From: a virus
Length of the DNA stretch: 25,965 bases
Direction: 5' to 3' (one strand)
Virus record (IMG/VR): IMGVR_UViG_3300049893_001033
Span: 1-25,965 of that record
A program made the position numbers and the translations under genes. The stretch's first letter is position 1. The number at the start of each line of letters is the position of its first letter. Of the stretch, positions 1 through 25,965 are shown piece by piece. Under the pieces are notes generated by a model. That model made no database searches and was not told the DNA's origin. It worked only from the letters and a program-made list of their open reading frames with translations.

Positions 1-123
1 GTCCGTGCAGGGCTCGGTCCTATTCCCCTGGGCCGTCACGCGCTCACCGGGGCACCACGATGTCTCGTTGGATAGTCCGGCGCGAGTCTTGTAGTCCTGT
101 GTCACGAGCTTGTAGGCCGTCAT
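1..123 (-). CDS. Partial small phage protein, cut by window edge
   Basis: The reading frame opens with ATG at 123 and stays open to base 1, so only the first 41 residues are present. It begins MTAYKLVTQDYKTRAG and continues through NETSW and GNRTEPCTD. This resembles the N-terminus of small phage and bacterial proteins with the pattern T-x-Q-D-x-x-T-R-x-G, then an ET-x-W segment and an acidic Cys motif (a DUF7666-like pattern). That resemblance is from memory and was not searched. The start overlaps the stop of the preceding gene in an ATGA junction, so the two are probably translationally coupled. No function is known to me. The gene was missed by simple ORF listing because its stop codon lies outside the window. 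Confidence 0.65.
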   Translation of the reverse strand, partial: MTAYKLVTQDYKTRAGLSNETSWCPGERVTAQGNRTEPCTD

Positions 124-335
124 TGCAGCGGCCTGAATCCGCAGCGCTCTTCGGCTGCGTCGTATGCATCGGCAATTTCCTTGTACCCCGCTGACCGCAA
201 GAACCCAAGAATAGCGGTGTCGGCGAAAAGGTGGGCCGTCCACTTCCCAGCAAGCGGCAGGTTGGGGTCGAGGAGAATGTCGTTCAGTCTTGACACGGTC
301 AACTGGACAAGCATGTCGTCGTGTGGAACCCTCAT
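120..335 (-). CDS. Hypothetical 71-aa protein downstream of ERF
   Basis: This small protein starts at an ATG that overlaps the ERF stop codon (ATGA). A strong AAGGAGG Shine-Dalgarno lies inside the end of the ERF gene. Its stop in turn overlaps the start of the next gene by ATGA. The N-terminus is acidic and hydrophobic (VPHDDMLVQLTV), followed by a probable helical stretch around LADTAILGFLRSAGYKEIADAYD. I see no catalytic motif, membrane segment or signal peptide. The tight coupling to a recombinase gene suggests it belongs to the same early or recombination operon. I do not recognise the family. Confidence 0.75.
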   Translation of the reverse strand: MRVPHDDMLVQLTVSRLNDILLDPNLPLAGKWTAHLFADTAILGFLRSAGYKEIADAYDAAEERCGFRPLQ

Positions 336-1051
336 TTCCCCCTCCTTGCTTCCAGCGCCCCGACAACACGCTGGAAATCTTTCGCCAAGATCTCGGACAC
401 CGCACCGACCCCGGCCCAGCGCAAGAACTTCGCCCGATCCGCGCCGACCTCCGAGATCAGTGCGTCGAGGTCCGCCTGCTGGGACTCGGTAATGTACGCC
501 GCTGCCACGTCACCCGGTATCGCGCCGTCTGGATCCGGATCGGCAGAGGTAATCCCCGTGACCTGGATCAGAGAGCAGCGCATCGCGTAGGTCAATGCCG
601 CCTTGGTGCGCTGCGCTCCACTCATCCGGTCGGTCGACTCGAGCGGGCAGGTATGGGTCGCCGAAAACGAATGGCCACCCACATGAGACAGAGTGCAGGT
701 GCAACGAATCTTTTCCGGGGTCTCTTCCGAATCCCATCGGTAGGAGAATCCGGCCTTGGCCAGAGGTCCTCGCAGGGTCTCGGCAATATCCTCCAGCGGG
801 GCGTAGGAATACGAGAACGTCCCGCCCGACTTCGTTACGATCTTGGCCGTTTTTGTCTTCGCCGGCTGTGGGCAGGTCCGTTGAAACTCCGCGAATGCGG
901 CCAGGGCTTCGGCCTCGGCGCGCTTGGCGTCCGCCCTCTCCTTGAGGGCAACAAGGCGTTCGAGGCCATCGACGCCAATCCCCTTTTCTACGGCAGTGCG
1001 GATCAGGGCCAGGGAATCATCCTGGCTTTCGATCGGAACCAGCTCACTCAT
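332..1051 (-). CDS. erf: ERF-family single-strand annealing protein
   Basis: The 239-residue product looks like an ERF-superfamily single-strand DNA annealing protein, the class used by phages for annealing-type recombination and genome circularisation. The core shows the family signature: an FSYSYAPLEDI segment (about residues 79-89) followed by helix and GFSYRW, a Cys/Thr-rich beta region, then GAQRTKAALTYAMRCSLIQVTGI (about 145-167), the counterpart of the conserved G-x-x-x-T-Y-x-x-R-Y-x-L region. An acidic DPDPDG tail follows. The N-terminal 60 residues are charged and helical. The ATG at 1051 has a strong purine-rich AGGAGGAGAGAGA site in front. The gene overlaps the zinc-ribbon gene upstream by 8 bases and the 71-aa gene downstream by 4. 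Length is normal for the family. Confidence 0.88.
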   Translation of the reverse strand: MSELVPIESQDDSLALIRTAVEKGIGVDGLERLVALKERADAKRAEAEALAAFAEFQRTCPQPAKTKTAKIVTKSGGTFSYSYAPLEDIAETLRGPLAKAGFSYRWDSEETPEKIRCTCTLSHVGGHSFSATHTCPLESTDRMSGAQRTKAALTYAMRCSLIQVTGITSADPDPDGAIPGDVAAAYITESQQADLDALISEVGADRAKFLRWAGVGAVSEILAKDFQRVVGALEARRGK

Positions 1052-1223
1052 TCTCTCTCCTCCTGTTTAGAAACTTGGCGACCGGATAAACCTCGCTGCT
1101 CGTGCAACGAGGGCACTTGGCGAGGGCCGGGCCAAGCAGAATGACTTCATCGCAGCTAACGCAAAGCCACGCGTCCGACAAATGGCCCCAAACAAACTGT
1201 TTCGGCCGTTGCTCCCTAAGCAT
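1044..1223 (-). CDS. Small zinc-ribbon protein
   Basis: This 59-residue protein has two Cys pairs, CVSC and CPRC, about 16 residues apart, which is the usual spacing of a treble-clef or zinc-ribbon knuckle. The ATG at 1223 is preferred to an in-frame TTG at 1229. The start overlaps the end of the HTH gene by 8 bases and the end overlaps the ERF start by 8 bases, so translation is probably coupled. No clear Shine-Dalgarno is visible in front of it, consistent with coupling. Such phage zinc ribbons are often nucleic-acid-binding or adaptor proteins, but the sequence alone does not show the role. The C-terminus is basic (LNRRRENE). Confidence 0.72.
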   Translation of the reverse strand: MLREQRPKQFVWGHLSDAWLCVSCDEVILLGPALAKCPRCTSSEVYPVAKFLNRRRENE

Positions 1224-1416
1224 AGTCAATGCTTGTCAGCAACATCTTGGCCGTAGCAATGATGGGCGCCGAGCTCGTGGAGTTCAGCGCGTCGTGGACG
1301 GCTGCGCGAGAACAGCCATGCGCCCGAGCCACGACCGCATAACTGATCTTCGCTTTCCGAAGCGCCGCCTTCACGGCAGCCACCTCCCTCTTTGTGATCT
1401 TGGTCGGCCTCGGCAT
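1216..1416 (-). CDS. Small helix-turn-helix DNA-binding protein
   Basis: This 66-residue basic protein has a predicted helix-turn-helix at about residues 25-45 (SYAVVARAHGCSRAAVHDAL). The Ala, Gly and small-residue turn positions are those expected of a Cro/homeodomain-like fold. A strong AGGAGGAGCC site precedes the ATG at 1416. It is the first gene of the leftward ERF operon and lies back to back with the only rightward genes in the window. A regulator in that position commonly binds the shared intergenic region and controls one or both directions. That assignment is inference. The candidate binding site is the palindrome at 1494-1506. The protein is too short to carry a separate sensor or dimerisation domain of the CI type. 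Confidence 0.78.
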   Translation of the reverse strand: MPRPTKITKREVAAVKAALRKAKISYAVVARAHGCSRAAVHDALNSTSSAPIIATAKMLLTSIDYA

Positions 1417-1449
1417 GGCTCCTCCTTTTATCGTTCCGTTGTCAAGCCG

Positions 1450-1478
1450 ACACTACGTTAGCTTGCCGATCGCGTCAA
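1450..1478 (-). promoter_or_regulatory. Candidate sigma70-type promoter for HTH-zinc ribbon-ERF operon
   Basis: On the minus strand TTGACG (1473-1478) is followed, after exactly 17 bases, by TAGTGT (1450-1455), 34 bases ahead of the HTH start codon. The -35 matches 5 of 6 consensus positions and the -10 only 3 of 6, so this is plausible but unproven. The -35 lies in one of two direct copies of GGCTTGAC (minus strand; plus-strand positions 1441-1448 and 1474-1481), which could be operator half-sites. Confidence 0.4.
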
Positions 1479-1493
1479 GCCTATTTTTGTGCT

Positions 1494-1506
1494 AGCGTTA
1501 AACGCT
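1494..1506. promoter_or_regulatory. Perfect 13-base palindrome, candidate operator
   Basis: The bases AGCGTT-A-AACGCT form a perfect inverted repeat about a central A, directly before the Shine-Dalgarno of the rightward gene at 1523. It overlaps an extended -10-like TGCTAGCGT (1490-1498). A protein bound here would block rightward transcription. The adjacent HTH protein is the natural candidate binder (inference). The stem could also fold in RNA close to the ribosome-binding site. Confidence 0.5.
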
Positions 1507-1522
1507 GAAAGGAGAAGCATTT

Positions 1523-2032
1523 ATGGCCGCCAGACAGCCCCTGTTCCCCAACGTCCCGCTCAAACCCGAGGAGAAAATCACTGCACGCGGCGGCGATGAT
1601 CTGGTTCTCGCCGGCCTGCTGAGTGGCCCCGGCGCAAAGTACGTCGACCATCGTTTCACGGACAAGGACGGCCGGCCGGTGGACGAAGAGAATCCGCGCA
1701 CTTACGGCACGAACTTCGTCGCCAAGCCAATCGACAGATTCACCTTCCTTGACGCGCTTGAGGAGGCGATGGGAACGGACAGTTTCGTGGTGCGGGCAAC
1801 GGAGTGGGACTCGCGAAGGCGCGGCCCCCTGGACCTGTACGGCTCGTGCCACGAAAACACGCAGTGGGTGGTGAAGGTGCTATTGGGCCGCGATCCATCG
1901 ACCGGCAAGGAAGTGCCGCGCAACACTCTGCCGCCTCACGTCGTAATGGACAGACTTATCAAGGGCTTGCAGGAGGAGGGTGGTTCCGGTCTGAGTCTGG
2001 AGAAAGCGCCGGCAGTAGCAGGGCGACGGTAA
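1523..2032 (+). CDS. Hypothetical protein, first gene of the rightward pair
   Basis: This is a 169-residue protein of unknown family. The ATG at 1523 has a good AAAGGAG site 8 bases upstream. The sequence is mixed alpha/beta in character, with Asp/Arg-rich segments (DHRFTDKDGRPVDEENPRTYG; the notable part is the charged run at about residues 42-58). A Trp/Cys/His-containing stretch, TEWDSRRRG to SCHENTQW, lies at about residues 93-115. No signal peptide, membrane segment or recognised catalytic motif is visible. The C-terminal 15 residues look disordered. It is on the opposite strand from nearly all genes, overlaps the next gene by one base pair (TAATG), and is divergent from the HTH regulator. 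This suggests separate, possibly early or maintenance-phase expression. Confidence 0.72.
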   Translation: MAARQPLFPNVPLKPEEKITARGGDDLVLAGLLSGPGAKYVDHRFTDKDGRPVDEENPRTYGTNFVAKPIDRFTFLDALEEAMGTDSFVVRATEWDSRRRGPLDLYGSCHENTQWVVKVLLGRDPSTGKEVPRNTLPPHVVMDRLIKGLQEEGGSGLSLEKAPAVAGRR

Positions 2033-2244
2033 TGAAAGGACAACTCACCCTAGAAAAGCTGAGGGAAGCGAAGAAGATTTTGGACCAGGAGCCGGTGTCG
2101 GTTGCCCCGAGGTTCCTTGCCTACAAGGGCGAAGACGGGAGGATATATATCCTCCGTGCAGACGGATCCGTTGTCTTTGACGAGAACGGAGACCCTCTAT
2201 CCGTGGACGAAAAGGTTTTAAGTTTCCCTGAGTCCCAAGTCTGA
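2032..2244 (+). CDS. Hypothetical 70-aa protein, second gene of the rightward pair
   Basis: The start ATG at 2032 shares its first base with the TAA of the gene before it, so the two are probably coupled. The protein has a charged N-terminal helix (TLEKLREAKKILDQEP) and then a compact run of predicted beta hairpins with repeated Gly-Asp turns (EDGRIYILRADGS, FDENGDPLS). I do not recognise it. Its last 27 bases overlap the end of a short minus-strand reading frame, so the rightward and leftward transcription units converge here without a visible terminator. Confidence 0.65.
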   Translation: MKGQLTLEKLREAKKILDQEPVSVAPRFLAYKGEDGRIYILRADGSVVFDENGDPLSVDEKVLSFPESQV

Positions 2245-2349
2245 CGGAGGGAGTATCTCGTAGGAGCCACCACGGCAGTCCTCGAAGCCGAAATTCTCGG
2301 GGTGGGGACCGGCGTCGCCCTGTTGGTGCTCGAAGCAACGGATCAGCAT
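2218..2349 (-). CDS. Possible 43-aa protein after the endolysin
   Basis: After the hydrolase stop, a reading frame from ATG at 2349 gives 43 residues beginning MLIRCFEHQQGDAG and containing FGFEDCRGGSYEILPP. It fills the otherwise empty gap 2245-2369. Codon third positions in its first two thirds are strongly G/C, as in neighbouring genes, which favours real coding. The Shine-Dalgarno is weak, so it would depend on coupling to the hydrolase 21 bases upstream. It is convergent with, and overlaps, the 3' end of the plus-strand gene. It could still be chance. Confidence 0.42.
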   Translation of the reverse strand: MLIRCFEHQQGDAGPHPENFGFEDCRGGSYEILPPSDLGLRET

Positions 2350-2369
2350 GGCGATGCCACGCTCGCGGC

Positions 2370-2777
2370 TCAGAGCCGCAGAAACGTGTGGGCGCCGATC
2401 CGAGCCGTTATCCGGTTTGGGTCGAACCATGATGGCAGCTTCTTGGCGACACGCATGACCGTCTTTTCGTTGAGGTAGTGGGTCGCGCCGAGGCTTGGGT
2501 CCGGAGCCGACTTCTCGTATGCGACCAGGGCGGCTTTGGCGCACTCAGCCCACGGGGTTCCGGTCGCCTCGGGAAGCCGCAGCCGGGTGGGGGAATCGGT
2601 ATTCCAGCAGCTAAACTGCCACGGTTGGAAGATCGTGCGGCAGATGCTGGCCTTGCCCTGCCTCACTCGATTCATGATGACACAGGCGACGGCCAGCTTG
2701 CCCTCGTAGGGCTCCCCGGAGGCCTCTTGCCAGACCGTCCAGGCAAGGAGCTGGAGCTCGCTAGGTGGTTGAATCAT
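2370..2777 (-). CDS. SleB-type cell wall hydrolase (endolysin)
   Basis: The 135-residue product matches the Hydrolase_2/SleB cell-wall hydrolase family, which cleaves peptidoglycan glycan strands. The hallmark region is QEASGEPYEGKLAVACVIMNRV (within about residues 16-38; key residues are the Glu of QEASGEP and the NRV motif). It is followed by the Trp/Phe-rich FQPWQFSCW segment and, near the end, GATHYLNEKT and PSWF. There is no signal peptide, so release would need a holin. The ATG at 2777 is chosen because family homology begins right after it; an in-frame TTG at 2822 would add 15 unrelated residues. The start overlaps the holin-like gene by 17 bases, a classic lysis-cassette arrangement. 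Confidence 0.88.
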   Translation of the reverse strand: MIQPPSELQLLAWTVWQEASGEPYEGKLAVACVIMNRVRQGKASICRTIFQPWQFSCWNTDSPTRLRLPEATGTPWAECAKAALVAYEKSAPDPSLGATHYLNEKTVMRVAKKLPSWFDPNRITARIGAHTFLRL

Positions 2778-2976
2778 CCTTGGGCTTGCTGCCGGTGGTA
2801 GCGTCCTTGGCCACCACTCCAAGCGCCACGTAGAGGAGCGAGATCACGAGACTCCACCATTCGCTTGGGGTCGAAGGCATCTTGTCGCCCACGGTCGCCA
2901 GGAAGTTGGCTACGGCGACCAGAACGCCGATCGTGGTGGTCCAACTATTGGCGAGCATGACTTTGAGAATGGGCAT
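2761..2976 (-). CDS. Holin-like small membrane protein
   Basis: The 71-residue protein has two predicted membrane segments, about residues 9-28 (SWTTTIGVLVAVANFLATVG) and 41-57 (WSLVISLLYVALGVVA). A short polar loop separates them, and the tail is charged and hydrophilic (KDATTGSKPKDDSTT). This is class II holin topology. The gene directly precedes and overlaps the cell wall hydrolase, and a strong AGGAGG site precedes its ATG. The function as a holin is inferred from topology and position; no sequence family was recognised with certainty. Confidence 0.72.
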   Translation of the reverse strand: MPILKVMLANSWTTTIGVLVAVANFLATVGDKMPSTPSEWWSLVISLLYVALGVVAKDATTGSKPKDDSTT

Positions 2977-2985
2977 TAGTACCTC

Positions 2986-3231
2986 CTATCGGAAAAGGGC
3001 CTTGACCCCCTCGAAGAGGATCGTCATGAACCCGGCCGAGGCGGCTCCAGCCCCGACCGCTTTTGACTTCCACATCTGCAATCCAACGATTTGCTCCCGG
3101 ACATTTTCAATCGCTTCTTGGACTCGCTCGAGGGCCCTGTCTTCCCTGGCTATGTGGTCTTTGAGCGCGGTGTCGACACGGCCTATCGCGTCAAGAACAA
3201 GTTGGAATTCCCTATCGGTAACCGCCGCCAT
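2986..3231 (-). CDS. Coiled-coil protein with C-terminal membrane anchor (XhlA-like)
   Basis: The 81-residue product has a long amphipathic, charged N-terminal helix (about residues 6-50, rich in Arg/Glu/Asp with heptad-like Leu/Val/Ile). A C-terminal hydrophobic segment, GAGAASAGFMTILFEGVKALF, follows at about 59-80. This matches the layout of XhlA/haemolysin-type phage lysis accessory proteins and some pinholins. It lies just ahead of the holin-like gene. The ATG at 3231, with GGGGGTG upstream, is preferred to a TTG at 3243. It could instead be a minor structural or anchoring protein; the lysis role is inferred from neighbours. Confidence 0.68.
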   Translation of the reverse strand: MAAVTDREFQLVLDAIGRVDTALKDHIAREDRALERVQEAIENVREQIVGLQMWKSKAVGAGAASAGFMTILFEGVKALFR

Positions 3232-3305
3232 CGGCACCCCCAAGGTGGGAGAAATTCCCCTACAGCATTGACCGTATCACAACAGTGTCAGCATATTGAC
3301 GGTGT
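3232..3305. other. 74-base gap between ejection protein and lysis genes
   Basis: This short gap is longer than nearly all others in the region. It holds two similar plus-strand blocks, AGCATTGACCG (3264-3274) and AGCATATTGACGG (3290-3302). I could not fit a convincing -35/-10 pair on the minus strand and found no intrinsic terminator. It may separate late structural from lysis expression. Confidence 0.3.
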
Positions 3306-6300
3306 TTACCGGGCCATGCTTTCGACGGGAGGAAATACTTTTCTCTCCCTGGCCTTATCCACCTTCTGCCAGACCTTCCCAATCTGTTCCTCGTCGGTCA
3401 GCATGTCCTCGGCTCGCTGCCCGAGCTTCCTGAGCCACCTGTCGGCCAAGTCCGGGAACTCCGGGAGCGAGTCGGGGACTCTCCATCTATCCGATTTTTC
3501 AGCACGAAACTCTTTCCCGGTGGCCAGGATCATTTCCGCGCTGCTCTTGAAGACCCCATGAATTCCACGGATTGTCTTGTCCTGAGCCGCACGGGCTAAC
3601 CCATTGAATTTCGGGGTCTTTATCAGGTCCCCGACGATCTCCCAGAAACCAACGAATTTCCCCGGCTTCAGGTCGACTGGGTCAAACCCCCATTCGACAA
3701 GCTTGTCGTTGATCGAATTGGTCGGGATCTTGAGGTCGCCACCGGCCAGCTTCTTCAGCCAGTAATGCTCCTGGTTGTCGAGGTTCACTCCATCCTCGGG
3801 CTTTGGGGCCCGCGACATCGGAGTAGGCGGACCGAAGACGGTGCGATCCGGCTGGGTAAGGTTGATCCTACGCTCCATGAGGAACTTCGACACGGGGTCG
3901 TTTTTCGGGTCCCGGAACTTCGTGACCATGAACGCTTCGGCCAAGCCTCCGGTGTCCGAATTGGCAACGTGCTCCCCGGCCAGGTTGACCTCGGGGAAAA
4001 GTAGCGAGGTCCGGGCGCCCGGGATCTTGGCGAAGAGTTGGTCCAGGAGGCCCATTGTGGCCCTCTCCATCGTGTCCGTACCTCGAGCGTACTGTCCTAT
4101 CGCTGTTGGGATCGCCATGCCAAGGATGTTGCCAAGGACCTTCCGGCCGCTGCCCGACTGGCTCGGGTCGTCTGGATTCAGGGCCTTGAGCAGGGTTGAC
4201 CACTGGGCGAAATAGGTCGGGTGAAGCAACACGTTTGCGATCGACATGGAGACAGCCATAACCGCCCCGGTCGCTTGGGCGCTGAAATCCTCACCCCACT
4301 CCTCGCGCCCGACGTTCTCGGTCACCATGAGTCGGCTCAGGTTGTAAAGGTCGGCTGAAAGCATCAGATGCTGGCCCAAAAGGCCCAGACGCGAGAGCTC
4401 GACGTAGGTCCCCTTGGTTGGGCCGGCCTCGGGATTGCCGATCTTGAGGCTGTATTCCGGTACCTCTTCCTTCGACTGGATCCTTGACGCCGGGTCCCTT
4501 CGCAGCGTCCTCGGGGTTATCACCCCGTTCATGGCCAGGTAGAATCCCGTGGCCCCCATCAGAGAGCCCAGCGCGAGGCGGGCGTAGGCGTTCTCCCGGA
4601 CGGCCTTGTCGGGATGCTTGAGTTCCGAGGTCGTCTTGATCGCCAGGAAATTCAACCCCGGAACCGTGTCGAAGTAGGTCTTCATGACGTTTACCGGGGT
4701 GCGAAAGAACATCGTCATGAAATGCAGTGGCGCGACGGCCTTGATGGTCTCGTCCATCGGCTTCGACCACGATCCCAGCGGACTGGTGAACGTAGCGTAG
4801 TCGGCGAAGTCGGTGGCGAGTTTCTCTACTCGCGGATCGCCCTCGTGCATGTAGAGACGCAGATGGCTCTTGAACCACTGCGCCATGTCCTTGGCTCGCT
4901 TCGGGTCGGTAAGGAGACCCAGCCTGTTCTTCCCGCTCGCGGCCTCAACCTGCTGGACCGCCATGCGCCCAGCCTCGGACCACTGGACCATCCGCTTGTC
5001 GATCAGCTTCCAGAACATTTCCGTCGACTTCATGAACTCACCCGGGGCCTGCATGACCTTGCCGCCAAAGTTCAGGCCTGTCCTAAGGTAATCCAGCGCC
5101 CATCCAACGACAGACGCGGGATCGTCCTGGAGGATTTCTCGGTCGAGGCCCAATCGGATCTCCATGGGCGGCCGTACTGGGATCTCCCTGAGTGAGTTGA
5201 TTGTCGTGCGGTCCAGGACGTTGGGCCGCCCACGCATGGCCAGAGAACTGAGGGCCCCAGCACCCATGCCAGCAGCCATGCCCGTGAAGGTGCCAATCGC
5301 CTGTTCCTTTATGGTGGCGTCTTCTGGCGTAGCGGCGAACCCTGCAGCGCCACCGATTGCCCCACCAGCGGACATCCGGGCGATGTTCCCCACGCGACCG
5401 GAGGAGACGACAGCCTCCGTGAAGCCGTGGACGGCGCCGATCATGGCGAGCGGCCCCTCGAGGATCATCCTTCGATGCTCGGCCGGGCGCAGGCCCACTC
5501 TGGCAGCCAGGCCAGCGGCCCCACCGACCAAAGCGCCAGTACCGGCGCCCAGCATGTCCTCGGAGTCATAAGCGCCGGCAGCGGCACCAGCGGCAGCGCC
5601 GAGCATTGTCTCCGGTCCGAAGCCCGCGACCGTCAGCTCAGCGACTTTCCACAAGGACATGATCGTCTGCGACAGGTAGTCGGCCTGGTTGCCCTGCACC
5701 GTGAAAAGCAAGGAGTTCAGGATCGCGTCCCAGATCACTCCCTTTATGTCCCGGTTGGGGTTCGTCAGCCAGCGCCGGATCAGGCCGGGGTGTGCCTGCT
5801 CGGGGATCTCCAGAATGGCCGCGCCCATAAGGTCGATGAGCTCCTTCGGCATCTCCATGGCATCGGCAAATTCTTTTTCTGCCGCGACCCGGTCCCGATA
5901 GAGCTGGCGCAGTGAAGCCGATGGAGTCTCCGCTTGCTTGACTACCTGTTCCTGTGGAGTCAGGTTTTTGATCGCGTTTTTGGTGCCCAGGAATGGTTCG
6001 AATTGGGCCTCGCCAGCCAGCTTCCCCAGGTCCTCCAGTGGGTTCCGTCCGACCTGCTCCTTTACGGCTGCGCGAAGGTTGAGCGGACCGCTTTCGGCTG
6101 CTTTGGCCACCTCTTCTTGTTGGGTCAGAGGGGGAGTAACCGCGCCCTTGGTCCCAGCAAATTGCTGCTCGACAGAAGCTTTGCCGGCGAGCTTCTCAAG
6201 CGCTTCCATTGCGTTGGGCTCAAGATCTCGCGCGATCTGTCGAAGGCTAATTGGACCGCTTTCGGCCGCCCGGACCACCTCTTCTTGTGAAGTGAGCGGC

Positions 6301-8573
6301 GGCGTGATCGCGTTTTCAGTACCAGCGAAGCGCTGTTCTAACTGGGTTTTGCCAACCAACCTTTCAAGGCCTTCCATCGGGTTGGGCCCAGCGGTCCGTT
6401 CGATGTATGAACCGATTTCGCCGCCAAATGTCGCCTGTTCACCAGGATTCCACCGAGCCAGTTCCTTGAATCGCTGGTTCAATTCGATCAGCTGGTCCGC
6501 CGTGAGAGGGTTGACGATTTCACGATTAAGCCAGCGCTCGATGAGTGCCTGGCGCACCGTCATGTCGGTCTCGATGTCAGCCTGCTTCCGCAGTGGGAGC
6601 GTCCAGGTAGTCGAGCCCAACTCTGTCCGGAGCTGCTGCCACGCCCTTCCCGCATGTCCCCATTCGGAGGCCCAATTCAGCCCGCGCTCTGTGATAAGGG
6701 CCATGACCCCTAGCTGATTCTGGATCTCCGGCCACAGGTTCGGCTCTCCGATCTTGTGGCGCTTGTAAAGGTCAACGAGTCTCGCCCGAGAGGCATTGAC
6801 AACCGAAGTAAAGGCACGGATTTCCGTGCTATTGAGCATGCTCTGAGGGTTTACGCCCAGAAAATACTCCGGGCTCACTCCAAGAGCCTCCGCCAGTTCC
6901 TCGGCCACCTCGTCCGTTCTGGCTATCCGAGACTCTTCGCCGATACCCCTAGCGTCCATCACCGCTTTGAGGACCGCATCAAGGGCCCCAGGTTCGCGGA
7001 CAGTCGCCCAGTTCAGCCTGACTATTTTGTCCCCTGCGGCGATGTCTCCGGCCAGAGACTCCATGACGGTCTCGGCCTGGCCCTGCGGGAAGGCTGTGCT
7101 GGCCGGGCCCGGGCGCCCTTTCAGGCGCCATTGAGTCGGGTCCAAGGCAGCAGCGGGGAAAACCGTAGCCACCTCGGGCTTACCCTGAATCTTCCGAATC
7201 TCGCCGGCCTGATCCCGCATGGCCTCGAGGATCCGCATGGCCGTCTTCTTCGGAATGAATGGCAGGGCAGCAGCGAGCGCGAGCTCGTGGTCCTCGGTCG
7301 TGTTGTAGCCGGTGTATGCCAGGAGGGCCGATGCGCCGATCCTCGTGGCCAGGAGGCCAGAGTCCCAGTCCTGGGCTCCCTCACGTAGGGCCCCGCCTGG
7401 GTCGATGGCCTCGAGCAGGGCGTTTCTGGTGCTCGCCGGCAGCTCGGCGACCGCCTCCTCGGCAATCTTGGCGATTCGCCCAGCGGTCCGTCGTACTCCT
7501 GGCCCCAGTGTTTCGACAGCCCCAGACGCCACGGAATCGACGATCTGGCGCAAACCGGGGGCCAGGCCCTGGTAGGCCTCGCGCCCCGCCCGGGAGACGA
7601 AAGCCGCCTCCGGAAGCCCGGACTGGGACCGGAAAACGGCACTCGCAGCCGAAGCAAGCGACCGGACGCGCTCGGACTGGGCTACCGCCTTGACGGCATC
7701 GGATCCGCCCGTCAGCGCCGCTTTGGTCAGATTTTTTGTGAGCGAAAAGAGGGACGGCAGGTCGGTCAGCGCGTATCCCACCGAGCCAGCAATCGAAAAG
7801 GCGGTACCAAGGCCATCGGCGGTATCCTTCTCGACCCCGACTTGCATGAACAGGTCCGCCACGGTGTTCTTGATGGTCGTCGAAGGAAGGGCGGCCAAGA
7901 GAACGTCCGCGATCTTGGCCGGCAGGTTTTTACCTGCGATCTGCTGGACAAAGCTCACCTCTTTGTCGCCCAGCAAACCGCTCACCTCGGCCACCGTCTC
8001 GTCAAATCCGCGCTGAATGGCGTTGATGACGCCCGGCGCTTCCTGTGCCGTCTTGGCCCGCTCTTCGCCTTTGGCTGCCTCGGCCTCCTGGGCCATCATT
8101 TGCGCGTCTTCTTCGGCTGGAGAAACAGGCTTCGGAGTGGCCTGCGGCGTGGCCGGCAGTATGCCAGCAACCTGCTTCGCCCCCTCCTGGACGACCCCCT
8201 TCCCGGCCTGCCCGAGGTCCAGCGGCGGGGTTCCAACCTCGGGCGCGAGCATTCGCTGGCCCACGTCGGCCACCTTGCTGAACACGGCCTCGCCGGCCTG
8301 CCTCAAGCCGGTCGGTGCTGCTGGCGGCTGAGCCTCAGGCTTCGTCCCGTACAGCCTCTGCTGTAGGGCAATGTTCTCCGCCTCCCGCTTGAAGCCCTCC
8401 AGCGCGGCGCGAAACTTGACGCGCTCTTCTGGGGTCATGGGTGGGAGCCCATCAGCCTCAAGGCGAGCATCCGCTTCGGCTATGCTCATCGGTGGTTGCC
8501 CCGAGCCGATGTACTTCTGCCGGGCCTCCTCTCTCAGCCTCCGCTCACCGATGTAGACCGTATCGACGCTCAT
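3306..8573 (-). CDS. Giant internal virion / DNA-ejection protein
   Basis: At 1755 residues this is the largest gene and lies where podoviruses encode their biggest ejection protein (T7 gp16 position). The N-terminal ~200 residues are low-complexity Ala/Pro/Glu, followed by helical segments. Three tandem ~56-residue repeats occupy about 729-893. A Gly/Ala zipper region with several candidate membrane-insertable helices spans about 990-1115 (GAAAGAAAGAY, GALVGGAAGLAA, GGAIGGAAGFAA, GMAAGMGAGAL). A MMFFRTPVNVMKTYFDTVPG-like segment at about 1284-1305 matches a motif I associate with very large podophage virion proteins. No obvious lytic transglycosylase domain is seen at the N-terminus, unlike T7 gp16. 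It starts with ATGA overlap to the preceding ejection-protein gene. Likely packaged in the head and extruded to form a channel for DNA entry (inference). Confidence 0.78.
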   Translation of the reverse strand: MSVDTVYIGERRLREEARQKYIGSGQPPMSIAEADARLEADGLPPMTPEERVKFRAALEGFKREAENIALQQRLYGTKPEAQPPAAPTGLRQAGEAVFSKVADVGQRMLAPEVGTPPLDLGQAGKGVVQEGAKQVAGILPATPQATPKPVSPAEEDAQMMAQEAEAAKGEERAKTAQEAPGVINAIQRGFDETVAEVSGLLGDKEVSFVQQIAGKNLPAKIADVLLAALPSTTIKNTVADLFMQVGVEKDTADGLGTAFSIAGSVGYALTDLPSLFSLTKNLTKAALTGGSDAVKAVAQSERVRSLASAASAVFRSQSGLPEAAFVSRAGREAYQGLAPGLRQIVDSVASGAVETLGPGVRRTAGRIAKIAEEAVAELPASTRNALLEAIDPGGALREGAQDWDSGLLATRIGASALLAYTGYNTTEDHELALAAALPFIPKKTAMRILEAMRDQAGEIRKIQGKPEVATVFPAAALDPTQWRLKGRPGPASTAFPQGQAETVMESLAGDIAAGDKIVRLNWATVREPGALDAVLKAVMDARGIGEESRIARTDEVAEELAEALGVSPEYFLGVNPQSMLNSTEIRAFTSVVNASRARLVDLYKRHKIGEPNLWPEIQNQLGVMALITERGLNWASEWGHAGRAWQQLRTELGSTTWTLPLRKQADIETDMTVRQALIERWLNREIVNPLTADQLIELNQRFKELARWNPGEQATFGGEIGSYIERTAGPNPMEGLERLVGKTQLEQRFAGTENAITPPLTSQEEVVRAAESGPISLRQIARDLEPNAMEALEKLAGKASVEQQFAGTKGAVTPPLTQQEEVAKAAESGPLNLRAAVKEQVGRNPLEDLGKLAGEAQFEPFLGTKNAIKNLTPQEQVVKQAETPSASLRQLYRDRVAAEKEFADAMEMPKELIDLMGAAILEIPEQAHPGLIRRWLTNPNRDIKGVIWDAILNSLLFTVQGNQADYLSQTIMSLWKVAELTVAGFGPETMLGAAAGAAAGAYDSEDMLGAGTGALVGGAAGLAARVGLRPAEHRRMILEGPLAMIGAVHGFTEAVVSSGRVGNIARMSAGGAIGGAAGFAATPEDATIKEQAIGTFTGMAAGMGAGALSSLAMRGRPNVLDRTTINSLREIPVRPPMEIRLGLDREILQDDPASVVGWALDYLRTGLNFGGKVMQAPGEFMKSTEMFWKLIDKRMVQWSEAGRMAVQQVEAASGKNRLGLLTDPKRAKDMAQWFKSHLRLYMHEGDPRVEKLATDFADYATFTSPLGSWSKPMDETIKAVAPLHFMTMFFRTPVNVMKTYFDTVPGLNFLAIKTTSELKHPDKAVRENAYARLALGSLMGATGFYLAMNGVITPRTLRRDPASRIQSKEEVPEYSLKIGNPEAGPTKGTYVELSRLGLLGQHLMLSADLYNLSRLMVTENVGREEWGEDFSAQATGAVMAVSMSIANVLLHPTYFAQWSTLLKALNPDDPSQSGSGRKVLGNILGMAIPTAIGQYARGTDTMERATMGLLDQLFAKIPGARTSLLFPEVNLAGEHVANSDTGGLAEAFMVTKFRDPKNDPVSKFLMERRINLTQPDRTVFGPPTPMSRAPKPEDGVNLDNQEHYWLKKLAGGDLKIPTNSINDKLVEWGFDPVDLKPGKFVGFWEIVGDLIKTPKFNGLARAAQDKTIRGIHGVFKSSAEMILATGKEFRAEKSDRWRVPDSLPEFPDLADRWLRKLGQRAEDMLTDEEQIGKVWQKVDKARERKVFPPVESMAR
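5911..6387 (-). repeat. Three tandem ~168-bp coding repeats inside the giant ejection protein
   Basis: Three in-frame units encode related segments. Each contains N-x-(M/L)-E-x-L-x-(K/R)-L-(A/V)-G, then (A/F)GT-x-N/G-A-(I/V), then (L)T-x-Q-E-(E/Q)-V-V/A-x-x-A-E, and ends in a LR helix. The DNA copies are still recognisable: GGACCGCTTTCGGC occurs at 6085 and again at 6253, exactly 168 bases (56 codons) apart. The third copy is offset by 165 bases and more diverged. Confidence 0.85.
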
Positions 8574-10216
8574 TTCTTACCTTCCTTGCCAGGGGCCACG
8601 TTGGGCGGCACACCAGTCGGACGCTCCCGGATCTTGTTGATGGCGTCCCATCCGGACTGAATAAGGCTATCCACTGCTGACCCAGATGTCTCGGCCGGTC
8701 GAAGTGTCTTCTTCCCGTCTTGGTCTGTCCCGCTACCGGATTTTGGCGTCGCCTGACCGGCCGGCTTGACGGTCTCGGCCTTTTTGAAAATATTCGGGTA
8801 CATATCCTGATACCGTCGGACGATGGCAGTGGCGATCTTCTCGGTTTCCAGGTGGCCAGCAGCACCACGGTTAGCGAGAGAGTCGCGTGTCGGGTATGTG
8901 TTGAGGATCATAATCAGGTACTCTTTGCGGGCACGGCCAAGAGCATCGGCCGCCTCGGAAGGAATCCCGCTTCCGGTCATGATTCGATCCATCTGGCCCG
9001 CCCCGATTGAACTCCCGAGCTGGGTGAGGATGAAAGACTCGCCAGTACGGAATGCGTCCGCGTCAGTGACTGAGTTCCTGGCGGCCTTGTCGTTCTTGTA
9101 CTTGAGAGCCTCATGCTTTTGCCCCGGGCTCATCTTAAGTTTTGCGATCTCTTCTATCCCGAGACGCCCGCCAGACTCAAGACGGAAAAGCGTCTCCTCA
9201 TAAACCCGGTTGTCGGCATCGGCCGGGTTATTGAGGTCCTTCAAGATTGCCATTTTGCTAGTATCAGTCGCCGGGTAGTCCCTGTAGTGTTGCAGCGCTT
9301 CCGCATGTAGCTTGTCCTTCGGTTCCCCCTCGTGCAGCCGACGGTATATCCGAGCCGCGAACTCGTCGGAGACCCGCTCGCGGTGCTTTATCGCAGCCGC
9401 TTCGATCTGAGCCGCCTGATTCAGCCTTTGGGTAGACGCCGCATCGGCGAGTCTCTGCGCCTTCTCGCGAAGGTTCGTTTTCTGGACCTCGTTCAGACCA
9501 ACCCAAACCTTGGACACCCTGGCCTCCAGCATCTCCTTGACCATTGGATTTGCGTTGCCCTTGAAATAGGCGTGCAGCGACTCGGGGTTCTCTTCGACTA
9601 TCCTGTCGATCCACGAATACACGGCCTTGTCGAGCTGGGCGACCTCTTCCTTGTACCGCGTATCGGTCATCAGCCGCTTTCCCATCAGATCGGCAGCCAG
9701 CCGAGTAGCACGGGCTTTGCCCCTAAGCGCCTCATCCGCATTCTCGGCGTTCTTGATTCCATCCTGCTCGGCGATGAGAATCGACGTGCCAACCGCCTGC
9801 ATCTGGTCAATCTTCATCTGCCGCGACTCGGCATAGGCGTCGATCCGGACCTGTTTGGATAGCTTGCGAAACTGCTGCGCCGCCTTGTCCCGTGTAAGCG
9901 GATCGGCAATCGAGTAGATGTGCTCCGCCTTCAGGTCCTCGAGGTCCTGATTCCTGCGATCGAAATAGGTTTTGTAGTCCGGGTCCTCCAGGTGCTCCAT
10001 ACGCCGCCTGGCCAATTCCTCCTCAACGGTGCTCATGGCCTCGAGGACATCGACCTCGTTGGCGGCTTCCTTGATCTTCTTGTCGACCTCCATGTAATCC
10101 TGGAGCACGCGCCCAAGGGCCATGATCCCGCCAGTCTGGAGATTCGGAGCCGACCCGTAGGCCGGATCTCTGGTGGGCCCGGCTGGCTGGTTGGCAACGA
10201 CACGCGGGATTTCCAT
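8570..10216 (-). CDS. Internal virion protein, helical (T7 gp15-like position)
   Basis: The true start is taken as ATG at 10216, giving 548 residues beginning MEIPRVVANQPAGPTRDP. It forms a TAATG junction with the gene before it and has a GAGGGTGA site upstream; the longer frame to 10414 only reads antisense-like sequence through the neighbour. The protein is overwhelmingly helical and charged, with many Arg/Glu/Lys heptad-like stretches (about 45-300), and no membrane segment. A disordered Gly/Lys/Pro tail (last ~60 residues) follows. Size, composition and position between a gp14-like protein and the giant ejection protein fit the T7 gp15 class of ejected tube proteins. The functional assignment rests on synteny rather than on sequence motifs. 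Confidence 0.78.
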   Translation of the reverse strand: MEIPRVVANQPAGPTRDPAYGSAPNLQTGGIMALGRVLQDYMEVDKKIKEAANEVDVLEAMSTVEEELARRRMEHLEDPDYKTYFDRRNQDLEDLKAEHIYSIADPLTRDKAAQQFRKLSKQVRIDAYAESRQMKIDQMQAVGTSILIAEQDGIKNAENADEALRGKARATRLAADLMGKRLMTDTRYKEEVAQLDKAVYSWIDRIVEENPESLHAYFKGNANPMVKEMLEARVSKVWVGLNEVQKTNLREKAQRLADAASTQRLNQAAQIEAAAIKHRERVSDEFAARIYRRLHEGEPKDKLHAEALQHYRDYPATDTSKMAILKDLNNPADADNRVYEETLFRLESGGRLGIEEIAKLKMSPGQKHEALKYKNDKAARNSVTDADAFRTGESFILTQLGSSIGAGQMDRIMTGSGIPSEAADALGRARKEYLIMILNTYPTRDSLANRGAAGHLETEKIATAIVRRYQDMYPNIFKKAETVKPAGQATPKSGSGTDQDGKKTLRPAETSGSAVDSLIQSGWDAINKIRERPTGVPPNVAPGKEGKK

Positions 10217-10743
10217 TATTCGTTCACCCTCGGAATGTTCGAACTGTAGTTCTGCCTCTCGCTCATCCGATAGGACTGGTAGGCCTCCGTCGTCCGGAAC
10301 TGCTGATTCTGGTGGTCCCCGGTGGCCCCGTACGTAAACACCTTCGCCACATCGGAAATGATCGCCGCGCCAAGGTTGATATAGGAGAACGTCCTGCCCG
10401 TATCGGCAGACCACTTCTCCAGGGCCGCCCTATTGCGTAGCGATGTCGCCTCGTACTCGCCCTTGTACATGATGTTTGCCCGGTTGGTGATGGCAGCATG
10501 CGTGTTGGAGAGCTCCATCGTCAGCGGAGATCCAGAATCCAGCGATACGCCAGCCCGGGCGTACTTGGCTCTGGCCATACCCATAGCAAAGCGGTCCTTT
10601 TGCCACTGCTGCCTGGCGGCGATGCCGGCCTGGGTGAGAGCCGATCCGGCCTCCCACTTGGCCATCTGGGCGTTGCGCTCCTTGACCTGGCCTTCCATCT
10701 CGGCCTGGATGATCCCCATGATCGCCCCGGTTGTGCTGCTCAT
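10216..10743 (-). CDS. Internal virion protein (T7 gp14-like)
   Basis: The 175-residue product has an N-terminal Ala/Gln/Met-rich helix. It is followed by the sequence ARAGVSLDSGSPLTMELSN (about residues 60-78), a motif I recognise as typical of gp14-type podophage internal virion proteins (small-residue ARAGVSLdSGSPL core followed by a polar helix with Asn/Tyr-Gly-Glu). The C-terminal third is hydrophobic (YINLGAAIISDVAKVF), then polar. In T7, gp14 is the first ejection protein and ends up in the outer membrane. It overlaps both neighbours (ATGA with the GNAT-like gene, TAATG with the gp15-like gene), consistent with coordinated production of ejection proteins. Confidence 0.8.
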   Translation of the reverse strand: MSSTTGAIMGIIQAEMEGQVKERNAQMAKWEAGSALTQAGIAARQQWQKDRFAMGMARAKYARAGVSLDSGSPLTMELSNTHAAITNRANIMYKGEYEATSLRNRAALEKWSADTGRTFSYINLGAAIISDVAKVFTYGATGDHQNQQFRTTEAYQSYRMSERQNYSSNIPRVNE

Positions 10744-11129
10744 TTGTCAGGCTCCAAAATGGTCATCATGTAGTGATCCCGTCCCCCAGGGCCCCACTTG
10801 CGCATGAGCGATTCGACCTCGAACCCAAGATGCCGGGCGAAGCGAATCCCAGCGGCGTATTCGGCGTCCACGTGGGCGTCAACCCGCTTCAGGCCATATG
10901 TTCGAATGATGCCGACGAGTTGCTGCATGGTGATCGCGTACATTTCCCTGACCCGATAGACGCGGTTCAGGAAGAACCAGCATGTCCCCAGCCCCTCCCA
11001 CGGGATCATTACCCCTCCGGTCGCCACGAGGTCGCCGGCTTCGTCCAGCAAGACGAACGAAGGGCCAAGGGCAGCTTGCGTCTCGTAGCCAGGAGCGTGG
11101 TGGGAGCTGTAGATCTCAAGTTTCAGCAT
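10740..11129 (-). CDS. GNAT-fold virion protein (T7 gp13-like)
   Basis: The product is 129 residues from ATG at 11129. A TTG three bases earlier is rejected because the ATG shares a base with the upstream TGA and has GAGGA at good spacing. The fold signature is GNAT acetyltransferase-like: FVLLDEAGDLVATGGVMIPWEG early, and A-x-x-FARHLGFEVE near the end. The acetyl-CoA-binding Q/R-x-x-G-x-G/A loop is not evident; the corresponding area reads REMYAITMQQLVG. In podoviruses a GNAT-like gene at exactly this place (after the nozzle gene, before gp14) is the counterpart of T7 gp13, an assembly or internal virion protein. Enzymatic activity is therefore doubtful. Confidence 0.72.
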   Translation of the reverse strand: MLKLEIYSSHHAPGYETQAALGPSFVLLDEAGDLVATGGVMIPWEGLGTCWFFLNRVYRVREMYAITMQQLVGIIRTYGLKRVDAHVDAEYAAGIRFARHLGFEVESLMRKWGPGGRDHYMMTILEPDK

Positions 11130-13669
11130 CAACCATCCTCGGCCTCGACCGCCAGGACCACGGCGGATACCGTCAGCGGAAACGGGTCGCTCTTGGTGAT
11201 GGAGATGTCGCCATCGCGATCGAATCCATACTCCAGATTCCGCACCACCCCGGTGAACGGGTAGGTCTGGGTCGCCTCACCGTAGCCCACTATCTCGGAG
11301 TTGATCTTGACATCGCCGCGCGTGCAATGAAGCAGCAGGAAGAGCTCTTTCAGCGTGATGATTCGGCCCAGGCTCGGCCCGGTACGGGTTTCGACAACCG
11401 GCCGCATGAGGGTCAGCGTTTCTCCGTAGGAAAACCCGGCCTCGAGCGTCGTGTGGGTCGTGTCGACCGTAGCGACGCCATTCGTTACCGTCACCTGGTA
11501 AGCCGTCGTGCCGTCCCCGATCACATAGATCACCTCGCCGTTGAGGTGGGTCAGGCCACCGAGGCTATCCGATGCGATTCCGGAGTAGTAGGCCGCCGAG
11601 TCGAGGTTGAGCTGACCGTCGAAGACCTCGATGTATCGGTAGGTTCCCGAGTTCAGGACGCGCTTGACGCTCACCCACACCTCGTCGGAGGTGCCGCAGT
11701 TGTTGGCCATGACTCCGACCGACTCGAACATGCCATCGGTGTAGTCCTGGTCCGGGCCCGTGACGAAATCGGACCAGGCCCGGATGTCCTCCTCCGGTTT
11801 GTAGGCGCACACCACCATTGCGCCGTCGTTGCGCGTGGCAAGAAGGTAGGGGTCCTGGGACGAAAGATACGCCAGGTAGGTGAGCTGCTTGGTGCCGTTG
11901 AACAGGTTTTCGGCGATCAGGGACAAATCCCCGGATACGTAGCGATCCCGCTCCGCCGAGTAGTCCATCTCCCGGATCTTCTGGTCGCCTCGCTGTAGGT
12001 AGATCACGAAGTTTTCGGCCTGAATCGCGTCCACCGTGATCGACGAGCCAACCTTGCTCTGGTGCTTTGACTGGATGTTCGTGGGCGTGATAGGGTCGTC
12101 GTCCGCCCCGCCCTTGGCCACGTATTCCGAGCCGATCGTTCCGAGCACGAGCTTGCCCGTCGACACGGCCCAGCGGATCAGGTTGGCCTTGCCAGAGGCC
12201 ACCAGGAACTTGATGGAATCGTCCGGGTTGGAGCCAACCCCGAAGTTTTCGTAATCGCCCGTAACGGACAGCCAGAACGCCTCGGGCTCGGTCGTCGAGC
12301 CGGCAAAGCCAAGCCTCTGGTCGTGGAAGAACACCACTCCCGGGTACCCACGGCTGGCCGACCAGGTGTCGCTTTCGAGCGTCCACAGCCCCGCCCCGAT
12401 CTGCCAGGGGCCGGACTCGGTATCGCCGTCTTCCTCGGCGTTGAGGTTGGCCTGGGAAACATTCTCGAATGTCTTGAGGATCTGCACCAGCACCGTGGTC
12501 GCGTTGGTGTAGGAGTAGATCTTGGCGACCCCGTCCCGACCGATGATGTATTTCCCGACATCGGTTGATCGAAAGGCGTCCCAGTCCGTCCACTCCAGGG
12601 TGGGGAAGACATTCCCCGTGCGGGTCCCGCTCGCAACGGCTGACCGGACGGTCGCTCGAGTCCCAGGAGGGCCGGTCTTCTCCAGCACCAGACGAGCGTA
12701 GGGAGACAGGCCAATCGTTGCCGTCCCGCTCGTGAGCGAGGTACCAGAGAAGGCGGCTGTGATGTCGACGGTGGCTTGGGTCGTAGAGCTCACCGAGACG
12801 ATGGTCGCGAAACCCGTCCCAACCGACAGGGTTCTGCCCGCGTCAGACTCCAGGAAAGGGGCATGCGCCCCGGCGAACGTGGCTGTCCGGGCAGTACCAA
12901 CTCCTGAGGCGCTGAGCGTCAGGGTGTCCGTCCCGCTGAGCGTGTAGGAGTTGCCGGCTTCGTAGGTCGGCGGTGGGACGAAGGTCACGTCGGCGAGCTG
13001 GAAGGACGTGGAGGTTACCCGCGTCAGTTTCGCCGGAGCATGGGCCGTGTGGGCTATATACATCACGTCGTTTTGCTGGGCGAACCTGAGCGACGGCAAC
13101 TCAGATTCTGTGTAGGTAGTCGTCACCTCAACCGGGGTGCCAGTGATTGTCCAAAGTCCGGAACCAAGCGACACTCCGGAAAACGCGGCGAGGATATCGA
13201 CGACGGCAGTGGTGGTGTTGGTCACCGTCCGGATGCGGGCCCGGCCAGCGCCAAGCGTGATCTCGCGCTCCTGGTCGATGGCCGTGCTCGTGAAGTATGC
13301 GCTCCCTGCGGTGACGTTGATCCCGTAGCCGGTCACGGCATCGAGCGTCAAGACGATGGCCGGGGTGCTCGAGGCCGCCCGGAGAAGGGCCCGGTTGTAG
13401 TGAAACCGGATGTAGAGGTCGCCGATCTCCATCATGTACGAAACAGAGGTCGAGTATTCGAACGGGACCATACGGCACTTCTTGTTCTGGAACTTGGCCT
13501 TGGCGACGTAGAACAGGCCGGCCCGCTTGGCGGCGCCCCCCTGGGGCTGGACGACCATGTTCCTGATGCATCGGGCGCCCCGGTTGTACTTCTTGAGATC
13601 GGTGCGCCCGTCGAGTTTTCGGCTGAGCGTTCCAGCCGAAAAGTCGTTCTGTATAGAGTGAAGGCTCAC
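11129..13669 (-). CDS. Tail tubular protein B (nozzle)
   Basis: The 846-residue protein opens with SLHSIQNDFSAGTLSRKLDGRTDLKKYNRGA, the classic podophage nozzle N-terminus (F-x-A-G-x-x-S, then GR-x-D-x-x-K-Y). It continues with RNMVVQPQGGAAKRAG-like beta strands. The start codon is GTG at 13669, one base after the TAG of tail tubular A, with GAGGT upstream. Later landmarks are GVVFFHDQRLGFAG (about 444-457) followed by EAFWLSVTGDYENF, both characteristic of this family. Three copies of a small beta domain are inserted at about 110-177, 247-319 and 355-432. The protein forms the hexameric distal tail tube and holds fibres. Length is slightly above T7 gp12 because of the inserts. Confidence 0.92.
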   Translation of the reverse strand: MSLHSIQNDFSAGTLSRKLDGRTDLKKYNRGARCIRNMVVQPQGGAAKRAGLFYVAKAKFQNKKCRMVPFEYSTSVSYMMEIGDLYIRFHYNRALLRAASSTPAIVLTLDAVTGYGINVTAGSAYFTSTAIDQEREITLGAGRARIRTVTNTTTAVVDILAAFSGVSLGSGLWTITGTPVEVTTTYTESELPSLRFAQQNDVMYIAHTAHAPAKLTRVTSTSFQLADVTFVPPPTYEAGNSYTLSGTDTLTLSASGVGTARTATFAGAHAPFLESDAGRTLSVGTGFATIVSVSSTTQATVDITAAFSGTSLTSGTATIGLSPYARLVLEKTGPPGTRATVRSAVASGTRTGNVFPTLEWTDWDAFRSTDVGKYIIGRDGVAKIYSYTNATTVLVQILKTFENVSQANLNAEEDGDTESGPWQIGAGLWTLESDTWSASRGYPGVVFFHDQRLGFAGSTTEPEAFWLSVTGDYENFGVGSNPDDSIKFLVASGKANLIRWAVSTGKLVLGTIGSEYVAKGGADDDPITPTNIQSKHQSKVGSSITVDAIQAENFVIYLQRGDQKIREMDYSAERDRYVSGDLSLIAENLFNGTKQLTYLAYLSSQDPYLLATRNDGAMVVCAYKPEEDIRAWSDFVTGPDQDYTDGMFESVGVMANNCGTSDEVWVSVKRVLNSGTYRYIEVFDGQLNLDSAAYYSGIASDSLGGLTHLNGEVIYVIGDGTTAYQVTVTNGVATVDTTHTTLEAGFSYGETLTLMRPVVETRTGPSLGRIITLKELFLLLHCTRGDVKINSEIVGYGEATQTYPFTGVVRNLEYGFDRDGDISITKSDPFPLTVSAVVLAVEAEDG

Positions 13670-13670
13670 C

Positions 13671-14501
13671 CTAGTACCTCACGTCGATCAGCGTGTTCGA
13701 CTCGAACTCCTCCGGGGTGGCCTCCTGGTCCGTGGCCGTCCGAGCCTCCTGGAGAATCTCTCGGTAAAGCCGCCACATGGCATCCGCCCGTTCCTGCCCC
13801 TTGGCCAGTGGAACGGCTATCACGGCGGCAAGGTGGGCCGTGAAGGCGTCGATCAGCAACGGCCCGAAACTGGTAGTGGCCAAATCGGTGATGTACTCGA
13901 CCTCGAGCTCGTCGGTGTTCGTGAAGAGGTAGGAGCCGACGCGGGCGTACTTGGCCTCGAGTCTCCCGAAGCTGGTGCTGCTGTCGGACTCCTCGTTGAT
14001 CCGCCAGACTTTCAGCATGCCGGTCGGGCGGGCGATCATGAAGTCCCAGTCAAAAGCCGGCTCGGGAGTGTAGAGTCTCCACGATCCGGTGGCGATAGCC
14101 GAGGTATCGGCAAAGGCCTCGTCAATCGTAGCCGTTACGATTGCGGTACTGGTGAAGCCCGTGATGGTGGCCTTTCCGGCCACGCCGTCGCCCCAGATCC
14201 TCCAGCCGTCCGTTGCGTGGGCGGCAAGAAACGGAGTCCCCGAGGCGGTGAAGGTGACGCCGGTAGTATCAACCACTGTAGCGCCAGCCCCTGGGGTTAC
14301 CGTGCCCGATGGCTCCGTGTAGGCATACAGGATGTCGTAGACCAGAGCCTCCTTCCACGGATGAGCTTGGAGCGTAGACTCTTTGGTCTGTTCGAAGAAG
14401 CGATTGGCCAGGATCGCCCGCCGGGTCGTATCGCCAAGCGCCGAAATCGAATCTTCTCCCAGCCTAGCCAGGGCCATGTTCGCAAGGTCCACGTCAGCCA
14501 T
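13671..14501 (-). CDS. Tail tubular protein A (gatekeeper)
   Basis: The 276-residue protein begins MADVDLANMALARLGEDSISAL, the standard gatekeeper start. It follows with ARNRFF-like ANRFFEQTKESTLQAHPWKEA (about 32-52), which is diagnostic for tail tubular A. An extra beta domain of about 85 residues (62-147), absent from T7 gp11, is inserted before WDFMIARPTGMLKVWRI. The C-terminal helices contain AFTAHLAAVIAVPLAKG. A clean AGGAGG site sits 5 bases before the ATG, 9 bases after the preceding stop. The protein forms the dodecameric ring between portal and nozzle and closes the DNA channel. The insert shares its pattern with three domains in the nozzle protein next door. Confidence 0.92.
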   Translation of the reverse strand: MADVDLANMALARLGEDSISALGDTTRRAILANRFFEQTKESTLQAHPWKEALVYDILYAYTEPSGTVTPGAGATVVDTTGVTFTASGTPFLAAHATDGWRIWGDGVAGKATITGFTSTAIVTATIDEAFADTSAIATGSWRLYTPEPAFDWDFMIARPTGMLKVWRINEESDSSTSFGRLEAKYARVGSYLFTNTDELEVEYITDLATTSFGPLLIDAFTAHLAAVIAVPLAKGQERADAMWRLYREILQEARTATDQEATPEEFESNTLIDVRY

Positions 14502-14510
14502 TCAGTCCTC

Positions 14511-15290
14511 CTAGCAGCTTTGACGGCCGAGCGAGTGGCCGCACGCGGTCAATCCAGTAGGAAAGCACGATACAGTCGGTGTATACACCTGTGGGATCCA
14601 TGTTGGCGTTGGTATCGGGCATGACTGTGGGCACGATTCCGGCCCCAGTGATGGGCCACATTCTGACAGTCCAGTTGGAATAGGCGGCAGATCCTCCACG
14701 AATACCGCCACGTCCATTTCGTCGAAGGCGAATACGTCGAACCCGACACTGCTGTTGCCGAATTCAATGGACGTTACGCCCAATTCTCCCGGGTCCAATT
14801 TGAACCCGTAATAGAGGACTGCGCCGCCCCATACAGTGAAAGGAGGTGGGCCCGGATGGAACGAATGAGGGACTGTTAGGATAGTGGTCGACAAATCCGT
14901 GTGCGTCAGCGTCAACGTTAATCGACCATTGAAGTCCCCTACGTCTACCGCCTTGAACCCGAATGCGCTGATGGGTGTGTCGAAGTCAATACTGAAGTCG
15001 TTGCGAGAATCCCAGAATTTGTCCCCGTGCGTGGGATAACGACCGCTACCGTTGGTAGATGGAGAGAAGACCTCATCGACGAAGCCGCCGCCCTGAAGGG
15101 TCGCGGTAAGAGATCCGAATGTTATGTCAAGCGGTGCCGGCGTGTCGTCCGCGATGCCCTCGAACGACTCCGTCCCGAGAGAGACGATCGCCGCCAGGAA
15201 CTCCGTTTGCTTCGCGTCGGAGTTAGGGTGGGCTATGCGTGTGGCTTCGCCAGCCCCGGGCCAATCCTCAGCGAAGTAGGTTGTCGGCAT
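14511..15290 (-). CDS. Beta-sandwich protein with duplicated Cys-rich tail
   Basis: This 259-residue protein is unlike usual podophage core genes. The segment FLAAIVSLGTESFEGIA (about 31-46), then a beta region with ISAFGFKAVDVGDFNGRLTLTLT (about 107-129), resembles the extracellular beta-sandwich of PEP-CTERM-type bacterial surface proteins. This is a family resemblance from memory; no PEP-CTERM anchor is present. The C-terminus carries two near copies of a Cys motif, PTGLSECGPSLGPESC (205-220) and PTGLTACGHSLGRQSC (244-259), with more Cys between them. It has no signal peptide. It sits between head and tail modules, so it is probably a virion surface or decoration/adhesion protein (inference). 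Its Shine-Dalgarno is separated from the ATG by a hairpin, described separately. Confidence 0.78.
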   Translation of the reverse strand: MPTTYFAEDWPGAGEATRIAHPNSDAKQTEFLAAIVSLGTESFEGIADDTPAPLDITFGSLTATLQGGGFVDEVFSPSTNGSGRYPTHGDKFWDSRNDFSIDFDTPISAFGFKAVDVGDFNGRLTLTLTHTDLSTTILTVPHSFHPGPPPFTVWGGAVLYYGFKLDPGELGVTSIEFGNSSVGFDVFAFDEMDVAVFVEDLPPIPTGLSECGPSLGPESCPQSCPIPTPTWIPQVYTPTVSCFPTGLTACGHSLGRQSC

Positions 15291-15324
15291 TTGAACGGGG
15301 GAGCCGGAGCTCCCCCGCCTCCTT
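15288..15324 (-). promoter_or_regulatory. Ribosome-binding site split by a C(UCCG)G hairpin
   Basis: In the mRNA sense, AAGGAGG (15318-15324) is followed by one C and a perfect 8-bp stem GGGGGAGC / GCUCCCCC (15309-15316 with 15297-15304). The UCCG loop is closed by C-G. GUUCAA and AUG (15288-15290) come next. Linear spacing from AGGAGG to AUG is 27 bases, far too long, but with the stem folded out it is 7. No other Shine-Dalgarno exists for this gene. It lacks a U-run, so it is not a normal terminator. Confidence 0.7.
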
Positions 15325-15326
15325 GG

Positions 15327-15827
15327 TTAGTTGGCAGTGCCGCCAGAGTAGACGATGCAGCCCTCGAGGATGTCGCTGGTGTCAACGTCTCCACCAGCCA
15401 CGGTGACAGTGATGTCGATCCCGCTCTGAGAGTTGAGAGACAGGATCACTCGGTCCCCGGCATTCGTGCCGCTACCTCCTGCGAAAACACCAGGGGTCGA
15501 GGAGATGTCCTTTCCGTCAAGGATTTCATCTCCGGCAGCGTTGACGGCGGTTCCAGTTTCGTCGGTATGGGCAGCATAGCCCACGTCCAGGGTCGCACTC
15601 GCTCCAGCGTCGGAGCAGAAGAAGGAACACAGTCCCGGGAAGATGGATAGCGACCCGGCCGGCAGGGTCACGACTGCTGTGGCCGCCACCGTTCCGCTGC
15701 CTGCCGCAGTGCACTTGAAGTACGCAAAACGCAGCCCGCCCAGATACTGCGGAGCGAGCTTCTCCTGTACAAGGTCGACGCTTTGCTGAGTTTTTCCAAC
15801 GTTGACGGTGTAAGTCGTTGCAGCCAT
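15327..15827 (-). CDS. Small head-associated structural protein
   Basis: The 166-residue product is beta-rich and small-residue rich, with no membrane segment. It carries a pattern I recognise from proteins encoded immediately after the capsid gene in many podophages. The pattern is GGLRFAYFKCTAAGSGTV, then VTLPAGSLSIFPGL, then ATLDVGYAAHTDETGTAV, and a final SGIDITVTVAGG. Such proteins are usually annotated as structural or decoration proteins; direct proof of function is lacking. A strong AAGGAGG lies 10 bases before the ATG at 15827. It is preceded by a 234-base non-coding leader containing alternative RNA pairings, suggesting specific control of its dose relative to the capsid protein. 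Confidence 0.78.
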   Translation of the reverse strand: MAATTYTVNVGKTQQSVDLVQEKLAPQYLGGLRFAYFKCTAAGSGTVAATAVVTLPAGSLSIFPGLCSFFCSDAGASATLDVGYAAHTDETGTAVNAAGDEILDGKDISSTPGVFAGGSGTNAGDRVILSLNSQSGIDITVTVAGGDVDTSDILEGCIVYSGGTAN

Positions 15828-16061
15828 TGGTTGTTGGCCTCCTTATGCGTATCTGCTCAAGCGATACGTCTTGAGAGATAGCCAAGCAGTTACACACGCT
15901 TTGATTTGTTCCTTTCGACGCGGCGACATAAGAGTGAAAAGCGTGTACATCACTCCCATGGCTGTCCGGCCGCTAAGTTGCCAGCGATAGTAAGTCTTCA
16001 CCTTGATAGTTCTTTGAGGCCCGGAGAAACCGTTGGGCCAGGAGCCTTTTTCTTAGTTCTT
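15828..16061 (-). promoter_or_regulatory. Structured 234-base leader between capsid and head-associated genes
   Basis: No coding frame of quality fills this interval, although neighbouring genes mostly overlap. It holds a 9-bp perfect inverted repeat ACACGCTTT/AAAGCGTGT (15894-15902 with 15938-15946), GAGTGA/TCACTC (15932-15937 with 15950-15955), and the two-state element at 15848-15880 just before the Shine-Dalgarno. A GGCCC/GGGCC stem (16018-16039) lies near the capsid stop, but on the transcribed strand it lacks a U-run. I found no convincing promoter. Confidence 0.6.
15844..15880 (-). promoter_or_regulatory. Two-state RNA element (extended hairpin or H-type pseudoknot) abutting the Shine-Dalgarno
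   Basis: In the mRNA sense CUCAAG (15870-15875) pairs with CUUGAG (15856-15861), leaving loop ACGUAUCG. The loop bases CGUAUC (15863-15868) are perfectly complementary to GAUACG (15848-15853), giving an H-type pseudoknot that ends 3 bases before AAGGAGG. Alternatively UAUCU (15876-15880) pairs with AGAUA (15850-15854), extending the hairpin with one bulged C. The two states compete for 15850-15853. Confidence 0.5.
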
Positions 16062-16925
16062 TTAGGCACTTACACTGATCTCCACTATTTTCTCGTCTTC
16101 GATCCGGGTGGCGCCAAACGTTGCGTAGCACGCGACCTGCGTCGCATGGCTCTTGCCAGGCATCTCGTCGATCTTGGAGGTGATGTCCATCCCGACGTTG
16201 AAGCCCATGGAATCCCGCAGCCAGGCCATGACCGCCTTGCTGGAAGCGTCCGTTGAGGTCACGATTCGGTTCGAGACAATGAAGTTGAAGCCGACGAAGG
16301 TGTTGACCTTGCCGTCGACAAGAGCCTTCACCGTGTTGTAGTCGGCGCTCTTTACCTCGGTGGTGTTGAGGAGAGTTGTGATGTCCTTCGGCCGGCAGAC
16401 GATCCACCGCTCGGCGTCTGGATCCACTTCGTTGCCGTCGAGAACCTCCTTGGCCGAAAGCAGCTTGGCCAGGGTGAGGCCGGAACCCGCGACGGCGACC
16501 TTCTGGCCAGAGGGGAAAGCCGAAGTCGTGGTGCCATCAACTCCCGTGTAAGCGGTGCCGTTCATGGCCGACAGGATCTCGTCGTCCATCGCCCGGCCCA
16601 TTGCCCACGCGGCATTGGTGGCGTACTCGGAGGTCGGATCAATCAGCATCCTGACCTTGTCCTGCTTGTCGATCAGGTCAGCCCACTCGTAGTCGACCAT
16701 GGTCAGCCGCCTGCGTGTGTGCTGGCTGTTCACCAGTGTGGTGTCACCGTGGCGAACGGTTTTGCGGACGGCCGCCGTCTTGGCCAGGCGCTCGAAGAAG
16801 TACTGCTCCGCCTGGACGTTCTCGGCTCGCACCTTGTCCCGCAGCCGGGAGCCCATCTGCTGGGCCAGCATGATGACGTTCGCGCCATATGCCCTTACTC
16901 GTGCTTGGGTGATTGTGTCAGACAT
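16062..16925 (-). CDS. Major capsid protein
   Basis: The 287-residue product matches the phage capsid protein group common in podophages with this gene order (Pfam-type Phage_capsid_2, from memory). Landmarks are the N-terminal QARVRAYGANVIMLAQQMGSRLRDKV helix, the AEQYFFERLAKTAA segment, and the RRLTMVDYEWADLIDKQDKVRMLIDPTSEY region (about 73-102; key residues W-A-D-x-I-D-x-x-D). DDEILSAMNGTAYTGVDG, PDAERWIVCRPKDI and a C-terminal THATQVAC-like segment ending in KIVEISVSA follow. It follows the scaffold gene and precedes a head-associated gene. The ATG at 16925 has only a modest GGGGA site. Its upstream 271 bases are strongly structured and contain a perfect TTGACA, so it may have its own promoter and RNA control. 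Confidence 0.92.
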   Translation of the reverse strand: MSDTITQARVRAYGANVIMLAQQMGSRLRDKVRAENVQAEQYFFERLAKTAAVRKTVRHGDTTLVNSQHTRRRLTMVDYEWADLIDKQDKVRMLIDPTSEYATNAAWAMGRAMDDEILSAMNGTAYTGVDGTTTSAFPSGQKVAVAGSGLTLAKLLSAKEVLDGNEVDPDAERWIVCRPKDITTLLNTTEVKSADYNTVKALVDGKVNTFVGFNFIVSNRIVTSTDASSKAVMAWLRDSMGFNVGMDITSKIDEMPGKSHATQVACYATFGATRIEDEKIVEISVSA

Positions 16926-17196
16926 TGGATCCCCACTCGTCTATGACCGTTGCTTGCCATGACGGCGGATTGCCCGACACCGGATCCGGCCTCGGCCCTT
17001 ACGCGGGCCTCTGACGGCTGGTTTCCCAGCGGCCCGTAGGATCCCTGAGGATTGCCCTACACTGGCTAGGCTATGACCTCCTGAGCCAGTCTGTCAATAA
17101 TGCCATTGGGGTGGAGTTACCCGGCCGGGAGTACCGGGTCTGCATAGGTGGGAGGAGGCGCTTTTATGCAGTACCCTGACCCCCAATGGCAAGACG
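16926..17196 (-). ncRNA. Highly structured 271-base non-coding region before the capsid gene
   Basis: Several perfect stems are visible. A 10-bp outer stem joins 17102-17111 and 17181-17190; inside it lies an 11-bp stem with one bulge (17136-17146 with 17165-17176) and an 18-base loop. Next is ACTGGCT/AGCCAGT (17061-17067 with 17084-17090). A nested element has CGGGCC/GGCCCG (17004-17009 with 17031-17036) around GCTGG/CCAGC (17017-17030), which has a GAAA tetraloop in the mRNA sense. CCGGATCCGG is a palindrome (16980-16989). The loop CCUCCU (17153-17158) complements the loop AGGAGG (17077-17082). Whether it is a separate RNA or a leader is unknown. Confidence 0.55.
17068..17097 (-). promoter_or_regulatory. 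Candidate promoter for the capsid gene
   Basis: On the minus strand a perfect TTGACA (17092-17097) is followed after 18 bases by TAGCCT (17068-17073), a weak -10. It lies about 145 bases ahead of the capsid start, between two of the stems. The perfect -35 is suggestive; the poor -10 and the overlap with the ACTGGCT hairpin leave this uncertain. Confidence 0.35.
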
Positions 17197-18069
17197 CTAC
17201 TTCGGCCTTTTGCTGATATGGATCAGCTGCTCCTCGAGGGCCACGCTCCGATCGACGGCTGCCTGGTGCCCCGGGTGGGTCTTGTTCCACAGAGGCCCGG
17301 ACCGATCTGCCCGCAGCGCGTTCAGCTGGGACTGAATGTCCTCCACATTCGCCGGCTCTCCGCGTACATAGCCAGCATCGTTGAGATCCGCGCCGAGCCG
17401 AGCCAGCCCCTTCAGGAAGGAAACGCTGTTGCCCAGGGGATTGCGGCTAAGCTCAGAAATGCCGTCGGCGCCAAAGTATTCTTCGAGGGCCGCCATGGCA
17501 AATCCCCAGTTTCGCTTGAATCCAGACCCCCACTCGCTCTTGAGCTGGCTTTCGGCCTGCTTGGCGCCGTCGTTCAGGGCTTGCGCCCCCTTCTCGACGA
17601 GCTCGACGTGGAGATTGATCATCTCTTGTGCCTGCTTTGGAGTGAGCCCGGCCTTGAGAAACCGATCTCGGGCTTGGCCCTCGACCTCCTTGCTCCAGCC
17701 GTCCTCCTCGGCCGGAGTCTTCAGCTCGTAGCCGTCGGCTTTCTCGGGCACTCCGAGCTTGGAGAGGAAGGCTCGGATTTCCTCAGGCTTCGCATTCTCT
17801 CCAGGGACGGAGACGGCCGAGCCGAGCCGTTTTTCGAGCTCCAGATAAGACTTGGCGACGGCCTTGGGGTCCTTGAATCGGGAGAGTTTCTGTATCTCCT
17901 CAATTGATAGACCTTCGCGCCAGTCCCCGGTGGGCACGCCTTGCTCAGGAGAGGCTTGTCCCTCTCCAGAAGGCGCAGCAGCCTTCGGATCAGCTCCTTC
18001 CTGAACAGGTCCCGCATTTGCTGTTTCTCCACCAGCGCTCGCCATTGATCCGATCAAACTTTCGGCCAT
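17197..18069 (-). CDS. Capsid scaffold / assembly protein
   Basis: The 290-residue acidic, helical protein has a disordered Ala/Gly/Pro/Glu N-terminus (about 1-48). It then has GDWREGLSIEEIQKLSRF and KDPKAVAKSYLELEKRLGSAVSVPG (about 48-90), a motif typical of podophage scaffolds. ENAKPEEIRAFLSKLGVPEKADGYEL follows, with long helices including LTPKQAQEMINLHVELVEKG. The C-terminal part ends in a charged LEEQLIHISKRPK tail of the kind that often contacts the capsid protein. It lies directly upstream of the capsid gene, the usual order. The ATG at 18069 has a GGAGGAG site and overlaps the Bbp19-like gene by 16 bases. The scaffold is expected to direct procapsid assembly and then leave. Confidence 0.88.
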   Translation of the reverse strand: MAESLIGSMASAGGETANAGPVQEGADPKAAAPSGEGQASPEQGVPTGDWREGLSIEEIQKLSRFKDPKAVAKSYLELEKRLGSAVSVPGENAKPEEIRAFLSKLGVPEKADGYELKTPAEEDGWSKEVEGQARDRFLKAGLTPKQAQEMINLHVELVEKGAQALNDGAKQAESQLKSEWGSGFKRNWGFAMAALEEYFGADGISELSRNPLGNSVSFLKGLARLGADLNDAGYVRGEPANVEDIQSQLNALRADRSGPLWNKTHPGHQAAVDRSVALEEQLIHISKRPK

Positions 18070-18284
18070 TTCTCCTCCAGAAGGTGGACAATCCTGTCCA
18101 CCACGTCATACCCTCCGCACCGAAAATCGGTCAGCCTCCGGTTGGGCCCGAACGGCTGCCGGTAATAGGTGGCCTTCAGGTCCTCGAGGACGATCTTGCC
18201 CTCGTCGGAGCCGAAGACAAACTTGTAAGCCCCTATAATCCTTAGCTCTTCCTTGCTAAGCCGCTGCTGGCGCCGCTGTGCCAT
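18054..18284 (-). CDS. Bbp19-like small phage protein
   Basis: The 76-residue protein contains AYKFVFGSDEGKIVLEDLKATYY (about 19-41), which matches the pattern of the Bbp19-like phage domain named after a Bordetella phage BPP-1 protein (F-x-s-x-x-G-x-x-V-L-x-D-L). A conserved-looking RRLTDFRCGGYDVVDRIVHLLE follows. Its gene overlaps the portal end by 29 bases and the scaffold start by 16, so it is embedded in the head operon. The molecular role is not established as far as I know. The position between portal and scaffold is the same in many related phages. A GGGGCAGA site precedes the ATG. Confidence 0.8.
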   Translation of the reverse strand: MAQRRQQRLSKEELRIIGAYKFVFGSDEGKIVLEDLKATYYRQPFGPNRRLTDFRCGGYDVVDRIVHLLEEKWPKV

Positions 18285-19977
18285 TCTGCCCCATTGCCTT
18301 CATGGCCGGCGCTGCCTGGCCGGCCGCCTGCGCCATTTCCATCATGCGGACCCGGTCCGCCTCCTGGGCCTGCGCCTGAGCCCTAGCCTGCCTGGTTTGC
18401 TTCACCTTCCTCTGGTCCAGGAGGATTCCGGACGGTGTCCCGGCAGCCTCGAAGATCTCCCGGACCAAGGCATCCCCGTCTATCACGTCGATTGCATCCG
18501 GCTTCGCCTGCAGCACGGGCACCGAGATTGCCCACGCCCGGTTGATGGATTGAAGGCTCGAGGCTCTCTGGGCCCTCTCCAGCGGGCCCTCGTAGACCAC
18601 GTCCATATGCGGTAGCTGCCTCGAGCCCTCGTAGGCAGCGATGAAGCTTTCCGGGGGCTCAGGAAGGGCTTTCCTCTTGGCCATCATTCGGAAAGCCCGC
18701 TCGACCATCGGCTTGTGGAGCTCGTGCTTCAGCCGGCCGAGGGTAGGGCCAAGAAGCTGCTGCATCAGCTCGTAGCGCTTCTCGGTCTCCGTGGCCGTCA
18801 TGTAGGTGTTCTGGCTGCCTGGCGACGGTCCCCCGCCCGGAAGCTGGAACTGGTCCGTGAAGAAGCACCGCTTGATCTTGGTCTCCAGCCGCTCCACCCG
18901 GATCTGGGTTGGCTGGTAGGGCGCCCGGTCGCGCTCGAAGGTGGGCCTTACGGCGTCCATGTCCCGAACGATGTTGACCGCTCCGGCTCCGGTCTTGACC
19001 CTACCGATGACCCCTCGGTCCTTGACGTTCATGGGCGGGTCCAGGGACTTGGCCCAGTGCTTGAAGTCCATCTCGATCGCCCTGTTCAGCGTCCGCACCG
19101 AAGGGTAGGCCAGAAGCCCGGGCCCCCGGCCGTAGATCTCGCCGGCTTGCTTGGCCCAGCGTGGAACCATGAAGGGGAAGTCGTCGTATCCCCCTTCCTC
19201 GAGGACCACCTTCTCGGCCTTCAGGAAATAGTAGTTCTCGTACTGTTTCTCTTTCTGTGGCCGACGGCCTTCCCGATCGTCCTCATCGTAGTCATGGCGC
19301 GGGCTGACGCAATGCGCCACATCAACCATGCGAAAAGGATCATTACGAATGATGCTCTCAAAAGAGGTCCGGGCCTGGACGACACCATCCCCCTCCCATT
19401 GCGCCATTGGCCACCGATCGACGATCGCCCTGGCGGACAGGCGGAACTCCCGGTGCAGGCAGTCGACCATACCCTCCGCGTCCTCGTCGACGGCAAAGCT
19501 ACCAAGGGCCAGGGTCTCGAACCGGAAGCCGGAGAACTCCCGGAAGGACGGGGTCTTTTCCTCCATGAGGAGGGACGTAATACCGAACACCACCTCATCT
19601 AGGTAGCCCTCCTGGATCTGTTCGCTCAAGTTACTGTTTTGAAAGGCGGAATAGATCGCGTCCGCGCAATCCTCCAGCCACTTCTGCCACTCCTGCTCAA
19701 TCCGGAGAGCCTTGTCCCGGAGGGTCAGGCCGAACCACTTCGCCGACGGGCTGGTCAGGTTTCCCTGCATGGTGGCGGCCAGATCGGCGGCAGCCTGTGG
19801 GCCGGTCTCGTCGAACATCTTGTCCGTCTGCTTCCTGGGCCCCCAGGTGTTGGTCCGATGCACGTCTGCCTTGCGGGGAATCAGGTAATCGGCAAGGTCC
19901 TGCCAGATCGGACGCCACAGCAGCATCCGCTCCCACAGCTTGTCGTGCCGCCTGACCAGCTCCTTGATGTCCGACAT
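18256..19977 (-). CDS. Portal (head-to-tail connector) protein
   Basis: The 573-residue product belongs to the T7 gp8-like head-tail connector family. Typical features are the N-terminal LWERMLLWRPIWQDLADYLIPRK (about 14-36), GPQAAADLAATMQGNLTSPSAKWFGL (about 59-84; the A-x-x-L-x-x-x-x-x-x-P-x-x-x-W-F motif), YLDEVVFGITSLLMEE and the downstream strand pairs. The later PFMVPRWAKQAGEIYGRGPGLLAYPSVRTLN segment is diagnostic. The last 70 residues are Ala/Gln/Met-rich and probably disordered. Twelve copies would form the DNA entry vertex and bind the terminase. The gene starts immediately after the preceding stop (TAAATG) with a GGGGGGA site. Confidence 0.93.
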   Translation of the reverse strand: MSDIKELVRRHDKLWERMLLWRPIWQDLADYLIPRKADVHRTNTWGPRKQTDKMFDETGPQAAADLAATMQGNLTSPSAKWFGLTLRDKALRIEQEWQKWLEDCADAIYSAFQNSNLSEQIQEGYLDEVVFGITSLLMEEKTPSFREFSGFRFETLALGSFAVDEDAEGMVDCLHREFRLSARAIVDRWPMAQWEGDGVVQARTSFESIIRNDPFRMVDVAHCVSPRHDYDEDDREGRRPQKEKQYENYYFLKAEKVVLEEGGYDDFPFMVPRWAKQAGEIYGRGPGLLAYPSVRTLNRAIEMDFKHWAKSLDPPMNVKDRGVIGRVKTGAGAVNIVRDMDAVRPTFERDRAPYQPTQIRVERLETKIKRCFFTDQFQLPGGGPSPGSQNTYMTATETEKRYELMQQLLGPTLGRLKHELHKPMVERAFRMMAKRKALPEPPESFIAAYEGSRQLPHMDVVYEGPLERAQRASSLQSINRAWAISVPVLQAKPDAIDVIDGDALVREIFEAAGTPSGILLDQRKVKQTRQARAQAQAQEADRVRMMEMAQAAGQAAPAMKAMGQNGTAAPAAA

Positions 19978-20169
19978 TTATCCCCCCAAGGTCGTGTTCT
20001 GGCCCATGGTATTGCCACTACCGGAGCCAGAAGGCTGGAATGCCCCGGCTACCATTGTGGCCCCATACCCTCGAGCCTTCCGCTTCTGAAGGAGCATCTC
20101 GTTGACCTCTTTGTTAGCCTCCTCCATCTTCGGGACTGGAGGCCTCTTTGGTTCCGGTGGGCTCGACAT
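19978..20169 (-). CDS. Small Pro/Gly-rich protein between terminase and portal
   Basis: The 63-residue protein has a Pro/Lys-rich start, a central charged helix (EEANKEVNEMLLQKRKARGYGATM) and a Gly/Ser/Thr-rich disordered end finishing GQNTTLGG. A small protein with a basic helix and a terminal T-x-L-G motif at this location is common in podophages. Its role is unknown, and it may be a minor head or connector component. A perfect AGGAGG lies 6 bases before the ATG at 20169, and it directly abuts the portal gene. Confidence 0.75.
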   Translation of the reverse strand: MSSPPEPKRPPVPKMEEANKEVNEMLLQKRKARGYGATMVAGAFQPSGSGSGNTMGQNTTLGG

Positions 20170-20171
20170 TG

Positions 20172-21584
20172 CTACCTCCTGACCTGCGAGAATGGATCAA
20201 AGTCGATCTCTACCTCTACTATACGAGAGTCGCCGGCATCTATGATCTTGCCGTGCTTCTCGTAGTCCATAGGGTCGAAGTCGGAGTCCGCATACTCCTG
20301 TAGTGGGCGTCTGGCGAACCGCGAGAACCCACGATCGTCGAATGCTATGACGCCATTGCGTACCATGTCGCAGCCGTGACTGTACTGGTCGTGTACTGGC
20401 TCCTTCGAATACTCTTGCAGGTCCTCGTCGAATTTTCTCCGGTAGTTCCGGAGACAGTCCAGTAACCGACTCGTCAATGGCTCATGGAACGTGAAGCGGT
20501 GGAACTTCTCGCGCACCGCTTGAATGCCTTCCTGAAGGGGCAGCTTTGGCGCGGCGATGAAGTGAAGCCCGTGGAGAGCCGCCGTTTCCTTGCGAGTCAG
20601 CTCGGAGTATTCCTTGACGTTGATGTCGAACGGCGCCACCTGCATCTCGGTGTAGGCATACCCCCTGGCCCGTAACTCGGCTGCGAACCACGGGAAGCCC
20701 TTGCCCCGCTCCTCCATGTAGTCGATGAACCTGAGTTCCGTGTTGATCTGTTGGATAAACCCCACGGCCATCGCATCGTCGAGTCCAAGGTCCCACCACG
20801 TCTCGACAGGAAACCTTGGGTCGTATGGATACCGGCCGATGCGATTCTCTTCCTCAGCCTTCTTGAGTTGCTGGGTATAGAAAGCCCCCTGCATGGAGCC
20901 ACGGAAACTGCAAAAGTACTCCTGTTGGATAAGTTCCTCGTCGACGCCGCGCCGCCGCAACCCGTCTATCTGTTCGCTCGAGATCAGCGGGTTTCCGTAT
21001 TCGTCTCTGGTGTCGTCGATGGTCAGAAGGGACGTGAACCAGCTATCTTCCTGGCTGGCGTAGTCCCAGAGATCCCACGCGTGGTTTTTCCCGCGCGGGG
21101 TGAAAATGAAGGCAGCCCATCCCCCGTTTTCCAGCAGGATCGGCTCGATCATCTCCCACGCGCTACGCCGCTGGAGAGAGTACTCGGAGAAGACGCAGCC
21201 TATCGGGTTGGTCCCGACGATGCGGTCAATCTTGTCGGTGCCCACGAGCTGGAATAGCGACCCATTCTTGAGGTGGACCTGCATCTCGGTCTCGTCAATC
21301 CTCTCGACGAGCCCCTCCGGGAAGTGATCGCGAAACCGGAAGCCGTCCTTCCCCATGCCGTCCCAGATGATCTTCTTGGCCTGGTTGTATGTGGGCAGCA
21401 GGTAGTAGTAGACGCCCTTACGCTGCCACATCGAATGGATCATGATGTTGAGCCAGGTCTTGTCTTTGCCCGACCGGCGATGCCAGACCATGGCGAAGCG
21501 CTTCTTCCCGGCCGCATACGCCTGCCACACCGGAAGCTGGTAAGCCCGAGGCGTGTAGCAGTAGGGAAGCTGGACCTTGCTCAT
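20172..21584 (-). CDS. terL: Terminase large subunit
   Basis: The 470-residue packaging motor shows both expected domains. The ATPase domain has a Walker A at about 34-43 (WHRRSGKDKT), a Walker B ending in the catalytic Glu at about 128-134 (IGCVFSE), and a coupling motif around FTPRGKNH (161-168). The RNase H-like nuclease has acidic residues in WWDLGLDD (263-270), RFIDYME (285-291) and VHDQYSHGCDM (397-407), plausible metal ligands. ATP hydrolysis pumps DNA through the portal and the nuclease cuts concatemers. It overlaps the preceding gene by ATGA. A small terminase subunit is not recognised with confidence among the upstream genes. Confidence 0.95.
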   Translation of the reverse strand: MSKVQLPYCYTPRAYQLPVWQAYAAGKKRFAMVWHRRSGKDKTWLNIMIHSMWQRKGVYYYLLPTYNQAKKIIWDGMGKDGFRFRDHFPEGLVERIDETEMQVHLKNGSLFQLVGTDKIDRIVGTNPIGCVFSEYSLQRRSAWEMIEPILLENGGWAAFIFTPRGKNHAWDLWDYASQEDSWFTSLLTIDDTRDEYGNPLISSEQIDGLRRRGVDEELIQQEYFCSFRGSMQGAFYTQQLKKAEEENRIGRYPYDPRFPVETWWDLGLDDAMAVGFIQQINTELRFIDYMEERGKGFPWFAAELRARGYAYTEMQVAPFDINVKEYSELTRKETAALHGLHFIAAPKLPLQEGIQAVREKFHRFTFHEPLTSRLLDCLRNYRRKFDEDLQEYSKEPVHDQYSHGCDMVRNGVIAFDDRGFSRFARRPLQEYADSDFDPMDYEKHGKIIDAGDSRIVEVEIDFDPFSQVRR

Positions 21585-21781
21585 TTCTTCTTGTGCTTCC
21601 TCATCATGTGACCGATGGCCGACTGGCCCTTGCGGTCCCTGGCGAACTCCTCCGCCGTGTGCGTGGCGCCAGTCTTCATGTTCTTGGCCTCGACCACGGT
21701 GTTGCCCTTGAAGGCGAGCCTCTCGTATCCACCTCCCTTGAGGGGCTTCATGCGGTAACGGATTCCCTTACCGAGTGGCAT
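21581..21781 (-). CDS. Small basic protein before terminase
   Basis: The product is 66 residues from ATG at 21781, chosen because of the AGGTGA site upstream; a longer frame to 21988 is antisense-like relative to the secreted-protein gene and is rejected. The protein is strongly basic, beginning MPLGKGIRYRMKPLKGGGYERLAF and ending in GHMMRKHKKK, with a short acidic break in the middle. It overlaps the terminase start by ATGA. Its place directly before TerL makes a DNA-binding or packaging accessory role possible, but I see no helix-turn-helix of the usual small-terminase type, so this is only a suggestion. Confidence 0.75.
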   Translation of the reverse strand: MPLGKGIRYRMKPLKGGGYERLAFKGNTVVEAKNMKTGATHTAEEFARDRKGQSAIGHMMRKHKKK

Positions 21782-21785
21782 ATTC

Positions 21786-22352
21786 TCACCTGATCTGTAA
21801 CGACAGGTTGATATTCCAGAAGAAGTGGTGAGTGTAGGGATAGGTCGCCGGCGAGAGTGGGTTGACTGGATTCTGCGTCCCATCCGTCGTCCGCCAGGCG
21901 AGCTCGAAGGTTCGCCGCCCGTCTGCGTGCTGCTTGACCGGGACCACGACGAGGCATGGCCCCCTAACACCGTCCACGGTCTGGCCAAGGAACACCTGGC
22001 ATGAATATGCCGCCATCTGATCCTGGCCCCCGATGACCCGCTCGGATGCGGCGGTCAAGGTCAGGCTCCGGATCTTCCATCCAGACTTTGGCAGGGTGGT
22101 TCCGTCCAGCCGCAGCGTGGGCTGGATGATTCCGCCGATCCCGCTCAGCACCAACCACCTGGTCCCAGCCGGGATTCGATTCGTTACGTCGATGGTGTGC
22201 CACATGTTTGGCGGCCAGATCCCGGTGTTGTACTGGTCGGCCGTGGACACGTAGAAGATATTCTCCTTGTCGATTGCAGCAGGTCCGATCACCTCGGCGG
22301 ATGCCGACGCCGCCCAACACAGGATGGCCAATGAGCATGCCAGTAGCTTCAT
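21786..22352 (-). CDS. Secreted or surface beta protein with Sec signal peptide
   Basis: The 188-residue product begins with a textbook Sec signal: a Lys at position 2, a hydrophobic core from 3 to about 15, and a predicted cleavage after ASA at 17-19. The mature part is beta-rich with IWPPNMWHTIDVTNRIPAGTRWLVLSGIGG (within about 44-74) and many Trp and Gly. That layout is reminiscent of jelly-roll-like receptor or structural domains, though I do not recognise a family. Signal peptides are rare in virion genes. The gene overlaps the small gene before it by ATGA and is 4 bases ahead of the small basic gene, so it is embedded in the late operon. It might be a host-surface moron protein or an exported lysis/exclusion factor. 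Confidence 0.75.
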   Translation of the reverse strand: MKLLACSLAILCWAASASAEVIGPAAIDKENIFYVSTADQYNTGIWPPNMWHTIDVTNRIPAGTRWLVLSGIGGIIQPTLRLDGTTLPKSGWKIRSLTLTAASERVIGGQDQMAAYSCQVFLGQTVDGVRGPCLVVVPVKQHADGRRTFELAWRTTDGTQNPVNPLSPATYPYTHHFFWNINLSLQIR

Positions 22353-22549
22353 GCTGCCTGCTCCCTCTCGTTCCGGATGTCCTGAGCGTTGCCCAGAGCA
22401 TTCCGGATCTCGATCACGGTGGTCGCGACCGCAACGGGTAGCTGGAGATTGCTGCTCTCCGAAAAGAGTTGAGTTAGTAGTTCCCGGGCTGGGCCGGACA
22501 AGTTCACGGTGTAATACACACTAGGCTCCTTGAATTGTTCCCTGGGCAT
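22349..22549 (-). CDS. Hypothetical 66-aa protein
   Basis: The start is taken as ATG at 22549, with AGGACGG upstream, rather than the ATG at 22567, which has no ribosome-binding site. The protein begins MPREQFKEPSVYYTVNLSG and continues with a helical region LPVAVATTVIEIRNALGNAQDIRNE. It has no membrane segment and no recognised family. It overlaps the 99-aa gene before it by 29 bases and the secreted-protein gene after it by ATGA, so it is probably co-translated. Small proteins of this type are common near phage tail-fibre genes. Confidence 0.68.
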   Translation of the reverse strand: MPREQFKEPSVYYTVNLSGPARELLTQLFSESSNLQLPVAVATTVIEIRNALGNAQDIRNEREQAA

Positions 22550-22820
22550 ACCCGTCCTGAATAGCACGGGAAAGGAGACGACGCTTCAACGTGCCTCCAC
22601 CGGGAGACGGGTTGAGCAAGTCGGCGATTACCGCGCGGCCTGCTGGTTGATTTCGACCGAACGGAGGCGGAGTAGGGTAGTCGATGTCCATGGCGTCCCC
22701 GTCGTCGGCGACCAGAATTACGCGGACGGCATCCAGAACGAAGTCGATGGAAACCCGGCCAACCTCCCACTTCGTCTTCGTCTTGATCACTGGTTGCGGT
22801 AACTCGATTCTCTCTGCCAT
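22521..22820 (-). CDS. Hypothetical 99-aa protein near tail genes
   Basis: The 99-residue product starts at an ATG with an AGGTGA site. Features are a beta hairpin (KTKWEVGRVSIDFVLDAVRVILVADDGD), a Pro-rich linker YPTPPPFGRNQP, and a C-terminal charged helix ending AIQDGYAQGTIQGA. The motif of a short beta region followed by a loop and helix is seen in many small phage tail-associated proteins, but I do not recognise a family. It lies 7 bases after the preceding tail-like gene's stop. Confidence 0.7.
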   Translation of the reverse strand: MAERIELPQPVIKTKTKWEVGRVSIDFVLDAVRVILVADDGDAMDIDYPTPPPFGRNQPAGRAVIADLLNPSPGGGTLKRRLLSRAIQDGYAQGTIQGA

Positions 22821-22827
22821 GGCTCAC

Positions 22828-24312
22828 CTATGCGGCGGACGACCACCACACCTTCCCGTATTCGATGTACACCTCGTTGGAGGCTCCGCCCTGGCCCGTT
22901 AACACGAGGTTGACCGCTCCGGATAGCGTTTCTCCGGCCGTGCCATAAGCGGCGAACAGAAACAGCGTCATGACCCCCGTGTGCAAGGTAGCGCTGCATT
23001 TCTGAACCGTGGCGCCGGTTCGCACGATGGAACCACGTATCACGAACCCCGTGGACAAAGCCGGGTTCTGGGCTGAACTGTTGTAGAAGGTGGTCGCGCC
23101 CCACTTCACCCTCAGCGTCTTGCTGTTCGCGCTGCTAAGTATCTGGCCAACATACTCGAAGTGAAGCGTGTCCCCGTCAGTAGCGAGAGTAGACGCCGCT
23201 ATGGACGCGCTCCAGAGGGTAGTCTCCGTCGTGGAGCTGTTGGCCGTCGAGGTGTGGTACGCGGCAATAGTGCCGCCTGCCTTGGCTGGAGTCGTGCTCG
23301 ATCCGGACTTCACTTGCAACTTGCCGTTGCCGGAAGGAACGATACCAAATCCTGTTTTGCCGTTGAAGTAATTTAGCGGGGTATCTTCACTTTGGTAGAT
23401 TCCGTAGACGTTAGTTTGGGTTCCCCCAGTGGCAATAAGGCTCGCCAGGTAGATGCCGTAGGTATTTGTTATGGTAGCCCCGGCAATGTTTGTGGCCAGA
23501 GATAAAACAATCCCGGCAAGGTTTGTGATGATGCCACCAGTACCGGCCGCTAAGCCGTTATATACCACGACTTCAAACCCACGCACGTTAGAAATGTTCG
23601 TTCCTGTTCCAAAGTTTGCGATAGTCGTTCGAGATCCTGTAACGTTCGTAGCCGTCGCAGTATTATTGAGTGCAATTGACGCGTCCACACCAAAGACATT
23701 CGAAACCAATCCCGGAGAAACACCTTGGATATAATTGTTAAACACACAGGCTGTGAGTTGGCCCAATGTCTTGTTGCTGTTGTATTGATTCTGCAACTGT
23801 AGTGTATTTCCCAAACGTGACGGACTGTCTGCCGTTAACGCTGTTACCGTACTTACAAAAATTCCGTAGACATCGCTTGCGGGGTCGGTAAAGTTCTCAG
23901 TGCAAACCAAGGTGCTGTTCAGCCGGATATTCCCAGGGCTGTCCCCGAAATAACCCTTACCCGTGACCTTCAGGTTCAACGATCCGTTGGGGAATCCCGT
24001 GTCCCATCCGATTGCGATCTTCTCGGTCCCACTGGAGTTGAGGACGGACACCACGGCGGCAGATGGTGTGACTCCGGGGGACTTTGCACGAATGACCGGG
24101 ATTGAGGTAGACGAGCCGACAGCGTCAAGAACAGAACCGGGGGAGGCAGTCCCCAGCCCAAGCCGGTTATTGGTGTCGTCCCAGAAGAAGTTGGCGTTGT
24201 CTTGGGACAGGATAGGGCCGGAGCCGACGAACAGGACGGAGCCGGTTGTGCCGGATAGGACAGCCCCGCCGATCTGGGTCCCGCCTGGAACGTGGAGAGT
24301 GAACGCGTTCAC
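22828..24312 (-). CDS. Tail-fibre-like protein with beta-solenoid-like repeats
   Basis: The 494-residue protein has GTG as its start, directly after the preceding TGA. The N-terminal part contains NANFFWDDTNNRLGLGTASPGSVL (within about 38-62), a motif common in phage fibre and appendage proteins. A middle section repeats short units containing (N/D)-V/T-Y/F-G-I/V-x-hydrophobic, with Gly at about 150, 208, 245, 267, 286 and 304, suggesting a beta-solenoid shaft. The C-terminal part (about 340-494) is a beta-rich globular head ending in VYIEYGKVWWSS. The coding strand is visibly less GC-rich over about 23340-23925 than its neighbours, consistent with a separately exchanged shaft module. It is likely a receptor-binding or appendage protein (inference). 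Confidence 0.72.
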   Translation of the reverse strand: MNAFTLHVPGGTQIGGAVLSGTTGSVLFVGSGPILSQDNANFFWDDTNNRLGLGTASPGSVLDAVGSSTSIPVIRAKSPGVTPSAAVVSVLNSSGTEKIAIGWDTGFPNGSLNLKVTGKGYFGDSPGNIRLNSTLVCTENFTDPASDVYGIFVSTVTALTADSPSRLGNTLQLQNQYNSNKTLGQLTACVFNNYIQGVSPGLVSNVFGVDASIALNNTATATNVTGSRTTIANFGTGTNISNVRGFEVVVYNGLAAGTGGIITNLAGIVLSLATNIAGATITNTYGIYLASLIATGGTQTNVYGIYQSEDTPLNYFNGKTGFGIVPSGNGKLQVKSGSSTTPAKAGGTIAAYHTSTANSSTTETTLWSASIAASTLATDGDTLHFEYVGQILSSANSKTLRVKWGATTFYNSSAQNPALSTGFVIRGSIVRTGATVQKCSATLHTGVMTLFLFAAYGTAGETLSGAVNLVLTGQGGASNEVYIEYGKVWWSSAA

Positions 24313-25935
24313 TCAGGCCAGCTCCATCCAAGAGATAGTCTGGCTACCAGAGGCGGTGATTCCGTAGACGGCCGCCGTTGTCGGGATGGAGATTGCTGCT
24401 CCCTTTATGCCAGGGAGAAGCACACCAGTTGAGCTTGTAACCCCCGTCGTCCCCAAGTACACATCTACCGTCCCGTGCTGGACAATCAAAAGACCCAAGC
24501 GCCCACTATACGCCGATGCAATCAACACTTGGGTTGTTCCGATTGATGCCTGACCCCCACCTGAGATCGTCGTGCTTCGAAGTTCCCGCACAGGAAGGGG
24601 TACCCCGGCTCCGTTCAGATCGTCAGCCAAGGTGTCAGCCACGCGAACCCTGAGTTGCCTGTCCGCGTCGATCCGGAGATGGGCGAATCGGTTCTCCGTG
24701 ACAGCCGTCGTGGAAGTGTCGTCGAACTGAGCGGCGATCGCTCCGACTGGGAGCCCTGTTCCCGTTGTGTTCAGACCAGCGGCGGCTTCAAGCGCTCGAG
24801 CCCAGTCCGTCCCATCCCAGACCGCCGAGTGGGCAGCCACCGCTGGCGCTGTCGGGTTGGCCATCGTATCGCTCATGGCAGCAGCGGCCGGGAGCTCACT
24901 GTCCACCGTCACGGTGTTAGTGATGCTCGTCAGGGTGTTGACGGTCTGGACGGTGTTGAGCTGACCGAAGCCGACGTATACGCCGCTGACGTTGTACGAC
25001 GCTCGCCAAGAGAGATTGGCCGTGCCGCTCGTGCGAGTGAACGTGACTCTGAGCTGGCGGAAGCTAGCGGCGGTGAATCGGAAGATGTTGTCGTTCAGGG
25101 ACTCGTTGATAGTGGTGTGGGCAGTACCGACGCCAGCACGTACGGCATAGATGGGATCCCATAGAGTCGCATCTACCGAGCACTCGAAGGAGAGGGTGCC
25201 TACCCAAGTTCCGGAGATTCGCACGGACACAGCGGAGATGCCGTTACCGATCGTCAGCGTGTCGGTCAGAGTTCCAGTGGTGAGCGCGGCGTTCTGGGTG
25301 ATGTCGTTGGGATAACTGGCAGTAACGGTTCCATCAACCGTGAGACTTCCACCGTTGTCGCTGACGGGCATTGGGTTCGCCGAGCCAACGAGGAGACCAC
25401 CCCCAGAGGCGGCCAGGACCAACCCGACCACCGCACGGGTGTCAGTCCCGGCGCCTGTGTCGAGGTCAGCCGTGGTCAGTTCAGTGTCGACAAGAAACGA
25501 CCCAGTCGCGTTTGCCGGCAGTGTGTAGATGATCCCGTGGCCCCAGGCGCTCGTGCCCGTCATCGTGACGGCCATCGTCCCGGAGGTGATCTGGACCGAT
25601 ACGTAGACACGTAACGTTTTGAACGCAGAGACGTTGAAGGAATAGACCTTGTCGAGACTACCGCCCGGATGCGTGTTGTTGGTCGTCGAGCCGGAGCGAA
25701 GAGTGAGATCGATCGGCGTTTGCCCTTCGAAGTTCGTCCCGTCGATGGAAACCTGGAACGAGAGCTCGCCGCCAACCACCGTAGTCTCGTTGACGAAGAT
25801 GATGGCGCTGGCCATCTGCTCAACGTCAAGGTCAAGCGCGGTCAGAAGAGCAGTCGCGTTGGTCCAAGAAGCCGACTGAATGTCGGCTATCTCAGGAGTG
25901 AATGTGCCTCGTACCACCCCGCCGATGCGGGTCAT
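24313..25935 (-). CDS. Large beta-rich tail-associated protein
   Basis: The 540-residue protein has two related beta domains: SASWTNATALLTAL to VTMTGTSAWG (about 21-130) and TQNAALTTGTLTDTL to LSWRASYN (about 217-318). Both carry the pattern SF-x-(V/C)-SVD/SIDGTNF or CSVDATLW, then a Phe, then L-R-V. A low-complexity Ser/Thr linker joins more beta-rich sequence (330-540) ending GSQTISWMELA. There are no enzyme motifs or membrane segments. The frame remains open upstream of the ATG at 25935 to the window end, and the upstream codons read RQHFIDNP, so the true start may lie outside the window. The protein is probably a virion appendage or adhesin component. Confidence 0.72.
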   Translation of the reverse strand: MTRIGGVVRGTFTPEIADIQSASWTNATALLTALDLDVEQMASAIIFVNETTVVGGELSFQVSIDGTNFEGQTPIDLTLRSGSTTNNTHPGGSLDKVYSFNVSAFKTLRVYVSVQITSGTMAVTMTGTSAWGHGIIYTLPANATGSFLVDTELTTADLDTGAGTDTRAVVGLVLAASGGGLLVGSANPMPVSDNGGSLTVDGTVTASYPNDITQNAALTTGTLTDTLTIGNGISAVSVRISGTWVGTLSFECSVDATLWDPIYAVRAGVGTAHTTINESLNDNIFRFTAASFRQLRVTFTRTSGTANLSWRASYNVSGVYVGFGQLNTVQTVNTLTSITNTVTVDSELPAAAAMSDTMANPTAPAVAAHSAVWDGTDWARALEAAAGLNTTGTGLPVGAIAAQFDDTSTTAVTENRFAHLRIDADRQLRVRVADTLADDLNGAGVPLPVRELRSTTISGGGQASIGTTQVLIASAYSGRLGLLIVQHGTVDVYLGTTGVTSSTGVLLPGIKGAAISIPTTAAVYGITASGSQTISWMELA

Positions 25936-25965
25936 CGGGTTGTCTATGAAGTGCTGCCGCCTCCC

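Follow-up and report, generated by a model that had tools for sequence, protein, structure and literature searches.

Ribosome-binding sites that are shortened by a hairpin are known from very few genes, and those found in the open literature are bacteriophage T4 genes 25 and 38. In T4 gene 38, RNA structure cuts the spacing between the Shine-Dalgarno sequence (SD) and the start codon from 22 to 5 nt, and in T4 gene 25 it cuts the spacing from 27 to 11 nt; mutations that destabilize the structure reduce initiation in both genes, and the gene 25 arrangement originated within close T-even phages (PMC3014915). A hairpin also follows the capsid gene of Burkholderia phage Mica. It is annotated as a terminator, and the next gene has its annotated SD 3' of the hairpin, unlike at the locus described here. 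In phage T7, the T-phi terminator follows gene 10. Our search of the open literature for terminators located within ribosome-binding sites returned no relevant phage precedent.

The window analyzed here is a 25,965-base virus record from a podovirus related to pelagiphage HTVC010P, and its major capsid protein is ~49 to 56% identical to the pelagiphage major capsid proteins among its best matches. The capsid, 166-aa, 259-aa, and tail genes are all on the minus strand. The features of the locus, from the capsid gene to the tail gene, are as follows.

16062 to 16925, minus strand: major capsid protein gene, HTVC010P-like (phrog_3437, E = 1e-83)
15327 to 15827, minus strand: 166-aa gene, 3' of the capsid gene (open reading frame with homologues in three relatives, L002 to L004)
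15318 to 15324, minus strand: SD AAGGAGG of the 259-aa gene, 5' of the hairpin (GGAGG equivalent in L003 and L004, absent from L002)
15296 to 15317, minus strand: 9-bp hairpin CGGGGGAGC-UCCG-GCUCCCCCG, between SD and AUG (fold and homologous junctions)
15288 to 15295, minus strand: UUCAA spacer and AUG (15290-15288), with no SD within (M1 aligns in four homologues)
14511 to 15290, minus strand: 259-aa gene, its start putatively served by the split site (homologues in L002 to L004)
13671 to 14501, minus strand: tail gene of the tail tubular A type, next after the 259-aa gene (phrog_394)

The junction ahead of the 259-aa gene

Read in mRNA sense, the junction runs UAA (15329-15327), CC, AAGGAGG (15324-15318), CGGGGGAGC UCCG GCUCCCCCG (15317-15296), UUCAA, and AUG (15290-15288). 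The UAA stop codon of the 166-aa gene is 2 nt ahead of the downstream SD, and the stop and the start of the 259-aa gene are 36 nt apart. The distance from AAGGAGG to the AUG is 27 nt in the raw sequence and 5 to 7 nt with the hairpin folded, the unpaired flanks being 0 and 5 nt for the 9-bp stem (1 and 6 nt if 8 bp are counted). The original prediction had placed a perfect 8-bp stem capped by UCCG between SD and AUG; the stem is indeed perfect and UCCG-capped, while its length is 9 bp. The predicted near-optimal spacing agrees with the 5 to 7 nt that remain outside the stem.

No alternative SD for the 259-aa gene was found within 20 nt of its AUG. Over the 22 nt that precede the start codon, pairing with the anti-SD amounts to -1.9 kcal/mol, against -5.6 to -12.2 kcal/mol for most other genes of the window; pairing is also weak for the 540-aa, 72-aa, 150-aa, and 61-aa open reading frames, whose starts are uncertain. 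The 166-aa gene has a normal SD of its own (AAGGAGG at 10 nt), as does the tail gene at 13671 to 14501 on the minus strand (AGGAGG at 5 nt). The anti-SD energies across the window genes confirmed that AAGGAGG, 27 nt from the AUG, is the sole SD of the 259-aa gene. The site thus resembles those of T4 genes 25 and 38 in that the SD is too distant, with no alternative, and a stable hairpin, with its stem fully paired in the model, brings the spacing near the optimum.

Thermodynamic folding of the 51-nt interval in RNA sense formed the expected hairpin at -24.0 kcal/mol (z = -3.8; 1 of 200 shuffles was equally good), and the hairpin by itself gave -20.8 kcal/mol (z = -4.3). In the modeled fold the stem forms completely, the AUG is unpaired, and the SD is roughly half accessible; RNAfold extends the stem by two G-U pairs, using two Gs of the SD. 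When temperature was modeled, the stem stayed paired from 10 to 75 C. Because of this, no temperature effect is predicted, contrary to the suggestion that translation might be temperature sensitive, and an RNA thermometer was rejected as a candidate. An Rfam scan gave 0 matches at gathering score.

Perfect stems of at least 9 bp with loops of 3 to 8 nt are expected 0.75 times in a window of equal composition, and two were found. By an arithmetic estimate, one would fall within this 36-nt gap by chance in about 1 of 1000 cases. GGAGG occurs in ~1.3% of random 10-mers from these genomes, which is also its chance frequency per genome in the 10 nt past the stop codon. Because such 9-bp stems are not unusual over the window as a whole, the case must rest on conservation. 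A perfect 10-bp stem with a 7-nt loop (TTTTCGGCTG/CAGCCGAAAA) is located at 13616-13642 of the window (minus strand), within the first codons of the 846-aa tail gene, ~27 nt past its start codon.

Since the change from 27 to 5 to 7 nt fits the T4 model and the same derived-subclade pattern is seen, the junction is probably an accommodated ribosome-binding site of the T4 gene 25/38 type that is superimposed on an older post-capsid hairpin. The original prediction rightly named T4 gene 38 as a precedent, and gene 25 is another (PMC3014915). Like the window, T4 gene 25 has a 27-nt distance between SD and AUG with an intervening hairpin and is derived in one subclade (PMC3014915); unlike in the window, its folded spacing is 11 nt rather than 5 to 7 nt. 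The window in turn differs from gene 25 in that the hairpin, as judged from sequence alone, predates the arrangement and doubles as a marker of where the capsid module ends. T4 gene 38 shares the shortening of the SD-AUG distance by a hairpin, but it is an unrelated gene in an unrelated phage, and the mutational support comes from T4 only.

Hairpin and SD in related phages

The simplest rival explanation is that the hairpin is only a transcription terminator, an attenuator, or a stabilizer of the mRNA 3' end, in which case the SD-like motif would be incidental and the 259-aa protein would be made by reinitiation after the 166-aa gene or from an SD-less start. We consider this unlikely, if still a serious contender. 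The 36 nt between stop and start are in keeping with such a transcript-only hairpin. However, most window genes have an SD of their own, and the window hairpin is not followed by a U-run.

Homologues of the 166-aa and 259-aa proteins were found in three contigs only, L002 to L004, which are syntenic and share the order of capsid gene, 166-aa-type gene, 259-aa-type gene, and tail gene. The 166-aa homologues at the equivalent position are 52 to 62% identical, and the 259-aa homologues 35 to 45% identical. For the 259-aa gene, a DNA search and a tblastn search of a phage collection found nothing; for both proteins, single-sequence and profile searches of viral contigs found nothing beyond the same three contigs, and a search of a genome collection found none. 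The junctions of the three relatives, with the hairpin in parentheses, are as follows.

L003: UAAGGAGG-AUGC-(GGGGAGCC UCCG GGCUCCCC)-CUUCCCAG-AUG
L004: UAAGGAGG-UC-(AAGGGGGGC UUCG GCCCCCCUU)-CCUAA-AUG
L002: UAACCCCCAAC-(AGUGGUGGGGGGU GAAA GCCCCCUACCACU)-CCUUCCUUC-AUG

A hairpin was present at the junction in all four homologous genomes, the window included, with stem sequences and loops that differ. An SD lies 5' of the hairpin in three of the four genomes and 3' of it in none: L003 and L004 have GGAGG after the stop codon and ahead of the hairpin, with no SD afterwards, and L002 has the hairpin and the homologous gene with no SD on either side. Comparison of the homologues therefore supported the original prediction in part, with a hairpin of unrelated stem sequence in every genome and an SD without alternative in three, the SD-less L002 being the exception. 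The UCCG loop was not specific, since the homologues have UCCG, UUCG, and GAAA loops, and the flanking distances, which had been expected to be fixed, vary among the four genomes. As the four-genome alignment misaligns the stems, they were compared singly, and no covariation is claimed from these four.

Because L002 has the hairpin and the gene without an SD, not every relative needs the SD, a point in favor of a hairpin that acts only on the transcript. Against such a hairpin, GGAGG was kept in three of the four genomes while the remainder of the junction diverged. The count of three does not stand for three independent events, since the four known family members are related.

Another explanation is a translational repressor or switch, in which the SD would be held in an extended stem and freed by a factor or by the ribosome on the upstream gene. 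In L003, GGAGG can pair with CUUCC in a C/U-rich flank past the stem, in L004 it can do so partly, and in the window the outer G-U pairs take two SD bases. However, pairing of the SD is weak in the window, impossible in L002, and not conserved, and there is no temperature response over 10 to 75 C, making a switch quite improbable. Recoding, in which the ribosome would read through or hop over the UAA to fuse the 166-aa and 259-aa proteins, was rejected as hardly credible: the window genes are in-frame across the UAA with an open linker and the stem begins 9 nt past the stop, but the stop-to-start offsets, which in the four genomes are 39, 40, 37, and 50 nt, are not frame-consistent, and the frame relation is not conserved. 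That a stable, functionless stem arose in the gap by chance is just as implausible and is already refuted by the conserved position of the hairpin, since all four relatives and the wider family carry hairpins of differing sequence at this junction, even though perfect 9-bp stems are not rare.

The accommodated site would be built on a hairpin that is found more widely. HTVC010P-like loci that do not carry the 259-aa gene also have a strong hairpin, directly 3' of the gene that follows the capsid gene. We compared 27 distinct HTVC010P-like junctions, namely 23 further ones plus the window and L002 to L004, and found a perfect stem of -10 kcal/mol or lower in 21. The remaining six (L018, L023, L028, L035, L071, and L074) were missed by the perfect-stem script; they are or resemble bulged or long-loop stems in RNAfold, with energies of -18 to -29 kcal/mol. 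In the flanks of the capsid gene, used as a negative control, such stems occurred in 0 of 27 cases downstream and 1 of 27 upstream. A hairpin also occupies the equivalent place in the named pelagiphages HTVC010P, Lederberg, Baldr, Skadi-4, and HTVC035P. Recognizable SDs of the next gene (AGGAG, AAGG) are mostly 3' of the hairpin in the wider family, and some junctions have just weak SD-like letters 5' of it. T-runs follow the hairpin in some relatives (L008, L051, and HTVC010P; one U-run reads GGGGGUUGCAAAAGACCCCCUUUUUGUU) and not in others.

Since relatives lacking the 259-aa gene have the hairpin at the corresponding position, it appears to be older and to have a role where the capsid module ends. 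Comparison of the junctions indicates that HTVC010P-like phages had the hairpin ancestrally, before the SD arrangement arose, and that the SD 5' of the hairpin is a local arrangement, a trait of a derived subclade. The view that the hairpin arose just to shorten the spacer does not fit these relatives, where the SD mostly comes after the hairpin or is missing. A hairpin that is ancestral here whatever gene follows is also in line with a transcript-only role, as is the annotation of the post-capsid hairpin of Mica as a terminator. Like T7 T-phi and the Mica terminator, the window hairpin is strong and closes the capsid module, ahead of the tail genes; unlike several relatives, which have a U-run, the window copy has none.

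Two annotation points concern the same region. The annotated start of HTVC010P gp11 (L145:4380) falls within the post-capsid hairpin, and the ATG just past the T-run is the likelier start. The tail tubular protein is one 276-aa open reading frame in the window (13671-14501, minus strand) when compared with L145:4380-5187. Its N-terminal part in HTVC010P is a separate ~75-aa open reading frame, with the rest beginning 1 nt later, and the protein is split in the same way in Lederberg, HTVC035P, and Skadi-4.

The same order in an unrelated lineage

A second lineage (L150 to L229) was reached by scanning viral contigs for AAGGAGG, a hairpin, and AUG in this order. Because the total of scan matches was about the chance level estimated for such a pattern and collection size, only full-stem matches and a re-test with the capsid protein were used. 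The re-test, seeded from one scan match, sampled loci via the capsid C-terminus and not via the DNA pattern. It gave 80 loci with 45 distinct junctions, every one with a stable hairpin.

The order in this lineage is a protease-capsid fusion gene (Pfam Phage_capsid and Peptidase_S78; phrog_617), UGA, AGGAG(G), a terminator-like hairpin with a T-run, and the AUG of a conserved ~60-aa protein, most junctions being at about 859 to 905 of L150 to L229. The ~60-aa gene is coding, with changes mostly at third positions. The terminator-like hairpin was found in all 37 aligned distinct capsid-gene junctions. An SD core (AGGAG, AAGGAG, AGGAGG, AAGGAGG, or GGAGG) was located between the UGA stop and the stem in 34 of the 37 and between the stem and the AUG in none; the other three had no SD. 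The raw spacing is 28 to 35 nt and the folded spacing mostly 9 to 15 nt, the one row with a G-U pair, L215, having been mis-measured by the strict-pair script. The stem covaries: one internal pair is G-C in 28 junctions and C-G in 9, the outermost pair is G-C, U-A, or A-U, and 98% of cells pair. A U-run follows the stem in nearly all junctions.

The second lineage is like the window in having the same order and a comparable spacing right after the capsid gene, with the SD before the hairpin and none after. It is unlike the window in its typical U-run, its GNRA loop (mostly GCAA), and its longer folded spacing, and the capsid and next genes are unrelated. The SD 5' of the hairpin in 34 of 37 junctions argues against an incidental motif beside a transcript-only hairpin, although AGGAG could in part be kept for pairing with the U-run. 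Other full-stem cases of SD, hairpin, and AUG were found at L109:5294-5336 (after a major tail protein gene), L110:4594-4636, and L096:6090-6130 (ahead of a 713-aa open reading frame).

Expression of the 259-aa gene and its product

From the sequence, the predicted fold, the conservation of hairpin and SD, and the lack of another SD, we infer how the SD may be used, how the hairpin may be looped out and attenuate transcription, and what level of expression may result. The strong hairpin would mark the end of the capsid module, that is, the capsid gene and the gene following it, and would act on the capsid mRNA, most likely as a transcription attenuator or terminator or as a barrier to 3' exonucleases. 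In the GC-rich subclade with the 259-aa gene, read-through transcripts would be translated from the accommodated site: the 30S subunit would pair with AAGGAGG beside the upstream stop codon, and the folded hairpin would be looped out, leaving the AUG 5 to 7 nt away instead of 27 nt. The 259-aa protein would then be expected to be produced in smaller amounts than the capsid proteins of the same operon.

Transcription attenuation or mRNA-end protection by the post-capsid hairpin is likely from its position. The window hairpin is GC-rich, as in a terminator, at -20.8 kcal/mol; directly 3' of its stem is UUCAA in place of a U-run, and a terminator scan was negative for it. Since this hairpin has no U-run and was not called terminator-like, its putative role as an attenuator is read from position only.

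We tentatively propose, at somewhat short of an even chance, that one element depresses the next gene at the level of transcription as well as translation and ties both to the upstream gene, and that it originated independently in at least two phage lineages. Occurrence of hairpin-shortened ribosome-binding sites in a further phage group and, with dozens of distinct covarying sequences, in an unrelated lineage would turn the arrangement into a general device, possibly missed by gene finders and ribosome-binding-site calculators. Lying where capsid modules end, it would offer phages a simple means by which expression could be made to fall steeply between the capsid proteins and the minor structural proteins of a single operon.

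The 259-aa gene has the codon-position pattern of a coding gene. The model of its protein is beta-rich with low confidence (pLDDT 64), and Foldseek gave weak matches, the best solved structures including carbohydrate-binding modules and adhesin-type jelly rolls. These matches are compatible, but weakly, with a surface or decoration protein. A C-terminal cysteine segment, CGPSLGP..CPQSCPIPTPTW..VY....CGHSLGRQ, is common to the homologues in L003 and L004 and is partly present in L002.
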